A stretch of 64,000 nt of DNA, taken from Cyanobacteria bacterium FACHB-63 (GTDB lineage Bacteria; Cyanobacteriota; Cyanobacteriia; Leptolyngbyales; Leptolyngbyaceae). Under the pieces are notes generated by a model. That model did not search any database, had not been told where the DNA came from, and worked only from the letters and a program-made list of their open reading frames with translations. The position numbers were made by a program, and so were the translations under genes. This document shows positions 1-64,000 of this stretch, piece by piece (position 1 is the first letter of the stretch; every line of letters starts with the position of its first letter). The DNA lies in the NCBI GenBank assembly GCA_014695255.1, contig JACJNX010000046.1:124001-188000 (forward strand), written 5' to 3'.

Positions 1-1
1 T

Positions 2-1306
2 CGAGAAACGCTCTTCTACCTCAGAGGCGTACTTCAAGATTTAGAAATTGTGCTGGATTATGTCCCGGAACTGCCGCTAATCGATGAGATTTTCCGGGGA
101 TTTCAAGAGACGACGAATACTCGTCCGCCTGCAATACCGCCGCAATTTGCAGAAGAGCTACTGACAAAAGCAAATGCGCTGTGGGAGGATGCCCCCTGGT
201 CGCTATTGCCAGATCACAAGATTCTAGAAATCGAATTAAATCGCTGGGATTTGGGCTGTGTCTACGCCTCGGTGATGGGAATGCTGGGGATGGAGTACGG
301 CATTTTGTTGTATCGATCGCTCGATTCACTCCGGCAGTTTCGGCAGCGAGTGCTTTCTAACGAGTCAATGGAGCGCATGGAAGAGGCGTTCTTGGCGCAG
401 GATTGCTTATTTCTGACTTACGAAACCGATGACGACGATGAGGAGTTCGATGACGATTTAGAGGCAATGCCTGACGCTCTGCTTAATCCTGTTTTTGGAA
501 ATCTGCATCCGCTGGAAGGGATTCGATCGTTTCTTTACGAAGAAGAAGCGATGGCGTTTATCGTGGTTTTAGAAGCGTTTCATCGATTTCTCAAATCGCA
601 TCGCCGCAAGTTGATGAACGATGAGTTCCCCGCGATTAGTAGCCGATTTAAGATTCCTTCTCCTGAAGGGGACACGATTTCGGTCAAAGTTTCAACGCTA
701 CCGGAAGTTGCAGAAGAACTGTATGCAATGGTCGAGGACGATGAGGCGGATCTGAGTCAGATGCCGATGATTCGTGATGATCTGGTGCCGGAAAATTCCT
801 TCTTAAGTTTGGGAGTCGTGCCCTGGGAAGTTGTGGAGGAGCTACGATCGAGCGCAACTCATGTTCAACTCGATTCTCCGACGCAAGCAGGCGATGGATT
901 GCCGATTATTTTGATTCAGACTTCTCGCCCTAAAGCGAAGCAGATGATTGAAGAAATCGAAGCAGCGGGGGGATTGGGTGGAATTTGCTTTAATCCGGGA
1001 TCTGATCCGTTTATGGGCGATCGCTACGATATCGGCTTGCTGCAAACGCAGAATGGAGATTTGCATCTATTCGGTGAGTTTGAAGAAGACGATCCGACTC
1101 ATGCCCAAGCGCGGAAAAAGTGGGATCAGCGCTGCAAGAAAACCAAAGGAATTTGTGGGTTGCTAATTGCAAAAGGATTGACGGGAGCGAGTCGGGGCAA
1201 TCCGAGTTTGAAAGATATGATGGCGCTATATGAGGTGCGATCGCTTTCTGCTGATGATTTGAGTTTGGGCTTGCTGGAGCGAAAATTTGCCGTAGATGGG
1301 ATGTAG
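2..1306 (+). CDS. Conserved hypothetical protein, 5' end outside the window
   Basis: I do not recognise the family. The frame is open from base 2 with no stop before the first possible internal start (GTG at 50), and the residues before it continue a helical pattern, so the true start probably lies upstream of the window. The protein is acidic, with a run of Asp/Glu about 125 residues after the GTG. The last 120 residues look like a compact alpha/beta domain. There is no signal peptide or membrane segment. It ends 3 bases before the next ORF, so the two may be co-transcribed. Real gene: likely. Function: unknown. Confidence 0.7.
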   Translation, partial: RETLFYLRGVLQDLEIVLDYVPELPLIDEIFRGFQETTNTRPPAIPPQFAEELLTKANALWEDAPWSLLPDHKILEIELNRWDLGCVYASVMGMLGMEYGILLYRSLDSLRQFRQRVLSNESMERMEEAFLAQDCLFLTYETDDDDEEFDDDLEAMPDALLNPVFGNLHPLEGIRSFLYEEEAMAFIVVLEAFHRFLKSHRRKLMNDEFPAISSRFKIPSPEGDTISVKVSTLPEVAEELYAMVEDDEADLSQMPMIRDDLVPENSFLSLGVVPWEVVEELRSSATHVQLDSPTQAGDGLPIILIQTSRPKAKQMIEEIEAAGGLGGICFNPGSDPFMGDRYDIGLLQTQNGDLHLFGEFEEDDPTHAQARKKWDQRCKKTKGICGLLIAKGLTGASRGNPSLKDMMALYEVRSLSADDLSLGLLERKFAVDGM

Positions 1307-1309
1307 CTT

Positions 1310-1600
1310 ATGGCTGCTGAAATCACATCGGACATCATTTACCCGGAAAGCGACGGTAAGCCGATGGCGGATAATACCAAGCAGTTTGAATGGATTGTGT
1401 TGATCAAGAAAAATCTGGATTTGTTGTTTCAGCATCATCCGAACATTTTTGTCGCTGGCGATTTGCTGTGGTATCCCGCCGAAGGCAAGCCTAATATTTG
1501 TGCTGCTCCAGATGCGATGGTCGTGTTTGGTAGACCGAAAGGCGATCCGCTTGGAGTTACGGGTGCGGCGCGGGGTGCCTATGTTCAACTGTTTAATTAG
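1310..1600 (+). pseudogene. Truncated Uma2-family (DUF820) nuclease-like gene
   Basis: The 96-residue product matches the N-terminal part of the cyanobacterial Uma2/DUF820 family: a YPESDGKPMADNT opening, a helix, a DLLWYP segment, then a PDAMVVFGRPKGD motif. Full members are about 190-240 aa and continue with a PD-(D/E)XK-like core. Here the motif is followed by an extra PLGVTGAA-type stretch and a stop soon after, so the catalytic half is missing. Bases 1601-1700 hold no recognisable continuation in any frame. I read it as a decayed copy of a multicopy accessory family. It starts 3 bases after the upstream gene. Confidence 0.6.
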
Positions 1601-2009
1601 GCTTGCCTATCTGCTTTGGATGCGTTTTAGAGTCGTCGTATTTCATTTTTTTGATTCTCACTTCTGTCTTAAATGAGACTGAGTTGATGCGACGATCGCC
1701 CTCTTCTGGATCGTCTCCCGATCGCTGATGAATATTGCCAAATCGTTAAATTCTGTCTCAATTCGATCAGGAAAACTGATTTTTTGAGTACAAATGCTTA
1801 CTCAAAATTGGAAAAATCAAAAAATAATTCTCAAATCCATATAACTTAAAGGTTTCAGACGTTCACATTTTGGAAACAGCCTATAGAATGAGCAATTGAA
1901 ATTTCGAGAGAATCGGAGTTTCAGGCGATCTGAACTCTCCAACCTCGGAGTTAGCAAATCCGTCTCATTTGAGACAAAATACCCTTTCTTTAACTCATGG
2001 GAGATTCTT
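1601..2009. other. Intergenic region upstream of the HU gene with two inverted repeats
   Basis: No gene is visible over 409 bases. The stretch is AT-rich and holds two perfect dyads. One has arms TTTTGAGTA (1782-1790) and TACTCAAAA (1799-1807). The other, GTCTCA-TT-TGAGAC (1962-1975), sits about 35 bases before the HU start, so it is probably in the leader of that mRNA. They could be operator sites or RNA hairpins; the sequence alone does not decide. Confidence 0.4.
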
Positions 2010-2297
2010 ATGAACAAAGGTGAACTCGTTGATGCAGTGGCAGAAAAAGCTAGTGTCACAAAAAAACAAGCCGATGCAGTTTTGTCAGCCGCGATCGAAA
2101 CGATCGTCGAAGCAGTGTCATCAGGCGATAAAGTAACGTTGGTTGGGTTTGGCTCGTTTGAATCACGCGAACGTCAAGCACGGGAAGGACGTAACCCCAA
2201 AACTGGGGATAAAATGGAAATCCCTGCAACTCGCGTTCCGGCATTCTCGGCGGGCAAGTTGTTCAAAGAGAAAGTTGCGCCTCAGTCAGAAGATTAA
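2010..2297 (+). CDS. hup: HU-family DNA-binding protein
   Basis: This is a small basic nucleoid protein of 95 aa, the normal length for HU. The N-terminal helices (MNKGELVDAVAEKASVTKKQ) are followed by the family signature GFGSFESRERQAREGRNPKTG, including the beta-arm residues RNPKTG that insert into the DNA minor groove. A longer reading frame extends upstream, but the ATG at 2010 matches the conserved start MNKGELVD and has a GGGAG-like site before it, so I reject the longer start. It acts as a dimer that bends and compacts the chromosome. Two dyads precede it. Confidence 0.95.
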   Translation: MNKGELVDAVAEKASVTKKQADAVLSAAIETIVEAVSSGDKVTLVGFGSFESRERQAREGRNPKTGDKMEIPATRVPAFSAGKLFKEKVAPQSED

Positions 2298-2331
2298 TTC
2301 GCTCATCGTTCACAACAGGCAGGAAACAATT

Positions 2332-3378
2332 TTGGTTCGTCCAGCGCACGGGGGAAATTTATCTTGGGCAGCAGGTCTGGTTGGCTGTTCCCCCAGTGCA
2401 ATTCTTGATTTTTCTGCCAGTATCAATCCTCTGGGAACCCCGCAATCGGCAATTGATGCGATTCAAGCGCATTTGCCGCTTCTACGGGACTATCCTGATC
2501 CGAATTATCAGCAGGTGCGATCGATGCTAGCTCAGATCCACCAGCTTTCCCCGGACTGGATTTTGCCCGGAAATGGGTCAGCAGAGTTGCTGACTTGGGC
2601 GTGTTGGGATTTAGCGGAGTTTGATCAGACTGTTCTGTTTACGCCTGCATTTGGGGATTACTTTCGGGCGCTGAATACCTTTAGCGCGGAGGTTCAGCGT
2701 GTTCCGATCGATTCAGAGCTAAAAGGTTCAAAATCGACTGGATTGCTGTTAAACAATCCGCACAATCCGACTGGGAAACTGTTCGATCGTGCTTGGATTC
2801 TCGAACAGCTTGATCAGTTTGCACTGGTCGTCGTGGATGAAGCCTTCATGGACTTCTTACCGTCTGATCAAGAACAGAGTTTAATCTCGGAGGTGCAGAA
2901 CTACCCAAATTTGGTGATTTTGCGATCGCTGACTAAGTTCTATGCCTTGCCAGGATTACGGTTTGGATATGCGATCGCGCATCCCGATCGTCTGAAACTT
3001 TGGCAGCAACGGCGCGATCCTTGGTCGGTGAATGTTTTAGCTGCGGCTGCGGCGGAAGCTGTTTTACAAGATCACGAATTTCAAAAACAGACGTTTGATT
3101 GGCTCAATTTAGCCCGTCCACAGCTTTTTGAAGGCTTAAAGGCAATTTCAGGACTGTCGCCGCTCCCCGGTGCTGCAAACTACTTTCTAGTCCAGTCTGA
3201 AGGTTCCGTCCCACAGCTACAAAAACAATTGCTGGAACACGATAAGATTCTTATTCGAGATTGCCTCAGTTTTGCGGAACTAGGCGATCGCTATTTTCGG
3301 GTGGCAGTTCGCTTAACTTCGGAAAATCAACGGTTGATTGATGGGCTGAATTCATGCCTGCTGACTACGATTTTGTAA
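2332..3378 (+). CDS. cobD: Threonine-phosphate decarboxylase-like PLP enzyme (CobD/CobC)
   Basis: This is a fold-type I PLP enzyme of about 348 aa that makes (R)-1-amino-2-propanol phosphate for the lower-ligand linker of cobalamin. It opens with the family's RPAHGGNL, then LDFSASINPLG and NNPHNPTG. The PLP lysine lies in SLTKFYALPGLRFGY. I place the start at TTG 2332, preceded by CAGGAAAC 6 bases upstream, because the longer frame would overlap the HU gene and adds no conserved residues. The 3' end overlaps the next gene by 25 bases, suggesting translational coupling. HisC-type transaminases are related, but the HGGNL start and length favour CobD. Confidence 0.85.
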   Translation: MVRPAHGGNLSWAAGLVGCSPSAILDFSASINPLGTPQSAIDAIQAHLPLLRDYPDPNYQQVRSMLAQIHQLSPDWILPGNGSAELLTWACWDLAEFDQTVLFTPAFGDYFRALNTFSAEVQRVPIDSELKGSKSTGLLLNNPHNPTGKLFDRAWILEQLDQFALVVVDEAFMDFLPSDQEQSLISEVQNYPNLVILRSLTKFYALPGLRFGYAIAHPDRLKLWQQRRDPWSVNVLAAAAAEAVLQDHEFQKQTFDWLNLARPQLFEGLKAISGLSPLPGAANYFLVQSEGSVPQLQKQLLEHDKILIRDCLSFAELGDRYFRVAVRLTSENQRLIDGLNSCLLTTIL

Positions 3379-4733
3379 TCATCGGATATTCCGAGACTGG
3401 AATTTATGCGGCAATCCAAGCGGCTCGAAAACGAGCAAGAGTGGCACTTGTCGCGCAAAATTGTCAGCCAAAAATTCTACGTGGGCATGTTCTGTCTCGT
3501 TTTGCTAAGACGTTTTATCAGGCTTCTCGATCGCGTTCATTTCTCGATTGCGATGTGCGATCGCTCCAGCTTGATGCGGTGAATCGCTATGTGGATGCGA
3601 TCGCTCAATCTCATCAGGAGTTCTACGATCCTGCAAAACTGGAGGGATTGGGAATTGAGTTTATTTCGGGTTCAGGCGAGTTTTGCCGCAAGCCACAGAC
3701 CGGATTTGCCGTCAATGGGCGCATTCTTAGATCGCGTTCTTACCTGATTGCCACAGATTACACACCAACAATTCCAGCCTTTCTAGAGCCGTCTGCTATT
3801 CCGTTCCTGACACCGGATTCGATCGTGACGGAAATACCGAAGTCGATCACAATTATCGGCGATGATCCGGTCGGCGTTGAATTGGCACAAGTGTATTCAC
3901 GATTGGGCGCACAGGTAACGATGCTGATTCGGCAGCCGCATCTCCTCGCGATCGCTGATCTTGAAGCAGCGTTTCTCGTTCAAGCCGCACTTGAAGCGGA
4001 GGGAATTCGAGTGATTAACACGTTGCACATTCGAGGAATTCAGCAGAACGGAACCCAGAAAATTATTGAGATTGAGAATACGACGATCGAGACGGATGAG
4101 GTTCTCATCGCTACGGGTTGGCAGCCCATCCTATCAAATCTAAATCTACCTGCAATGGGGATTCAGGAGCCGATTCAACTCAACGATCGCTTACAAACAG
4201 CACATCCGCGTGTGTATTGGATTACTCATCCTGTGGGTTCGATCGCTCGTTATCAATCAGATGTCGTCATTAAAAATCTCTCATCCCTGCCGATTTTTAA
4301 AGTTGATTACGATCGTGTGGTTCAATCTGTTGCAACTGATCCTGAGTTCGCGTGGATTGGACTAACCGAAACTCAAGCAATTCGTCGATATCGTCGCGAT
4401 GTCATTGTATTGCGACAGCCTTTCCACTCGTTGATGCAAGCTCAAATCACTGGAGCAACAACGGGACTATGTAAATTGATTGTGCGTCGTGATGGTCGAA
4501 TGGTAGGCGCTCATATTGTTGGCGACGGTGCGATCGAACTGATTCACTTAATCTCGCTTGCAATGTCCGAGAATCTCAAGCTTCAATTCTTCGATCGTTT
4601 TTCTTATGCGTCTCCAGCGTTGTCAGAAATATTCAAAAATGCCGCTCACCAATGGCGCAGTTTAAGACGAAATAATTTTCTGCAAGATTTGCAAGAAAGT
4701 TACTTTGCGTGGCAGCGTGGGCGCGTTAGATAG
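3354..4733 (+). CDS. FAD/NAD(P)-binding oxidoreductase, mercuric-reductase-like but lacking redox residues
   Basis: The 459-aa product has the layout of dihydrolipoyl dehydrogenase/mercuric reductase: an FAD-binding beta-alpha-beta (DYDFVIIGYSETG), a second dinucleotide fold (ITIIGDDPVGVELAQVYSRLGA), an ATGWQP motif and a C-terminal dimerisation domain. Catalytic features are missing. The FAD glycine motif reads GYSETG rather than GxGxxG. The redox CxxxxC pair is absent (a lone Cys37). The C-terminal HP(T)xSE is SPALSE. It is therefore unlikely to be a disulfide reductase and may use flavin chemistry alone or bind a partner. It overlaps the upstream cobD-like gene by 25 bases. Confidence 0.75.
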   Translation: MPADYDFVIIGYSETGIYAAIQAARKRARVALVAQNCQPKILRGHVLSRFAKTFYQASRSRSFLDCDVRSLQLDAVNRYVDAIAQSHQEFYDPAKLEGLGIEFISGSGEFCRKPQTGFAVNGRILRSRSYLIATDYTPTIPAFLEPSAIPFLTPDSIVTEIPKSITIIGDDPVGVELAQVYSRLGAQVTMLIRQPHLLAIADLEAAFLVQAALEAEGIRVINTLHIRGIQQNGTQKIIEIENTTIETDEVLIATGWQPILSNLNLPAMGIQEPIQLNDRLQTAHPRVYWITHPVGSIARYQSDVVIKNLSSLPIFKVDYDRVVQSVATDPEFAWIGLTETQAIRRYRRDVIVLRQPFHSLMQAQITGATTGLCKLIVRRDGRMVGAHIVGDGAIELIHLISLAMSENLKLQFFDRFSYASPALSEIFKNAAHQWRSLRRNNFLQDLQESYFAWQRGRVR

Positions 4734-4750
4734 AGTCACTCACTACAAAT

Positions 4751-4782
4751 ATTGATTCACAAATATATTGATTCACAAATAT
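4751..4782. repeat. Perfect 16-bp tandem duplication
   Basis: The unit ATTGATTCACAAATAT occurs twice head to tail (4751-4766 and 4767-4782), directly after the oxidoreductase gene. It looks like a recent slippage or duplication event in non-coding DNA. Confidence 0.85.
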
Positions 4783-4896
4783 CTAAATACTCTTTACCTG
4801 ACAAAATCCCATTATTTCAGAGGATAGAGGGCGGATAAACGTCTGGTCTCTATCGTAGAGAGGGTGATGTAAAACAATTGCTCAATTCAAAGAATT

Positions 4897-4934
4897 ATCT
4901 ACGTTAGCGGAGCGAAATATAGCTCAACGTAGAT
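4897..4934 (+). promoter_or_regulatory. Leader stem-loop upstream of the PRC-barrel gene
   Basis: Arms ATCTACGTT (4897-4905) and AACGTAGAT (4926-4934) are perfect complements. The stem continues with GAGC/GCTC (4910-4913 with 4922-4925) across a 4-base bulge, closing an 8-base loop. It lies 27 bases before the start codon and is not followed by a T-run, so a regulatory leader structure or protein-binding dyad is more likely than a terminator. Confidence 0.45.
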
Positions 4935-4961
4935 TCAATTTATTCTAACGGAGGCATTACT

Positions 4962-7346
4962 ATGCCGCTTTATAAAATCAGGGATTTTGATCCAGAGTAT
5001 CAACGGTATTTTGACGATCGGGACATTCTAAAGTTTGATGTTTACAGTGGTCATGAGAAGGTTGGCACTGTTAACGATTTGCTGGTCGATGAAAGTGGTC
5101 GGTTCCGCTACCTAGTCATTAACATTGGTAAGCGGGTATTGGTACCTATTAGTCGATCGCGCATTGATGATGCAGCAGGTCGTGTATATATCGATGGACT
5201 CACCCATGATCAGGTACAACGATTGCCAGAGTACACCGGGGAGCCAGTCGATTATGACTACGAAGAACGAGTTAGAAGTATTTATCGCCCGTTGACCTAT
5301 CGCGACGCTGCTACTGCACCTGTAGCCTACGATCGCAAAAGCTACCACTACGATCGCGATCCCGCTCTATATCATCTGAATGATCGAGATCACTCATCTC
5401 TAAGACGCTCCGAAGCACGACTGATGGCGAGTAAACCGATTGTCGGAAAACATCGAAGAGCGATCGGAGTGTTTCCTAACCGCCAAGCAGCAGAGCAGGC
5501 ACTGCATGAACTGAGAGATTCTGGGTTCCCAATGGGTCGCGTCTCTGTAGTCACTCGTGATGCTAATCAACCTCATGAAATTGCAGGTGCTGATGTGCAT
5601 CATCGAATTGGCAATAAAGCCGAGGAAGTAGCAGCGATTGGTGCCGTTTCTGGCGGTGCATTAGGTGGATTAACGGGCTTCCTGGTTGGTCTTGGAACTC
5701 TGGCAATTCCGGGTGTCGGTCCAATTATGTTAGCAGGCGCAACTGCGACTACACTCGCAACCACACTAGCAGGAGGCGCGATCGGTATTGTATCCGGTGG
5801 TCTGTTGGGCGCACTCGTTGGTCTAGGGATTCCCGAAGAGCGTGCTCGGATCTATGAAGAGCGCATTGTTCGGGGTGGCTATCTAGTCATAGTTGATGGC
5901 ACAGATGCAGACATTGCCAGAGCGCAGGTGATTTTGCATAATCGAGGCATTGAAGACTATGGAATCTATGACGCACCCACTGCAACTCCTGCGCCTTCCG
6001 CCTCAACCATTCACCCGTCAAGAACAACGAGTGAGAGGTTATTGGCGATCGGCTTATTCCCTCACTTAGCGGACACAGAATCCGCGATCGCTGACCTCAG
6101 AAGTATCGGGTTTCCGCTCAGCCAAATCTCGCTTGTTGCTCACAATCTGCAACGACGGGAGCGTTTTGCCGGAGTAGACGTGCGCGATCGCTTTGAAGCT
6201 GCAAGTTTGGGAATTCCGGCAGAACAATCACGCTTCTATCACGATCGTCTCCGTCGCGGTAGGTCTCTAGTGATTGTGCATGGAACAGAAGATGAACTCA
6301 ACCGTGCCACGCCAATTCTCAGCCGTCACGGGATTCAGGAGTATCGGATTTACAATCCAAACGTTGTCTACTATGAATCCCCTCTCGAAGCGCCGAGAGC
6401 ACCAAAGAGAGTTATTGCCGTACCCCTTACCTCGACTGCTAGCGAATTTCGTGGCGATCGTCCTCAGGTTGATCAGCTTCCCTATGCGGTTGGCTTCTTC
6501 CTAAATCGACGAGAAGCTGAGCAAGCGATCGCCGACTTAAGAGAAGCCGGATTGCCTTCAAGACAAATTTCGTTAGTTGCCCAGCGATTTGACCACCGTG
6601 AAGCGTTTACGGGGGTAGAGCTGCGCGATCGCTTTGATAATCGCCGCTTTGGTTTCCCTGAAGAACGAGTCCACTCCTTGAACAACCGCATTGCACAGGG
6701 ACACTATTTAGTGATTCTACGCGGAACATCCGACCAACTCCGACAGGCAGAAGCTGTTCTCAAGCGTCCTCGCATCCATGATTTTGGCATCTATGATATG
6801 CCAAGCATTGCCCATGACCGTACTCAGCCTGAGCTAACGCATCACAGGGTTGTTCCGGCTGCTGTACCTCCTACGGTTTCTACAACCTCAAGTCACAGCG
6901 GCGGAGTTGAGACTGTACGCAAACGTGCGATCGGGGTTTTCTCTCATCGTCGTGATGCCGAAGCCGCGCTTACCGCACTACGAGATGCAGGATTCCCGAT
7001 GGAACAGGTCTTTCTTACCAGTAGACAGGTAAACAACGCCAGGATTCTAGGCATTTCCGAGGAACGGGCTAGAGTTTACACCGATCGTCTTACTCAGGGC
7101 GATGAATTGATCATCATAGATGGGACTGAGGCAGAAGCTCGGCAGGCAGAATCCATTCTGCGCCATTACAACATCCAGCAATGGGGCATTTATGACACGG
7201 CTGATGTCCGTTCAATCGATCAAGTTGAGCGATCGTCTCCGCACCAGATCGCACCAGATGCAGATCTGCCTCATCCTGAACCCCGAATCGATCGTTCGCA
7301 TCCTTATCTCACGATCATTGATCGCCGAGGCGAGACGCAGCATTAA
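4962..7346 (+). CDS. PRC-barrel protein with four tandem GSP17M-like stress repeats
   Basis: The 794-aa protein starts with a PRC-barrel (about residues 1-100). Four copies of a general-stress-protein-17M-like module follow, at roughly 166-337, 361-465, 508-612 and 655-746. Each module runs from (A)IG(V/L)FxxRxxAExAxxxLRxxGFP through IPEERARxYxxRixxGxxLVIV to a final GIYD. Only the first repeat has the long Gly/Ala-rich hydrophobic segment (about 224-288), a glycine-zipper-like membrane insert; the others lack it. A ribosome site GGAGG precedes the ATG. The family is linked to stress responses, but no enzymatic role is known. The protein may be membrane-anchored through repeat 1. Confidence 0.8.
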   Translation: MPLYKIRDFDPEYQRYFDDRDILKFDVYSGHEKVGTVNDLLVDESGRFRYLVINIGKRVLVPISRSRIDDAAGRVYIDGLTHDQVQRLPEYTGEPVDYDYEERVRSIYRPLTYRDAATAPVAYDRKSYHYDRDPALYHLNDRDHSSLRRSEARLMASKPIVGKHRRAIGVFPNRQAAEQALHELRDSGFPMGRVSVVTRDANQPHEIAGADVHHRIGNKAEEVAAIGAVSGGALGGLTGFLVGLGTLAIPGVGPIMLAGATATTLATTLAGGAIGIVSGGLLGALVGLGIPEERARIYEERIVRGGYLVIVDGTDADIARAQVILHNRGIEDYGIYDAPTATPAPSASTIHPSRTTSERLLAIGLFPHLADTESAIADLRSIGFPLSQISLVAHNLQRRERFAGVDVRDRFEAASLGIPAEQSRFYHDRLRRGRSLVIVHGTEDELNRATPILSRHGIQEYRIYNPNVVYYESPLEAPRAPKRVIAVPLTSTASEFRGDRPQVDQLPYAVGFFLNRREAEQAIADLREAGLPSRQISLVAQRFDHREAFTGVELRDRFDNRRFGFPEERVHSLNNRIAQGHYLVILRGTSDQLRQAEAVLKRPRIHDFGIYDMPSIAHDRTQPELTHHRVVPAAVPPTVSTTSSHSGGVETVRKRAIGVFSHRRDAEAALTALRDAGFPMEQVFLTSRQVNNARILGISEERARVYTDRLTQGDELIIIDGTEAEARQAESILRHYNIQQWGIYDTADVRSIDQVERSSPHQIAPDADLPHPEPRIDRSHPYLTIIDRRGETQH

Positions 7347-7370
7347 TTGCAATCGTTGATTTCTATTTCA

Positions 7371-7409
7371 GGAAAGTTCGACAGCGATCGCGCCTGTCTC
7401 GAACTTTCC
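7371..7409 (+). terminator. Strong hairpin after the PRC/stress-repeat gene
   Basis: GGAAAGTTCGACAG (7371-7384) pairs with CTGTC-TCGAACTTTCC (7394-7409) with a two-base bulge and a loop containing a HIP1 core. It has no T-tract, so it may stabilise the 3' end rather than terminate by itself. Confidence 0.5.
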
Positions 7410-7452
7410 ATCACGTCAATTCTATCGATGCTTCATCAGGGGCAAGATTGTT

Positions 7453-7911
7453 ATGAAGAAGTTAACCAGTGTTCTCATTAGTAGCCTTTTCTTGGCAGGT
7501 GCCGTCGCTTGCAATAATGTTGCGAAGACCAGCGAGCAAGCACCTGATTCGACAAACACAAGTACGCAGCCTCCAGATGTGAATAAAGCGCAAGAAATTC
7601 ACAAGGACGGCAACAGCATCGTCCGCAGAAACCAACTCAACGCAGATATTCGCGCCCGCGAACAGCGGAGTCAGATGACAGGTAAGGATGTGAATCGACC
7701 AGACGATGATATTAAAAGTGAAGTTCGGAGTAAACTGGAGGCAAATTTACCCGCAAGTCAATTAACAGTGGATGCCAAGGATGGCAATGTGAGCATTTCG
7801 GGTACGGTTCCAACCAAACCGCAGTACCAACGAATTGCACCGTTAGCGAAAGAGATTTATGGAGTCAAAAAGATTGATGTCAAAGTTAAGGTAGCTCCAG
7901 CAAAACGCTGA
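7453..7911 (+). CDS. BON-domain lipoprotein
   Basis: The 152-aa product has a lipoprotein signal: MKK, a hydrophobic stretch, then lipobox LAGAVAC with the acylated Cys at about residue 20. A low-complexity Ser/Thr/Gln/Pro linker follows. The C-terminal 65 residues form one BON domain (DDDIKSEVRSKLEANLPASQLTVDAKDGNVSISGTV), a fold found in OsmY and other envelope proteins that is thought to bind phospholipid surfaces. It follows the stress-repeat gene in the same direction, which suggests a shared envelope-stress theme. No catalytic role is expected. Confidence 0.85.
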   Translation: MKKLTSVLISSLFLAGAVACNNVAKTSEQAPDSTNTSTQPPDVNKAQEIHKDGNSIVRRNQLNADIRAREQRSQMTGKDVNRPDDDIKSEVRSKLEANLPASQLTVDAKDGNVSISGTVPTKPQYQRIAPLAKEIYGVKKIDVKVKVAPAKR

Positions 7912-7913
7912 AA

Positions 7914-7950
7914 CGATCGGGGTGATTGCATAACGCGATCACCCCGATCG
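7914..7950. terminator. Bidirectional terminator-like hairpin between the BON gene and dcd
   Basis: A perfect 13-bp stem, CGATCGGGGTGAT (7914-7926) with ATCACCCCGATCG (7938-7950) and an 11-base loop, fills the 43-base gap between two convergent genes. There is no clear T-run on either side. Confidence 0.7.
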
Positions 7951-7954
7951 CTCT

Positions 7955-8536
7955 CTAAACCCGTGCCAATGTAACCCGCTCGACTTGGTCTTGATACTTA
8001 CCACGTCGATCTTCGTAGCTCACTGCACAAGGCGCGCCCTCAAGGAACAGCAACTGTACAATCCCTTCATTTGCATAGATCCGACAATCTGCACTCGACG
8101 AATTCGAGAATTCCAGCGTCAAATGTCCCCGCCATCCCGCTTCTGCTGGAGTCAGATTCGCAATCAACCCAATCCGCGCATAAGTCGATTTACCAATGCA
8201 AATCACCGTCACATTGTCAGGCACTTCCAACCGCTCTAGGGCGACACCCAACCCATAGGAATGAGCAGGAAGGATGAAAAACTTGCCGTTATCGTCTTCG
8301 TGTAGCGGCGCAGGCTCCAAGTTCGCATCACTGAAATTCTTTGGATCAACAACCGTCCCAGGAATATGTTTGAAAATCCGAAACTCAGACGGAGACAGTC
8401 GCAAATCATAGCCATAGCTGCTCAACCCATACGAAATCACAGGCAATCCTTGAGTCCGTCGTACAAGCTGAGGTTCAAACGGCGCAATCATGCCTTCCTG
8501 CGCCATTTGCGTAATCCAGGTATCGTTCTTGATCAT
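7955..8536 (-). CDS. dcd: dCTP deaminase
   Basis: Dcd hydrolyses dCTP to dUTP for dTMP synthesis. The 193-aa length fits. Family motifs visible are VISYGLSSYGYDLRL near the N-terminus, the central SxxxR segment as GKSTYARIGL, and TPAEAGWRGHLTLEFSNSS, which carries the catalytic Glu in EAGW. The protein is a cytosolic homotrimer. It lies 12 bases downstream of the CobO-like gene on the same strand, so both are likely on one transcript ending in the hairpin at 7914-7950. Confidence 0.95.
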   Translation of the reverse strand: MIKNDTWITQMAQEGMIAPFEPQLVRRTQGLPVISYGLSSYGYDLRLSPSEFRIFKHIPGTVVDPKNFSDANLEPAPLHEDDNGKFFILPAHSYGLGVALERLEVPDNVTVICIGKSTYARIGLIANLTPAEAGWRGHLTLEFSNSSSADCRIYANEGIVQLLFLEGAPCAVSYEDRRGKYQDQVERVTLARV

Positions 8537-8548
8537 GATGCTAGTGTT

Positions 8549-9097
8549 TTAGGGTTGATGAGTGCGACGCAGTTCCGTAATTTGATCCGCTACATCTAAA
8601 AGCGCATCGGGCATCTCAGGTCCTGTCAAAATCACATCGACATGACGTGGACGAGTCCGCAAGAAATCCAGCACTTCCGCCTCCGGAATAAACCCAAAGC
8701 GAATCGCCAAACTCAACTCATCCAGCACCACAAGATCGTAGCGATTTTGCTCGACGACCCGCCGCGTATGCTGCCAGAGTTCTAATAACGATCGTGCTTC
8801 TTCCTCACTAATCTGCGGCGAATCAATGCAGCGCGGCACATTACACCGAATCCAGTCGAGATTTTGGCTGAGCTGCATCGGTCGATCGTAGCCCTGCCCA
8901 ATGCCCCCTTTAAGAAACTGCACCACTAGAACCGGGGTTCCCTGTCCTGCAATCCGCATCGCCTGCGCCATCACACCTGTAAAAAAGCTGCGATGAAACG
9001 AGGTAAACACCTGCACCAATCCCTCCACGCTCAGATTGCGCGCCAGATTTCTTGAGTGTGAAGTATCAAACACAGGCGTTTCAACTTGCGAAACCAT
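8549..9097 (-). CDS. CobO/BtuR-like protein without a Walker A motif
   Basis: The 182-aa product aligns by eye to cob(I)alamin adenosyltransferase CobO/BtuR: VLVVQFLKGG, a central DLVVLDEL (Walker B-like), and the C-terminal VDVILTGPEMPDALLDVADQITELR. In CobO the N-terminus carries a P-loop of the GNGKGKTT type. Here the equivalent stretch is VQVFTSFHRSFFT, with no Gly-Lys-Thr core. ATP binding in the usual way is therefore doubtful. I believe other cyanobacteria have the same variant, so the loss may define a subfamily with another role. The start ATG at 9097 is conserved-looking. Confidence 0.75.
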   Translation of the reverse strand: MVSQVETPVFDTSHSRNLARNLSVEGLVQVFTSFHRSFFTGVMAQAMRIAGQGTPVLVVQFLKGGIGQGYDRPMQLSQNLDWIRCNVPRCIDSPQISEEEARSLLELWQHTRRVVEQNRYDLVVLDELSLAIRFGFIPEAEVLDFLRTRPRHVDVILTGPEMPDALLDVADQITELRRTHQP

Positions 9098-9302
9098 AGG
9101 ACTATCTCAACTAGGGCAATTCACTTTTAGATGTAGCGTCTCTCTCCGAGCCGCTTCACTATGAAACACTAGATATAGCAAAGCGTCAAGATCATTTTGG
9201 CGAATCGATCGCACCGCCACCCCTGACCAGAACATGACTTTTCCCTGATGCCAATACCATACAGAAAAATCAATTAGAAGTACAGACGTTCTGAGAAGAA
9301 AA

Positions 9303-10139
9303 TTACAGTCCCTGATTGAGAGCGCTTCCCGTGCCTCGAAACATCAGCCACGACAGAAAGAAATTCACAATAAAAATTGCCAGCAGTGAGGTGACAACTG
9401 CGGTCGTTGTCGATTGCCCGACCCCTTTTGCACCACCCGTCGTCGTCAGTCCCCAACTCGACCCAATCACCGCAATCAATGACCCAAACACAAATCCTTT
9501 GATCGGAGCGCTACACAAATCCCAAACGCTCAAGAAGTTTTTGGCGGAGTTGAGAAATATCGTATTCGAGATGCCATACAGCAGGTTTGCAATTACCATT
9601 CCACCCGCCATGCCCGTCACCAGCGAAAGCAGCGTCAGAATCGGCAACATTAAACAGCAGGCAATCACACGCGGGATCACTAAGTAATCGATCGGGTCAG
9701 TCCTGAGCATGTAGAGCGCATCAATCTGCTCCGTAACTTTCATCGTCCCAATCTCAGCCGCAAATGCCGACCCAACTCGACCCGCCAAAATCACGGCAGT
9801 CAACACCGGAGCAAGTTCTCGCGACAGCGAAATCGCTAACACACCCCCGACTGCCGTTCCCGCACCGAGGTTAATGAACTCACGCGCTACCTGAATGGTG
9901 AACACCGCTCCCACAAACATCGCTGTGATCAAGGCAATCAGCAGCGATTCGGGTCCAACGGCTGCCATCTGGTCAACCGTATTGCGGCGATTGATCTTAC
10001 CCGACAGTAGATGTACGATGACCTGCCCTCCCAAAAAAATGGCGGCAATTAAACGGCGGCTCCAAGATCCAAGAGCAGAAAATTGCGGAGGCGATTCAGT
10101 CAAAGGGATACTACCTGTTTCAAACTCGGCATTAAGCAT
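9303..10139 (-). CDS. MlaE/Ycf63-family ABC transporter permease
   Basis: This 278-aa inner-membrane permease belongs to the MlaE (YrbE/Ycf63) family, which moves phospholipids or other lipids between membranes with an ATPase and an MCE-type substrate protein. The family core is clear: FVGAVFTIQVAREFINLGAG, then ISLSRELAPVLTAVILAGRVGSAFAAEIGTMKVTEQIDAL, then hydrophobic segments. Five to six membrane helices are expected. No MlaF or MlaD partner lies beside it, as is common for the scattered cyanobacterial and plastid genes. It is divergent from corA. Confidence 0.92.
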   Translation of the reverse strand: MLNAEFETGSIPLTESPPQFSALGSWSRRLIAAIFLGGQVIVHLLSGKINRRNTVDQMAAVGPESLLIALITAMFVGAVFTIQVAREFINLGAGTAVGGVLAISLSRELAPVLTAVILAGRVGSAFAAEIGTMKVTEQIDALYMLRTDPIDYLVIPRVIACCLMLPILTLLSLVTGMAGGMVIANLLYGISNTIFLNSAKNFLSVWDLCSAPIKGFVFGSLIAVIGSSWGLTTTGGAKGVGQSTTTAVVTSLLAIFIVNFFLSWLMFRGTGSALNQGL

Positions 10140-10210
10140 ATCAAATTCGTTTATAACTGAGTTTGACGGGCTTATCGTAAAATCTTCCGTTAATTGTAAG
10201 AGGACTCTGC

Positions 10211-11368
10211 ATGGTAGGAAAGCACTTTCAGCCTACAACTCTCATTGTTCCGCCTGATGATGACCGTTCGATCGATTATCACTACCATGCTCCAGGCACC
10301 ATCCCCGGCACGTTGACCATTCCCAAAGATGCGGAGCCTCCCGTTATTGGCTTGATCGATTACAGCAACGAAAAAACCATCCGACTCCAGATCGAGGAGC
10401 CAGAAGAATGTGCGCCTTATCTCGATACTGAGTCGGTTTCCTGGGTGGATGTGAAGGGATTAGGCAGCGAGGATATTCTACTGAGGTTGGGGCGCGTTTT
10501 TAGCCTGCATCCGCTGGTGTTAGAAGATGTGGTGAATGTGCCACAGCGCCCGAAGGTTGAGGAGTACGAGGATCAGATTTTGATCGTCACTCGAATGGTG
10601 GTTTTGAAAGAATCAGGCTCAGGGTTTCACTCAGAGCAAGTGAGCTTTATTTTGGGCAAACACTATTTGCTGACGGTGCAAGAAGAACCGGAGCATGATT
10701 GTTTTGATATGGTGCGCGATCGCATTCAGGCAGGAAAAGGCACGATTTGTAAGCGCCAGGCTGACTATCTTGCTTATGCGCTCCTTGATGCGATTATCGA
10801 TAGCTTTTTTCCAATTCTTGAAGTTTATGGCGAAGAAATCGAAGCACTCGAAGACGAAGTGGTTTCTAGTCCAACGCGACCGACTTTAGAAAAGATTCAT
10901 GGCGTTAAGCGTGAGTTGCTGACGTTACGCCGATCGATCTGGCCTTTGCGCGATGCTATTAATTCTCTGATTCGTGATGGTAGCTCTGATCTAGTCAGCG
11001 ATGACGTGAAGATTTATTTGCGCGATTGCTACGACCACACGGTTCAAGTCCTCGATATGGTGGAGACTTACCGAGAGTTAGCGTCTAGTTTAATGGATGT
11101 CTATCTTTCTTCGGTCAGTAACCGCATGAATGAAATCATGAAGGTGTTAACGGTGATTTCAACGATCTTTATTCCGCTCACTTTTATTGCTGGAATTTAT
11201 GGAATGAATTTCAACACTGAAAAATCGCCGTTCAATATGCCAGAACTGAATTGGTATTGGGGATATGTGCTGTGTTGGGGAGTGATGCTTACGATCGCGC
11301 TTGGTTTGGTCTATTTTTTCAAGCGCAAAGGCTGGTTTGAGGACTCCTCCACAACCATTAAAAAATAA
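10211..11368 (+). CDS. corA: CorA-family magnesium/cobalt transporter
   Basis: The 385-aa protein has the long cytoplasmic N-terminal domain of CorA, a stalk helix, and two C-terminal membrane helices. The selectivity motif YGMN lies at the end of the first helix (FIAGIYGMNFN), and the second helix is followed by a short basic tail (FKRKGWF). It assembles as a pentamer in the plasma membrane and takes up Mg2+ and possibly Co2+. ATG 10211 has an AGAGGA ribosome site. The N-terminus is about 60 residues longer than compact CorA proteins, as in other cyanobacteria. Confidence 0.95.
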   Translation: MVGKHFQPTTLIVPPDDDRSIDYHYHAPGTIPGTLTIPKDAEPPVIGLIDYSNEKTIRLQIEEPEECAPYLDTESVSWVDVKGLGSEDILLRLGRVFSLHPLVLEDVVNVPQRPKVEEYEDQILIVTRMVVLKESGSGFHSEQVSFILGKHYLLTVQEEPEHDCFDMVRDRIQAGKGTICKRQADYLAYALLDAIIDSFFPILEVYGEEIEALEDEVVSSPTRPTLEKIHGVKRELLTLRRSIWPLRDAINSLIRDGSSDLVSDDVKIYLRDCYDHTVQVLDMVETYRELASSLMDVYLSSVSNRMNEIMKVLTVISTIFIPLTFIAGIYGMNFNTEKSPFNMPELNWYWGYVLCWGVMLTIALGLVYFFKRKGWFEDSSTTIKK

Positions 11369-11392
11369 GAAGGGCAGAGCGCTACCCTTCTT
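11367..11392. terminator. Hairpin between corA and the phasin-like gene
   Basis: AAGAAGGG (11367-11374) and CCCTTCTT (11385-11392) form a perfect 8-bp stem between two convergent genes. An A-run lies just upstream, so on the minus strand the stem is followed by a T-run, fitting termination of the 11400-11762 gene. It may act on both strands. Confidence 0.7.
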
Positions 11393-11399
11393 ACGATTC

Positions 11400-11762
11400 C
11401 TAGTTCTTTTTCAAGCGCCGCAGTTCTTCTTGCAAATCTGCCACTTGTTGGCGCATATCGTCTACTGTGGTTTGCGTCGGTGTGGGTTCTTCATCGTCTA
11501 AGATCTCAATCTTGCGCGGCTCTGTAGGGCGCTGTTCGGGTACAGAGGCAGTCGGAGCCGATTGCTGTGCCCGCTTGACCATTTCATCCACAAATCGCCG
11601 CGCTTCGTCTGCGTTCATTTCGCCACGATCGACCATTTCATCTGCGACTTTCTGCACCTGTACTCGCAATTCGGAAAGCTTCTCGCCTGCCTTTTCTCCA
11701 GCGTAGGAGGCAACTCCGATGCCCAGATACATTGCTTTTTGAACTAAATCTCCCAAACCCAT
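11400..11762 (-). CDS. Phasin-like coiled-coil protein
   Basis: The 120-aa product is largely helical. The N-terminus is MGLGDLVQKAMYLGIGVASYAGEKAGEKL, followed by heptad-like KLSELRVQVQKVADEMVDRGEMNADEARRFVDEMVKRA. A Pro/Thr-rich linker and a short C-terminal coiled coil (VDDMRQQVADLQEELRRLKKN) complete it. This resembles cyanobacterial proteins annotated as phasin-family or PHA granule-associated, but the match is to general pattern only. The longer frame starts at a TTG; I prefer ATG 11762, which has AGGAG about 10 bases upstream and starts the conserved region. Confidence 0.65.
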   Translation of the reverse strand: MGLGDLVQKAMYLGIGVASYAGEKAGEKLSELRVQVQKVADEMVDRGEMNADEARRFVDEMVKRAQQSAPTASVPEQRPTEPRKIEILDDEEPTPTQTTVDDMRQQVADLQEELRRLKKN

Positions 11763-11878
11763 AAAACTTGCGCTCCTGGTACTTATTTCCTCCAAGATAC
11801 GCAGAATTCTAATCGGTTGCCTAGTGTGATACTTCCCGCCTGCGGTGTAGAAAACCGACCCTTACCCTTTAAAACAAA

Positions 11879-11978
11879 GGCGACCCGGAGACTACGCCTA
11901 TCATAAGCATCCCGTATTGCTGCTACCTTCCGGTCCTGACAAGATTTGGGCGTTACGATCGCGTAGATCCGAGTCGCT
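11879..11978 (-). ncRNA. ffs: Signal recognition particle RNA, small bacterial type
   Basis: Read on the minus strand, the apical part contains the universally conserved GTCAGGACCGGAAGGTAGCAGC, which holds the GGAA tetraloop and the asymmetric internal loop that bind Ffh. The flanks GCGACTCGGATCTACGC and the complement of GCGACCCGGAGACTACGC pair to form the long hairpin stem, giving about 100 nt, the usual cyanobacterial size. The ends are set by that pairing and are accurate to a few bases. Confidence 0.93.
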
Positions 11979-12024
11979 TTCTAGCATAGCACTCTAAGCG
12001 ATCGTCTGCTGACAATTTCTTTGT

Positions 12025-12291
12025 TTATTCGACGACGACTCTCCATTCGTAGAGCTTGTAATCGACGCAGTGATTCCGAATCAGCGGATCTTCTTTGACG
12101 ATTTTTTCGGCTTCGTCCATCGATTTCGCCTTAAACATCAACATTCCACCGCCCAAGCAGCCCCAATGTCCAGTTTTTGCCTCGTAGCCTTTGGCGATTA
12201 AATCTTTGACAAATGCTTTATGGGCTGGAACATACTGATCGAAGGTTGCTTTGTCTACAATTCCTTTTTCAATTTTGACGAACCACGGCAT
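12025..12291 (-). CDS. YciI-family protein
   Basis: This 88-aa protein has the ferredoxin-like YciI fold: MPWFVKIEKG, a conserved His in VPAHKAFVKDLIAKGYEAKTGHWG, and the DEAEKIVKEDPLI motif that supplies the family's conserved Asp-Pro. YciI proteins are small dimers of uncertain function; a His-Asp pair has been proposed as a catalytic site. It is transcribed alone and divergently from the 2H phosphoesterase gene. Confidence 0.85.
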   Translation of the reverse strand: MPWFVKIEKGIVDKATFDQYVPAHKAFVKDLIAKGYEAKTGHWGCLGGGMLMFKAKSMDEAEKIVKEDPLIRNHCVDYKLYEWRVVVE

Positions 12292-12407
12292 TGACCCATT
12301 TCCTCTTTAATCAACGGAGACTTATGCTGTAGCGTAAATGGATGATTACAGCACCTGAGTAAAGTTTGACAGGATTTTAGGAGCGTGGGTCAGATTTTTA
12401 ACATTGT

Positions 12408-12959
12408 ATGAACACAGAGTCGCTTTTCTTTATCGCGCTACTTCCCCCATTGGAAATTCAACAGTATGCGAACGAAGTCAAATCGCATTTTGATCACCAT
12501 TATGCGAGTCGCCACGCATTCAAATCGCCGCCGCACATTACGCTACAGCCTCCGTTTCGTTGGCAGCACGATCGCTTCCCAATCCTGAATGAGTCGATCT
12601 CAACCTTTGCCCGATCGCACTCTTCCATCCCAGTCACCCTGAGTGGATTTGGGGCTTTTCCGCCGCGTGTCATTTACATCAACGTTGAGCGAACCGAGGC
12701 ACTTCGGACACTCCACCGGGAATTAATCGAGCATCTAGAAACGTCGATCGCGCTGGTTGATCCAAAAGAAAAATCTCGCCCGTATGCCCCTCACATGACA
12801 GTTGCATTTCGGGATTTAACCAAGCAGAATTTTAAGCTGGCGTGGCAGGAATTTAAGGAGCGATCGCTCTATTTCGAGTTCACCGCATCGCATCTCACGT
12901 TGCTAAAACACGACGGGCAACGCTGGCAAATTCATACGGAGTACCCTTTAGAGGAATGA
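12408..12959 (+). CDS. 2'-5' RNA ligase-like 2H phosphoesterase
   Basis: The 183-aa product carries the two HxT/Sx motifs that define the 2H phosphoesterase fold: PPHITLQPPF near residue 45 and YAPHMTVAFRD near residue 125. Relatives (ThpR/LigT) act on cyclic phosphates or 2'-5' linkages of RNA fragments. It overlaps the next gene through an ATGA, so the two are translationally coupled. The true substrate is not predictable from sequence. Confidence 0.85.
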   Translation: MNTESLFFIALLPPLEIQQYANEVKSHFDHHYASRHAFKSPPHITLQPPFRWQHDRFPILNESISTFARSHSSIPVTLSGFGAFPPRVIYINVERTEALRTLHRELIEHLETSIALVDPKEKSRPYAPHMTVAFRDLTKQNFKLAWQEFKERSLYFEFTASHLTLLKHDGQRWQIHTEYPLEE

Positions 12960-13831
12960 TTATGCAACAGTTAACCAAAACGCAGTTTTATCAATGGAAT
13001 CAGTTTCGGTGTGCGTATGATTTTCACGAAGGTCAGGGTGTGCCGTTGCTGTTGATTCACCCGATCGGCGTTGGACTTTCACGGCAGTTTTGGAACCGAT
13101 TCATTCAAGCTTGGCAGCCGAATCCAATTTACAACCCGGATCTTCTCGGATGCGGCGAATCTGATATGCCGCGAATCGCTTATGCTCCGATCGACTGGGC
13201 GCGTCAACTGCAATACTTTTTGCAAACGGTGATCAAAACGCCTGCGATCGTCATTGCTCAAGGCGCATTGTCTCCGGTCGCGATCGACCTTGCCGCAATT
13301 GAGCCGAATCTTGTGAAAGCGATCGTTCTAAGCGGCTCTCCTGCAATGTCACTGTTAAGCCGAGACACTTCCGATTTATCACATCGAATTGCCTGGAATG
13401 TGTTCGATTCTCCATTTGGAAATGGCTTTTATCGCTATGCTCGCCGAACCGAATTTCTCAAGCGATTTTCGATTCGCCAATTATTTGCTAATGAAGCTCA
13501 GGTCGATTCTGAGTGGTTATCAACGCTAAAGCAAGGATCGAAAGATCTAGAAAGTCGTCATGCAGTATTCGCCTTTTTATCGAGCTTTTGGCGACAAGAT
13601 TACACAGAAAGAATCGCGCAGATTCAGCAACCTGTTTTGGCGGTATTTGGTGACAAGGCTTCGAGTATTAGCCGTGAAGGGAAAGGGGAAAAGGTGGATG
13701 ATCGCTTAAATGATTACCTCGAAAAATTCCCGAATTGCGAAGGTGCAATCATTCCTGGTCGAAACGTATTGCCTTACGAATCAACAAAGGAATTTGTGGA
13801 GAGTATTGCGGGGTTTGTGCGATCGCATTGA
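12956..13831 (+). CDS. Alpha/beta-hydrolase-fold protein with a missing nucleophile
   Basis: The 291-aa protein has the alpha/beta hydrolase layout: LLLIHPIGVG as the oxyanion-hole region, PDLLGCGESD, and a late AVFGDKAS strand. The nucleophile elbow, normally G-x-S-x-G, reads A-Q-G-A-L (residues 101-105), so the serine is replaced by Gly. The expected C-terminal catalytic His region reads IPGRNVLPYEST, with Asn where His is usual. It is probably not a classical hydrolase. It overlaps the upstream phosphoesterase (ATGA). A diverged copy of its 3' end lies at 14161-14288. Confidence 0.75.
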   Translation: MIMQQLTKTQFYQWNQFRCAYDFHEGQGVPLLLIHPIGVGLSRQFWNRFIQAWQPNPIYNPDLLGCGESDMPRIAYAPIDWARQLQYFLQTVIKTPAIVIAQGALSPVAIDLAAIEPNLVKAIVLSGSPAMSLLSRDTSDLSHRIAWNVFDSPFGNGFYRYARRTEFLKRFSIRQLFANEAQVDSEWLSTLKQGSKDLESRHAVFAFLSSFWRQDYTERIAQIQQPVLAVFGDKASSISREGKGEKVDDRLNDYLEKFPNCEGAIIPGRNVLPYESTKEFVESIAGFVRSH

Positions 13832-13881
13832 GGTTGCCATGCCCGATCGCAATTGACAGGCAGAATAGAAGAATAACGAAT

Positions 13882-14148
13882 ATGGGAAGAAAATCAACGG
13901 AAATCGCACCGCACATCAGCGTAGACTCTAAAATTCATCACGGCGTATCTGTAATTACCGGAACTCGTGTGCCCGTTTCTATTGTCATTGGCTCCCTTGC
14001 AGGTGGTATGAGCAAAGAAGAAGTGATGCAAGAGTATGAATTAACCAAAACTCAAGTTGAAGCAGCGCTGGGTTACGCTGCCGATCTGGTCAAACAAACA
14101 GAAGTCACCGTCCTGGAGTTTAAGCCTTACGATACGCGATCGTTCTAA
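13882..14148 (+). CDS. DUF433 protein, antitoxin-like, no toxin partner
   Basis: The 88-aa product has the DUF433 core: ISVDSKIHHGVSVITGTRVPVSIVIGSLAGGMSKEEVMQEY, a winged-helix-like DNA-binding module often found as the antitoxin beside a DUF5615 (PIN-like) gene. No DUF5615 gene follows, so it is an orphan here. The longer upstream frame overlaps the hydrolase; ATG 13882 begins the conserved part. The gene sits between the true and the duplicated 3' end of the hydrolase, which marks a rearrangement. Confidence 0.8.
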   Translation: MGRKSTEIAPHISVDSKIHHGVSVITGTRVPVSIVIGSLAGGMSKEEVMQEYELTKTQVEAALGYAADLVKQTEVTVLEFKPYDTRSF

Positions 14149-14160
14149 TTGTCTGTTAGC

Positions 14161-14288
14161 CATCGTTTAAACGATTACCTGCAAAAGTTTCCCAATGCTG
14201 AGGGTGTAATCATTCCCGATCGAAACGTATTGCCCTATGAATCAACTGAGGAATTCGTGTGAATATTGAGTGGTTTGTGCGATCACTA
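14161..14288 (+). pseudogene. Diverged duplicate of the 3' end of the alpha/beta-hydrolase gene
   Basis: Bases 14161-14288 match 13699-13831 closely and read NDYLQKFPNAEGVIIP and RNVLPYESTEEFV before a premature TGA. The intact gene reads NDYLEKFPNCEGAIIP and RNVLPYESTKEFV and continues to its proper end. The remaining bases, TGGTTTGTGCGATC, also match. It is a fragment with no start codon. Confidence 0.85.
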
Positions 14289-14337
14289 GGTATCAAAAAC
14301 TGAGTCACAATAGAGCAAAGATGCAGGAGACAAAACG

Positions 14338-14793
14338 ATGTCAACTGAACTGAAAGCCAGCCAGAAAAATCTTTATGAAACCGATTTTGTCAAATGGGCT
14401 GAGACAACGGCAGAGCAATTGCGGACTCAAAACTATGCGTGTGTCGATTGGCAAAATCTGATTGAAGAAATCGAAGATATGTCCAGACGGGAGCGGAAAA
14501 GCCTCAAAAGTAATCTCATCGTAATTCTACTCCATCTTCTGAAATGGCAATATCAGCCAGGGTGTCAGAGTGGAAGTTGGCGAGGCAGTATTCGAGAACA
14601 TCGTCGGCGTGTGAACGATGATTTGAAAGATTCACCAAGCTTGGCTCCCTATCTTCAAGAGATCTTTGCTGAATGCTATACGAATGCCCGTGAACAGGCA
14701 GCAGATGAAACAGGCTTGCCGTTAGAAGCTTTTCCTATAGATTGTCCCTTTCTTCCTGAGCAGATACTGAATTCTGAATATCTTCCGAATTGA
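14338..14793 (+). CDS. DUF29-family protein
   Basis: The 151-aa product has the DUF29 signature: LYETDFVKWAETTAEQLRTQNYACVDWQNLIEEIEDMSRRERKSLKSNLIVILLHLLKWQYQP, followed by a SWRGSIREHRRRV segment. DUF29 proteins are small, helical, multicopy in cyanobacteria, and of unknown function. They often sit in accessory patches, as here between an orphan DUF433 gene and a broken HNH gene. A GCAGGAG ribosome site precedes ATG 14338. Confidence 0.9.
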   Translation: MSTELKASQKNLYETDFVKWAETTAEQLRTQNYACVDWQNLIEEIEDMSRRERKSLKSNLIVILLHLLKWQYQPGCQSGSWRGSIREHRRRVNDDLKDSPSLAPYLQEIFAECYTNAREQAADETGLPLEAFPIDCPFLPEQILNSEYLPN

Positions 14794-14965
14794 GGATCAA
14801 TCACGATCACATTCTTGTGTTGTCGATCTTTGTCATTACTTTGTTGGTCTAAGAAAAGAATTTCACTCAGATTTCTCACTTTTTTGGATGCAATATCTGA
14901 CGCTGCTTTCGCAATCAAACGAGCTAATTTTCCTGATACAAGATCAGCTTTAACTAGCGGGTTTA

Positions 14966-15480
14966 CTACTCAATCTTCTTCGCAGATTTCCACTGATAGA
15001 TAAAAAATTTTCCTTTATCTGTCAATGCGTACCACATAAATTCGCGTTCTCTAGATGACATTGTGACTGGTCTTCTATCCGGTTGATCAACTAGTAGCCC
15101 ATCTCGAAGTAGGTACATCAATAATATTTCAGTGTTTTGTCCAAAAGGGAGGTTAATACACTCGGCTTCAGGATTATCGATGAAATGCTGCAAAATTCTT
15201 TGCTCATAATCACCGTATCTACTATTCAACACAGAAAGGCTCTGCTTGTACATTTCTATAGATTTTTTGTCTATATCTCCTCTATCAAACCTTGTAGGGC
15301 AAGTTGGACACAACGCAATAAGATTTTCAAACTCGTGTTTTTGGCATTTTGCCCAAGGAATGATGTGAGCTAGTTCTACAGGAGTTTGTCGGCAAGTTGG
15401 AATTGCACACCTGTGTCCTGCTTCAACTAAAACTTGTCTCTTTAAATGAAGTGAGTAGGTATATCTGGTCTATCACTCAT
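14966..15480 (-). pseudogene. HNH endonuclease gene with a frameshift near its 5' end
   Basis: Read on the minus strand, ATG 15480 starts MSDRPDIPTHF and hits TAA after 12 codons. In another frame, from about 15450 onward, HLKRQVLVEAGHRCAIPTC, then ELAHIIPWAKC, then HEFENLIALCPTC give the Cys/His pattern of an HNH endonuclease. This frame runs on to 14966, ending in a helical C-terminal domain. The second frame has no ATG or GTG before an upstream TAG. A one-base change around 15441-15455 therefore separates the start from the HNH core. The lesion could be real or a sequencing error; a TTG at 15313 could only yield a fragment lacking most of the HNH motif. Confidence 0.75.
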
Positions 15481-15527
15481 GTTTCTTGCTTCTTACAGTC
15501 AACTTTCAAATATCGCTACAGTCTCAA

Positions 15528-16772
15528 CTAGCTAGGGCGATGCACGATCGTTTCAATCACCCGTTGTCGATCACGAATTCCCACAATCCGCACGTAATTC
15601 TTCTGATTCTCATCTAAACAAGATTCCAATGCAGAAATTGCCGCCGCTCCATCCCCTTCAAACATTCCGTAGCAGTTCCAAGAATTCGTTCTAAATCGTC
15701 GGGCATCGACTACTTCAATTCCGAGCCGTTGTCCCTGTCCCAAAATGCGATTCACTTCGCTCACAATCTCAGGAGTCAATCGATTACTCGAAGGCTGACC
15801 GTTGTAACTGCTCACTCGCACAGGTTCCGAAACCGTTGCACCATTATGGACAGGTTGCGGTGTCATTTTAATCTGACCGAGACCGCGATTGTGAACCGTT
15901 TGATTGTATTCCTCAACCAATCGCAATTCTTGAAGTCGTTTCTGTTCGCGCACCATTGTCGTTCCGACTTCAATTAAATGCGGCAAACTGAAATCCGGTC
16001 GGCGGAATTCTGGGGGACGATCGTTACTATTGACCACTCGCTGAGAAATGTGATCGAGTCCCACATCTTCAATCAGACGACGAATTTGCTCGTCATACAG
16101 CCGCGATCGCAATGCCCCATAGAAATCGATCGCTTGATCCGGAAACTGATCGACTAATTTCTCGATGTCGCTTTTTGACACCTGATCGACTTCAAAAATT
16201 CCGCCAACAATGCCAATGCGATCGGCGCGATCGGGTTCCCAGAAAAACTTATCCATCCGACCATCTCGCGTAAGGGGCGCATATAGCGTCGAGAAATCAT
16301 TCCCGGTTAAAATAATCGGAATCCGCTGCGTCGGCTCAGAATCATAACTCCCCGGAAGCTGAACATTCGTCGGATTATCCGCAATATTCATCAGCGTTCC
16401 ATGCACCAACTGCGTATTCACGGTGTACTGAGTGAACTGATCCACCCGTCCCGCACCCGCATCAAAATCGTTAATCAGCAAAACCGCCATTTTGCCGCGC
16501 ACTTTTACATAGTCCCCTGCCTCCCGATAGCGCAGCCGAATCAATCGCGCTGGATCACCCGCATCCGGGCTTTCTAACTCTCCAGCCGACATATAAACAG
16601 CTTCGATTCCCATCCGCTCGAATACCAAATCGCACTGAAACGATTTTCCCTCTCCCTTGCGTCCATGAATTCCCAGAATCAACGGCGCTTTCACGTTGGG
16701 CAAAGATAAAAAATTCTTCGTGATGTGAACTGATAACTTATCGAGGAAGCGGGGAGAAATGTAGTAACTCAT
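15528..16772 (-). CDS. rca: Rubisco activase with C-terminal RbcS-like domain
   Basis: This AAA+ ATPase remodels inhibited Rubisco. The 414-aa protein has Walker A GIHGRKGEGKS (residues 34-44), Walker B MAVLLINDFDAG, a sensor-like IILTGNDF and the arginine-containing TRDGRMDKFFWEP. After a linker (about residues 290-325) the last 85 residues form a Rubisco-small-subunit-like domain (LTPEIVSEVNRILGQG, then FRTNSWNCYG, then VRIVGIRDRQRV), as in CcmM repeats, which tethers the activase to Rubisco or the carboxysome. It is monocistronic, downstream of a separate terminator. Confidence 0.95.
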   Translation of the reverse strand: MSYYISPRFLDKLSVHITKNFLSLPNVKAPLILGIHGRKGEGKSFQCDLVFERMGIEAVYMSAGELESPDAGDPARLIRLRYREAGDYVKVRGKMAVLLINDFDAGAGRVDQFTQYTVNTQLVHGTLMNIADNPTNVQLPGSYDSEPTQRIPIILTGNDFSTLYAPLTRDGRMDKFFWEPDRADRIGIVGGIFEVDQVSKSDIEKLVDQFPDQAIDFYGALRSRLYDEQIRRLIEDVGLDHISQRVVNSNDRPPEFRRPDFSLPHLIEVGTTMVREQKRLQELRLVEEYNQTVHNRGLGQIKMTPQPVHNGATVSEPVRVSSYNGQPSSNRLTPEIVSEVNRILGQGQRLGIEVVDARRFRTNSWNCYGMFEGDGAAAISALESCLDENQKNYVRIVGIRDRQRVIETIVHRPS

Positions 16773-16785
16773 AATGGCTCACTAA

Positions 16786-16814
16786 AAATGGGGTAAGTCC
16801 AACTCACCCCATTT
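16786..16814 (-). terminator. Terminator of the 16848-17168 gene
   Basis: AAATGGGGT (16786-16794) and ACCCCATTT (16806-16814) form a perfect stem. On the minus strand it is followed by TTTTAGT. It separates the small membrane-protein gene from rca. Confidence 0.75.
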
Positions 16815-16847
16815 GTTAAAACTCTATAACATTAGATCCTACCGAAC

Positions 16848-17168
16848 TTATGGCGAAATGTTTCGCGCAATTTGCGGAACCGATCGAGACACCGAAACAT
16901 TCATGTAAAGCTGATCCTGTTCTTCGAGATATCGCGCCACCGATTCATATGCCTCTTGATTCATTGCTGTCTCTTGAGGCGAAAGGTGACTCACATAACC
17001 CATGACGTTGCCCATCACAAAGTAAACACCAACCAGTGCCGTGGCTGCCATCGAAACCAATGTGCCAGCCAGCATCAGAGAAAACTCTTTTTGCTCGATC
17101 GCTTCCTGCATGAGGTGCAGCGCCCAAGCCACAAGAGCAATGACAATGAATAAGATTGTTATCACCAT
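16848..17168 (-). CDS. Small two-helix membrane protein, unknown function
   Basis: The 106-aa product has two hydrophobic segments (about residues 3-20, ITILFIVIALVAWALHLM, and 30-57) joined by a short charged loop. A polar C-terminal tail has a Glu-rich helix. I do not recognise the family. A terminator follows it. Alternative frames covering the same bases show no conserved features. Confidence 0.6.
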   Translation of the reverse strand: MVITILFIVIALVAWALHLMQEAIEQKEFSLMLAGTLVSMAATALVGVYFVMGNVMGYVSHLSPQETAMNQEAYESVARYLEEQDQLYMNVSVSRSVPQIARNISP

Positions 17169-17301
17169 AGTTTACGCATTGTAACAGACGCTCAGAAAAG
17201 AAGCTTCTATCTGAGCGCGATCGCAAAGAAAGATTTTCTAATTCTGGTGGTAGCAAATCCTTATCAGCCGCAACCGGAACACTCCTCCAAGTTCAGTCAT
17301 T

Positions 17302-18072
17302 CTATGCGTGTCGGACGGGAACTTGGAGATCGCTTAAGTATGTCTTTATCTGCTCAACGCTTAACTGTCCGTAATGCAGCAACGATGCCAATAACGCCGC
17401 CTCTGCCTTCCCCTGCGTTAAGGCTTGATAAATATGTTCACAATTCCCCGCACCGCCAGAGGCAATCACCGGAATTTCGACTTGACGGGCGATCGTACTG
17501 GTTAAATCCAGGTCATACCCCGCCTGCGTTCCATCCGCATCCATGCTGGTCACAAGTAATTCTCCAGCCCCCCGCTCTGCGACTTCTTTTGCCCAAGCGA
17601 TCGCATCGATTCCGGTATTCTCCCGACCACCCCGCACATACACATCCCAGCCTGGATTCGCTGGATCTTCCCGACGACGGGCATCGATCGCGACCACAAT
17701 GCACTGAACCCCGAAGCGATCGCTAGCTCGATTAATTAAATCCGGATCACGCACCGCCGCCGAATTGATGCTAACTTTGTCGGCTCCCGCTCTTAAGAGT
17801 TTTTTAATTGTGTCTAAATTCTGAATCCCACCCCCAACCGTCAACGGAATAAACACCTGTTCCGCTGTCCGGTACACGACATCGTAAATAATGTCTCGGT
17901 CTTCATGCGTTGCAGTGATATCCAAAAACACAAGCTCATCCGCGCCCGCCTCGTTGTAAACCTGCGCGAGTTCCACCGGATCACCCGCATCCCGCAAATC
18001 TACAAAATTAACTCCTTTAACCACGCGCCCCGCTTTCACATCCAAACAGGGCAAAATTCGTTTTGCCAACAT
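17302..18072 (-). CDS. hisF: Imidazole glycerol phosphate synthase, cyclase subunit
   Basis: HisF takes ammonia from HisH and converts PRFAR to imidazole glycerol phosphate and AICAR in histidine synthesis. The 256-aa TIM barrel is typical: [19 protein letters not shown] with the catalytic Asp11, [37 protein letters not shown], and [15 protein letters not shown] with the second catalytic Asp (near residue 130), ending [18 protein letters not shown]. The gene stands alone, as is usual for scattered cyanobacterial his genes. Confidence 0.97.
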
Positions 18073-18260
18073 ATCAAGTTACTTTCTGGTGGGAAAAGGA
18101 TCGTAGCGCTAACTTGGAGCAGGAGTCTAGAGGAAATTGCTGCAAGTTGAAGTTTTGGATATCCCTGTTCCCGCCTAATTCATATCCTCAGTCAACAACA
18201 CTTCTGTCAGCAACACTTCTAAAGTCACGATCGCACTTTCCGGTTGTCTCAGTTGCTGAA

Positions 18261-18644
18261 CTAATCTTGCACGTATTCTCGATCGCTCAACAAACACTGC
18301 TCCGCCCTGACGAACTCGCGTCCCAAATAAGCAGCATGATCTAATCGAGAGACACAGCAAGTTTCCGGCTTCTCGAACACCTCGATACAGAGTTCCTTTG
18401 CGGTTCTGCCTTTAAAGGTCTTCGTCGGTCTGCGCTTTAGTTCACCACCGCAAGGAAGCGGTTCCCCCGTTTCGGGATCACACGCTAAGCCCTTCTCGTT
18501 GATCGTGTTCGTGTAATGCTCTGCACAAATTAAACGCGAGGCACGATCGACATAAATAATAAAGTAGCCATTCGGATCGAGTTCAATGAATCGATTCGAC
18601 AGCTTGTCATCGAAGGCAACCGGGTTAAAAACAGCTTGAGTCAT
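18261..18644 (-). CDS. DUF4346 family protein
   Basis: The 127-aa product starts at ATG 18644 (MTQAVFNPVAFDDKLSNRFIELDPNGYFIIYVDRAS). It contains the conserved acidic and GPL-type turn CDPETGEPLPCGGELKRRPTKTFKGRTAKELCIEVFE, followed by LDHAAYLGREFVRAEQCL. The pattern matches cyanobacterial DUF4346 proteins, whose function is unknown. The longer frame upstream overlaps the FemAB-like gene and is rejected. The start lies 31 bases after that gene's stop on the same strand, so an operon is likely. Confidence 0.75.
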   Translation of the reverse strand: MTQAVFNPVAFDDKLSNRFIELDPNGYFIIYVDRASRLICAEHYTNTINEKGLACDPETGEPLPCGGELKRRPTKTFKGRTAKELCIEVFEKPETCCVSRLDHAAYLGREFVRAEQCLLSDREYVQD

Positions 18645-18675
18645 GTCAGCAAAAATATGGATCTCCTGATCAATT

Positions 18676-19866
18676 CTAGATTTTGAAGTCGATCGTTTGT
18701 TGCTTAAACGGCAATTCTTGATTAATTGCATCAATTTCTTGCTGTTCGAGATCGTTAATTTGATCAATGTGCGATCGCAAGATTTGAGACAATCGACTGT
18801 TATAAAACCGATGCAAAGAATGATTCGGAGTCGCCGGAAATCCGCGCCGCTTCTTATGTCGTCCTCCGGCTCCCGGATCAAAAATTTGAATCCCGTTGTT
18901 GATCCCCCACTCGATCGGCGCGTAATAACACGCATCAAAATGTAAACAATCAATTTCCTGTTGACAGCCCCAATAGCGCCCGTATAAGCGATCGCCCTTG
19001 CTTAAACAAAACGACATCCCGATCGGATGATCACTTCCTTCTGCAAACGCTGCAAAAAACACCACGCGATGTCGGTAAGTTGAATGAAGCTGCTCGAAAA
19101 ATTTCTTCGTTAAATATTTACTGCCCCACCAGCCAAACTTATCGCACGTATCGCTGTAAAAGCTGTACATCTGCGAAAAGAGCGATCGAGGAATTTCATC
19201 GCCAGTCAGCGCTTTAAACGTCAATCCCGCATTCACCACCGCTTTACGTTCTCGTTTAATATTGCGGCGCTGATTGGCATTAAACGCATTCAAATAATCA
19301 TCAAAGCTCTCATACCCCTGATTCGACCAGACGAAGTTATGGTGCATCCAGGGGCTAAAACCATGTCGCTCCATCACCGTCCGCCATTCGGGATCAACAT
19401 AGAGAAAATTACAGCCAGAAATCCGATTGCGCGAGCAAAAATGATCGATCGCGCTCACCATCGTTTCTGTGATCTCATCCTCATCCTCTCCCGGCGCAAT
19501 CAAAAACCGATATCCCTCAGCAGGCGTAAACGGCGACATTCCCAAAAGCTTCGGGTAATACTGCACCCCTAAGCGCTCCGACAAATCCGCCCACTGATGA
19601 TCAAACACAAACTCACCATAGCTGTGTCCCTTGATATAGAGGGGAGCCGCCGCAATCAGTTCGCGATCGCGCCACACCGTCAAATGATTCGGCATCCAGC
19701 CCGATCGAGCCGTCGTACTGCCGGAAGTCTCCATATTGTGCAGCCAATCCCACTCCAGAAACGGCGTTGAGAGCGGCATGGCTAACGCATCCCAAGCCGC
19801 CTGCGGCACTTCAGAAATTCGATTAATCCACGCGATCGAGGTACGGGGCTGGAGTTGTTCAACCAT
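18676..19866 (-). CDS. FemAB/GNAT-like peptidogalycan biosynthesis protein (DUF482/COG3146)
   Basis: The 396-aa product belongs to the COG3146 acyltransferase-like family: PFLEWDWLHNMETSGS, PNHLTVWRDRELIAAAPLYIKGHSYGEFVFDHQWAD, a central NFVWSNQGYESFDDYLNAFNANQRRNIKRERK, and a C-terminal YGRYWGCQQEIDCLHFDACYY. These proteins have tandem GNAT folds like FemX and are thought to transfer an amino acid or acyl group, but no substrate is known. It begins the two-gene unit with the DUF4346 gene. Confidence 0.85.
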   Translation of the reverse strand: MVEQLQPRTSIAWINRISEVPQAAWDALAMPLSTPFLEWDWLHNMETSGSTTARSGWMPNHLTVWRDRELIAAAPLYIKGHSYGEFVFDHQWADLSERLGVQYYPKLLGMSPFTPAEGYRFLIAPGEDEDEITETMVSAIDHFCSRNRISGCNFLYVDPEWRTVMERHGFSPWMHHNFVWSNQGYESFDDYLNAFNANQRRNIKRERKAVVNAGLTFKALTGDEIPRSLFSQMYSFYSDTCDKFGWWGSKYLTKKFFEQLHSTYRHRVVFFAAFAEGSDHPIGMSFCLSKGDRLYGRYWGCQQEIDCLHFDACYYAPIEWGINNGIQIFDPGAGGRHKKRRGFPATPNHSLHRFYNSRLSQILRSHIDQINDLEQQEIDAINQELPFKQQTIDFKI

Positions 19867-20215
19867 GACCAGACTTTAAGAATGCTTCATACAGCGTAAT
19901 AGATTTGCTCAAATCTGGCATAACGCTTGACTGCCCGGAATTTGTTCAATGCTAGAGACTCGGAGGAGGACGGATTTGATTGCAGTTCTCTCCACCCCCC
20001 AGAAGAAATTCTATTGAGAATGGCAAAAATCTTTTATCACCGTTAAAGTGAAGAAACGTTTTTTAGCGGAAATTCGTTCAAGATCATGACGCTGATCTTT
20101 CCTTCTCTTTCGAGCGATTCCCCGATCGCGGTAAGCTTTGACTTGTGCGTCACTTTATATCATCGGTGCTGCTCTACTGTGCTGCTGCGTCCCTTACTCC
20201 GGTTATAAAGGGCTT
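19867..20215. other. Intergenic region between divergent genes
   Basis: These 349 bases separate the minus-strand COG3146 gene from the plus-strand histidine kinase and must hold both promoters. I see no convincing consensus promoter, RNA or repeat. A longer kinase frame opens at 20138, but its extra residues (CCCVPYSGYKGL) look non-conserved. Confidence 0.4.
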
Positions 20216-22288
20216 ATGGCGAAGTCATCCCAATCCTCATTCCGTCGCATTCTGCTGAGACGTTTGTTGCTGCTCAGTATTCCAGTGCTATTGACAGGTG
20301 AGGTTGTCGCGTACAAGAAAGCAAGAGCAGGATTGCTCGAAACAGCACGGCATAACCTCACCGCTAGCGCCTCTCGTAAAGCTGAAGCGCTACAGACCTC
20401 GATCGCCAACTTGCGATCGAACCTTGCACTCGCTGCCACCTCTTCAGCGCTACAGCTTAATTCCGCGCAATCTACCTACGATTTTCTAGAGCAGCTTCGA
20501 CGCTCTTCGCCGATCACGCTGCAATGCCTCCAACTGATCAACGTGAGCGATGGAACCGTTAGATCCAGCACTTGTGGGAATCAGGCGATCGCCCAGTTTC
20601 CATTTGATCCCTGGCAGAATTACTCCACACGCTCGAATATTGTCGATGCTAAAAATATTCAGGTTGCCCTCGCGTCACCTCCGAAAACTGGAGAGCTATC
20701 CGTTGATCATCAGCTTAACTTAGTGCTGAGTGCGCCTGTAACGCTGAAATCAGAGAAGCAAGAGGGGCGGTATGCGCTGAGTGTCCGGGCATCTCTTTAC
20801 TCGAAGCCGGAACCCGAACTAAACGCGATGACAACGGGTTATACCATCGTGATCGACGATTCTGGAGTCATTCTGGCACACCCGATCACCGAGCGCATCG
20901 GACGCAATATCCGTCAAGAAGCGAATGCAGAGCAGCTTCAGCGCGTATTTGAAACTGCGATCGCGAATAGCACCGTGGGTGATCGTGCCACCAATCAGCA
21001 AGAGTCGCTTGATCCCGTTCTGTTTGAAGAGAACGGCGTAGAATGGATGGCAGGCGGCAGCGCGATTCAGGTATCGCTGAAAAGTGGAGAATCCTCGACC
21101 TGGGTAGTATTGGCAGCCACTTCAGTGGATAGTGCGCTCTACGGTTTGACTGACATCAAGCAAGTGCTGGTAATCCTGACGCTGGGACTCTTAACGGCGA
21201 TTTTGCTCGCCACGATCTACCTCACTCGTGATTTAGCGCTTCCGATCGAGCAGTTAAGCGAATATGCGCTAAAAATTCGGCAACGATTCAACGGCGAACG
21301 CGCCCCAAAAAACTTTAAAGTGCGCGAACTCAACCACCTTGCAGAAGCGCTCGATAATATGGTCGAACGGCTAGAAGAGCGAGCCAGTGAGCTAGAAGCC
21401 GCATGGCAAGAGGCACAATCTGCCAACCAGGTGAAAAGCGAGTTTCTAGCTACCACCTCCCACGAATTGCGGACACCGCTGAATGGGATCATCGGCTGTG
21501 TGCGCTTAGTCCGCGAAGGATTGTGTGATAGCCGCGAAGAAGAACTAGAGTTTCTTCAGCAAGCCGATCGTTCCGCAATGCACCTCTTGCAAATCATTAA
21601 CGATCTGCTGGACATTGCCAAAATCGAAGCGGGTAAAGCCGAACTCAATCTGCAACCGATCCAGATTCGCGAGTTGTGTCAAGACTGCCTCAAAATGGTG
21701 CAGCCAACCGCTGACTTGAAGCGATTAAAGCTGATGCTGCATTTTAATGCCGAGTGCGATCGCGTTCCCTTAGATGAGTTACGGGTGCGCCAAATGCTGC
21801 TGAATCTCTTAGCTAACGCAGTGAAATTTACGCCCGAAGGGGGAACGGTTTCACTAGTCGCCCGAATCGGCTACGGCTATCAACTTGTTCAGGATGTGCG
21901 CCCCGATCGCAGCCCGATTAATCAAGAAACATCTTATCTTTGTCTAGAAGTTGAAGATTCTGGCATTGGCATTCCAAAAGATCGCTGGCACTTGCTGTTT
22001 AGACCCTTCCAGCAGGTGGATTCATCCATGACTCGTAAGCATGAAGGGACTGGGTTAGGGCTTGCCTTGACGAAACGCTTGGCAGAAATGCACGGGGGAA
22101 CGCTGTCGTTTTGGTCAGTTCCCGATAAGGGCAGTACCTTTCGGATTTGGCTGCCGTGGATGGCATCCAGTAGCGAAAAGTCTAAAAGTACGATCGATGA
22201 AAAGGTGAATGCTCCATGCAGCGAGCCCCTCAATCTTCCTACCGAGCAGCCCGGTAGGAAGATTGAGGGGCTAGGAACGCGAAGTTAG
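20216..22288 (+). CDS. Membrane sensor histidine kinase (Cache-HAMP-HisKA-HATPase)
   Basis: The 690-aa protein starts at ATG 20216 (MAKSSQSSFRR). A first membrane helix (about 18-37), an extracytoplasmic Cache-like sensor (about 40-325, ending near GYTIVIDDSGVILAHPITERIG), a second membrane helix, HAMP, and a coiled coil come before the kinase. The HisKA box is SHELRTPLNGIIG with the phospho-His. The N box is QMLLNLLANAVKFTPEGG and the G boxes are DSGIGIPKDR and HEGTGLGLALTKRLAEMHGG. No receiver domain is attached. The last ~20 residues are encoded by a 21-bp perfect palindrome and are probably not part of the original protein. Confidence 0.92.
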   Translation: MAKSSQSSFRRILLRRLLLLSIPVLLTGEVVAYKKARAGLLETARHNLTASASRKAEALQTSIANLRSNLALAATSSALQLNSAQSTYDFLEQLRRSSPITLQCLQLINVSDGTVRSSTCGNQAIAQFPFDPWQNYSTRSNIVDAKNIQVALASPPKTGELSVDHQLNLVLSAPVTLKSEKQEGRYALSVRASLYSKPEPELNAMTTGYTIVIDDSGVILAHPITERIGRNIRQEANAEQLQRVFETAIANSTVGDRATNQQESLDPVLFEENGVEWMAGGSAIQVSLKSGESSTWVVLAATSVDSALYGLTDIKQVLVILTLGLLTAILLATIYLTRDLALPIEQLSEYALKIRQRFNGERAPKNFKVRELNHLAEALDNMVERLEERASELEAAWQEAQSANQVKSEFLATTSHELRTPLNGIIGCVRLVREGLCDSREEELEFLQQADRSAMHLLQIINDLLDIAKIEAGKAELNLQPIQIRELCQDCLKMVQPTADLKRLKLMLHFNAECDRVPLDELRVRQMLLNLLANAVKFTPEGGTVSLVARIGYGYQLVQDVRPDRSPINQETSYLCLEVEDSGIGIPKDRWHLLFRPFQQVDSSMTRKHEGTGLGLALTKRLAEMHGGTLSFWSVPDKGSTFRIWLPWMASSSEKSKSTIDEKVNAPCSEPLNLPTEQPGRKIEGLGTRS
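22224..22272 (+). repeat. Perfect 21-bp inverted repeat inside the 3' end of the kinase gene
   Basis: Arm 22224-22244 (from AGCCCCTC to CTACCG) is the exact reverse complement of 22252-22272, with a 7-base loop. It is read in frame as the kinase's last residues before the TAG at 22288. No T-run follows it, so it resembles an inserted repetitive palindrome more than an intrinsic terminator. Confidence 0.85.
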
Positions 22289-22432
22289 GAAATTGCTAGT
22301 TTACGGCTTAGTGCTTATCTAGTCTTTTCTATTATTCTTTTTTGAGCATTGTAAAACTCTATTGGCTACTTCCGTAATGGCAAACCGTGCAGGCGTAGTT
22401 TGGAACGAACAATAAATTTGGAGAACTGTTTC

Positions 22433-23134
22433 ATGCAATACCGCTATCTCTTGGCGGTGAGTGCGTTGTCGCTTGCCTTTCCGATTGCTGCCTCAGCCGC
22501 CGTTTACACCACGCCAACTGGACAAACTCGCTTTGTGCTGGATGAAAGTAGGGGAAAACCGATCGTTGAGTATGTGACTCGAATTCAGGGTAGAGACTGG
22601 ATTGGATCGGCGAGTGTCTCCGGAGTTCCAGTGCCAGAGAGTGCAGTGTCGCGCTATCAGGGAACGTTTCAAGATTTTCGCTCAGGTGGAGGAGCGGAGC
22701 AAGTCTGCACAGGCACGATCGACATCCTCAACAATCGCCCCAGTCAAACGTTTTCGGTAACTTGGAAAGTCACAGGCGGAAAGGCTTGTCCGGCGCTCGG
22801 ACAGACCACGACGCTGAAATTAATCGATGCGCTGCCTCGCCCAGATGCGCGAGGAGACTTCACGCCTGCGATCGTCGATCAGTGGAATGGCGGCACTCAG
22901 TCTACAACTTGGCGCGCTTGGCAGGTCGTGTCAGCAGATGGTTCTCTCAACTGTCGCGCCACACCGAATGGTGCAATCAGAAAGACCTACAAAACTGGAA
23001 CATCGATCACTGCCTATCGCGATCGTTCTGGGCTGGCAATGACTACATCAAGCGGTGTGCCCTGGCTGAGAACGAGTGATAACTGCTTGGTGCGGGCAAA
23101 CTCCCGATACATTCAGCCCACCAACTTGTTTTGA
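22433..23134 (+). CDS. Secreted protein of unknown function with SH3-like tail
   Basis: The 233-aa product has a clear Sec signal peptide (MQYRYLLAVSALSLAFPIAASAA, cleavage after ASA). The mature part has a beta-rich domain with two Cys (about 90-130). The C-terminal ~60 residues (LNCRATPNGAIRKTYKTGTSITAYRDR, then GVPWLRTSDNCLVRANSRYIQP) look like a bacterial SH3 domain. I chose ATG 22433, which has GGAGA about 10 bases before it, over an upstream in-frame start. I do not recognise the first domain. Location: periplasm or outside. Confidence 0.75.
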   Translation: MQYRYLLAVSALSLAFPIAASAAVYTTPTGQTRFVLDESRGKPIVEYVTRIQGRDWIGSASVSGVPVPESAVSRYQGTFQDFRSGGGAEQVCTGTIDILNNRPSQTFSVTWKVTGGKACPALGQTTTLKLIDALPRPDARGDFTPAIVDQWNGGTQSTTWRAWQVVSADGSLNCRATPNGAIRKTYKTGTSITAYRDRSGLAMTTSSGVPWLRTSDNCLVRANSRYIQPTNLF

Positions 23135-23146
23135 TGAGATTGTAGG

Positions 23147-25081
23147 TTAAGCAGGTAGGATCAGTGCCGCGATCGCTTCAAGATAAACGCGGCTGAATCC
23201 TTCTGCTTCATTCAGCGAGAATTGCTCGATCAATCCTTGATGCTGAGTTGAAACCGTACTTCCTTGCTTAATCACCACTCTCGTATCTTCAAAGATGTCT
23301 CGCGTTAGCATCATTTCGACTTCAGTGGGATCATTCAAAATCACAAGATTGCTATTGGTGTAGAACATTCCAGAGCGATCGAGCACCGATTCAGGATATT
23401 CAGCAATCAGCAAATCTAGCTTCGGATGCCGCAATAGATTCTGAATGTTGCTGTTGTAGTCTGAGTGCAATGATTTTTCAGAGTGATTAATCAACACTCC
23501 ATCTTGACAGACGGCTCCGATCGTCCAATGCGGATGATGCCGGAGAATGTAAGCGATCGCTTCTTGGAGTTCTGGAAGGGTGACGCGATTGAACGTAATG
23601 GTTGGAATGCGACCATTATCACCCGCGTGAAAGAAGGTTCTGAGAATGTGAGTGGTGACATCAACACTTTGACCTACAGAAGGCTTCATGTGCATAAATA
23701 CACCCGGAGCCGCATTAATCTCAATGATTGCAAAGTTGCCTTCTTTCCAAGAGCGGCTCAAATCGCGAGTAATGATATCAATTCCTAAACAAGTCAAGCG
23801 AAAATGTTGGGCGACATCTTGAGCTAAAACAATGTTATCCAGGTGAATGCTCGAAGTGGCATCAATGCTTAGTCCGCCCGAAGAAAGGTTGGCAACTTTG
23901 CGGAGATAGACTTCACGATCGCGCTCTAGCACACTATCTAACGAGAAGCCTTGCTCAATTAAGTACCGCTCCATTGCATCATCAATCTTGATTTTTCCAA
24001 GCGGTGAAGTTGGTGTATCACTGCGTTCACTAGAGCGATTCGCACGATCGATGAGTTCTGAAATGGTTGATTCACCGTCTCCAACCACTGAAGCCGGACG
24101 GCGCTCAGTTGCGGCAACAAACTTACCATCCACACACAACAATCGAAAATCACTACCTTCGATGCTTTGCTCAACAATGATTTCCACGGGATGCTCAGGT
24201 TCAACCGCATCTACTGCTCGATCGAACGCAGCTTCTAAGTCTTCATCACTCCGAATATTTGCGGTAACACCAATGCCTTTATGTCCAACCACAGGCTTCA
24301 CTGCAACTGGAAAGCCTAATCGATCGACTGCACTCTGAGCTTCTTTGAAGGTACTGACAATTCTTCCTTTGGGCACTGGAAAGCCTAATGTACTCAAGAA
24401 GGCTTTACAGTCATCTTTGCGGGTTGTGAAATCCGAATCGAGATGGCTATCCCCATCAAACGTAGTTGCAATCCCTCGAACGTGCTTACGACCATACCCA
24501 TACTGCATCAAGCCTTCATCCCACAGATAGAAAGCTGGAATTCCCTGTGAATGCGCCGACTTTAGCAGTGCATAAACAGTTGGGCCACCATAGACCGATC
24601 GACGAAACTGTGCCTGTAGCACCTCGATATGATCACCAATCTCGAAATCCCGCCCCCGTGTAATCGCCTCAAACCAATCCCAAGCTGAAAAGATAATTTC
24701 TCGACTGGTGCGAGCGTGTAGCGTTTCGATCGCAATTCGATCGAACTTCGGATAAGCTTTCAGATTCCAATGCTGTAAATGCAGCTCCATCTCAAGCTGA
24801 CCCAGTTGTGCGACGGTCTGAGCGAATAAATCAGCATGAGATTTGAACGAGATCTCGTAGAAATGAGGATAGCGATCGCCAATCACACTCAGGTACTTTT
24901 CTAACGGCAGAACACTTTGATTTTCAGTCTGTGCAAAATCAAAGACAGTCGCTGCGGTTGATAGATACGGATTTGCACCCATGTAGTAGCGAATATTGAA
25001 GATGTCAAACGCATCCGTCTTTCTTGCATTGACTCGGCTAACTTCAGACACGCGATCGAGCACCATAAGATTTCCGTTCAT
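23147..25081 (-). CDS. cphA2: CphA2-type cyanophycin synthetase with defective, truncated Mur half
   Basis: The 644-aa product has a CphA-like N-terminal domain (about 1-200) and a full ATP-grasp domain (about 215-480) with FPVAVKPVVGHKGIGVT, VEIIVEQSIEGSDFRLLCVDGK and the metal-binding IIEINAAPGVFMHM. CphA then has a Mur ligase beginning GRIPIIAVTGTNGKTTT. Here the equivalent is GRIPTITFNRVTLPEL (490-505): the P-loop is gone, and the protein stops about 250 residues early. This is the known layout of CphA2, which uses one ATP-grasp site to polymerise beta-Asp-Arg dipeptides. The gene is divergent from a small ORF and cyanophycinase. Assignment as CphA2 rests on architecture and size. Confidence 0.82.
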   Translation of the reverse strand: MNGNLMVLDRVSEVSRVNARKTDAFDIFNIRYYMGANPYLSTAATVFDFAQTENQSVLPLEKYLSVIGDRYPHFYEISFKSHADLFAQTVAQLGQLEMELHLQHWNLKAYPKFDRIAIETLHARTSREIIFSAWDWFEAITRGRDFEIGDHIEVLQAQFRRSVYGGPTVYALLKSAHSQGIPAFYLWDEGLMQYGYGRKHVRGIATTFDGDSHLDSDFTTRKDDCKAFLSTLGFPVPKGRIVSTFKEAQSAVDRLGFPVAVKPVVGHKGIGVTANIRSDEDLEAAFDRAVDAVEPEHPVEIIVEQSIEGSDFRLLCVDGKFVAATERRPASVVGDGESTISELIDRANRSSERSDTPTSPLGKIKIDDAMERYLIEQGFSLDSVLERDREVYLRKVANLSSGGLSIDATSSIHLDNIVLAQDVAQHFRLTCLGIDIITRDLSRSWKEGNFAIIEINAAPGVFMHMKPSVGQSVDVTTHILRTFFHAGDNGRIPTITFNRVTLPELQEAIAYILRHHPHWTIGAVCQDGVLINHSEKSLHSDYNSNIQNLLRHPKLDLLIAEYPESVLDRSGMFYTNSNLVILNDPTEVEMMLTRDIFEDTRVVIKQGSTVSTQHQGLIEQFSLNEAEGFSRVYLEAIAALILPA

Positions 25082-25232
25082 CTCTACGTTGAGACTGTAC
25101 TCAAGTGAGTGGAACGATCGCGTCTATCTGTGGATGTTTCTTCAACGTCAGAAGACGTAGAACTCTGGCAGGGTGACAAACCTACTCAAAATGATTACAA
25201 CCAAACTAACTATTAAGATAAGGAAACCTAGT

Positions 25233-25511
25233 ATGACTATCTCTACAGATCATCTACGGGAAGAAGTTCATGCTTTAGCAGAAGAAGCGTTTCACCTGCA
25301 CTTAATTTCAGGCTATGGCGATGGTGAATATGAAGGCGAGTATCAAATTGTTTATAAAGGTAAGCCGAGACATTTGCCGTTAGAACGAGCCAAAGCATTT
25401 TTAATCGACTTAATGCAGCCGGAAATGAAGAGTTTTAACCAATTCCGATTGGAATTGATGTTGATGATGGAAAGCTATCGTCGTCGATCGAATGGGTCTC
25501 GACCTCAATAG
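25233..25511 (+). CDS. Small conserved-looking protein between cphA2 and cphB
   Basis: The 92-aa acidic protein starts at ATG 25233 behind AAGGAAAC. It reads MTISTDHLREEVHALAEEAFHLHLISGYGDGEYEGEYQIV and RHLPLERAKAFLIDLM, with two helices around a short beta hairpin. I do not recognise the family. It lies 113 bases upstream of cphB in the same direction and is divergent from cphA2, so a role linked to cyanophycin turnover is a guess from position only. There is no signal peptide or membrane segment. Confidence 0.6.
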   Translation: MTISTDHLREEVHALAEEAFHLHLISGYGDGEYEGEYQIVYKGKPRHLPLERAKAFLIDLMQPEMKSFNQFRLELMLMMESYRRRSNGSRPQ

Positions 25512-25624
25512 TTCAGTCTCAGAACTGAGTTTAAAGTGTATCGAAATCTACCATTTGGTTGTGATGGCGTTTTGCCTGGATGTGATTGAGTTGAATTAAT
25601 TGATATTGCGACTGGAGCATAGTT

Positions 25625-26467
25625 ATGGTGAGTCAGGTTGACACTCAAGCCCAAGAGAACGTAGCACTACCAGAGACACATGGGGAGCTTGTGATTATTG
25701 GGGGTGCAGAGGACAAAGAAGGAGAATGTAAGATTCTGCGGGAATTTGTGCGGCGTGCGGGCGGGCTTCAGTCGCACATTGTAGTGATGACGGTTGCAAC
25801 CGGATTACCGGGCGAAGTTGGGGAACAATATATTGGAGTTTTTCGCCGCTTGGGTGCAGAAGATATCAGAGTGGTCGATACTGCACACCGTGATGATGCC
25901 AGTGATCCAAAAGCGATCGAGGATATTGCTCAAGCGACCGGAATCTTTTTTACCGGAGGCAACCAAGCCCGGATTACAGAATGCCTCAAAGATACAGAAC
26001 TCGAAGCAATGCTACATAAGCGCTTTTCTGAAGGTGCTGTAATCGCAGGAACCAGCGCAGGTGCCGCAATGATGCCCGATATGATGATTGTGGTGGGTGA
26101 AGGTGAAACCAATCCACGTCGCGAAGTCGCTGAGATGGATCGCGGTATGGGATTCTTGCCAAATGTCGTGATTGATCAGCACTTTGCACAGCGCGGACGT
26201 TTAGGACGATTGCTTTCCGCTTTGGCGCAACAGCCTGCAAATCTAGGCTTTGGAATTGATGAAAATACTGCGATCGTCGTTAACGGCAAGATTGTAGAAG
26301 TCATCGGCGAAGGGGCTGTGACGATCGTGGATGAGTCCACGGTGGTACACAATAACATTGAAGCATTGCTACCAGATGAGGATTTAGCGTTCTGTGGTGC
26401 AACGCTGCATGTACTGCCGAGCGGTTATAAATTCGATTTGGAGAAGCGATCGCCTATCTTTAATTAA
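25625..26467 (+). CDS. cphB: Cyanophycinase
   Basis: CphB is a serine exopeptidase that releases beta-Asp-Arg dipeptides from cyanophycin. The 280-aa product shows GELVIIGGAEDKEGECKILREFVRRAGG, the GGNQ motif, and the nucleophile elbow GTSAGAAMMPD with the active Ser. It continues with VVIDQHFAQRGRLGRLL, which carries the His of the site, and GFGIDENTA. The ATG at 25625 is the family start. Most cyanobacteria have cphA immediately downstream; here there is none in the window, and the only ligase is the divergent cphA2-type gene. Confidence 0.96.
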   Translation: MVSQVDTQAQENVALPETHGELVIIGGAEDKEGECKILREFVRRAGGLQSHIVVMTVATGLPGEVGEQYIGVFRRLGAEDIRVVDTAHRDDASDPKAIEDIAQATGIFFTGGNQARITECLKDTELEAMLHKRFSEGAVIAGTSAGAAMMPDMMIVVGEGETNPRREVAEMDRGMGFLPNVVIDQHFAQRGRLGRLLSALAQQPANLGFGIDENTAIVVNGKIVEVIGEGAVTIVDESTVVHNNIEALLPDEDLAFCGATLHVLPSGYKFDLEKRSPIFN

Positions 26468-26568
26468 CCTACGAAGTGTTTACCAAGGGAATGTTCTTTA
26501 AAAAGTTTGGTGAACACTCGATCGGGACTAAAAGGATGGTTGAGAAAGCTTCGTCATTGCGATATCCT

Positions 26569-26591
26569 GCCCTGAAATGGAATTTCAGGGC
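26569..26591. repeat. REP-like palindrome in the gap after cphB
   Basis: GCCCTGAAAT (26569-26578), a 3-base loop GGA, then ATTTCAGGGC (26582-26591) form a perfect hairpin in the spacer between convergent cphB and the receiver gene. No T-run follows. Its form recalls dispersed cyanobacterial palindromes. Confidence 0.65.
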
Positions 26592-26638
26592 GGAAGCAAA
26601 ACGCAGCGAAAGGACTATTTATACTTTTCAAACATTCT

Positions 26639-27043
26639 CTAACGGCTGTTAGGCGGCGTATCAATCAGTTGCTCGATCGTGTTCAGCAAAATTTCTGAAT
26701 CATAGGGTTTTGACAGATACACATCAAATCCTACCGACTCTGAATCCTGCCGAACCGTGGCGATTGCTTCTCCAGTGAGCGCGATCGCCACGGTTCGATG
26801 CGTCTCTTGCTGTCGAATGACATCTAAAACTCGCGCTCCATTGCCATCCGGTAGCCGAATATTACTCACTAATAAATGTGGCTCAAACCCGGATCGAACG
26901 GTTTCAATTCCTTCTTGAATCGAACCAACTGCCATCACGATCGCGCCTTGATGCTCTAGGAGCACGGTTAGCGCTAGTCGTGTTACTGCTTCATCTTCAA
27001 CAATCAAGACGTGTGATGAATGTAGCCCAGAAGATTTACTCAC
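26639..27043 (-). CDS. Stand-alone receiver domain with Asn at the phosphorylation site
   Basis: The 134-aa protein is a single receiver (REC) domain. The acidic pocket (IVEDEA, Glu16/Asp17), the switch Thr (ALTGEA) and the conserved Lys (LSKPYD) are present. The phospho-acceptor position, which should be Asp in the D-I-x-L-P-D context, is Asn61 (LLVSNIRLPDGNG; codon AAT). It therefore should not be phosphorylated in the usual way and may act as a pseudo-receiver. There is no output domain and no adjacent kinase. Confidence 0.85.
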   Translation of the reverse strand: MSKSSGLHSSHVLIVEDEAVTRLALTVLLEHQGAIVMAVGSIQEGIETVRSGFEPHLLVSNIRLPDGNGARVLDVIRQQETHRTVAIALTGEAIATVRQDSESVGFDVYLSKPYDSEILLNTIEQLIDTPPNSR

Positions 27044-27167
27044 AAAAATGCTAAAAGGCAGACTTTAATAAACAACATTAATTTACTATGGTATTAAAAT
27101 GATGCACCATAAGATAGAATCGTTTCCCTAACTTCGGGCGCGTTTTTCTAAAGATTTAACTAAGTTT

Positions 27168-28226
27168 ATGGCAACCGTTCGACTCGATCACATCACTCGA
27201 CGTTTTAGTAAGTCCGCAGCCGTTGAGGATATTAGCTTTGAGATTCCTGATGGCGAGTTTTGGGTGTTGGTGGGTCCCTCTGGCTGCGGTAAATCCACCG
27301 TTTTACGCACGATCGCAGGTCTTGAAACGGCGACTTCTGGGAATTTGTACATTGGCGATCGACTGGTGAATCAAGTCCCGGCTCGTCAACGGGATGTGGC
27401 AATGGTGTTTCAAAACTATGCCCTCTATCCGCATATGACCGTATCTGAGAACATCGCATTCGGGCTAAAAATGCGCCAGGAAGAGCCGAAAACGATTCAA
27501 GAACGAGTTGAGTCAGTGGCAAGAATTTTGGAAATCGGTCACTTACTAGAGCGCAAACCGAGACAGTTATCGGGTGGACAGCAGCAGCGAGTTGCATTGG
27601 GAAGAGCGATCGCTCGTCAGCCCCAAGTCTTTTTGCTTGATGAACCGCTCTCGAATCTAGATGCTCAACTGCGCGATGGAACTCGAACTGAACTCAAACA
27701 ATTGCATCAACAGGTCGGCATTACTACAATCTATGTCACGCACGATCAAGTTGAAGCGATGACGTTAGCCGATCGTATTGTCGTATTGGAACGCGGCAGG
27801 ATTCAGCAAATTGGCACACCCCAAGAGATTTACGATCGACCCGTTAATCGTATGGTTGCCACCTTTCTCGGCAGTCCACCGATGAATTTAATTACAGCAA
27901 CATTTACCGACTCAAGTTTTCAGATCGGTGGACAATCGGTTGCGATCGCGCTCAATGTTCCACCCGGACAATACGATCTCGGCATTCGTCCGGAGCATCT
28001 TTCTGTGAATGCAACAGATCCACACTGCATCGCTCAAGTCAGTGTGATTGAACCGTTGGGACGAGAAGTGCTAGTTCGTGCGGTGTTAGAAGGTCGATCG
28101 ACCAATTTACAAACTGATCCAGCTTTGAATTTAAGAGTAGGCGATCGCTTGCCGTTGCGGTTTGATCTCGATCGATTGTTTCTGTTTGATTTGGTTACGG
28201 GCGATCGAATTTATCCGACCAATTGA
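27168..28226 (+). CDS. MalK/UgpC-type ABC transporter ATPase
   Basis: The 352-aa protein is a carbohydrate-type importer ATPase. It has Walker A GPSGCGKST, Q-loop MVFQNYALYPHMTV, signature LSGGQQQRVALGRAIARQP, Walker B VFLLDEPLSNLDA and switch TIYVTHDQ. The C-terminal ~110 residues form the MalK regulatory OB-fold (LGSPPMNLI, then GIRPEHL). No permease or binding-protein genes are adjacent, so it probably serves transporters encoded elsewhere, as MsiK-like shared ATPases do. Confidence 0.93.
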   Translation: MATVRLDHITRRFSKSAAVEDISFEIPDGEFWVLVGPSGCGKSTVLRTIAGLETATSGNLYIGDRLVNQVPARQRDVAMVFQNYALYPHMTVSENIAFGLKMRQEEPKTIQERVESVARILEIGHLLERKPRQLSGGQQQRVALGRAIARQPQVFLLDEPLSNLDAQLRDGTRTELKQLHQQVGITTIYVTHDQVEAMTLADRIVVLERGRIQQIGTPQEIYDRPVNRMVATFLGSPPMNLITATFTDSSFQIGGQSVAIALNVPPGQYDLGIRPEHLSVNATDPHCIAQVSVIEPLGREVLVRAVLEGRSTNLQTDPALNLRVGDRLPLRFDLDRLFLFDLVTGDRIYPTN

Positions 28227-28265
28227 TGTGTGAGTGCGATAGAAGAAGTTCGCTTCGATGTTGCG

Positions 28266-29216
28266 TTATTGATACAGCGATCGAATCCAGTCCCATTCGT
28301 GTGTGAGTCCTGCTTTCAGCGCTACTTTGGGCTGATAGTTGAGAATCCGTTTTGCTTTAGAAACATCCGCCGAAGTATGTCGCGCATCTCCGATCGCTGT
28401 TTCGATTTTCTCCTGACGAATCGATCGACCGATAATCGCTTCCATTGTGGCGATTACATCCGTCAGCACTACGCGACTCCCACCACCGATATTAAACACT
28501 TCTCCGACTGCCTCTGGAACCTCTGCTGCTGCCAGATTTGCCGCGATCACATCTGAAACAAAGGTAAAATCCCGCGTTTGCTGTCCATCGCCGTAAATAA
28601 CGATCGCTTCATCGCGTAAAGCCGCTTTGAGAAACTTGTGAAATCCCATATCCGGGCGCTGTCGCTGACCGTAAACTGTGAAATAGCGCAGCGAACAGGT
28701 TGGAACTCCAAAGTTTTGATAATACAGTCCACAGAGTTGTTCTGCTGCAAGCTTAGTAATCCCGTAGGGTGAAACGGGTTGCGGACTGATAGTTTCGGCA
28801 GTCGGAAGGGTTTCCGCATTGCCGTAGATCGAAGAACTCGAAGCGTAGATCAATCGCTGAAGTCGTTTTGCAGATTTTGCCGCTTCTAGAAGAACTTGCG
28901 TAGCGTTGATATTTTGCTCAGTGTAGGTGCGAAAACCCGCGCCCCAACTCGATCTCACTCCCGCCTGAGCCGCTTGATGATACACAACTTCCACATCCGT
29001 TAAGAGCGCATTCCAGTCTAATTCCTGGATGTCTGCTTCAATTAGCTTAAAATTTGGATGCGCTAAACTACGAGCGAGATTTTTCCACTTCAGCGCAGAA
29101 TCATAATAATCATTGAACTGATCGACTCCAATAACTCGATCGTGGCGATCGAGCAATGCCTCAACTAAATGAGAGCCGATAAATCCTGCCGCTCCGGTCA
29201 CTACGCTAAGGGTCAT
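28266..29216 (-). CDS. NAD-dependent epimerase/dehydratase (UDP-glucuronate 4-epimerase-like)
   Basis: The 316-aa SDR-extended enzyme has the NAD motif VVTGAAGFIGSHL, a catalytic SSSSIYGN and YGITKLAAEQ (Tyr-x-x-x-Lys), and the substrate loop RYFTVYGQRQRPDMGFHKF typical of nucleotide-sugar 4-epimerases. It is the last gene of the minus-strand surface-glycan cluster (29-38 kb), so it probably supplies an activated sugar to these glycosyltransferases. The exact sugar is not certain. Confidence 0.9.
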   Translation of the reverse strand: MTLSVVTGAAGFIGSHLVEALLDRHDRVIGVDQFNDYYDSALKWKNLARSLAHPNFKLIEADIQELDWNALLTDVEVVYHQAAQAGVRSSWGAGFRTYTEQNINATQVLLEAAKSAKRLQRLIYASSSSIYGNAETLPTAETISPQPVSPYGITKLAAEQLCGLYYQNFGVPTCSLRYFTVYGQRQRPDMGFHKFLKAALRDEAIVIYGDGQQTRDFTFVSDVIAANLAAAEVPEAVGEVFNIGGGSRVVLTDVIATMEAIIGRSIRQEKIETAIGDARHTSADVSKAKRILNYQPKVALKAGLTHEWDWIRSLYQ

Positions 29217-29287
29217 ACTGGAAACCGATTCCTCACGCCTAAAGGGTTCATCTTACCCGATCGCGGGCTTCGGTTAGCAATGACGAT

Positions 29288-30331
29288 TTAACCGCGCAGT
29301 TTGTTCAGTTGGTGTTTGAGTTTGCGGAATCGATGATTCAGATTATTCACTTTCTGTTTACGGAATTTAGTAATCAGCGATCGAGCTTGAGTAAACGCGC
29401 CCGGAGATTTGAATTCTTGGGGTCGATCTTGTGGGGATTTGAGATAGCGATAGTGTAAGAATAAATCGCGGTACGCAAGCGGAACATCTTCGCCCCGACA
29501 CAACCGCGTGAACACAGACGACGAAATACTCATGTAGTGGAGATACATCAGTCGTTTATCGTTGTCATAAAGGATATGGTTGCGATCGCTAAACTGGGAC
29601 GACCAATGAGAACCCGTGGCGTTTTCTGGATCGTGATAAGCAAAATTAAAGAATGGAATCTGATTGCCTAGTACGGTATAGTTCAACATCGGCTGATCCG
29701 AACCCCGCAGCGACATAAAATCAGCTTCACCCGCTTTCAAGCGCTCTAGAAACTGTTTCGCTTTCTCTTGACTATAAACGCTCTTTTTTGAAGCAAAGAA
29801 GCCCGAACAAAAGATGTTAGCTCTCAGTTCTTCAAGGCTATATTGTTCCAGCAGTGCTTTTGAATCGGTGTTAAAAATTAAGCTGGCATCGGAGAGATAT
29901 TGGTAGTCGTTAGCAATCCAATCGTACTGATCTAGCTTTTCAAAGGCTGCATCAACTGATCCCATTAACAGTGTGTCTGCATCAATGTAGAGAAAGCGAT
30001 CGAACGTTCCATCAAAGCAGCAGAATTTGCGATGAAAGTTCGCCCGACGCATTGCAGGTCTACCTTGTTCTTTCCAAACTCGTTGTGCAGTCGGATGAGA
30101 CAACCAAGCTTGAGTGGCAAAGTCTTCCCAAAATGCGATCGATTCAGGCTGGTCAAACAGTGTGACGTTTTTGCGAGTTGCAATCTCAGCTTGAATCTTT
30201 TCAATTTGATCATTGAACGGAATGATACAAATGGGAATGTCTCGTCCTGCGTTGACTTCGATACTGTTCAACAAAGCGACAAGCTGATCGAACACGACAT
30301 CATTTGCAAAGGTATAGATTCCATCGACCAT
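29288..30331 (-). CDS. Glycosyltransferase-like protein, tandem paralogue 1 (Npun_R2821/R2823-like)
   Basis: The 347-aa product has a GT-A/GT8-like fold: MVDGIYTFANDVVFDQLVALLNSIEVNAGRDIPICIIPFND, then a DxD motif in FDRFLYIDADTLLMG for metal and nucleotide-sugar binding, an IFCSGFFASK segment and a C-terminal YLHYMSIS. It resembles the cyanobacterial family annotated as Npun_R2821/Npun_R2823. It is one of three tandem paralogues; the closest partner in the window is the gene at 31218-32171. The C-terminus has a basic helical tail, perhaps for membrane contact. The acceptor is unknown. Confidence 0.8.
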   Translation of the reverse strand: MVDGIYTFANDVVFDQLVALLNSIEVNAGRDIPICIIPFNDQIEKIQAEIATRKNVTLFDQPESIAFWEDFATQAWLSHPTAQRVWKEQGRPAMRRANFHRKFCCFDGTFDRFLYIDADTLLMGSVDAAFEKLDQYDWIANDYQYLSDASLIFNTDSKALLEQYSLEELRANIFCSGFFASKKSVYSQEKAKQFLERLKAGEADFMSLRGSDQPMLNYTVLGNQIPFFNFAYHDPENATGSHWSSQFSDRNHILYDNDKRLMYLHYMSISSSVFTRLCRGEDVPLAYRDLFLHYRYLKSPQDRPQEFKSPGAFTQARSLITKFRKQKVNNLNHRFRKLKHQLNKLRG

Positions 30332-30345
30332 TGTTCGACCTCCTT

Positions 30346-31221
30346 TTAAGCTTTGAACGGTACGAGTCGCGAGAGTTTCCGCCAGAATGCGGAACTTGGC
30401 TCATGTAAACATCGGTAGTGTTCCCACAAGTCCCAGTAAGGCGCACCCGGACGCATTGAAATTCCTGCCCAGTGGAGATACTTGAGCCTTTGACCTCGAT
30501 CGTATAGAACATACTGCCGATTCTCAAAGTGCTGTGATCCTGCCCAACTTCCCGGAGCATTTTCAGGAGGTTTTACCAGATTTACCCGCCTTTCAAAGCA
30601 TTTCAAGATCAAATAGTTCAGAATTGGCTGATCAGTAACACCCTGCGTAAAGTCGAAATATTCGCGGTGTTGGGCGCAATCTTTCAGCACATCATATAGT
30701 TGATCTTCGGTGATCACTCCTTTTCGAGAGCCCCAAAATCCACTGTTGAACACATCTTGTAGCTGTTGCTCGGTGAAGATGTTGTCCTTGACAACAGGCG
30801 AGAAGATGTTTCTCAAGCCTTCGCTGGAATAGTGATAGTCACAGCAGAAGAAATCATACTTTGATAGATGTTGCAGCGTCTCGGAAATCTTTTCAAATAC
30901 AACAATGTCTGTATCAATGTAAAGAAATTCATCTAGTACACCAAACCATACTGCGAGCTTTCGCATTTTGTTTGGTAGCTTGAGAAAGTCTCGATCGAAG
31001 ATCTCTCCCACTCGACAGGTTAAGCGCTCCAGTAGCTCTAAATCTGGAAACAATTGAACATTATGCAATCGATTCAAAGTCGAGAGAACACTTTGATACT
31101 CATCGTTAAACGGAATCAAATAGACCGGAATATCTTGATCGTACAGTCGAATACTATTGAGCAACGCGATCGCATTTTCGATCACTTTGTCGTTTGCAAC
31201 AATGTAAATTCCTCGTTTCAT
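30346..31221 (-). CDS. Glycosyltransferase-like protein, tandem paralogue 2
   Basis: The 291-aa product is the most diverged of the three paralogues: MKRGIYIVANDKVIENAIALLNSIRLYDQDIPVYLIPFND, then the DxD motif in LDEFLYIDTDIVVFEK, VFNSGFWGSRKG, a TDQPILNYL motif and YLHWAGIS. The start overlaps the upstream paralogue by 4 bases, indicating translational coupling. Metal-dependent transfer from a nucleotide-sugar is expected. Confidence 0.8.
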   Translation of the reverse strand: MKRGIYIVANDKVIENAIALLNSIRLYDQDIPVYLIPFNDEYQSVLSTLNRLHNVQLFPDLELLERLTCRVGEIFDRDFLKLPNKMRKLAVWFGVLDEFLYIDTDIVVFEKISETLQHLSKYDFFCCDYHYSSEGLRNIFSPVVKDNIFTEQQLQDVFNSGFWGSRKGVITEDQLYDVLKDCAQHREYFDFTQGVTDQPILNYLILKCFERRVNLVKPPENAPGSWAGSQHFENRQYVLYDRGQRLKYLHWAGISMRPGAPYWDLWEHYRCLHEPSSAFWRKLSRLVPFKA

Positions 31222-32171
31222 GCTCGTCTCAACTTTTGTAGAACTTTCTGAACAATGTTCGGCTGTGGTTTTGATGCTTCGATAAAAGCAGGTCGCTTCT
31301 CTGGTTCGTGCAAGAATCGATAGTGTAAAAACAAATCCCGATATGGAAAAGTAACATTCTCACCGCTACACGCTTTTTCCATGCGCTGTGGTTTTACCCC
31401 GATATAATGCAAGTATGTGAGGCGAAGTCCACGATCGTACAAAATATGTTCCTTGTCCTCAAAATGTTTTGAAGTGATTGAACACCCTGTCGATTTTCCA
31501 AACGGCAATAGATGCGCTAAATTACAGCTTTTGATGCCCGATTTCATCACCATGTAGTTGACTACAGGTTGTTCGCCTGCTCCACCGTAGAGAATGTCTC
31601 GATCGCCCTCTAACAATTGCGTAATCAATGTTTCTCGCTGCTCTGCGTTAAATAGTCCCCGTTTTGCAGCAAAGAAGCCTGAGCAAAAGATTTCTTTGCT
31701 AACTCGCTCTTTCGGAAACACTTCGTACAGCTTTGGAGAATCAGTGTTGTAAATCTTAGTTGGATCAAGAAATTGAAAGTCGTAAACGACCCAATCATGC
31801 TCATTCAATTGCTCAAAGATGTGCTCCATTGAACTCATTGCCAATGTATCTGCATCCATGTAAATAAAGCGATCGAACGGTGCATCAAACGCACAAAATC
31901 GCCGATGCGCCCCATACAGCCGCATCTTTTGATTTAATCGTTCCGGTGCAATCTGTTGCATAAACTGATCCCAACGATCGATCGAATCCTGGTCATCGTA
32001 AAGCATCACATTGGGACGATTACGAATCTCAGTCCGAATCCGATCAAGCTGATCATCAAACGGATAAATGCAAACCGGAATATCACGACTGATGTTGGCT
32101 TCAATGCTATTCAGTAAAGCAACTAACTGATCGAATACACGATCGTTTGCCAGAGTACAAATGCCATCCAT
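31218..32171 (-). CDS. Glycosyltransferase-like protein, tandem paralogue 3
   Basis: The 317-aa product shares its opening (GICTLANDRVFDQLVALLNSIEANISRDIPVCIYPFDD) with paralogue 1, and has DxD in FDRFIYMDADTLAMS, the IFCSGFFAAKRG motif and YLHYIGVK. It ends overlapping paralogue 2 by 4 bases and starts 2 bases after the GT10 gene, so these are tightly co-transcribed. The N-terminal similarity to paralogue 1 across the whole length points to tandem duplication followed by divergence. Confidence 0.8.
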   Translation of the reverse strand: MDGICTLANDRVFDQLVALLNSIEANISRDIPVCIYPFDDQLDRIRTEIRNRPNVMLYDDQDSIDRWDQFMQQIAPERLNQKMRLYGAHRRFCAFDAPFDRFIYMDADTLAMSSMEHIFEQLNEHDWVVYDFQFLDPTKIYNTDSPKLYEVFPKERVSKEIFCSGFFAAKRGLFNAEQRETLITQLLEGDRDILYGGAGEQPVVNYMVMKSGIKSCNLAHLLPFGKSTGCSITSKHFEDKEHILYDRGLRLTYLHYIGVKPQRMEKACSGENVTFPYRDLFLHYRFLHEPEKRPAFIEASKPQPNIVQKVLQKLRRA

Positions 32172-32173
32172 AG

Positions 32174-33139
32174 CTAAGACACCCGCTCAACGTATTCAGA
32201 AAGCCAATTCATCAGATTGAGTTTGTGCAGAATCACTTGTCGAGCTTCTGCGATCGCGTCTTTTGCTTCATACCAAGCATCTGGAGTCGCAATCACTTCC
32301 TCAATATACTTCCAGCCTTTTTCATCCATGCTCGGCAACCTTAAAAAGCTACCTGGTGGAAGCAACTTATCTGCGGCAGATCCACCATAATAAATCGGCA
32401 AACACCATGCCAGCAGAGCATCCCAAAGCTTCTCAGTCACATACCAATCATTCTCGGCATAGTTTTCGATCGCTAAGTTGTAATAGTAAGGAGCCATGCC
32501 GTACCACTTTCCACTAATTCGACCCGTTGTAATTGCCCAGTCTGGCAGGTCTCGCCCGTATAAATCAAACTCTAGTCCATTTTGCTGCAACAGTTTGAGA
32601 AATGCTAATCGCTTCAAATGATTCTCACTCCGACTAATGCCAGACGTAATCCAACTGCACTTGCGAACCTTTTCAGGAGGCGGCATTTCATTTAGCTCCC
32701 GAAACGAATTGCCTAAGTACCAAATCGCAGGCATATAGTCGGGAACAGGCGCATAGTCATCAGGACCAGAAACATAAGCACAGTGTTGTTGTGCTTTCTC
32801 GTAGTTTGCTTTAGTGATGTGTAAAATCTCATCGAGCGGGGGTTCGCGCAATAGATAAATCATTCGCTCTCTTGGAGCACCGCGAAACTGTGGAGCCACA
32901 TCCGGTAACGGAGTCGGACGTAATTTAGCACGAACCTTTGACGTGATTGTTTTTGGTGGTTTGGGGCGGGGGAAATCGAACTGATACAACAACAAAAAAT
33001 CTGGATTTGCAGCAGAAGCCTCAAGCTGAATGTTGCCCCAATGTCCGAACGGGTAAGGCGACTGTTGCCACAACCAATCGATCGGGCTAGGCTTCAACCC
33101 GACATAACTACTCACCATTCCAACTACTTGCTTTTTCAT
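32174..33139 (-). CDS. GT10-family (fucosyltransferase-like) glycosyltransferase
   Basis: I place the start at ATG 33139, with TTAGGAAC before it, giving 321 aa; the longer frame runs into the ABC transporter gene. The C-terminal half shows the GT10 donor-binding signature: LAIENYAENDWYVTEKLWDALLAWCLPIYYGG, preceded by FDLYGRDLPDW. GT10 enzymes transfer fucose or related sugars in alpha-1,3/4 linkage from GDP-sugars. It lies between the exporter and the three paralogous transferases. Confidence 0.85.
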   Translation of the reverse strand: MKKQVVGMVSSYVGLKPSPIDWLWQQSPYPFGHWGNIQLEASAANPDFLLLYQFDFPRPKPPKTITSKVRAKLRPTPLPDVAPQFRGAPRERMIYLLREPPLDEILHITKANYEKAQQHCAYVSGPDDYAPVPDYMPAIWYLGNSFRELNEMPPPEKVRKCSWITSGISRSENHLKRLAFLKLLQQNGLEFDLYGRDLPDWAITTGRISGKWYGMAPYYYNLAIENYAENDWYVTEKLWDALLAWCLPIYYGGSAADKLLPPGSFLRLPSMDEKGWKYIEEVIATPDAWYEAKDAIAEARQVILHKLNLMNWLSEYVERVS

Positions 33140-33149
33140 CGCCTTGTTC

Positions 33150-34952
33150 CTAAACAGTCTGAGGTTCTTCTGAAAATTGCATTGCATAAAGTTGGGCATA
33201 CAATCCACCCTGCTTTAACAGTTCCGCATGAGTTCCCACTTCTACGACACACCCCTTATCTAACACCGCAATCTGATCAGCTTTCTGCACGGTCGAGAGT
33301 CGGTGAGCAATCACCAATGTTGTTCGATCGCGGCTCAATTCATCGATCGCACTTTGTACCAACCGTTCTGAAACGGTATCGAGTGCAGAAGTTGCTTCAT
33401 CCAGAATTAGAATTTCTGGGTCACGTAACAATGCTCTTGCGATCGCCAGTCGTTGCCGTTGTCCGCCTGAAAGCATCACACCACGATCGCCGATCAATGT
33501 ATCGAATCCCTGCGGTAGTTTGATGATGAACTCATAAGCATTCGCGCGTTTTGCCGCTTCGATAATTTGATCATCAGTGGCATCTTTGCGAGCATAAGCA
33601 AGATTGTTTCGGACTGAATCGTTAAACAAGAAGGTATCTTGACTCACAATGCCCATTGCTTGACGGAGGGAACGAATCTCAAAGTCTTTGAGGTCGCGAT
33701 CGTCGATCAAAATCCGTCCAGCAGTGGGATCATAAAATCGCGGTAGTAAATCCGCTAAGGTTGATTTTCCGGCTCCTGATGATCCGACTAGCGCTAAAGT
33801 TGTTCCTTTAGGTAGCCAGAGATCAACTTGATTTAGAACTTGTCGATCGTGTCCCGGATAGTTAAATGCTAATCCCTCAAACCGAATTCCCTCAGTCATT
33901 CCTGTATATGGAATGTGTCCTTTGGACATAAACGGCTTGCCTTCCCGCCGCAAGAAGTCATTCACCACAGAAACACTCGGAGCTAGATTTGCAAATGAAC
34001 TACGTGCGTTATTCAGTTGCCCCACAAACGGCAACATCCGAAACAACACCAACAGGTATGTTAACAACACCGCAGAAAGCGATTCTAGTTCGCCTCTAAA
34101 AAAGATTCGTCCCAACAATAGGATTGCTATCACAACGGTTAATCCTGCTATCTCATTCACAGGTGGAATCAGCGCAGAATTAGCTTGAGAACTGAAATCA
34201 GCCTTTTCGCGATAGTTAATCAATTGTTCAATCTTCTGGTATTCGTGTGTTTCGCTTCCGGTTGCTTTCACCAATCGAATTCCCGATAGCATTTCTAACA
34301 CTGCGACCGAATAATCTCGCGACTGATCAGATAACTGTTGACCAAATCGTTTAGCACGTTTCACAAAAAAGCTATTAGAAAGAGAAACCGCTGCTAATAA
34401 AACAGTAGAAATTAAAGTTAACTGCCAGGAAATCGATAAAAGAATAATTAAAAACACAAAAATAGTAATGATCGTAGACAGCATTTGAACGGCTGTCCGA
34501 ATCGCGGTTGCAGTCGAACCAATCTCGCTACCTAATCGATTGATTAAATCTCCAACTTTGGTTTTGATATAGAAATCAAAATCAACATCGAGCAATAACC
34601 GTAAGCCTTCCTTGCGAATATCACTGACAAGTGATCGTGATAAATGACCCGAAGACAGGGTGCTGCCATAGCTCGTCACATTCTTAAGCAAAATCGCCAG
34701 CAGAATCAATCCCAACATCGACAAAAACTGTGTCTCTCCACCTGATGCAGCCATGCTCGAAAAGACCTTCTGCAAAATCGGTGGCGCACCTTTAAGATTC
34801 ACCTCCTCGCCTAATAGCCCCAGTACAACTGGGATAATCAGCATCGTACTCACACCGTTAAACAACGCGCCCGAAAATCCAAGCACGATCGTCAATCCAA
34901 TCCAAAGCGGACGACGGAGGGCAAATTGAAGCAGCAATCGATTTGGGGACAT
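33150..34952 (-). CDS. ABC exporter with fused membrane and ATPase domains (MsbA-like)
   Basis: The 600-aa protein has an N-terminal six-helix ABC exporter domain (about 1-330) and a C-terminal ATPase with Walker A GSSGAGKST, Q-loop VSQDTFLF, signature LSGGQRQRLAIARALL, Walker B LILDEATSALD and H-loop IAHRLST. It works as a homodimer. Its place between glycosyltransferase genes suggests it flips a lipid-linked glycan or glycolipid across the plasma membrane, as in HepA/MsbA systems; the substrate is inferred. Confidence 0.93.
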   Translation of the reverse strand: MSPNRLLLQFALRRPLWIGLTIVLGFSGALFNGVSTMLIIPVVLGLLGEEVNLKGAPPILQKVFSSMAASGGETQFLSMLGLILLAILLKNVTSYGSTLSSGHLSRSLVSDIRKEGLRLLLDVDFDFYIKTKVGDLINRLGSEIGSTATAIRTAVQMLSTIITIFVFLIILLSISWQLTLISTVLLAAVSLSNSFFVKRAKRFGQQLSDQSRDYSVAVLEMLSGIRLVKATGSETHEYQKIEQLINYREKADFSSQANSALIPPVNEIAGLTVVIAILLLGRIFFRGELESLSAVLLTYLLVLFRMLPFVGQLNNARSSFANLAPSVSVVNDFLRREGKPFMSKGHIPYTGMTEGIRFEGLAFNYPGHDRQVLNQVDLWLPKGTTLALVGSSGAGKSTLADLLPRFYDPTAGRILIDDRDLKDFEIRSLRQAMGIVSQDTFLFNDSVRNNLAYARKDATDDQIIEAAKRANAYEFIIKLPQGFDTLIGDRGVMLSGGQRQRLAIARALLRDPEILILDEATSALDTVSERLVQSAIDELSRDRTTLVIAHRLSTVQKADQIAVLDKGCVVEVGTHAELLKQGGLYAQLYAMQFSEEPQTV

Positions 34953-35033
34953 ACGGGGCAGAGGGTAACAATCAGCAGAAACGCGGAATTCAGCGTGCTG
35001 AACTCTAAATTTCTGATAAAGAACTGCCTTTAG

Positions 35034-36206
35034 TTATCCCGATCGCTGGGCTGAACTCACGCTTTGTAGAACATCCGCTAGAATTGGAGCCATTGCATTC
35101 ACACTGTAATTATTGACACAGCGCGATCGCAGCGCCTGACCTCGTTTTTCTGCTTCCTGCCAATTCTGAAAGATTTCGGCGATCGCACTTGCTAACTGAT
35201 CCGGTGATTCTGGCTCAACAAGATACCCTAACTCACCCAAAATCTCTGGAATATCCCCCACACGAGTCGCCAAAATCGGCTTTGCCATCGACATTCCTTC
35301 GGTGAGCTTGATCGGAAATTGCGCTTGAGCCGTGACAGTATCGCGTTGAGGCACAACGACAACATGAGCCGCCGCCACAATCTCCGGCATCTGCCAAAAT
35401 GGAGCAGGTGGCAGTTTGATGATCCACTGTCCCCAACGATCGATTAACTGTCGATCGTAGTCATCATACGGACTCCCACCCACAATCACCAATCTAAGAT
35501 CTGGTTGGTTTAAGCGATCGAGTGCGATCAAAACCTCTTCCAAGCCTTTGTGCGGGCGTGATGCTCCCGGAAACATCAGCACACGGTACTGAGATAAGCC
35601 ATATTTGCGCCGACTTTCCACCGGATCAAATCGGCTTGGATCAAACATATCCGTATCTTTGCCGTTGGGAAGATAGGTTCCACCAAACCGCTTTTGCAGA
35701 AAGTTCGTGTCGATCGTAATCGCATCCGCGTATTCGACCAGGCGTTCCATCCATTGCAGATAAAGGAAATGATCCGGCGATCGTAGTGCTCCATTCGGTT
35801 TCAAAATATCTCGCCCAAATTGCTTTAGATTCGGTCGATAGCGTGTTTGGTCGCCGCCTGTCCAACTCAATTCCCAGTCATCTACATCGAGCAATACGGG
35901 AACACGCGATTTTAGTTTCTTTAAAAGTCCAACTCCAAAGCTTGAAGGCTTGGGCTTCACGGCATAAATCAAATCGCCATCAATACGATCGAGCAATTGA
36001 CCCACAGAACTAAAAAACTGCGGATAGTTACAGCCGGGTAAACAGACGATCGGTAAATCTGCGGGTGGTTCTGGATAGATTTTTTCACCAAATAGAAATC
36101 CGAGAATTTCGACTTCGTGATCTAGCTTTTTGAGAACTTGGGCGAGAAGATAGGCGCGATCGACTCCACCTTTAGCGAAGTTAGGCGTGAGAATGGAAAC
36201 TTTCAT
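35034..36206 (-). CDS. GT4-family glycosyltransferase
   Basis: The 390-aa GT-B enzyme begins at ATG 36206 (MKVSILTPNFAKGGVDRAYLLAQVLKKLDHEVEILGF). The C-terminal donor domain shows MFPGASRPHKGLEEVLIAL and the retaining-GT E-x7-E motif in LTEGMSMAKPILATRVGDIPEILG. I reject the longer frame start (MHLLNTPPF), which adds no conserved residues. It makes an alpha-linked glycosidic bond from a nucleotide-sugar in the surface-glycan pathway. Confidence 0.9.
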   Translation of the reverse strand: MKVSILTPNFAKGGVDRAYLLAQVLKKLDHEVEILGFLFGEKIYPEPPADLPIVCLPGCNYPQFFSSVGQLLDRIDGDLIYAVKPKPSSFGVGLLKKLKSRVPVLLDVDDWELSWTGGDQTRYRPNLKQFGRDILKPNGALRSPDHFLYLQWMERLVEYADAITIDTNFLQKRFGGTYLPNGKDTDMFDPSRFDPVESRRKYGLSQYRVLMFPGASRPHKGLEEVLIALDRLNQPDLRLVIVGGSPYDDYDRQLIDRWGQWIIKLPPAPFWQMPEIVAAAHVVVVPQRDTVTAQAQFPIKLTEGMSMAKPILATRVGDIPEILGELGYLVEPESPDQLASAIAEIFQNWQEAEKRGQALRSRCVNNYSVNAMAPILADVLQSVSSAQRSG

Positions 36207-36264
36207 ACAAGAAAAAATGGGGAACGGAGGCGTATTCAACAGATGCAATTCCCCAATGCGCTTA

Positions 36265-37551
36265 TTATTCCCGCTTTAAGCTTTGATAAAGCTGTAGCAT
36301 CTCGGCGGCAACCGCTTGCCGTGTTTTTACGGGCTGAATGCTTTGTCTCAGTTGAGCGATCGTTTCCGGATTTTCAGAAAGAGTGGCGATCGCATTCGCC
36401 CAAGCTTCGACATCGTTTGCCCGAACTAACCAACCATCTCTCCCATGTGTGACCAGTTCTGCAATTCCACCTAAATTTGAGCCAATTACAGGTGTTCCGG
36501 CTGCAAACGATTCCAGTACGACTAACGGGCCTGTTTCTAGCCATTGTGAAGGAACGGCTAGAAGATCAAATCCTGCGATCGCATCCATAATTTCCGATCG
36601 CGCTAACGGCGGATTAATTTGAATGCGCGAATCGGATTGAGCGATCGCTAAAACTTTCTCGCGGTTTGCTGCACCATGCTGATCGGCGTGCGTTGCATAA
36701 ATCACCAACTCAACGGCTGCATTCGGAATGAATTGAAGTGCTTGAGCAAGAATTTGCACCCCTTTCGTTTCTTGCCAACGACCGAGAAAACCAATCCGAA
36801 TCGGAGAATGAATCGATCGTTCTGTTAGTTTCCTTTCAATTGAAACCCCATGACGGCTTAGAACGAGCTTCGATTCGGGCACACCATTCAACACAAACGC
36901 ATCATAGAGCCATTGGCAAACCACAACAATTCGATCGCTCAATTCCACTAATTGATCAAATTGACGCTGATGCTGATGAACTTGCGCCGGAGTCGCGATC
37001 GTCGTTCCCAATTGCCGCAATCGCACATCAGACGAATCACGCAAGCGATTCCGCAGGGAAAGCGCGATCGGACTAGGGAGATGACTTAATGTTTTAGCGG
37101 CCCAAGTCGGAACCCGCTTAGATACCCCCAAACAGGCGCTACATCGAGCAATATCAATCTTGCCATCACAAGCGGAATATCCACCCTGCATCATCGTTCC
37201 CCGCAAGCAGGAAATGTCGGGCATATGAATTGTGACGATCGTCTTCATTCCCAACTGTTTCGCGCTTTGTAAATGAGGCAGACCACAGCTCGATCTCAAG
37301 GTGTGCTGATGATATATTTCGCTCTGATTCTCAGCAAGCCAAGCGTGAAACGCATGAAGATCCTGACTCGGATAGCGATAGACTTCGATCGCGTTGTAAT
37401 GCTCGATCGTCGGTTGATTCTGATGTCTTGAGGCTGCCACTTTGCAATTCAAACCGATCGCGCTCAAGTCTTCGACTAAACCATTGAGATACACCTCAAC
37501 GCCACCAAACGAATCTGGCGGAAACCAAGCACTCGCTTGAATCACAGTCAT
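36265..37551 (-). CDS. GT4-family glycosyltransferase
   Basis: The 428-aa product is a GT-B retaining glycosyltransferase: VIQASAWFPPDSFGGVEVYLNGLVEDLSAIG at the N-terminus, an insert with CxxC pairs (about residues 115-145: SCLRGTMMQGGYSACDGKIDIARCSAC), IGFLGRWQETKGVQILAQAL, and the E-x7-E motif in LVVLESFAAGTPVIGSNLGGIAELV. The Cys-rich insert is typical of a subset of GT4 enzymes and may bind metal. It overlaps the small upstream gene by 4 bases. Confidence 0.9.
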   Translation of the reverse strand: MTVIQASAWFPPDSFGGVEVYLNGLVEDLSAIGLNCKVAASRHQNQPTIEHYNAIEVYRYPSQDLHAFHAWLAENQSEIYHQHTLRSSCGLPHLQSAKQLGMKTIVTIHMPDISCLRGTMMQGGYSACDGKIDIARCSACLGVSKRVPTWAAKTLSHLPSPIALSLRNRLRDSSDVRLRQLGTTIATPAQVHQHQRQFDQLVELSDRIVVVCQWLYDAFVLNGVPESKLVLSRHGVSIERKLTERSIHSPIRIGFLGRWQETKGVQILAQALQFIPNAAVELVIYATHADQHGAANREKVLAIAQSDSRIQINPPLARSEIMDAIAGFDLLAVPSQWLETGPLVVLESFAAGTPVIGSNLGGIAELVTHGRDGWLVRANDVEAWANAIATLSENPETIAQLRQSIQPVKTRQAVAAEMLQLYQSLKRE

Positions 37552-37775
37552 AAAAGCGGCTTCCCTTCATCTACAAGCTTGATCTGACCCGATTGAATTT
37601 GATCAAAAATCTGATTGATTTGTCGGCGTTCTTCGGCAGTCAGGCGATGATTTGCGAGCAGCAGAGACGTAAGGTGCAAATGCTCGTGACGATTTAGCTG
37701 GCGCTGTTCGAGAATCCGTTCGAGGATGCGCTGTGGCGGCTGATTAAATCGATTTGGAGCTGCCGACTTCGCCAT
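37548..37775 (-). CDS. Small basic helical protein, first gene of the glycan cluster
   Basis: The 75-aa product starts at ATG 37775 (MAKSAAPNRFNQPPQRILERILEQRQLNRHEHLHLTSLLLANHRLTAEERRQINQIFDQIQSGQIKLVD). It is rich in Arg/Gln and predicted to be two or three helices. I do not know the family. Its stop overlaps the GT4 start through ATGA, so it is translated with the glycosyltransferase operon. It may be a regulatory or structural small protein. Confidence 0.7.
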   Translation of the reverse strand: MAKSAAPNRFNQPPQRILERILEQRQLNRHEHLHLTSLLLANHRLTAEERRQINQIFDQIQSGQIKLVDEGKPLL

Positions 37776-37907
37776 ACGATCGTCACTGTCCAACAGAAGG
37801 ATATCAAGCACAAGTGAGCCTAAAAGCTAGATGAGAACTCAATCACACCTGAGTAAAATTATTTACAAGCCTTAGTATTGACGACTTTAGAACCAAAATA
37901 ACCACGG

Positions 37908-38687
37908 ATGAGTTGTATGCAAATTTATCGAATTCCCGCGCTTTCTGATAACTATATTTTCCTGTTGTACGATGAAGCGCGTCAGATTGCGGCAGTTGTT
38001 GACCCAGCAGAAGCTCGCCCTGTCTTGAAAAAATTAGAAGAACTCGGTGCAACCTTGGTCGCAATTTTTAACACTCATCATCATCATGATCATGTCGGTG
38101 GCAATCGGGAACTGCTCGATCGCTTCCCCAATGCGATCGTTTATGCGGGAGTTCACGATCGCGGACGCATTCCCGGACAGCAAGTGGAATTAAATGCAGG
38201 AGATCGAGTCAAGTTTGGCGATCGGACGGGTGAAGTTCTTTTTGTCCCCGGACATACACGCGGACATATAGCTTACTATTTTCCCCCGGTTGCAGATGAG
38301 TCAGGAGAATTATTTTGTGGAGATACGTTATTTAGTGCAGGTTGTGGGCGATTGTTTGAAGGAACTCCGGCGCAAATGGTTGATTCGCTGAGCCAGATCC
38401 GATCGCTGCCGGATAGTACGCGGGTTTGGTGCGCTCATGAGTATACGTTGAGTAATTTGAAATTTGCGGTGACGGTCGATCGACAAAATCCCGATTTGCA
38501 AGCAAGATTTGCTCAGGTGCAAGCGGCTCGAAGTCGAAATGAAGCCACAATTCCAACGCATCTTGGCTTAGAGAAACGCACAAACCCATTTTTACGCTGG
38601 GACACGCCTGAGATTCAAAAGGAGATCGGTCGTCGGGATGCGATCGAAACTTTCGCCGCGCTGCGTCAACAGAAGGAGCGATTTTAA
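37908..38687 (+). CDS. gloB: Hydroxyacylglutathione hydrolase (glyoxalase II)
   Basis: GloB hydrolyses S-lactoylglutathione to lactate in methylglyoxal detoxification. The 259-aa metallo-beta-lactamase fold has [10 protein letters not shown] (residues 56-65) for the binuclear metal site, [15 protein letters not shown], a metal-bridging Asp in [18 protein letters not shown] and [11 protein letters not shown]. The C-terminal RTNPFLRW helix binds glutathione. The start could be 37908 or ATG 37917 (MQIYRIP); the latter matches the family better. It is followed after 1 base by the truncated DUF442 gene. Confidence 0.95.
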
Positions 38688-38688
38688 G

Positions 38689-38799
38689 ATGGATTCCATT
38701 CTGAATTTCGTGCAAATCAACGATCGACTTGCTACCGCAGGAAAACCCACGATCGAGCAATTTACCGCAATCAAAAACGCAGGCTACAACGTGGTGATT
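38689..38799 (+). pseudogene. N-terminal fragment of a DUF442 (tyrosine-phosphatase-like) gene, cut by the arsenic island
   Basis: ATG 38689 starts MDSILNFVQINDRLATAGKPTIEQFTAIKNAGYNVVI, the conserved N-terminus of cyanobacterial DUF442 phosphatase-like proteins (normally about 140-150 aa, continuing VVINLA). The reading frame enters the IS left end at 38800 and ends at 38832. The C-terminal fragment of the same gene lies 5.6 kb away at 44377-44466. Confidence 0.88.
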
Positions 38800-39478
38800 G
38801 GGCACTGTCAGCTTGACCGAAAAGTAGAATAATCGTACTGGTTCAACATTGATCGCATCCCCTTGCCCATGTATTCCCGTCATCGATTCCTCGGCGAAAT
38901 TATCACCTACTGTCGTCACCGACAAATGGCATCTCGACGAAATGGTAGTGACAATTAAGAAACAGCAATATTACTTATGGCGAGCAGTGGATTCAGCAGG
39001 GACTGCGCTGGATGTCTTACTCCAACAACATCGAGACAAAGAGGCAGCGGCACGATTTTTCCGTAAGCTACTAAAGAAACAAGGCTTTGTCCCATAGGTG
39101 ATTGTCACGGACAAGCTCAAGAGCTATGAAGCGGCAAAGAAGCAGGTGATGAAGCGCGTGGAGCATGGGCAGCATAAAGGGCTGAATAACCGAGCCGAGA
39201 ATTTGCATCAACCCACAAGAGTGCGGGAGCGACGAATGCGGCGATCCAAATCCCCCAGACAAGCGCCACGATGTCTCTCAGCCTTTGAACCGATTCCAGG
39301 ACATTTTCATTCAAAGGAGCATGAACTAAGTCGAAACGATATCGAGAACAGTTGCACTAACGCTTTGAGAATGGGCGAGAAATCGCTTACTCGAAAGTCG
39401 CTGCGTAACATTGAGCAACGCTGAATGCTCAAGAATTGTGCTTAATTTTGGATATTTTCGGTTAAGTTGACAATATCC
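38800..39478 (+). mobile_element. Decayed IS6-like insertion sequence (IS240-type transposase)
   Basis: The element is bounded by imperfect terminal inverted repeats: GGGCACTGTCAGCTTGACCG at the left (38800 on) and, read from the right end, GGATATTGTCAACTTAACCG (39478 back). The total is about 680 bp, shorter than complete relatives. No target duplication is visible at these edges. It is the left boundary of the arsenic island; a second partial copy in the same orientation lies at 44222-44376. Confidence 0.85.
38833..39424 (+). pseudogene. IS6-family transposase, interrupted
   Basis: The N-terminal part reads FNIDRIPLPMYSRHRFLGEIITYC (38842-38913). Roughly 60 codons are then missing, and the frame changes before DKWHLDEMVVTIKKQQYYLWRAVDS. 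A TAG at 39095-39097 splits that frame after KKQGFVP; it continues VIVTDKLKSYEAAKKQV and HKGLNNRAENLHQPTRVRERRMRR. The DDE residues are all still visible (DKWHLDE, VTDK, NRAEN). The deletion plus nonsense codon make it inactive. Confidence 0.88.
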
Positions 39479-39480
39479 TT

Positions 39481-39831
39481 CTAAGACAATGCTTTTCTCA
39501 AGGCTTCAAGCTGCTCTGGCACGATGCGATAGTAAATCCAAGTGCCCCGTCTTTCTTTTTCCAGCAATCCTGCCTCATACATCACTTTGAGATGGTGACT
39601 AATTGTGGGCTGAGATAATCCCAACGGATCTACTAACTCACACGCACAGACTTCTTGATTTGCCTGAGCCGCAATTAGACTCAACATCTGTAAGCGTGCA
39701 GGTTCCCCCAATATGCGAAACATTTTCGCAAGAACGATCACCTCGTCTGCTTTGAGTTGATGAGACAGTAAGCCAGAAAAATACGCGATCGTCGGTTTAG
39801 TACTCTCCCTGCTTTCCATATTGACAGACAT
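39481..39831 (-). CDS. arsR: ArsR-family repressor 1
   Basis: The 116-aa winged-helix repressor has the ArsR core: KADEVIVLAKMFRILGEPARLQMLSLI, the metalloid-binding stretch EVCACELV in helix 3, and LSQPTISHHLKVMYEAGLLEKERRGTWIYYRI. Two Cys in CxC spacing can bind As(III)/Sb(III), releasing DNA. It is divergent from a second ArsR gene, with a perfect dyad 7 bases before its start. It is the first gene inside the arsenic island, two bases from the IS end. Confidence 0.93.
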   Translation of the reverse strand: MSVNMESRESTKPTIAYFSGLLSHQLKADEVIVLAKMFRILGEPARLQMLSLIAAQANQEVCACELVDPLGLSQPTISHHLKVMYEAGLLEKERRGTWIYYRIVPEQLEALRKALS

Positions 39832-39838
39832 GGTTAAG

Positions 39839-39858
39839 ATATCGAAGTTAATCGATAT
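39839..39858. promoter_or_regulatory. Probable ArsR operator between the two arsR genes
   Basis: ATATCGA (39839-39845) and TCGATAT (39852-39858) form a perfect 7-bp inverted repeat with a 6-base spacer, right upstream of arsR 1 (start 39831). Size and AT-rich form fit SmtB/ArsR operators. A related half-site dyad precedes the pstS-like gene. Confidence 0.6.
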
Positions 39859-39959
39859 TAATACTCATCAATACAACGAGTCAAGCAGATATTTCTCGAT
39901 CGCAAAGAACGCATACTAAACTGAGAGTTATTACTCTCGTATCGGTTTGAGAAAAGTTG

Positions 39960-40289
39960 ATGCCAAAAACTGTTGATCTTTCATCAAATATTATTGTTGC
40001 GGGTTTTCATGCGCTCTCTGATCCATTACGGGTTCAGGTGTTGGATCTCTTGCGCGATCGCGAACTGTGTGTGTGCGATTTATGTGAGGCGTTGAAAGTC
40101 AACCAATCGAAACTTTCCTTTCATCTCAAAACGTTGAAGGAAGCGCAGCTTGTGCAGGCAAGACAGGAAGGGCGCTGGATTTATTACAGCTTGAATCTGG
40201 CTCAGTTTGTCGTGCTGGAACAGTATCTCGCAGAGTTTCGCCGCTTTAGCCCGATTTTGCCTAGCCGGAAGTGTCGTGACGAGGAATAA
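39960..40289 (+). CDS. arsR: ArsR-family repressor 2
   Basis: The 109-aa product starts at ATG 39960 (MPKTVDLSSNIIVAGFHALSDPLRVQVLDLLRDRELCVCDLCEAL). The classical ELCVCDLC metalloid motif gives three Cys. The recognition helix is VNQSKLSFHLKTLKEAQLV. It differs clearly from arsR 1, so the island carries two regulators of separate lineage. It is oriented with the pstS-gap-arsJ-acr3 genes and likely controls them. Confidence 0.93.
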   Translation: MPKTVDLSSNIIVAGFHALSDPLRVQVLDLLRDRELCVCDLCEALKVNQSKLSFHLKTLKEAQLVQARQEGRWIYYSLNLAQFVVLEQYLAEFRRFSPILPSRKCRDEE

Positions 40290-40346
40290 CCCATCAAGTT
40301 TTTTACATTTTTTAATGACTAATGTCTTGTAGAACACTTGAACATA

Positions 40347-40360
40347 TCAAAATTATTTGA
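40347..40360. promoter_or_regulatory. Candidate ArsR operator before the pstS-like gene
   Basis: TCAAA-ATTA-TTTGA (40347-40360), within ATATCAAAATTATTTGAAAT, is a dyad 43 bases upstream of the pstS-like start. It resembles the arsR intergenic dyad in size and composition. Confidence 0.4.
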
Positions 40361-40402
40361 AATGATTAGGCATTCCTCACTCAACTATTAGTGAGATGCA
40401 CT

Positions 40403-41494
40403 ATGACACTTCAACCCTCCATTTCCTCTAAACGGCTTCTAGGCACTGGCGCTGCGATGCTTCTTGGGATCACAGGTTGCACCTCGAATCCAACCGCTGA
40501 CTCTAACCCTTCCCAAACAGTAGCGACCCCTCAAGATGTTACCAATCCTGCAATTCCTTCCTACTCTGGCATTAAAATCGATGGTTCGAGTACGGTGTTT
40601 CCGATCTCCGAATTGATGGTGAAAGAGTACCGTCAAGCCAAAGGAGACAAGGCAGGGACAATTGATCTTCAGTTTTCTGGTACAGGCGGGGGGTTCAAGA
40701 AATTCTGCGCGGGTGAAACTGATATCAATAATGCGTCTCGCCCGATTCTGAAAGAAGAGATGGAAGCTTGTGGAAAAGCAGGAGTCCGCTTTTATGAGCT
40801 ACCGATCGCGTTTGATGCGGTGACGATCGCAGTCAACCCTCAGAACACTTGGGCAAAAGACATCACGGTTGAGGAACTCAAGAAAGTTTGGTCGCCTGCG
40901 GCTCAGGGCAAGATTACGAACTGGAACCAGATTCGGGCATCGTATCCCGATCGACCGCTCAAACTCTATGGCGCTGGAAAAGAGTCTGGAACGTTTGACT
41001 ACTTCAACGAAGTTCTCACTGGAAAGCCAAAAGAAAGCCGAATCGACTACACCGCTAGTGAAGATGACAATGAACTCGTGGCTGGCGTGAGTCAAGACCC
41101 GAATGCGCTCGGCTACTTCGGACTTTCGTACTATGAAGCCAAACAGAACGAACTGAAAGCTTTGGCAGTCGATGACGGAAAAGGCAGAGGTGCAGTTTTA
41201 CCATCCCGCGAGGCAGTTGAGAAAGCGCAATATCGACCGTTCTCACGCCCCTTGTTCATCTATGTCAACATCACGGCGGCTCAACGGAAACCAGAACTCC
41301 AAGCCTTTGTTAAATACTATCTCAGCAATGCAAAACGGCTAGTGACGCAAGTGGGATATATTCCACTCCCAGATGAAGGTTACCGATTGACGAACCTGCA
41401 CTTCTATCAGGGGAAGGTGGGAACAGTGTTCGAGGGATTGCCTCAACCTGATTTGACGATTAGCGAATTGCTGCGGAAGCAAGCCGTGTTCTAG
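40403..41494 (+). CDS. PstS-like phosphate/arsenate-binding lipoprotein in the arsenic island
   Basis: The 363-aa product has a lipoprotein signal ([18 protein letters not shown], Cys about residue 26). It then has the PstS-family fold: [16 protein letters not shown], the anion-loop [28 protein letters not shown], and [15 protein letters not shown]. The annotated reading frame is also open from GTG 40391, but ATG 40403 fits the signal better. PstC, PstA and PstB genes are absent. Its place between arsR and gap/arsJ suggests arsenate-linked expression. It could supply arsenate/phosphate to another Pst system or bind arsenate in the periplasm. Confidence 0.9.
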
Positions 41495-41535
41495 AGTGCG
41501 GCTTCCACAGGCGAAGATCGATGATTTTCCTTAAA

Positions 41536-41633
41536 ATATATCAATTTTTTTAGATGTATTTTTTCAAGAAATCGCAAAATTCCGTTTCTGAAATGATCCT
41601 CGTCGAGACTTATACTAAATTAAATTGATATAT
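41536..41633. promoter_or_regulatory. Paired ATATATCAATT / AATTGATATAT half-sites upstream of gap
   Basis: ATATATCAATT (41536-41546) and its exact complement AATTGATATAT (41623-41633) flank a 76-base spacer upstream of the island GAPDH. The second copy lies 27 bases from the start codon. They resemble the AT-rich ArsR dyads nearby and may be regulator half-sites. Confidence 0.35.
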
Positions 41634-41659
41634 AGCCAAAATTTCTCAAGGTAAAGCAC

Positions 41660-42670
41660 ATGACAGTACGGGTTGGAATTAATGGGTTTGGGCGAATTGG
41701 ACGGCTAGATTTTCGTGCTGCATGGGGTTGGTCGGAATTTGAGTTTGTTCACATCAACGAAGTCAAAGGAGGAGCAGAAACAGCTGCCCATTTGCTGAAG
41801 TTCGATTCGGTGCATGGACGCTGGACACCGGCTGTTGAAGCGGGGGACAGTCGCATTCTCATTGATGGCAAACCCGTAACGTTCAGTGAGTCTGCTAAAC
41901 CTGGTGATGTGCCTTGGGAAGATTACGGCGTTGATATCGTGCTGGAATGTTCTGGTAAGTTCCGCACTCCCGAAACGCTTGACCCCTATTTCAAGCGAGG
42001 CGTGAAAAAGGCGATTGTAGCGGCTCCAGTCAAACAAGGGGCACTCAACATTGTCATGGGTATTAATGATCATCTGTATCAGCCCAATGAACATCACCTG
42101 TTGACGGCTGCCTCTTGTACAACGAATTGCCTTGCGCCCGTCGTTAAGGTCATTCATGAAGGGTTAGGGATAAAGCACGGTGTCATCACGACCATTCACG
42201 ACAATACAAATACTCAAACGATCGTCGATGCCCCGCATAAAGATCTCCGTCGGGCTAGAGCAACCAGCTTATCCCTAATTCCCACCACGACCGGATCAGC
42301 AACCGCGATCGGGCTAATCTATCCTGAACTCAATGGCAAGCTCAATGGATTAGCCGTGAGAGTACCATTGCTTAACGCATCGCTCACGGATTGTGTGTTT
42401 GAGGTGGAGAGAGCAACCACTGTTGATGAAGTCAATCAACTTCTAAAAGAAGCTTCGGAAGGCTCGTTAAAAGGCATCTTGGGCTATGAAGAACGCCCGT
42501 TAGTCTCGATCGATTACAAAGACGATCCGCGCTCCTCAATCATTGATGCCCTATCCACAATGGTGGTGGATCAAACCCAAGTAAAAATCCTCGCTTGGTA
42601 CGACAACGAATGGGGCTACTCCAATCGCATGGTTGAACTCGCTCGCAAAGTTGCCCTTAGTTTGAACTAA
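41660..42670 (+). CDS. gap: Glyceraldehyde-3-phosphate dehydrogenase of the ars operon
   Basis: The 336-aa enzyme has the NAD fold [13 protein letters not shown], the active site SCTTNC (Cys153) and the C-terminal [16 protein letters not shown]. In ars operons a dedicated GAPDH uses arsenate in place of phosphate and makes 1-arseno-3-phosphoglycerate, which ArsJ exports; this is established for gap-arsJ pairs. Here the stop is 4 bases before arsJ. The chromosome presumably has its own central gap genes elsewhere. Confidence 0.95.
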
Positions 42671-42674
42671 CCCT

Positions 42675-43937
42675 ATGTCTTCTACCACCGCTTCCAGTGC
42701 CAATCTCAAGAACTATATTCTCGTCACGCTTGCCTATTGGGGCTTCACCATTACCGATGGTGCGCTCAGACTTTTGGTACTGCTCTATTTCTACGAAATT
42801 GGATACTCACCGTTACAAGTTGCTTTTCTATTCTTGTTCTACGAAGTCTTCGGTGTTGTTACTAATTTCTTGGGCGGGTGGATTGGCTCTCGACTGGGCT
42901 TAAAAGTGACATTGTACGCTGGGATTGGGCTGCAAATCTTTGCGTTGGTGATGCTGTCGTTTCTCGATCGCAACTGGGCGCAATGGATCACTGTCACTTA
43001 TGTCATGGTGTCTCAGGCATTTTCTGGGATTGCAAAAGACCTAACCAAGCTCAGTTCTAAGAGTGCAATCCGATTAGTCGTGCCGCAAGACGCGCAATCT
43101 TCGCTGTTCAAATGGGTTGCAATTCTCACCGGATCGAAAAACGCGCTTAAAGGAGCAGGTTTTTTCTTAGGAGCCGCGTTACTAGCTTCGATCGGGTTTG
43201 TCCACTCACTTTGGCTGATGGCAAGTGGATTGTTTATCTTGATGTTCACCGGACTGCTGCTGCCGAGTGGGATGGGCAAAATCAAAGGGAAGGTGAAGTT
43301 CACGCAACTATTTTCTAAGAGCCGCGAAATTAACATTCTCTCTGCTGCACGATTCTTTTTGTTTGGCTCCCGTGATGTCTGGTTTGTCGTCGGCTTACCT
43401 GTGTTTCTGCGTGGACCGCTCGGTTGGTCGTTTTACCAAGTTGGCGGATTCATGGCAATTTGGGTCATCGGTTACGGCATCATTCAATCGTCTGCACCAA
43501 CCTTAATTAAGCGATTTGGCTCAGGTCGTCCGCCTTCTACTAGCACGATTCGATTTTGGACATTTACGTTAACGATCGTGCCTGCTGCAATTGCGATCGC
43601 GCTTGCGGTCGGCGTAAATCCGAACTATGCGATCGTAGCTGGCTTAATGCTATTTGGTGTTGTGTTTGCCTTCAACTCAGCCGTTCACTCTTACCTAGTT
43701 CTGGCATACACCGACGACGATAAAGTTGCTTTGAACGTTGGATTTTACTACATGGCAAACTCCGGGGGACGGCTCGCTGGAACAGTTCTATCAGGTTTGA
43801 TCTATCAATGGGCTGGACTGGTGGGATGCCTGTGGACTTCAGCCGTGTTTGTCTTAGCGGCTGCATTGATTTCCTTGAGGCTGCCAACGCCACAACCGAG
43901 TAAAGCAATTGCTTGGAAAGCAAAGGACGGAGATTAA
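42675..43937 (+). CDS. arsJ: ArsJ organoarsenical efflux MFS transporter
   Basis: The 420-aa major-facilitator protein has about 11-12 hydrophobic segments and family-like motifs: NLKNYILVTLAYWGFTITDGALRLLVLLYF at the N-terminus, GIAKDLTKLSSKSAIR, and AYTDDDKVALNVGFYYMANSGGRLAGTVLSG. Position directly after gap supports ArsJ, which extrudes 1-arseno-3-phosphoglycerate; after export the unstable product breaks down to arsenate outside. The start is 4 bases after the gap stop, so translation is coupled. Confidence 0.93.
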   Translation: MSSTTASSANLKNYILVTLAYWGFTITDGALRLLVLLYFYEIGYSPLQVAFLFLFYEVFGVVTNFLGGWIGSRLGLKVTLYAGIGLQIFALVMLSFLDRNWAQWITVTYVMVSQAFSGIAKDLTKLSSKSAIRLVVPQDAQSSLFKWVAILTGSKNALKGAGFFLGAALLASIGFVHSLWLMASGLFILMFTGLLLPSGMGKIKGKVKFTQLFSKSREINILSAARFFLFGSRDVWFVVGLPVFLRGPLGWSFYQVGGFMAIWVIGYGIIQSSAPTLIKRFGSGRPPSTSTIRFWTFTLTIVPAAIAIALAVGVNPNYAIVAGLMLFGVVFAFNSAVHSYLVLAYTDDDKVALNVGFYYMANSGGRLAGTVLSGLIYQWAGLVGCLWTSAVFVLAAALISLRLPTPQPSKAIAWKAKDGD

Positions 43938-43941
43938 GTCT

Positions 43942-44181
43942 ATGAGTCTCAATCATCAGTCTGCTAATTCTACTCCAGTGCAAGCCGGAGGTGCATTAAG
44001 CTTTTTTGAAAGATGCCTAACGCTTTGGGTCTTTCTTTGCATTGGCATTGGTATTGGATTAGGGCGACTGTTCCCATCTATCGCCATAACGCTAGATACA
44101 ATGAGCATTTATCAAGTGTCGATTCCGATCGCACTCTGCTTGTTTTTCATGATTAGTCGCGCCGTTAATTATAGATTCTAA
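43942..44181 (+). pseudogene. acr3: Acr3 arsenite exporter, N-terminal fragment
   Basis: ATG 43942 opens SLNHQSANSTPVQAGGALSFFERCLTLWVFLCIGIGIGLG and continues IYQVSIPIALCLFFM, the first two membrane segments of Acr3 (normally about 350-400 aa). The frame then leaves the family at about 44152 (ISRAVNYRF, stop 44181). Sequence of unclear origin follows, then the second IS remnant at 44222. The arsenite pump is therefore truncated; the event probably came with the right-hand IS copy. Confidence 0.9.
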
Positions 44182-44221
44182 GCGCTGGTCTCACTGTTGC
44201 TTGAGTTGCTTAGTGTTTAGA

Positions 44222-44376
44222 ATGAACTAAGTGCGAAACGATACTGAGAACTACTGCACTAACGCTTTGAGGAGTGGCGAGAAATCGCTTGCCTGAAAAT
44301 TGCTGCGTAACATTGAGCAACGCTGAATGTTCAAGGATTGTTGTGCTTAAATTTGAATATTTCCGGTTAAGTTGAC
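44222..44376 (+). mobile_element. Right-end remnant of the same IS6-like element
   Basis: Starting at ATGAACTAAGT, this stretch matches 39321-39473 of the first element with scattered differences. The shared stretch GCTGCGTAACATTGAGCAAC and the terminal GGTTAAGTTGAC are identical. It lies in the same orientation as the left copy and ends at the resumed DUF442 gene. Together they bracket the arsenic island. Confidence 0.85.
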
Positions 44377-44466
44377 TGCGAAGAGCAAGCCAAAACTGAC
44401 TTAAACAAAATTTGGCAGCCCGATTCAACTTGGCAGGTATTTCTCGAACAGTACAAACCGTCGTAA
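44377..44466 (+). pseudogene. C-terminal fragment of the same DUF442 gene
   Basis: From 44380 the frame reads EEQAKTDLNKIWQPDSTWQ, then VFLEQYKPS and TAA at 44464-44466. This matches the DUF442 C-terminus (EEAxxDLxKIWxPxxxW). With the 37-residue N-terminal piece at 38689, only about 65 of roughly 145 residues remain, and the catalytic HC-x5-R region is lost. Its presence shows the insertion replaced the middle of the gene. Confidence 0.85.
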
Positions 44467-45129
44467 TTAGAGATATCCATGTTCTGCTAAAAATTCTGCT
44501 GAAATGCGATCGGGCACTTCTGTCTCCGATCGACCCCCGCGCAGAAATTTCTCCACATACTTACCGAGAATATCACCCTCCAAATTCACCCAATCTCCGG
44601 GTTTTAGCTCAGACAAATTCGTTTCAGCATAAGTATGCGGAATCACCGCTACCGTAAACCAAGAGCCATCCGCAGCACAGTTTGCCACGGTGAGACTAAT
44701 GCCATTCACCGAAATACTTCCTTTTGGGAGAATATACCGCGCTACCTGTTCGCTTTGAGTCTTAAATCGAACTTCCCAGGAAGTTGCAGTTGGAGTTGAC
44801 GATTCAAACGTTCCAATGCCATCCACATGACCCGTAACGAAATGCCCACCTAACTTGCTTCCGACCCGCAGCGAGGTTTCTAAATTTACCACTCTTGTCC
44901 CGCCTGCCGATCGTTCTAACGTCGTGCGGCTCACCGTCTCCGGAGACACATCTGCTACAAATCCATCGCTCAAAATCTCAGCCACGGTTAAACAAACGCC
45001 ATCTACTGCGACGCTATCACCGATCGCTAAATCCTGCAAAATCATGCCGACTCGCGAACCTGAGATTCTCACCTGCTCAGGACTCAAGATCGCCAAATGT
45101 CCCACCGTTTGAACCAGTCCTGTAAACAC
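44467..45129 (-). CDS. ribE: Riboflavin synthase alpha subunit
   Basis: RibE dismutates two 6,7-dimethyl-8-ribityllumazine molecules to riboflavin. The 220-aa protein shows two lumazine-binding repeats. The first starts MFTGLVQTVGHLAILS and contains GDSVAVDGVCLTVAEIL. The second contains GGHFVTGHVDGIGTFES and GSISVNGISLTVANCAADGSWFTVAVIPHTYAETNL. It ends one base after the DUF442 fragment, the ancestral right neighbour of that gene. Confidence 0.96.
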   Translation of the reverse strand: MFTGLVQTVGHLAILSPEQVRISGSRVGMILQDLAIGDSVAVDGVCLTVAEILSDGFVADVSPETVSRTTLERSAGGTRVVNLETSLRVGSKLGGHFVTGHVDGIGTFESSTPTATSWEVRFKTQSEQVARYILPKGSISVNGISLTVANCAADGSWFTVAVIPHTYAETNLSELKPGDWVNLEGDILGKYVEKFLRGGRSETEVPDRISAEFLAEHGYL

Positions 45130-45497
45130 AAATAAAATCCTTCTTACAAAATGATAATAGTTCGGGAGCGATCGTCCCCGTTTGTGATTTTGCTTCTATG
45201 ACTAGGATTGCGGAATTGTTGAAATCTGCTCCTTTAGACAGGTTACAGTCTAAAATCACAATACGGCTTCGTGCTGATTTTATTTCCGCTTCAGAAAAAT
45301 GATGAAATTGGGAAGTCTTCTTTATTTTGTCAAATTTTGAAGTGGATCATTTAGGATCAAGTTCAAAGACTAGGGCATTGTAAACGGCACTGCTCGACCC
45401 TTATTCCGCTCCCGGATGCGATCGGGTACGTTTTTTGACCTGATGTCTGTTCACTTCTCCACCTATACTGTGCTTCCGGAGTTCTAGAGGCTACACC
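45130..45497. other. Intergenic region upstream of ribE and the DUF151 nuclease
   Basis: These 368 bases hold the promoters of divergent genes. A -10-like TATACT lies at 45464-45469, 29 bases before the nuclease start. A 34-codon ORF (45198-45302, MTRIAELLKSAPLDRLQSK onward) has a protein-like sequence but no ribosome site I can support. No RNA or repeat is visible. Confidence 0.35.
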
Positions 45498-46004
45498 ATG
45501 ATTGAAATGAAGGTTGCGGGCATTGCGTTAGACGCGCAGACTCGAAGCCCGATCGTATTGCTTAAAGACGCAACCGATCGACGAGCGCTTCCAATTTACA
45601 TCGGTCAAGATCAAGCTAAGGCAATTATTAGCGTTCTCGAAGGTCAAGTCCCGCCGCGACCCCTGACCCACGATCTGATCGTGAACTTCTTGGAAGCTTG
45701 GCAAATGACCGTAGAAAAGGTGATTATCCATTCCCTACAGGATAATACTTTTTATGCGGTGCTAATTGTGGCGCAGGGAGAAGCACGACGCGAGGTTGAT
45801 TCGCGTCCAAGCGATGCGATCGCGATTGCTCTCCGCACAAATAGCCCCATCTGGGTAATGGAAGAAGTTGTAGCGGATGCGTCGATTCCGGTTGATCGCG
45901 ACGCAGACGAAGCAGAGCGACGCGCCTTCCGAGAATTTGTGTCAAATCTCAGCCCGGATGAACTGATTCAGCGTGGGCGGTTTAGCAGCGGAGAAGCGCA
46001 GTAA
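45498..46004 (+). CDS. Bifunctional nuclease family protein (DUF151)
   Basis: The 168-aa product has the DUF151 core: MIEMKVAGIALDAQTRSPIVLLKDATDRRALPIYIGQDQAKAI, then LTHDLIVNFLEAW and RPSDAIAIALRTNSPIWVMEEV. Family members have DNase/RNase activity in plants and fold like the ferredoxin-type BFN domain. It is followed after 11 bases by the aldo/keto reductase gene, so an operon is likely. It is a common cyanobacterial core gene. Confidence 0.92.
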   Translation: MIEMKVAGIALDAQTRSPIVLLKDATDRRALPIYIGQDQAKAIISVLEGQVPPRPLTHDLIVNFLEAWQMTVEKVIIHSLQDNTFYAVLIVAQGEARREVDSRPSDAIAIALRTNSPIWVMEEVVADASIPVDRDADEAERRAFREFVSNLSPDELIQRGRFSSGEAQ

Positions 46005-46015
46005 ACATCTCGCTC

Positions 46016-47116
46016 ATGCAGTATCGCCGCTTCGGTCAGACAAACCTGTTTTATTCGATGTTTTCGCTGGGGACGATGCGCTGTCTGTCGTCTCCTCAAG
46101 TGATGGAACACACGGTTCAACGAGCGATCGAGCTTGGAATTAATCATATTGAGACGGCGCGGGGATACGGCAAAAGCGAGGAATTTTTGGGAATGGCATT
46201 ACAGGCTGTTCCGCGTGACAATCTTTTTCTCACAACAAAACTTCCACCAAGTTTAGATGCGGCACAAACCGATCGCTGGATCGATGAATCTCTAGAGCGC
46301 CTTCAGGTCAGTTCGATCGACAGCGTTGCGATTCATGGCTTGAATACTTGGGAGCATCTCGATTGGGTCAAAGCTGGGACAGGTTGCATGAAAGCGATTC
46401 GAGAGGCGATCGCGGATAAACGGGTGCGGCACGTTGGCTTTTCAACTCATGGAGCGCTCGATTTAATTTTGGCGACGATCGAAACCAATTTATTTGAGTT
46501 CGTCAATTTGCATTATTCGTTTTTCTTTCAGCGAAATGCTCCTGCGATCGAGCTTGCTCACCAGAGAGACATGGGTGTTTTCATCATTTCGCCTGCGGAC
46601 AAAGCAGGAATGCTACACACACCACCGCAAACGTTAATCGATCTCTGTGCGCCCTTCTCACCGCTTGAATTGAATTATCGATTTTTATCAAGCGATCCTC
46701 GAATTACTACATTGAGTGTGGGAGCCGCAAAGCCTGAAGAGTTGAATTTGCCGGACTTAGAGAAAGATTTGAGCATCGAGGAAGCGATCGATCGACTACA
46801 AGCGCAAAGAACGATCGACCCCAATCAGTGCAGCCAGTGTTATCAATGTTTACCTTGTCCCGAATCAATCCATATTCCTGAAGTGCTGCGCTTGCGAAAT
46901 CTAGCAACAGCCTACGATATGAGCAGTTTTGGTGAGTACCGCTATCGAATGTTTGAGAATGCGGGGCACTGGTTTCCGGGAAACAAAGCAAATCGCTGTA
47001 CGGATTGCGGCGATTGTTTACCGAGATGTCCGGAAGAGTTAGACATTCCGAAATTGTTACGGGAGACGCACGATCGCTTAAATGGCAAGCCCGGACGGCG
47101 ATTGTGGCAGGATTAG
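46016..47116 (+). CDS. Aldo/keto reductase with C-terminal 4Fe-4S clusters
   Basis: The 366-aa protein has an AKR TIM barrel (MQYRRFGQTNLFYSMFSLGTMRC, then GINHIETARGYGKSEE with the catalytic Tyr, then VRHVGFSTH). The C-terminal ferredoxin-type domain has two Cys sets, CSQCYQCLPCP and CTDCGDCLPRCP. Such fused enzymes are widespread in cyanobacteria; the clusters likely deliver electrons in place of, or beside, NADPH. The start ATG at 46016 lies 11 bases after the DUF151 gene. Confidence 0.92.
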   Translation: MQYRRFGQTNLFYSMFSLGTMRCLSSPQVMEHTVQRAIELGINHIETARGYGKSEEFLGMALQAVPRDNLFLTTKLPPSLDAAQTDRWIDESLERLQVSSIDSVAIHGLNTWEHLDWVKAGTGCMKAIREAIADKRVRHVGFSTHGALDLILATIETNLFEFVNLHYSFFFQRNAPAIELAHQRDMGVFIISPADKAGMLHTPPQTLIDLCAPFSPLELNYRFLSSDPRITTLSVGAAKPEELNLPDLEKDLSIEEAIDRLQAQRTIDPNQCSQCYQCLPCPESIHIPEVLRLRNLATAYDMSSFGEYRYRMFENAGHWFPGNKANRCTDCGDCLPRCPEELDIPKLLRETHDRLNGKPGRRLWQD

Positions 47117-47201
47117 ACTGAAAAGAGCGATCAACCGTGACATTGTGCAAGGCTGAGAGTTGCATGAAGAGCCTGCAAGCCGCAATTTGCCCATAAAAAA
47201 C

Positions 47202-47224
47202 GGGCAGAGAACAACACTCTGCCC
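47202..47224 (-). terminator. Intrinsic terminator of apcF
   Basis: GGGCAGAG (47202-47209) and CTCTGCCC (47217-47224) form a perfect stem with a 7-base loop; on the minus strand it is followed by GTTTTTT. It is a textbook rho-independent terminator 19 bases after the apcF stop. Confidence 0.92.
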
Positions 47225-47242
47225 ATTGATGAAAAAGAAGTC

Positions 47243-47752
47243 TTACAGATCGTTTTCGCCCAGTTCCCGCGCCATGTAATCAAAGGGTTGATCCAGGAAG
47301 CGAGTATCCGCAATACCGGCTGCGGCAGCTTTCGATTTCACAATATCCTTCATGATTTGAATGCCGCGCACGGTCGGGCCACAAGGAACGCCTAACGAGT
47401 TGTAAGTCTCGCGCAATCCTTCTAAAACCCGCTCATCTAAAACATCATTGTCGCCTGCAACCAGCGCATAAGTGGCATAGCGCAAGTAGTAGTCCATATC
47501 GCGCAGGCAAGCGGCATAGCGACGAGTCGTGTAAGCATTTCCGCCCGGACGAATCAGTTCTGGATTTTCTTCAAACAACTGCGATCCGGCTTGGCGCACA
47601 ATCTCTGCGGCATCTGCATTAATCGCCGCAGCCGCTTGAACGCGAGCCATTCCAGTATCAAAATAAGCTTTCAGGCTGTCGATCGCATTGCGATCCAAAT
47701 AACGCCCTGTAATGTCGTAGTTTCTAATCAGGCTTGTCACTGCGTCCCGCAT
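47243..47752 (-). CDS. apcF: Allophycocyanin beta-18 subunit
   Basis: ApcF is a phycobilisome core subunit that pairs with the linker ApcE in the terminal-emitter trimer. The 169-aa globin-like biliprotein has the bilin-attachment Cys82 in RRYAACLRDMDYYLRYATYAL and the conserved RPGGNAYTTRRY. It differs from ApcB by its longer C-terminus (FLDQPFDYMARELGENDL) and the opening MRDAVTSLIRNYD, which are ApcF features. It is monocistronic. Confidence 0.96.
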   Translation of the reverse strand: MRDAVTSLIRNYDITGRYLDRNAIDSLKAYFDTGMARVQAAAAINADAAEIVRQAGSQLFEENPELIRPGGNAYTTRRYAACLRDMDYYLRYATYALVAGDNDVLDERVLEGLRETYNSLGVPCGPTVRGIQIMKDIVKSKAAAAGIADTRFLDQPFDYMARELGENDL

Positions 47753-48021
47753 GAAAGTCTTCTCCCAAAAATTGGCTCAATTTGAGTTTTGCCGAATTTC
47801 CCCGCTTTACAGCAAGCTTCGGGGATTCGTAAAAGATGTAAGCTCAGTTTACCACGCAGGCTTGAGCCTCCATGTTGAACCGTACCTTGGAGCCTGTCGC
47901 TAGATGAGATGATTGTTACAATTTTTAATTCTCGTAGACGCGATCGTCAAGCCGAAATTCCTACTAGCTGCGCGCTTTGAACCTTAATCAATACTTAATT
48001 CTGTAGAACGCAAATGATTTT

Positions 48022-48063
48022 GTAACTTCTGATACAAAACTGCGTTAAACCTGTTTCTACCAT
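48022..48063 (+). promoter_or_regulatory. NtcA-activated promoter of glnA
   Basis: GTA (48022-48024), N8, TAC (48033-48035), then exactly 22 bases and TACCAT (48058-48063) give the full class II NtcA arrangement GTA-N8-TAC-N22-TAN3T. Transcription would begin near 48070, giving a leader of about 100 bases. NtcA with 2-oxoglutarate activates this promoter under nitrogen limitation. Confidence 0.9.
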
Positions 48064-48171
48064 GATTCAGGACAGATTGCGGTGAGCGGACGGCATCCCT
48101 CTAAATGTCGATTCCTGATCCGATTTAATGCTCAGCGTAGAGCAAGTTACGCGATTTACTAGGAGTATTTC

Positions 48172-49590
48172 ATGGCAACCCCACAAGAGATCTTGGCGAA
48201 GATCAATGACGAGAACATTGAGTTGATCGATCTCAAATTCATCGATACGCCAGGGATTTGGCAACACCTCACCCTGCACAGAAGCCAAATTGACGAAAGC
48301 AGCTTCACCGACGGCGTTCCGTTTGATGGATCGAGTATTCGGGGTTGGAAATCGATCAACGAATCAGATATGTCGATGGTTCCTGATCCGGATACGGCTT
48401 GGATCGATCCGTTTATGGAACACAAAACGCTGAGCATGATTTGCTCGATTCAAGAGCCGCGTACCGGACAGCCCTACAGCCGTGACCCGCGATCGATTGC
48501 CCAAAAAGCGATCGATTACCTGCAATCGACTGGACTGGGTGACACCGCTTTCTTCGGTCCTGAGGCAGAATTCTTCATTTTCGACGATGTTCGCTACGAC
48601 CAAAACCAGCATGAAGGCTACTATCACGTCGATAGCTCTGAAGGGATTTGGAACTCTGGTCGTCAAGAACCCGGTGGAAACCTCGGATACAAGCCCCGCA
48701 ACAAGGAAGGCTACTTCCCGGTAGCTCCGACCGATACTTCGCAAGATATGCGATCGGAAATGCTGCTGACGATGGCGAAATGCGGAGTGCCGATCGAAAA
48801 GCATCACCATGAAGTGGCAACGGGCGGACAGTGCGAACTCGGCTTCCGTTTTGGAACCCTGATTCAAGCCGCAGACTGGCTGATGACCTACAAGTATGTG
48901 ATCAAGAACGTCGCTCGCAAATACGGCAAATCGATCACCTTCATGCCGAAGCCTGTGTTTGGTGACAACGGTTCAGGAATGCACTGTCACCAGTCGATCT
49001 GGAACAATGGTCAGCCGACTTTTGCAGGCGATGGATATGCAGGATTGAGCCAAACCGCACTGTGGTACATCGGCGGAATCCTCAAGCACGCGCCGTCGCT
49101 GTTGGCATTCACCAACCCGACCACGAACTCCTACAAGCGCTTGGTTCCTGGCTTTGAAGCTCCCGTGAACCTGGCATACTCGCAAGGCAACCGTTCCGCA
49201 TCAGTACGGATTCCGCTCTCCGGCAACAACCCGAAAGCAAAACGCTTAGAGTTCCGCTGCCCGGATGCAACCTCGAACCCCTACTTGGCGTTTGCGGCAA
49301 TGCTGTGTGCGGGTATCGATGGTATCAAGAACCAAATCGATCCGGGTTCACCGCTGGATGTAGACATCTACGAACTCAGCCCCGAAGAATTGGCGAAAGT
49401 GCCTTCGACTCCAGGATCGCTTGCTGAAGCGCTGAAGAGTTTGGAAACCGATCACGAGTATCTGACCACAACTGGAGTCTTTACCGAAGACTTCATCGAA
49501 AGCTGGATCAGCTACAAGCTCGATCGCGAAGTGATTCCGATGAGCATTCGCCCGCATCCGTATGAGTTCATGCTCTACTACGACTGCTAA
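48172..49590 (+). CDS. glnA: Glutamine synthetase type I
   Basis: GlnA makes glutamine from glutamate, ammonium and ATP, the entry point of nitrogen assimilation. The 472-aa protein has the GSI signature [34 protein letters not shown]-like ([16 protein letters not shown]), [10 protein letters not shown], and [26 protein letters not shown]. The loop with a Tyr (DIYELSPEE) is present; in cyanobacteria regulation is by small inactivating factors instead of adenylylation. AGGAG lies 7 bases before the ATG. An NtcA promoter and a terminator flank it. Confidence 0.98.
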
Positions 49591-49613
49591 AGCGTTCTGG
49601 TTTTGAGTTGAGA

Positions 49614-49641
49614 AGCGATCGGGCTGGGTAGCCCGATCGCT
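49614..49641 (+). terminator. Intrinsic terminator of glnA
   Basis: AGCGATCGGGCT (49614-49625) and AGCCCGATCGCT (49630-49641) form a perfect 12-bp stem with a 4-base loop followed by T5. The stem incorporates HIP1-like CGATCG cores. Confidence 0.93.
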
Positions 49642-49658
49642 TTTTCATCGCTCAGTTT

Positions 49659-50132
49659 TCACAATTCAATGCGATAACGGCATTTCTGACGCTCACCGTC
49701 TTGATACATCTCGCTGTCTTCTGGTAAGTCCACAATCTCAACGAGCATTCCTCCCAAAATTTCGCAGGTTTTGCGGGATGCAGCGTTATCCGGATCGCAC
49801 GTAATCCAAAGAACTTTCAACCCGTGTTGCTTCGCAAGTGGGAAAACTAAGCGACAAGCCCTCGCAGCAAGTCGATGTCCTCTATGGTCGGGATGAACAC
49901 TATAACCAATATGCCCGTTGTACATAACAATATCGTGGGTGTTGCCGATCCTTAAATTGATGTGACCGATCGCTCGATCTGAACCTTGGCGAATCAGTTT
50001 GAACTTGTAAGCAGGGACATCACCTAGATTCAGATCGCCGAGATACTTTTCGACCAAAATCAACTCCAGGTCATTCTTCACCAGCGTATCGGGATCATAA
50101 AACTTAAACATGGATGATCTTTGCTTGAACAT
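49659..50132 (-). CDS. GNAT-family N-acetyltransferase
   Basis: The 157-aa product has the GNAT layout: IGHINLRIGNTHDIVMYNGHIGYSVHPDHRGHRLAARACRLVFPLAKQHGLKVLWITCDPDNAASRKTCEILGG. The R/Q-x-x-G-x-G/A loop appears as HRGHRLA, and the C-terminal NxAS pattern is typical of RimJ/RimL-like enzymes. Two starts are possible, ATG 50132 and ATG 50111 (MFKFYDPDTL). The substrate is unknown. Confidence 0.85.
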   Translation of the reverse strand: MFKQRSSMFKFYDPDTLVKNDLELILVEKYLGDLNLGDVPAYKFKLIRQGSDRAIGHINLRIGNTHDIVMYNGHIGYSVHPDHRGHRLAARACRLVFPLAKQHGLKVLWITCDPDNAASRKTCEILGGMLVEIVDLPEDSEMYQDGERQKCRYRIEL

Positions 50133-50269
50133 TCACACCATACCAATTTCTGCGATCGCTCATTTTCTAAGTCAAAATTTAAGTCAAAATTCGTTCCACC
50201 AAAGACGATTCTCACCCATTAGAATTCGTTACAATTATTCATAGTCGTAGATTGCTGTTTAATATCACC

Positions 50270-51385
50270 ATGCCCGATACACTCACTAAGCTGGCATATC
50301 AAACTTTTCAGCAAGGCAAAAGCTACTTTGGTTTAGCCCATAAAGCTCTTAGCACTCAATTGCTTAACATCGTTGCGCCTGCTCCAGCTGAAACCAAGCC
50401 GAATCCAAAACCTCTCTCTCTTGAACTGATTCAAACCATCCAGAAACGGATGGATGCCATCCTCGAAACCGATTGGCAAGATGCCGAAAAAGGGATTTAT
50501 CCAGCAAGTCTCTTATTCGATACTCCTTGGGACGATTTCTTCCGCTACTATCCTGCCGTTTGGCTAGATTTACCGGAAATATGGCAGCGCGTGAATCAAA
50601 AGCGCCACCAAGACTTTGATCCTGGAGTCGAGACTCAAGGCTTACCCAGCTACTATGTGCAAAATTTCCATCATCAAACGAATGGTTATTTGAGCGATGA
50701 GTCGGCGAATCTGTACGACTTGCAGGTTGAACTCTTGTTCAACGGAACCGCTGACCCGATGCGCCGTCGCGTACTCGCGCCTCTGAAAGAAGGCTTAAAG
50801 GCATTTAGCGATGTCCTACCGCAGCAAATCAAAATTCTAGATGTCGCCTGCGGGACTGGACGCACTCTGAGGAATATTCGAGGAATGTTGCCGAAAGCTT
50901 CACTGTATGGCGTGGATCTATCCGCCGCTTATTTGAGAAAAGCAAATCAATTACTGTCTCAAGTGCCCGGAACGCTGCCGCAATTAGTGCAAGGCAATGG
51001 AGAAGAGCTTCCTTACCTGGATAACTACTTCCACGCAGTGACGAGCGTATTTCTATTCCACGAATTGCCCCCCGCAGCTCGTCAAAATGTGATCAACGAG
51101 GCCTTTCGGGTGGTGAAACCGGGTGGAACCTTTATCATCTGTGACTCAATTCAGATGGCGGACTCACCGGACTTGTCGATCGCGATGGAAAACTTCCCGG
51201 AAATCTTTCATGAACCGTATTATCGCCATTACACGACCGATGATCTGACGAAGCGGTTGACTGATGCTGGCTTTACAGAGGTGTCTGAGCAGGTTCATTT
51301 CATGAGTAAGTATCTGATTGCAAAAAAGCCGATCGGAGTTCGTCTAGAACCTGAAAGCGCTGCGGTTGGTATTGCGATCTCTTAG
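50270..51385 (+). CDS. SAM-dependent methyltransferase, class I
   Basis: The 371-aa protein starts at ATG 50270 (MPDTLTKLAYQTFQQGKSYFGLAHKAL); the longer frame begins with TTG. An N-terminal ~190-residue helical extension includes WDDFFRYYPAVWLDLPEIW, a feature of a cyanobacterial/plant subgroup. The SAM motif I is ILDVACGTGRTLRNI, followed by LYGVDLSAAYL and VTSVFLFHELPPAARQNVINEAFRVVKPGGTFIICDS. It is possibly involved in quinone or lipid methylation, but the substrate is not certain. An intrinsic terminator follows. Confidence 0.85.
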   Translation: MPDTLTKLAYQTFQQGKSYFGLAHKALSTQLLNIVAPAPAETKPNPKPLSLELIQTIQKRMDAILETDWQDAEKGIYPASLLFDTPWDDFFRYYPAVWLDLPEIWQRVNQKRHQDFDPGVETQGLPSYYVQNFHHQTNGYLSDESANLYDLQVELLFNGTADPMRRRVLAPLKEGLKAFSDVLPQQIKILDVACGTGRTLRNIRGMLPKASLYGVDLSAAYLRKANQLLSQVPGTLPQLVQGNGEELPYLDNYFHAVTSVFLFHELPPAARQNVINEAFRVVKPGGTFIICDSIQMADSPDLSIAMENFPEIFHEPYYRHYTTDDLTKRLTDAGFTEVSEQVHFMSKYLIAKKPIGVRLEPESAAVGIAIS

Positions 51386-51410
51386 GTATCAAATAGTCAT
51401 TTGAGTTTTG

Positions 51411-51440
51411 CCCCTCTTTCGGAATGAAAGAGGGGTTTTT
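51411..51440 (+). terminator. Intrinsic terminator after the methyltransferase gene
   Basis: CCCCTCTTTC (51411-51420), a 5-base loop, GAAAGAGGGG (51426-51435), then T5. The 10-bp stem is perfect. Confidence 0.93.
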
Positions 51441-51921
51441 GTGATTCGTTGGGCGATAGATTTATACAACTTGTGGAAAAAAGTAGATTAGCTGATGTCT
51501 TAACTTCAAAGGACTTTGCAATAACTGATTGAATACCTATTGGTTAATAATGCTTTAAATTAGTTTGCGAATTTTATTAAATAAGTCAAATTTTGAGCAG
51601 TAGGAAAGCAGCTTTGTTGGGCTGCTTTCAACGATGACTCATGATTAAAGTGACAAAACATCTCCTAAAAAATACGCAGATCCACATTAAGACTGAAGTC
51701 TTCGCAATCTAAGTAAGGCTTGCCTTCCAATCCTAATGTTTACAATTGCAAACGCACTTCATCTAATCTGCACAATTGACCGAAGTAGCCTTGTCAAATC
51801 TTGCTTAAATCATGCGTAGGTTTGCTGAGAGTCAGACGAGATGAATGTAGTATTTTAATTGCGACGGGCAACTTCAGCGAATTGGCGGGTTGACAAACTA
51901 GCTAATTTTTGCAGGCTAGGT

Positions 51922-51974
51922 GGAGCAATTCTACTTAAGCAAAATTCTTGATCAACGTGCTTAAAAATTGCTCC
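51922..51974. repeat. Two-part inverted repeat in the gap before the DUF928-like remnant
   Basis: GGAGCAATT (51922-51930) pairs with AATTGCTCC (51966-51974), and inside it TTAAGCA (51935-51941) pairs with TGCTTAA (51958-51964). The result is a long interrupted hairpin with a 16-base loop. Confidence 0.6.
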
Positions 51975-52111
51975 CCAAGTCCGCTCTACTGAAGTCCTGT
52001 TGTGCAGTTTTCATAGTCTTTCCTCGTAGTTTGTTGCTGTTTAGGCAGCGATCGAGTGCGTGGAAGAGCTCCGATTCATCAGCGTCCATCTACTATCTAC
52101 TAATCAAAACC

Positions 52112-52270
52112 ATGTCTCTCAACCAAATCTCTCGTAACTTCTGTAGTCTCAGTATGATGATGGGATTGTTCCTCAGCCTGGTATCCATCCCACCCGTTTG
52201 CGCTCAGATTGAGCCGCCTCCCGGCTCAGGAACGCCCAGGGGGACAGCCGGTGGAGGTTCACGATCGTAA
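52112..52270 (+). CDS. Short secreted ORF, probable DUF928 N-terminal remnant
   Basis: The 52-residue product has a Sec signal peptide (MSLNQISRNFCSLSMMMGLFLSLVSIPPVCAQ) and a short tail EPPPGSGTPRGTAGGGSRS. The tail matches the start of DUF928 proteins (PPxGxGxPxGTxGGGSR), which are normally about 200-270 aa and often sit next to CHASE2 kinases, as here. The frame stops right after this motif and no DUF928 body follows in the 90 bases before the kinase. It is probably a deletion remnant that could still be secreted as a micropeptide. Confidence 0.5.
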   Translation: MSLNQISRNFCSLSMMMGLFLSLVSIPPVCAQIEPPPGSGTPRGTAGGGSRS

Positions 52271-52360
52271 CCAGTTCAACTTTGTAATGGACAACTTTAT
52301 CAACCCTGACCTACAGTCGTTACAGGATTGTAATCACCACACCTCAAGGTTAAGAAGCAG

Positions 52361-54391
52361 TTGAAACGAGTGCGGCAATGGGTAGGGGTTGGACTGAGCG
52401 CAATGACTGTCATAACAGCAGTGATTGCGCTCCAGTTCGCAGGCGGATTTCAGCCGCTCGAACTCATGACGCTTGACTATTGGTTTCGCCTCCGTCCCCC
52501 TGAAGCCGTCGATTCAAGAATTGTGGTGGTGACGATCGACGAATCTGACTTTAATGCGATCGGGCGATATCCGATTCCAGATCAGCAGCTTGCAGATGTT
52601 TTAAGCAAAATTAAGCAGCGAAAGCCGCGTGTGATTGGGATAGACATCTACCGCAATCTGCCGATTGAGCCGGGACATAATGCTCTGCGGCAAGTCTACG
52701 CAACGACTCCCAATCTCATCGGCGTAGAGAAAACTTTGAGCGGCGCAAACCTGCCCTCGGTTGATCCGCCTCCAATTCTGAGGGATCGGGGGCAGATTGC
52801 CGCAAGCGATCTGGTGATTGATTTCGATGGGAAAGTCCGTCGGAACTTACTCTCTCTGCGGGTTAATCCAATTTGGGGCAAGCAGGAGCGAACGATCGAA
52901 ACGTTGGGGACGCGGTTAGCTTTAGAGTATCTCAAACGGGAAGGGATTAAGCCAGTTCAGCGAGGAAACGGATTTGAGCTGGGTAAAACTCGGTTGGAGC
53001 CGCTACAGCCAAATTCAGGCGGTTATGTTCGCGGAGATACGGGTGGCTTTCAAGTCTTATCAAATTTTCGTAATTTGCAGAGGCAGTTCTCGTCTGTCAG
53101 TTTTACCGACGTGTTGAACGACCGTGTACCTGCACAGTTGATGCGCGATCGCATTGTTCTGATTGGATCGATTGCAGAAAGTTTGAACGATCGCTTTTTC
53201 ACGCCTTATTCCAGCGCCGCAAAGTTGACTGCGGCAGGCGTTGAGATTCATGCGGATTTTGCCAGCCAGTTGATCAGCGCGGCTTTGAACAACAGACCAG
53301 TTCTGCGGAGTGTACCGGACTGGTTTGAAGCGATTTGGCTGCTGCTGTGGTTGGGTGTGGGGACGATGCTGGGGACACAGCTGCGATCGATGCGGCGAAC
53401 GATTATATGGATGATCGGCATTGTTCTGGCGGGAGTGCTTTCGGTGTATGGGCTATTTTTGGGGGGATGGTGGATTCCGATCGTGACACCGCTTGTAGGA
53501 TTTGGCGCGATTGTGGTGACAACGCGGGGGTATCTCATGTGGGAGTCCTTGGCGCGATCGCACGATGCTTTACAGGATTATGCGCGAACACTGGAGCAGA
53601 AAGTGCAAGAGCGTACGCAAGCATTAACAGAGCAAAATATTGAATTGATGCAGGCAAAACAGGAGGCGGAAGCTGCCGATCGTGCAAAAACCGCGTTTTT
53701 AGCGAATGTGAATCATGAATTAAGGACGCCTTTGTCGATTATTTTGAGCAGTAGTGAGTTGATGAGTTACGACAAGGCACTGACTCCGAAACAGAAAGAG
53801 CGCTTAGGTTTAATTAATCAGAGTGTGGAACATTTGCTGGATTTGATTAATGGAGTGTTGGAGTTAGCCAAACTTGAAGCAAAAGCCGAAACGGTTGAGA
53901 TTGAGGAGATTGCGCTAAAACCATTGCTGTACAGCTTAATAGAAATGTTTGAGTCACAAGCGATCGAGAAGTGTTTAAGTTTATCAATCTCCTATGCGAG
54001 TGACCTTCCAGATTGGATTGAAACAGATGAGCGAAAAATACGACAAGTGCTGATTAATTTACTGACAAATGCGCTGAAGTTTACCCATCAAGGAAGCATT
54101 GCTTTACGAGTATTTCCTGTGAGTTCTTCTCTATTGCGGTTTGAGGTAGAAGATACTGGAACTGGTATTGCAGATCATGAGATTCAAACCTTGTTTAAAC
54201 CGTTTACCCAAACAGAGTCAGGGCGTAAATCGGGTAAGGGAACAGGATTAGGTCTGTCGATCAGTCAGCAGTTGCTGGAACTCCTCGGTGCAAGGCTTCA
54301 GGTTCGGAGTACGCCGAATGTTGGGACGCTGTTTTGGTTTGAGTTGCAGATCGAGCCGACGATCGCCTCTGAAGCCGATTTGATTTACTAA
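52361..54391 (+). CDS. CHASE2-domain sensor histidine kinase
   Basis: The ~676-aa protein has a membrane helix, an extracytoplasmic CHASE2 domain (about 30-310: LELMTLDYWFRLRPPEAVDSRIVVVTIDESDFNAIGRYP, then RDRIVLIGSIAESLNDRFFTPY), three membrane helices (about 325-395), a coiled coil, and a kinase core. The HisKA box is NHELRTPLSIILSSSELM (phospho-His), the N box is QVLINLLTNALKFTHQG, and the G boxes are DTGTGIADHE and KGTGLGLSISQQL. The start codon appears to be TTG; a GTG four codons in is an alternative. There is no receiver domain. Confidence 0.92.
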   Translation: MKRVRQWVGVGLSAMTVITAVIALQFAGGFQPLELMTLDYWFRLRPPEAVDSRIVVVTIDESDFNAIGRYPIPDQQLADVLSKIKQRKPRVIGIDIYRNLPIEPGHNALRQVYATTPNLIGVEKTLSGANLPSVDPPPILRDRGQIAASDLVIDFDGKVRRNLLSLRVNPIWGKQERTIETLGTRLALEYLKREGIKPVQRGNGFELGKTRLEPLQPNSGGYVRGDTGGFQVLSNFRNLQRQFSSVSFTDVLNDRVPAQLMRDRIVLIGSIAESLNDRFFTPYSSAAKLTAAGVEIHADFASQLISAALNNRPVLRSVPDWFEAIWLLLWLGVGTMLGTQLRSMRRTIIWMIGIVLAGVLSVYGLFLGGWWIPIVTPLVGFGAIVVTTRGYLMWESLARSHDALQDYARTLEQKVQERTQALTEQNIELMQAKQEAEAADRAKTAFLANVNHELRTPLSIILSSSELMSYDKALTPKQKERLGLINQSVEHLLDLINGVLELAKLEAKAETVEIEEIALKPLLYSLIEMFESQAIEKCLSLSISYASDLPDWIETDERKIRQVLINLLTNALKFTHQGSIALRVFPVSSSLLRFEVEDTGTGIADHEIQTLFKPFTQTESGRKSGKGTGLGLSISQQLLELLGARLQVRSTPNVGTLFWFELQIEPTIASEADLIY

Positions 54392-54939
54392 ATCTGAACC
54401 ATCGACTTGCGGATCATGCGCTCAATGCCCGGATCAAGTTGGAGCGCGTTGAGTTGGTCGAGTGAGAACCATTCGGCTCGAGCGGCATCTGTAGCAGGCT
54501 GCAAGGGTTGAGAATCGGTGAGACAGAGATAGCGAAAATCAAAGTGTAAATGGCTCGGATATTTTTTGGTGTCTGGAATCCGATGGACATCGAGGTCGAG
54601 TAGGCAAGTTTGAGCACGATCGAGCATAATTCCAAGTTCTTCCTGGGCTTCTCTGAGCGAAACGGTGAGCAGGTCGGGTTCTTCGGGTTCTGCGTGCCCA
54701 CCAGGTTGTAGCCAGCGATCGAGAGTTTTGTGATAAATCAGCGCAAATTGCTGTGTGTCTTTCGCGATCACCCAAGCGCTTCCAGTGGCGTGTCCAGGTT
54801 CAAAGCAGAATGAGTCTGTAGGATCACTACTCTGGCGGAAATGATCGAGAATTGCAGCCTTGTGGGCGGCTTCGGTGGAGTCGATCGGAGTATGGGCTTC
54901 AACTGCGGTAAGAACGGCTTGGATTGAGTCGGGTTGCAT
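54388..54939 (-). CDS. Nudix hydrolase
   Basis: The 183-aa protein has the Nudix box GGHAEPEEPDLLTVSLREAQEELGI, fitting G-x5-E-x7-REUxEExGU, with the metal-binding Glu residues present. It hydrolyses a nucleoside diphosphate linked to another group; the substrate is not predictable. It converges on the CHASE2 kinase with a 4-base overlap and lies 2 bases after the RluA gene, so the two are co-transcribed. Confidence 0.9.
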   Translation of the reverse strand: MQPDSIQAVLTAVEAHTPIDSTEAAHKAAILDHFRQSSDPTDSFCFEPGHATGSAWVIAKDTQQFALIYHKTLDRWLQPGGHAEPEEPDLLTVSLREAQEELGIMLDRAQTCLLDLDVHRIPDTKKYPSHLHFDFRYLCLTDSQPLQPATDAARAEWFSLDQLNALQLDPGIERMIRKSMVQI

Positions 54940-54941
54940 CG

Positions 54942-56447
54942 TTAGAAAGGGGTTATGGTTTTTAGCACGATCGTTTTGCCTAAGATCGGGTGTGTAAATT
55001 GTAAGTCGCGGGCGTGTAAGTGGAGGCGATCGGATGGAGTTGTGCCGTAAAGTCGATCGCCCACGATCGCGGCTCCTAGTCCTTCAGCGGCATGAACTCG
55101 TAATTGATGCGTTCTTCCGGTAATGGGGTGAAATTCAATCCGGGTCGTTTCTTGCACGTCTAATACTTGAAAGTCTGTGATGCAGGGTTTTCCAAGTTGG
55201 TGCTCGACCTTTTGTTTGGGTCGATCGTTCGGATCGCTCCAAAGCGGTAAATCAATTCTGCCTTGATTCGGTGTTACCTTTCCCGATAAAACTGCTTCGT
55301 AAACTTTGTATACTTTGCGTTGCTGGAATTGTTGACTCATCAGTTTATAAGTCTGTGTATCACGAGCAAGAATGATTAAACCAGATGTGTCTTGATCTAA
55401 TCGATGTGCTGGAATTAGCAATTCAGAGAAGCGATCGAGCAAACAATCTTGCCCATAGCGTCCGCGCACTGAAAGCAATCCAGCAGGTTTATCCACCACC
55501 ATGAGCCAGTCGTCTTGGTACACGATGTCGATCGACGCTAATCCTGAGAGTAAAAATCCCATCATGGGCTGGCATCGCTCCGCACAGGCACCGTAAAACT
55601 TGCCCTGAACTTTATCTCCAACAGATTCACCCCACCAAAACTCTGCCATTGCTAACGGCTTAAGCTGATGGGTTGCGGCATAGTGAAGTAGTTTTGGGGC
55701 GCAGCATTCTCCGGTTCCAGTGGGCATTGAGGCAAGGAGACTAGAGAGCGATCGTGTTTCTCCAGCAAAATTCGTGACGCGGTAACTCTCATACATTTGA
55801 GACTGAAGCTGCTGTGATAGATGCTTGCGTTGCTGTTTCAGTTGTCGAATTTGCTCATCGGCTTGGTCAATGATTTGCTTTAGAGGATTTAGGATTGCAG
55901 TGCGGTCGCGTTTCAGATTACGTCTCTCAATTCCATCCCGCTTACTTTGCTCATCTAGATCAGAATCATGTTCAGCGGTTTGTCGCTTGTATTGCCGCTC
56001 TAGTTTTCGCTGATGGTGTTGTTCAGATAGATCCTTGAGTTTTCGATCGTATTCTTCAATCAATCGTTGATATTGCTGACGTTCAGGAATTTCGTATTGT
56101 TGAATGATCTGCTTCTTCAGCGATTCCAATAGTGTTAATGTAATTGATTCTTGATGCAGAACACGATCGCGTCCCGGAATCGGTGGAACCCAACCATTAA
56201 CAACACTTTGTCCATTCAAAAAACCCGAAAATGCCTTTAAAGTTTGCTGTTCTCCTTCAGCAGTTTCGGTCAGCAAAACCCCATACATCTTACCCTCACG
56301 TGAATACTGCTTATCGGCGGCAAGTTCTTGCATCAATTCGTGTGCGATCGCTTCAACAAATTTCGTGCGCGGTAAGCGGAGAGGGTTATGCGATCGAGGA
56401 CAAATTCCCTCATACCAATAAGCTGCCTCAGTTACGTTTCTACACAT
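54942..56447 (-). CDS. RluA-family pseudouridine synthase with coiled-coil N-terminal extension
   Basis: The 501-aa protein has a C-terminal RluA domain (about 305-500): VVDKPAGLLSVRGR, the catalytic HRLDQDTSGLIILA with the active Asp, and ITGRTHQLRVHAA. The first ~300 residues are unusual. A CxxR-type start (CRNVTEAAYWYEGICPRSHNPLRLPR) is followed by a long charged coiled coil (about 140-230, rich in Gln/Lys/Arg). Similar long RluA proteins are known from cyanobacteria and gamma-proteobacteria. The RNA target is unknown. Confidence 0.88.
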   Translation of the reverse strand: MCRNVTEAAYWYEGICPRSHNPLRLPRTKFVEAIAHELMQELAADKQYSREGKMYGVLLTETAEGEQQTLKAFSGFLNGQSVVNGWVPPIPGRDRVLHQESITLTLLESLKKQIIQQYEIPERQQYQRLIEEYDRKLKDLSEQHHQRKLERQYKRQTAEHDSDLDEQSKRDGIERRNLKRDRTAILNPLKQIIDQADEQIRQLKQQRKHLSQQLQSQMYESYRVTNFAGETRSLSSLLASMPTGTGECCAPKLLHYAATHQLKPLAMAEFWWGESVGDKVQGKFYGACAERCQPMMGFLLSGLASIDIVYQDDWLMVVDKPAGLLSVRGRYGQDCLLDRFSELLIPAHRLDQDTSGLIILARDTQTYKLMSQQFQQRKVYKVYEAVLSGKVTPNQGRIDLPLWSDPNDRPKQKVEHQLGKPCITDFQVLDVQETTRIEFHPITGRTHQLRVHAAEGLGAAIVGDRLYGTTPSDRLHLHARDLQFTHPILGKTIVLKTITPF

Positions 56448-56494
56448 CGATCGGATTATGACAAAATATTTATGCCAGAATTGAGGAGTGAGCT

Positions 56495-56671
56495 ATTTTT
56501 CCAACCAATGCACAAGCTATTACCTGTCTAATTCTTTGTCAATGGTTATCGAACGGCTATCGAGATATTCATCTGTTTCGTTATAACGATCAGCGAGGAT
56601 ATGTCTATATTCTTGCTGGAGACGAGCTTGAGATTACGGTTTATCCAGATGGACGTTGGAGGTTTGAATGA
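56495..56671 (+). CDS. DUF6888-like small protein with apparent ATT start
   Basis: A 58-codon frame reads FPTNAQAITCLILCQWLSNG, YRDIHLFRYNDQRGYVYIL, then AGDELEITVYPDGRWRFE and TGA, matching the cyanobacterial DUF6888 pattern (PTNAQAIT, YILAGEELEI, GxWRF). There is no ATG, GTG or TTG at the expected position. ATT at 56495 lies 6 bases after a strong GAGGAG (56483-56488), and an in-frame TGA lies just before it. The stop overlaps the next gene's ATG, a coupled pair. Either a rare ATT start or a mutated start codon. Confidence 0.7.
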   Translation: MFPTNAQAITCLILCQWLSNGYRDIHLFRYNDQRGYVYILAGDELEITVYPDGRWRFE

Positions 56672-56889
56672 AGCCAGATTTCTCGAAGATGTCTCGCCAA
56701 GAATTAAAAGAGTATGTGCTGTCTCATCGGGAGGACGTAGAGGCGCTCGATGCCCTACATGAGCGGCGAATCCCTGATGCAGAAGCAATATGGTTTAATG
56801 CTCCTACATCGGTTGAGGAAGTTCAACAGCAGTTTGAAAGATTCCAGCAGATGCAAAACCAAAGAGAGAATTACGATAAAAGCCCATAA
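56668..56889 (+). CDS. DUF6887-like small protein
   Basis: The 73-aa product reads MKPDFSKMSRQELKEYVLSHREDVEALDALHERRIPDAEAIWFNAP and continues SVEEVQQQFERFQQMQ. This matches the DUF6887 family (KPDFSxMSxxELxxYVLxHRxDxEA), which is normally encoded just after DUF6888 in cyanobacteria. The ATG overlaps the upstream TGA (ATGA). Function is unknown; the size and pairing recall toxin-antitoxin modules, but no activity is known to me. Confidence 0.8.
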   Translation: MKPDFSKMSRQELKEYVLSHREDVEALDALHERRIPDAEAIWFNAPTSVEEVQQQFERFQQMQNQRENYDKSP

Positions 56890-56908
56890 AAAAAGGGGCG
56901 ATCGCCCC
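56888..56908 (-). terminator. Terminator of the Lys/Ala-rich secreted protein gene
   Basis: GGGGCGATCGCCCC (56895-56908) is a perfect palindrome containing a HIP1 octamer; read on the minus strand it is followed by T7 (56888-56894). It is 30 bases after the stop at 56938. Confidence 0.8.
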
Positions 56909-56937
56909 CGTTCTGACTTACTGTAGGTTCGACTAAA

Positions 56938-57435
56938 TTAGTCGTCCATATCCATTGCTTTTGCTGCCTTTTTCGCTTGCTTTTCAGCATCTTTTGCTGT
57001 CTTTTTCGCTTGCTTTTCAGCTTGCTTTTGCGCTTTCTTGGCTTCTTTCGTGAGCTTTTCTGAACCTTCGCTTGCCTTGCCAGTTGCCTTCTCTAAGCCT
57101 TGCTCGATTTTCTCCTCAATCGAGTCTGCACTGGTGTTCGAGGGGCGCTTCATGTTGTAGAAGCCAGCCGTCCCTTGCACTTCATTCAGTCCGCCGCCCT
57201 TTGTGCGATCGCGCACTTCTTCCAAGGATTGCAGTCCACCTTTATCGATCGTTTCTTTTGCAGCGCCCTCATATTCCTTTGCTGCTTTGGTCGTCGATGC
57301 ACTGGGTTCATTTGCCATTGGTTTGTCTTTCACAACTGCTTGAGCAGACGCGCTCGGCACAAACGACGAGAACAATAGCACAGCACATAGGCAAACAGTT
57401 AACACATAACGGAGTCCAGATAACAGAGATTTCAT
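56938..57435 (-). CDS. Secreted Lys/Ala-rich protein of unknown function
   Basis: The 165-aa product starts at ATG 57435 behind GGAGGG. A Sec signal peptide (to SASAQA, about residue 32) is followed by a polar region with GGLQSLEEVRDRTKGGGLNEVQGTAGF. The last 60 residues form a low-complexity Lys/Ala helix (KKAQKQAEKQAKKTAKDAEKQ and similar repeats) and an acidic end (MDMDD). The repeat resembles envelope or nucleoid-binding helices. I do not recognise a family. Confidence 0.75.
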   Translation of the reverse strand: MKSLLSGLRYVLTVCLCAVLLFSSFVPSASAQAVVKDKPMANEPSASTTKAAKEYEGAAKETIDKGGLQSLEEVRDRTKGGGLNEVQGTAGFYNMKRPSNTSADSIEEKIEQGLEKATGKASEGSEKLTKEAKKAQKQAEKQAKKTAKDAEKQAKKAAKAMDMDD

Positions 57436-57612
57436 ACAAATACCCTCCAAAGGTACAGCAATTTTTCTTAGGATTCTGCAAAAGTGAAATTCAGCAGCAT
57501 CGCATTAATCTGCCCTTATCTACTCAAAATTCCGCCTTCACGAACATCTGTAACCAGGGAGAGTTTCATTAAACACCAACCCTGCCGAAAGATGGATGAG
57601 CATGATTGTCTA

Positions 57613-57915
57613 TTATCCCTTTGAGAGAAATTCCATCGTTGGAATCAAGGGATCTTGCACAATGGCAAATCCCTTATAGCCCCAGCGATCGAGCAAAGGT
57701 TTCAATTGCGATCCGGAGATCAATTCTGTGACAAAACGATCGCTCATCTCGCCTGCAAATTTATTCAGGTATCCGAGCGCATCGTATTGCTCTTGAAATA
57801 AAAGAACATATCCATGTTCAGGCGATCGCGCTTGGTCATCACTCAGCTTGGGGTAAGCTGCGAGATAACTGCCATCGGTTCTTGATCGAATCAAATAATA
57901 GGATTGCGAAAACAT
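57613..57915 (-). CDS. Small hypothetical protein downstream of the OppB permease
   Basis: The 100-aa product (MFSQSYYLIRSRTDGSYLAAYPKLSDDQARSPEHGYVLLFQEQYDALGYLNKFAGEM, ending LIPTMEFLSKG) shows no signal or membrane segment. The start overlaps the permease stop by one base, so translation is probably coupled. I do not recognise the family. It may be conserved in cyanobacteria, but that needs a search. Confidence 0.65.
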   Translation of the reverse strand: MFSQSYYLIRSRTDGSYLAAYPKLSDDQARSPEHGYVLLFQEQYDALGYLNKFAGEMSDRFVTELISGSQLKPLLDRWGYKGFAIVQDPLIPTMEFLSKG

Positions 57916-58964
57916 TAATTCAGATCTTCTAGGCTAATCCGAGGATCGACTGCCTTTAATAATAGATCAGCCAGCAAATTTCCCAGAATTAACATGACGG
58001 CTCCCATCATCAGACTCGACATAATCAAATACAAATCTTGCGCCTGTACCGCTTGTAGAATCAGCCTTCCCAGCCCCGGTAAGTTGAAAAAGTTCTCTGT
58101 AATGAATGCGCCGCCCAGAAGACTGGCAAATTCAAATCCTAATAAGGTGATCAACGGGTTAATGGCATTTCTCAAGGCATGAACATAAATAACGCGATTC
58201 TCTGGAAGACCTTTTGCACGAGCCGTCTGAACGTAATCTTGGCGCAACACATCGAGCAACTGTCCTCGCATAATTCGCTGCAATCCGGCAAAACCTGCGA
58301 TCGCTAGGGCCAAAGTCGGTAAAACCAAATGCCATGCGACATCAAGAATTTTACCTAACGGAGTTAAGTCGGCAAAATCAATGCTAGTTAAGTCTCCCAC
58401 TGGAAACAGGGGTGAAGTATTCTGAGCGAAAATTAACAGCAACAACGCCGTAATAAAGCTGGGAAATCCTTGTCCGGTGTAGCTCAGAACTTGCAGCACT
58501 CGATCGACCCATCTTTGCTGTTTAATCGCCGCCAGCACACCCAGCGGAATCGCCACGCCCCAAGTCACAATCAGCGAAGTAACAGCGAGTAACAAGGTCG
58601 GCGGCACTCGTTCCCACAAGAGCGAAACCACCGAGCGATTGTAAACAAAACTCGTGCCAAAATCGCCTTTCGTGATGATGTTCCACACCCACAGGAAAAA
58701 TTGTTCGATCCAGGATTTATCTAAACCATATTGCCGCCGCAGTTGATCGATTCGCTCTGGCGAAATTTTTGGATTTTCGCGCAAGGTATCGAGATAATCT
58801 CCGGGGGCAAGCTGAATGATGAAAAAGCTCAACGCTGCGGCAAGAAAAAGCGTAAATAATGCCTGCAACAATCGCTTGAACACATAGATCGAAGTGTCGC
58901 TCGTTAAAAGCTCAACCACTCGATCCAATCCAGATCGAAATCTTCTCGGTGTAGAGGTCGTCAT
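57915..58964 (-). CDS. Peptide-type ABC transporter permease (DppB/OppB)
   Basis: The 349-aa inner-membrane permease has the OppB topology: a first helix VFKRLLQALFTLFLAAALSFFIIQLAPGD, a large periplasmic loop (LRRQYGLDKSW), and the EAA-type loop MRGQLLDVLRQDYVQTARAKGLPENRVIYVHALRNAINPLITLLG. It imports peptides, nickel or similar solutes with a DppC partner, a binding protein and ATPases, none of which are adjacent. The ~25-residue N-terminal extension is cytoplasmic. Confidence 0.93.
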   Translation of the reverse strand: MTTSTPRRFRSGLDRVVELLTSDTSIYVFKRLLQALFTLFLAAALSFFIIQLAPGDYLDTLRENPKISPERIDQLRRQYGLDKSWIEQFFLWVWNIITKGDFGTSFVYNRSVVSLLWERVPPTLLLAVTSLIVTWGVAIPLGVLAAIKQQRWVDRVLQVLSYTGQGFPSFITALLLLIFAQNTSPLFPVGDLTSIDFADLTPLGKILDVAWHLVLPTLALAIAGFAGLQRIMRGQLLDVLRQDYVQTARAKGLPENRVIYVHALRNAINPLITLLGFEFASLLGGAFITENFFNLPGLGRLILQAVQAQDLYLIMSSLMMGAVMLILGNLLADLLLKAVDPRISLEDLN

Positions 58965-58999
58965 AAGGGATGTTTGCGATCGGTTTTGTGATTATAGCG

Positions 59000-59512
59000 C
59001 TAGTATTCGACGAGTGAAATGATGGGAACTTGCGGCAGTCGATCGCGTCCCTTCAGGTCTTTTAGTTCGATCACAAAGGCGCATCCAACCAGTTCACAGC
59101 CAATCGTTTGAATCAATTTTGCGGTTGCGCCCGCAGTGCCACCCGTTGCGATTAAGTCATCTACCATCAGGATTCGGCTTCCAGGGTGTACAGCATCTTG
59201 GTGCATTTCCAAACAGTCGGTGCCGTACTCTAAGTCGTATTTGATCGCGTGAACGGCTGCGGGTAGTTTTCCAGGCTTTCGCACCGGAATAAAACCGATA
59301 TCCATTTTGTAAGCTAATGGCGCACCGAAGATGAATCCTCTTGACTCCATTCCGACAATAAACTCTGGATTGAGATCCGAACATTTCTCGGCAAATAGAT
59401 CGATCGTAGCTTTGAGTCCGGTGGGATCTTGCAAGAGCGTTGTGATGTCTTTAAACGAAATTCCGGGTTTGGGAAAATCTGGGATTTCGCGAATAAAAGG
59501 TTTGAGATCCAT
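59000..59512 (-). CDS. apt: Adenine phosphoribosyltransferase
   Basis: Apt salvages adenine with PRPP to AMP. The 170-aa product has the typical start [27 protein letters not shown], the [17 protein letters not shown] segment, the PRPP-binding [15 protein letters not shown] and a C-terminal [12 protein letters not shown]. It lies 35 bases upstream of the permease gene on the same strand and may be co-transcribed. Confidence 0.97.
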
Positions 59513-59626
59513 AGTAATTTAGAGCAAACGGAACTGAGATATCTCACAAGTTATCATTCAAACTGATCAAGTTGAGATACGCTTGAACATAACAAATCGC
59601 GCAGTATCAATGTCTCTCCAGTAACA

Positions 59627-59980
59627 ATGTCTCTCCAGCACCAGATCCAACAACAGCGAATCAAACACATTATGAGTAGCTATCAATTAGATGGCGAAGA
59701 TCATGAGTTGTGCGATGCTTGCTTGACGGCAATGTTGCAACTGTATCCGACTGGACTGATTGAGTTGGCATTGGTGGAAACAATTGTGCAAAATTGGGCA
59801 CGGGTTCCAATGGTGCGCGGGATTGATTTTTTTCGTCAAGTTCAAGAATTGCTAGACCAATGGCAGACTGATCCGATCGCAGTTTCATTTGATGCCGCAG
59901 AATTTCAACTGGTGACAGGACTCGATGCCAGCCCGATTTTTGGCTCACCCAGTTCTTCGGCTTCGATCGCGCAGCGCTAA
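59627..59980 (+). CDS. Conserved-looking hypothetical protein, helical
   Basis: The 117-aa product is mostly helical: MSLQHQIQQQRIKHIMSSYQLDGEDHELCDACLTAMLQLYPTGLIELALVETIVQNWARVPMVRGIDFFRQVQELL. The CDAC motif stands out but is not a full metal site. I do not recognise a family. It precedes the HAD phosphatase gene by 40 bases on the same strand. There is no signal or membrane segment. Confidence 0.7.
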   Translation: MSLQHQIQQQRIKHIMSSYQLDGEDHELCDACLTAMLQLYPTGLIELALVETIVQNWARVPMVRGIDFFRQVQELLDQWQTDPIAVSFDAAEFQLVTGLDASPIFGSPSSSASIAQR

Positions 59981-60020
59981 TCTACGCTACTCTAAGGTGA
60001 AGTTTTATGAAGGTAAGATT

Positions 60021-60665
60021 GTGCTGGCTGCCATTCTTTACGACTTAGACGGAACGATCGCGGATACTGATCCGGTTCATTTCATTGCTTGGCAAGACTG
60101 CCTCAGTGGGTTTGGAATTTCGATTAATGAAACGATTTACAAACAGCGAATGAGTGGTCGAACGAATCCACCGATCATTGCAGAGTTTTTACCTCAATTG
60201 ACCCCGGCTGAAAGTGAAACGCTTGCCGATCGCAAAGAAGCTCGGTTTCGAGAATTGGCAACTCAACTGCGACCGATGACAGGTTTACTGGAGCTAATCG
60301 ATTGGGCAAAGCAGCATTCCCTCAAGCAAGCGGTGGTTACGAATGCGCCTCGCGAAAACGCTCACTTTATGCTGCAAGTGCTGAAGTTGGATCAGATGTT
60401 CGATCGCTTAATTTTGGCGGACGATCTCGGCATCGGTAAACCCGATCCTGCGCCTTACAACTATGCACTGAAAGAATTTGGCTTAGAGGCGCATCAGGTA
60501 CTTGCCTTTGAGGATTCACCCTCAGGAGTGAGATCGGCAGTAGCGGCAGGAATTCCAACGATCGGCATTACCTCCACTCAGATGCCAGAAACCTTGAGCG
60601 AGTTGGGCGTGAAATTTGCGATCGCTGATTTTACGGCTCCTGAGCTTTGGGCGCTGCTGAAGTAG
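60021..60665 (+). CDS. HAD-superfamily phosphatase, beta-phosphoglucomutase-like
   Basis: The 214-aa protein starts at GTG 60021, with GAAGGTAAG just before; no ATG fits the frame. The HAD motifs are ILYDLDGTIADT (nucleophile Asp), VVTNAPRENA, and GKPDPAPYNYALKEFG with FEDSPSGVRSAVAAGIPTIGI. The all-helical cap (about 20-85) places it in the GPH/beta-PGM subfamily, acting on sugar phosphates. Its last 35 bases overlap a minus-strand small ORF. Confidence 0.9.
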   Translation: MLAAILYDLDGTIADTDPVHFIAWQDCLSGFGISINETIYKQRMSGRTNPPIIAEFLPQLTPAESETLADRKEARFRELATQLRPMTGLLELIDWAKQHSLKQAVVTNAPRENAHFMLQVLKLDQMFDRLILADDLGIGKPDPAPYNYALKEFGLEAHQVLAFEDSPSGVRSAVAAGIPTIGITSTQMPETLSELGVKFAIADFTAPELWALLK

Positions 60666-60825
60666 CGTTATAAGGAATTCCCCAGCTATCTGCGATCGTT
60701 TCCATCCAGTCGAGTTCAGGCGAAATTTCTTCTAGACTGACAAACGCATCAAACATTCCTCCAACTTCGTCGGCTGCTGGCGCTTTCGGAGTCGCTTCTG
60801 AATCACGAAAAGATGAAGGCTGCAT
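60631..60825 (-). CDS. Small acidic hypothetical protein overlapping the HAD gene
   Basis: The 64-aa product (MQPSSFRDSEATPKAPAADEVGGMFDAFVSLEEISPELDWMETIADSWGIPYNATSAAPKAQEP) is acidic with a Trp-containing core and disordered ends. A good ribosome site (GAGGA, about 8 bases upstream) supports translation. It overlaps the 3' end of the HAD gene by 35 bases tail to tail. I do not recognise the family. Confidence 0.5.
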   Translation of the reverse strand: MQPSSFRDSEATPKAPAADEVGGMFDAFVSLEEISPELDWMETIADSWGIPYNATSAAPKAQEP

Positions 60826-60962
60826 GGTGATTGTCCTCGTTTGGAATTCAGAATTCTTTACAGAAACTTTTTCACGATAAAGTCTCTATCCGAAAGAATA
60901 CTGAGAAAGTCCCGCTTGCGTCAACCCTCTCTTCAGTAATCTCACGAGGAGCGATCCTTGTC

Positions 60963-61733
60963 CTATTGACCTAAATACGCTTCTAACACTTTGGCATTCG
61001 ATTGAATTTCAGCGGGGCTACCTTCTGCAAGATTGGTTCCCTCTGCTAAAACCCAGACGCGATCGCACAACGACATAATCACGTCCATGTTGTGCTCAAT
61101 AATCAAAAAAGTGAGTCCTTGACTGTTCCAATACTGAATATATTCACAGATTTGATTGATCAACGTAGGATTGACACCGGCTGCGGGTTCATCGAGTAAA
61201 ACGAGCTTTGGACGAGTCATCAACGCGCGGGCAATCTCCAACAGTTTGCGCTGACCGCCGGAGAGTGCGCCTGCATAATCGTTTGCTTTTGCTGCGAGTC
61301 CGACCGATTGTAGAATTTCCATCGCTCGATCGCGGTTCTCCCGTTCCTCCTGGCGAATGCGTTTCGAGAACAGCCAAGTATTAATGAAATTCTCTCCAGT
61401 CTGCTTTTGAGCCGCTAACAGCATATTATCCATCACCGACAAGCGCGATAACACTCGTGCGACTTGGAACGTGCGAATCATGCCGCGTTGGGCGATTTCG
61501 TGAGGTTGTAAAGATTCGATCGCTTCTCCGTCAAACAACACTTTGCCTTGATCCGGGGAAATAAAATTTGAAAGTAAATTAAATAGCGTCGTTTTTCCGG
61601 CTCCGTTAGGTCCAATCAATCCCGTGATGCTGCCGGGAAGCACTTCGATCGCAGCATTATTCACGGCTTTGATACCACCAAAACTCTTCATTAGTCCTGT
61701 GGCAGCGAGAACGGCGGTGTTTGAAGTCTGCAT
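60963..61733 (-). CDS. Branched-chain/neutral amino-acid ABC ATPase (LivG/NatA-like)
   Basis: The 256-aa ATPase starts at ATG 61733 (MQTSNTAVLAATGLMKSFGGIKAVNNAAIEV); the longer frame overlaps the permease. It has Walker A GPNGAGKTT, Q-loop RTFQVARVLSRLSVMDN, signature LSGGQRKLLEIARALM, Walker B LVLLDEPAAGVNP and a switch His (IIEHNMDV). LivG-type C-terminal segments are present (AEGSPAEIQSNAKVLEAYLG). It is 2 bases from the livM-type gene. In cyanobacteria this pair is typical of the Nat neutral amino-acid importer. Confidence 0.93.
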   Translation of the reverse strand: MQTSNTAVLAATGLMKSFGGIKAVNNAAIEVLPGSITGLIGPNGAGKTTLFNLLSNFISPDQGKVLFDGEAIESLQPHEIAQRGMIRTFQVARVLSRLSVMDNMLLAAQKQTGENFINTWLFSKRIRQEERENRDRAMEILQSVGLAAKANDYAGALSGGQRKLLEIARALMTRPKLVLLDEPAAGVNPTLINQICEYIQYWNSQGLTFLIIEHNMDVIMSLCDRVWVLAEGTNLAEGSPAEIQSNAKVLEAYLGQ

Positions 61734-61735
61734 CG

Positions 61736-62857
61736 TTATTTCCCCAGCGTCAGTTCGTCTTTGTTGCCTAAAATGCCTTGTGGTCTGAACAACATCAGCA
61801 CCATCAAAATCAGTCCGATTAACATAATTCGCAGTGCGCCGATTTGGTCGGCACCCAGCGGCAGGATGCGCTCTAAGTCGCGGGTAAACGCCGTGTAAGC
61901 CCAATAGATTCCTGCACCTAAGAGCGTTCCAGCGTTATTACCTGCACCGCCGAGAATCATGATAATCCAGGCTTGGAAGGTGACGATCGGCTCAAAGTTC
62001 GTTGGATAGACGGTACTGAGTTGCCAAGCAAAAAATGCACCCGCAATTCCAGCAATAAATCCGCCCAGCATCAAGGATTGCAGTTTGTAGAGGAAGACAT
62101 TCTTACCGAGTGCTTTCGCCACCTGCTCATCTTCTCGAATCGCCTTGAGAACGCGCCCCCAAGGTGAATGCACTAGTCGCTCTAACGCCCAATACACCAG
62201 CGCTACGGTGAGCAGGGATAGAAACAATAACCCATTACGAGATTGATTGCTGGAATAGTCATACAGCGCGATCGCGCTGACCAATGCCAATCGCAGTGTT
62301 AGGAAAATCAACACGCCCGAAGCGATCGCCCCCAACGTTTGCCGCTTTTTAACGCGCACCATCAACTGCTGCGCTAATTTCCAAACCACGAACCCGAAAA
62401 TCGGCAGTATGACCGCGATCATGCCAATGCGCGTCCCGATCGTTGGACGAAACTCTCCGAGTGGAAGCGGAAAACTCTGAACTCCGAATGCTCCCTTAGT
62501 GAGCCAGTCTTCATTTAGCGCCACGAGCCGGACTAATTCGGAAACCCCGATCGTCACGATCGAGAGATAATCCTCGCGCAGTCGCAGCGTCGAAAATCCC
62601 ATCAGCAACCCCAAAAATGCTGACAAAAATCCTCCGATCAGTACCGCAATTAAAATCGGAGTTCCTGAAAGGGTTAACAGGGACGTTGTATACGCTCCGA
62701 TCGTCATAAATGCCACATGGCCGAAATTAATCAATCCGGTGTAGCCCCATTGCAGATTTAGCCCCAAGCTAAAAATTCCGTAAACTGCAACAGACACAAT
62801 CAGAAACACTAAATAACCGATCAATCCGGGATCGAATGAGAAGAGATAATCCAGCAT
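61736..62857 (-). CDS. Branched-chain/neutral amino-acid ABC permease (LivM/NatC-like)
   Basis: The 373-aa permease starts at ATG 62857 (MLDYLFSFDPGLIGYLVFLIVSVAVYGIFSLGLNLQWGYTGLINFGHVAFMTIGAY), with about ten membrane helices. The LivM signature is GRVLKAIREDEQVAKALGKNVFLYKLQSLMLGG. A ~60-residue Lys-rich insert near residues 165-185 resembles cyanobacterial NatC. It pairs with the LivG-like ATPase just downstream. The LivH, LivF and binding-protein genes are not in the window. Confidence 0.93.
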   Translation of the reverse strand: MLDYLFSFDPGLIGYLVFLIVSVAVYGIFSLGLNLQWGYTGLINFGHVAFMTIGAYTTSLLTLSGTPILIAVLIGGFLSAFLGLLMGFSTLRLREDYLSIVTIGVSELVRLVALNEDWLTKGAFGVQSFPLPLGEFRPTIGTRIGMIAVILPIFGFVVWKLAQQLMVRVKKRQTLGAIASGVLIFLTLRLALVSAIALYDYSSNQSRNGLLFLSLLTVALVYWALERLVHSPWGRVLKAIREDEQVAKALGKNVFLYKLQSLMLGGFIAGIAGAFFAWQLSTVYPTNFEPIVTFQAWIIMILGGAGNNAGTLLGAGIYWAYTAFTRDLERILPLGADQIGALRIMLIGLILMVLMLFRPQGILGNKDELTLGK

Positions 62858-62991
62858 AGGGAGGAGATGTGCGCTTTTGTAATGAAATCGTATCCTAAGC
62901 GGGGACACAATCTGTGGCAATTCCTACCGGAAGGCGATCTTACAAATCCGCATGGGCATCCTCAACAGAGATAAGCTGTTGCCACCGGAAC

Positions 62992-63210
62992 ATGAATCTT
63001 TATCGCAGTCGCGCTCATCATCTCATCGATCGTCTGTCCGACGAGGAGCTAGAGCAGCTTTGGGCAGTGCTTGAGACTGCTTATTATGATCTCTATATGC
63101 TGAAAGCGATCGAGGAAGCCCAACGCGCTCACAAACCCGGTGACACCCTCACCCGCGAAGAAGCGATGCAATTGTTACCGATCCTGCAACCCTCGCCCCG
63201 CACATTATGA
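62992..63210 (+). CDS. Antitoxin-like small protein
   Basis: The 72-aa product starts at ATG 62992 (MNLYRSRAHHLIDRLSDEELEQLWAVLETAYYDLYMLKAIEEAQRAHKPGDTLTREEAMQLL). The pattern LIDxLxDEELEQLWxxLxxxYYDLYMLxAIEEAxR is common for antitoxins paired with RelE/ParE-like toxins in cyanobacteria. It overlaps the downstream gene by 4 bases (ATGA). The longer frame upstream overlaps the livM start and is rejected. Confidence 0.75.
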   Translation: MNLYRSRAHHLIDRLSDEELEQLWAVLETAYYDLYMLKAIEEAQRAHKPGDTLTREEAMQLLPILQPSPRTL

Positions 63211-63509
63211 GCAGAATTAGAACAATGCCGGTCGGCGCGATGCTGCTACCCGCCCGCTTGGAGGTTCGATACGATCGTACTTTTCTCATCGACCTTGAAA
63301 GCCTGGAGTCCGCAGCGATGCAGCGGATGTACCGATTTGTGTTTGAAGACTTCTTCCAGATCAACCAACTCAAAGACCTACCCGAATTTCAAGCATTAGA
63401 AAATAGCGAAATTCTGTATCGGTTCACGATCGATCATTGTCTGATCAGCATTGAAGTCACCGGACAGATTATTAAATTCCTACGAATATTGCCGGAGCCG
63501 ACGATTTAG
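63207..63509 (+). CDS. RelE/ParE-like toxin
   Basis: The 100-aa product (LEVRYDRTFLIDLESLESAAMQRMYRFVFEDFFQINQLKDLPEFQALENSEILYRFTIDHCLISIEV, then FLRILPEPTI) has the compact alpha/beta shape of RelE-superfamily toxins: YDRTFLxDL, a middle L-K/L-P-x-F segment, and a YRFxIDxxxI-type strand. These toxins cleave mRNA in ribosomes; catalytic residues are not clear here. The start could be internal at M11. Coupled to the upstream antitoxin. Confidence 0.7.
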   Translation: MSRIRTMPVGAMLLPARLEVRYDRTFLIDLESLESAAMQRMYRFVFEDFFQINQLKDLPEFQALENSEILYRFTIDHCLISIEVTGQIIKFLRILPEPTI

Positions 63510-63553
63510 AAGCGGGTAAAGTTGGTTTCGCCAGAACAAATTCCTTAAATCTT

Positions 63554-63570
63554 CCCTACTCCCTACTCCC
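63554..63570. repeat. Short heptamer tandem repeat CCCTACT
   Basis: Two full copies and a partial third copy of CCCTACT (63554-63570) lie in a pyrimidine-rich stretch before pgi. Heptanucleotide tandem repeats of this kind are common between cyanobacterial genes. Confidence 0.6.
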
Positions 63571-63623
63571 CCGCTCCCCCACCGCTTATAAACTAAATCA
63601 GAGCTACACAATAGGGGCGACGT

Positions 63624-64000
63624 ATGACTGCTTCAACACTTTGGCAACGATATCAAGACTGGCTGTATTATCACGACGGGCTATCCCTATATTTGGATGT
63701 GAGTCGGATGCGATTTGACGATCGCTTTGTCGAATCGATGCTGCCGAAATTTGAACAAGCGTTTGCCCAGATGAAAGACCTCGAAGCAGGCGCGATCGCA
63801 AATCCCGACGAGAATCGCATGGTCGGTCATTACTGGCTAAGAGATCCGGACCTCGCACCGACTGACGATCTGAAAAATGACATTATTGGAACGATCGAGG
63901 AGATCGAAGCCTTTGCTTCTGATGTGCATTCGGGTGCAGTTCATCCCTCGAATGCTGAGAAATTTACCGATATTTTGTCGATCGGCATTGGCGGTTCTGC
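63624..64000 (+). CDS. pgi: Glucose-6-phosphate isomerase, 3' end outside the window
   Basis: ATG 63624 opens [79 protein letters not shown] and runs to the window end at ...[11 protein letters not shown], the start of the phosphate-binding SIGIGGSALGP motif of Pgi. About 125 of roughly 530 residues are present. The enzyme interconverts glucose-6-phosphate and fructose-6-phosphate. Confidence 0.93.

Follow-up and report, generated by a model that had tools for sequence, protein, structure and literature searches.

A rare fusion of a PRC-barrel to four GSP17M/YflT repeats, encoded beside a BON lipoprotein gene in a cyanobacterium

GSP17M/YflT proteins, PRC-barrel proteins with a DUF2382 domain and BON-domain proteins tend to be catalogued as stress proteins whose function is unknown. 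The PRC-barrel plus DUF2382 proteins go by the name AvaK/YsnF. AvaK is described as a PRC-barrel protein, and alkane-overproducing Nostoc punctiforme shows an increase in AvaK-type PRC proteins as well as in a BON protein (PMC7660261). A further point of comparison is ActD, a subunit of a respiratory complex: in the R. marinus complex, βαβ motifs at the two termini of ActD form one four-stranded sheet, and the protein has two transmembrane helices and cytoplasmic ends (PMC5928083). The open-licence literature, to the extent that its text was accessible, yielded no description of PRC-GSP17M fusions, of multi-repeat GSP17M proteins or of a GSP17M-BON pair.

The window analyzed here is a stretch of 64,000 nucleotides from Cyanobacteria bacterium FACHB-63 (contig JACJNX010000046.1, positions 124,001 to 188,000), and it contains a gene that brings these protein types together. 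The features of the locus, in window coordinates, are:

4823-4829, plus strand: upstream element GATAGAG at -139, with a second copy at -233; recurs upstream of relatives
4823-4854, plus strand: leader hairpin 1, predicted
4897-4934, plus strand: leader hairpin 2, predicted
4962-7346, plus strand: fused gene, PRC-barrel and four GSP17M/YflT repeats, 794 residues (open reading frame, Pfam, half-repeat profiles, model)
5010-5201, plus strand: PRC-barrel domain (residues 17-80), most similar to the N-terminal portion of AvaK-type PRC-DUF2382 genes
5400-5435, plus strand: DUF2382 remnant, about the first 12 residues of that domain (residues 147-158), with the fusion joint directly after it (alignment with the PRC-DUF2382 gene at Pantanalinema locus L130)
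5454-5972, plus strand: repeat 1, residues 165-337, split by a Gly/Ala insert
5598-5831, plus strand: glycine-zipper insert of repeat 1, about residues 213-290, a putative membrane hairpin (hydropathy, GxxxGxxxG frames)
6039-6353, plus strand: repeat 2, about residues 360-465, without insert
6480-6797, plus strand: repeat 3, residues 507-612, without insert; diverged, closest to middle repeats
6921-7193, plus strand: repeat 4, about residues 654-745, without insert; its counterpart is the insert-bearing last repeat of Pantanalinema
7302-7334, plus strand: conserved C-terminal tail motif PYLTIIDRRGE
7453-7911, plus strand: BON-domain lipoprotein, 152 residues, a conserved downstream partner (Pfam, neighbourhood counts)

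The first-pass annotation, made from the letters of the sequence, had read this frame as a PRC-barrel fused to four GSP17M-like repeats, and Pfam bears out that reading; the coordinates and length of the frame were confirmed as well. The PRC-barrel (PF05239) scores 41.5 bits against a cut-off of 21.2 (E = 1.4e-10), and YflT (PF11181) matches the whole protein in four stretches with 83.6 bits against 26.2 (E = 1.4e-23); the repeats are GSP17M/YflT-like, as annotated. Scanned singly, repeat 1 alone passes the YflT cut-off (41.5 bits), with repeats 2, 3 and 4 below it at 22.7, 22.2 and 17.3 bits. The four repeats are clear homologues of each other: BLASTP pairs repeat 2 with 3 at E = 4e-27, 2 with 4 at 1e-21 and 3 with 4 at 9e-21, while the halves of repeat 1 match repeats 2-4 at 5e-9 to 8e-16. 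BLASTP and half-repeat profiles also confine the Gly/Ala insert to repeat 1, as annotated; residues 213-292 comprise 20 Gly and 13 Ala. No Pfam match to DUF2382 (PF09557) was found in the window protein, which places it outside the AvaK-type PRC-DUF2382 proteins. The host genome (7.2 Mb in 179 contigs) has three such PRC-DUF2382 paralogues (at C115, C122 and C178). It also has, at C13, a single-repeat gene that is diverged (33% identity) and has no adjoining BON gene. Two additional weak matches lie at C13 and C169.

Each repeat is predicted to be a ferredoxin/PII-like domain. The AlphaFold2 model of repeat 1, built from 46 sequences, contains β1-α1-β2 and α-β3-α2-β4 blocks with mean confidences of about 85-96, and the insert between them (local residues 53-117 of this model) has pLDDT below 50. 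Structure prediction of the individual repeats had been proposed as a check on the annotation, and the whole-protein model (15 sequences) returns the same elements in all four. Confidence in the latter model is high for repeats 1 and 2, moderate or lower for repeats 3 and 4, good for the PRC domain (six strands at residues 26-77) and below 50 for the linkers; with a pTM of 0.28 it holds within the domains and not for their arrangement. In a sequence search of solved structures, reaction-centre H subunits match the PRC part (E = 0.005); designed TIM barrels (E about 1e-4) were set aside as chance βα matches.

Comparison with solved structures points to two kinds of protein. The best Foldseek E-value is 0.39; hits one and three come from alternative complex III structures, in both cases from chain D, taken here to be ActD. 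A structural aligner extends these matches across the insert (6btm_D, Z 9.1, rmsd 2.3 Å, 84 residues aligned; 8k9e_D, Z 8.8; 6lod_D, Z 8.5), and PII/GlnK proteins reach Z 9.8 (2j9e_B, rmsd 1.6 Å, 74 aligned). The presence of PII/GlnK among the top alignments might indicate that the repeats are ligand-sensing domains of the PII, CutA or ACT type, the array then being a membrane-tethered sensor rather than a scaffold; yet many unrelated ferredoxin-like proteins tie with the PII and ActD chains in the structural list at Z near 9, and we consider such a sensor unlikely. In Pfam and zipper searches of 46 insert-bearing domains at E <= 1, ActD matches 16, DUF1269 matches 20 and two glycine-zipper models match 33 each, with best E-values of 3e-4 to 1e-3 (9.6e-4 for ActD). 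The ActD model (PF11821) gives no match to the window protein or to its repeat 1; it scores 13.9 bits against a cut-off of 25.7 with the related gene L164, and none of 59 cyanobacterial genomes exceeds that cut-off (best 24.5 bits, G044). ActD is thus a good structural analogy for the insert-bearing repeat and a possible relative of it.

By this analogy the insert is probably a membrane hairpin that anchors the protein. Its hydrophobicity is moderate, with a Kyte-Doolittle mean of up to 1.79 and values near zero on the octanol scale. The first-pass annotation had proposed one membrane anchor followed by three soluble copies: the order of one insert-bearing and three insert-less repeats stands, and the membrane span of the insert is a prediction. 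Six GxxxGxxxG frames within the insert would also suit an oligomerizing, channel-forming glycine zipper, in which copies of the protein form a membrane pore that the other repeats gate or decorate. A channel has been proposed for glzT, a glycine-zipper 2TM gene of low-salinity Synechococcus, although that role is based, as described there, on motif, transmembrane prediction and expression (PMC7771541). Residues 223-290 of the window protein carry no charge, Thr and Ser being the sole polar residues, which speaks against a pore, and we regard this alternative as rather unlikely compared with a simple anchor.

The SPOR domain also has a ferredoxin-like fold, and a Pfam scan of the whole protein gives SPOR (PF05036) 24.7 bits, just above its cut-off of 21, as would be expected if the repeats were SPOR-like, periplasmic and bound to peptidoglycan beside the BON lipoprotein. 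The match, however, covers only 26 residues (163-188 in repeat 1; profile positions 43-69 of 76), no single repeat matches at E <= 0.1, SPOR finds just 5 of the 46 relatives that carry an insert (E <= 1), and by eye no N-terminal signal sequence is visible at the PRC start. We consider SPOR-like, periplasmic repeats very unlikely.

GSP17M repeat chains are widespread in cyanobacteria and little studied, and the window gene is a rare fused version of them. The whole window protein finds matches at E <= 1e-50 in 135 of 388 genomes of the class. A contig search with the single protein gave no matches, and an alignment query found the relatives. We examined 81 GSP17M genes in the 80 loci that ranked highest among 501 confirmed candidates, a sample biased to close relatives and mostly Nostocales. 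With N and C denoting the repeat halves and z the insert, the most frequent patterns are: NzCNzC (22 genes of 81), NzCNC (16), NzCNCNzC (12), NzC (9), NzC-DUF2382 (7) and NzCNzCNzC (5). NzCNCNC, NzCNCNzCNzC and NzCC occur in two genes each, and NzCNCNCNzC, a five-repeat chain, NzCNCNz (L162) and a fragment (z) in one each. One NzCNCNC gene (L137) and L162 contain 396 and 222 masked residues, respectively, and because of this masking they are no proof of insert loss and were left out as such cases. L164, from Lyngbya aestuarii BL J, is a genuine chain of one insert-bearing and two insert-less repeats. The first repeat bears the insert in 80 of the 81 genes, the remaining one being the fragment. 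Chains of one to five repeats with mixed insert states are thus common in cyanobacteria, and mixed chains are ordinary within the GSP17M family.

These counts narrow what is new at the locus. The architecture had been put forward as one not seen before, and a survey of repeat number in relatives had been named as a check. In that survey an insert-bearing first repeat followed by an insert-less one turns out to be common, as in the 16 simple NzCNC pairs and in L164, so that the claim is not supported in its original form; the PRC fusion and the exact pattern of one plus three alone are special.

The fusion itself is rare. A PRC-barrel lies in frame with an insert-bearing repeat in only 2 of 128 distinct genes, namely the window gene and its homologue in G023; two additional genes both lack the PRC domain. 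Whole-protein searches covered 58 relatives, 42 genomes of the family (a search of the taxonomic order gave the same 42) and 388 genomes of the class, and among the matches listed only those in G000 (the host's own genome) and G023 run from the PRC domain deep into the repeats; among the relatives and in the class, weaker fusions may exist. Rows extending slightly past the PRC domain in G011, G027 and G014 were rejected as fusions, the genes being PRC-DUF2382. Five loci, with matches beyond the PRC domain or weak single-repeat matches, proved to be three PRC-DUF2382 and two single-repeat genes, none of them fused. A plasmid search gave seven partial matches and no fusion, and viral contigs gave one weak fragment only.

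The position of the joint suggests how the fusion arose. In the alignment, residues 147-158 of the window protein correspond to DUF2382 residues 1-12 and are followed by the start of the GSP17M gene; the Pfam DUF2382 domain of Pantanalinema L130 begins at the residue that matches the start of this stretch. The G023 gene, from another genus (g17), has the same joint at 73% identity. A PRC-DUF2382 gene, a three-repeat GSP17M gene directly after it and a BON gene lie in this order on one strand in Pantanalinema sp. GBBB05 (G017/L130) and Leptolyngbya sp. FACHB-36 (G008/L132). Both belong to the same family as the window genome. Given these unfused neighbours and a joint just inside DUF2382, we infer that the pre-fusion state was an AvaK-type PRC-DUF2382 gene upstream of a three-repeat GSP17M gene, and that deletion of nearly the whole of DUF2382 and the intergenic gap joined the PRC domain to the repeats. 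The present one-plus-three form would then have come about when the last repeat lost its insert and an extra middle-type repeat was gained. Of our whole account, the fusion of two adjacent genes of stress type, rare as it is, and the description of the repeat-chain family are the parts that we regard as most secure.

Other arrangements of the same genes were also observed. In Nostoc and Komarekiella (L143, L144) a two-repeat gene has a divergently oriented PRC-DUF2382 gene as its neighbour, and in G007, from the window's genus (L053), a PRC-DUF2382 gene precedes a GSP17M-DUF2382 gene of the same strand by about 3.4 kb. Where the locus was examined in other members of that genus (L048, L049, L051, L053), a single-repeat GSP17M-DUF2382 gene stands before BON instead of the fusion. 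The distribution of the fusion is patchy, with one of eight genomes in the window's genus and one of two in genus g17, and because of this patchiness descent with losses and transfer are both possible.

The fused gene could also be a decaying relic with no present role. The G023 copy stops inside repeat 1, where its contig enters dispersed repeat sequence with at least 40 other matches in the genome (40 of 232 candidates were scored, and 17 of these 40 start at contig base 1); residues 301-794 find only weak matches in G023 (best E = 4.6e-9, 40% identity), and repeat 3 of the window protein sits on a long branch (0.76). Against decay, the window frame of 794 codons is intact and retains the C-terminal motif and the BON partner, and pN is 0.174 against a pS of 0.689 over the 312 codons of the fused part compared with G023, a comparison in which synonymous sites are near saturation and pre-fusion time is included. 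On balance a relic is decidedly unlikely.

The history of the insert can be followed in the repeat cores. Core identities between the window and Pantanalinema are 68% for the two first repeats, 62% for the two second repeats and 51% between window repeat 4 and Pantanalinema repeat 3, and window repeat 3 is nearest to middle repeats (44% and 43%). An unrooted tree was built from 68 cores of the window and 25 selected loci, with the insert left out (85 columns; numerous forks are open). It needs 3 changes of insert state against 18.8 with shuffled labels, and the well-supported branches alone force just one. Most insert-less middle repeats cluster (80/85 support, open fork). Window repeat 4 pairs with the insert-bearing repeat 3 of Pantanalinema (UFBoot 100, SH-aLRT 65), repeat 2 of L164 accounts for the third change, on a long branch, and the placement of window repeat 3 is unsure. 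The changes are read as losses because single-repeat relatives and first repeats carry the insert. The tree thus suggests that the insert was lost once among middle repeats and that the last repeat lost it afterwards.

The adjoining BON lipoprotein gene, which the first-pass annotation had pointed out, proves to be a meaningful neighbour. Its BON domain scores 52.4 bits against a cut-off of 27 (E = 6.4e-14), and its protein starts with a stretch that by eye resembles a lipobox. Within 1.5 kb and on the same strand, a BON gene lies downstream of 55 of the 81 census genes; it is absent there from 24, five of which have it just upstream instead (L185, L189, L195, L196, L197), and two have too little sequence. 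All 24 census genes with at least three repeats have BON downstream. In a wider set of 106 distinct genes, chosen so as to exclude any whose 3' end is open and BON-less ones with under 1.5 kb of sequence left, 76 are followed by BON at a median gap of 120 bases. By repeat number the counts are: 27 of 28 for three repeats; 5 of 5 for four or five; 30 of 54 for two; 8 of 11 for one; and 6 of 8 for genes with a DUF2382 tail. One strain that has both a three-repeat gene and BON is Fischerella PCC 9431 (L145). The sole three-repeat exception, L099, shares a single BON gene with a second GSP17M gene that lies in tandem between the two, and many of the genes lacking BON are two-repeat genes of 314-320 residues from Nostocaceae. 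Among ten genes outside this set, which include genes of the window's genus, seven have BON downstream (L046-L052); in L053 the BON frame overlaps beyond the limit, and L055 and the host C13 paralogue are without BON. Since the host genome has just two BON matches above the cut-off, the adjacency is far from chance, although related genomes are not independent.

The tail motif follows the same partner. The query [VILAM]-x-[VI]-[VI]-[DE]-[RHNQ]-R, applied to the last 22 residues, matches 60 of 90 multi-repeat genes, 5 of 18 single-repeat genes and none of 10 DUF2382-tailed genes. With N also allowed at the acidic place, BON lies downstream of 62 of 65 motif-bearing genes against 14 of 41 motif-less ones (Fisher p = 7e-12, computed without correction for kinship). 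The usual position of BON directly downstream suggests that GSP17M-repeat proteins and BON lipoproteins work together at the membrane.

The upstream region says less about regulation. A leader hairpin had been offered as a sign of envelope-stress control, and the folding energy of the leader is indeed low (z = -4.43; one of 200 shuffles as good). However, the leader has no Rfam match at E <= 1, and no structure is common to it and the regions upstream of the fused homologue G023 and the unfused loci L130 and L132; the hairpins were therefore rejected as a conserved RNA element and set aside as evidence of regulation. The leader has no near copy elsewhere in the host genome (other matches E >= 2.7), and what it shares with the G023 leader is limited to a block of 19 bases and the 26 bases that surround the start codon. 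Scans for sigma-70 promoters and terminators found sites no more frequent than in shuffles. When 132 upstream regions, each at most 400 bases long, were searched for the element G[AG]TAGAG, 40 contained it, whereas mononucleotide shuffles gave 5.8 and the reverse strand 9. Its position varies from -18 to -359 (-137 in G023, -172 in Pantanalinema); because many of these regions come from related Nostocales, it is a lead only. Envelope-stress regulation of the fused gene is plausible.

Taken together, the best explanation, and in our view the probable one, is a rare gene fusion that gives a membrane-anchored scaffold paired with a BON lipoprotein. As in ActD, the glycine-zipper hairpin of repeat 1 would separate the halves of the fold and enter the membrane; the PRC domain and all repeats would stay on the cytoplasmic side, with this hairpin as the sole anchor. 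The fused protein may then act as a stress-related scaffold whose soluble domains are joined to a single anchor by flexible linkers, and it may keep partners, or further copies of itself, at the plasma membrane or the thylakoid membrane; this function is the more doubtful part of the account. The BON lipoprotein, probably encoded in the same operon, would act on the opposite, periplasmic face, and the pair would be made under stress.

The locus and its relatives place GSP17M/YflT, AvaK and BON proteins in one genomic context, with a fold and topology predicted for the GSP17M repeat, and thereby join three 'unknowns' in one testable hypothesis. Tentatively, GSP17M-repeat and BON proteins may form an undescribed two-gene system of the envelope or thylakoid, widespread in cyanobacteria, in which a cytoplasmic ActD-like array is held by a glycine-zipper hairpin and bears a BON-linked tail motif. 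If so, the PRC fusion would be a 'Rosetta stone' tying AvaK-type stress proteins to the same system. The fusion is a rare detail; of broader use is the conserved pairing of GSP17M and BON genes.

Among known systems, the multi-repeat GSP17M/YflT proteins, such as that of Pantanalinema L130, share with the window protein the repeat itself, the insert in repeat 1, an insert-less middle repeat, the tail motif and BON downstream; the window protein differs in its N-terminal PRC-barrel, its four repeats and its insert-less last repeat. AvaK-type PRC-DUF2382 proteins resemble it in the PRC-barrel and the linker that follows, as far as about residue 12 of DUF2382, beyond which the window protein has GSP17M repeats in place of that domain. 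The single-repeat GSP17M-DUF2382 proteins, those of its own genus among them, also have an insert-bearing repeat with BON next, but they have one repeat, a DUF2382 tail and no PRC domain. In its predicted topology repeat 1 would resemble ActD, with a four-stranded sheet made in two halves and a hydrophobic insert between them. In contrast to the insert of the window protein, which has no Asp or Glu at residues 223-290, ActD has a conserved Glu in its second transmembrane helix (PMC5928083), and it belongs to a respiratory complex, whereas the window domain misses the ActD model.

Two short sequence features, one on either side of the PRC-barrel/GSP17M coding repeats in the window, are shared with relatives:

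4823-4829, element G[AG]TAGAG, upstream of the fused gene and recurring upstream of relatives' genes
7302-7334, conserved tail motif at the C-termini of the window protein and its relatives

The C-terminal tail motif and the downstream BON gene co-occur, both in the window and in relatives. A BON gene also follows the single-repeat GSP17M-DUF2382 genes at seven loci from the window's family and genus (L046-L052). Other arrangements occur as well: a BON gene lies upstream of the two-repeat gene, not downstream, at L185, L189, L195, L196 and L197, and at L099 (1881-6820) one BON gene is preceded by tandem three-repeat GSP17M genes of 769 and 678 aa. Two-repeat genes of 298-320 aa that have no adjoining BON gene (L102, L104, L116, L120 and part of L146-L161) form a group apart.

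The G[AG]TAGAG element, found in 40 of 132 regions upstream of relatives' genes, frequently sits in the larger context TCTAATGATAGAGA, and GATTGATGA is present in 38 of the 132; the element is possibly a promoter or regulator site.

In the four-repeat protein of Westiellopsis (L139), the cores of repeats 2 and 3 are identical, a case of gene conversion or very recent duplication. The fused gene of G023, a genome of another genus, is interrupted by a dispersed repeat (L042, 1-145) with at least 40 other matches in that genome, probably an insertion sequence.

GSP17M genes also occur near AvaK-type PRC-DUF2382 genes, which are divergently oriented to the two-repeat gene in Nostoc and Komarekiella (L143, L144). 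At L053, a locus of the window's genus, the PRC-DUF2382 gene is on the upstream side of a GSP17M-DUF2382 gene, at a distance of about 3.4 kb.
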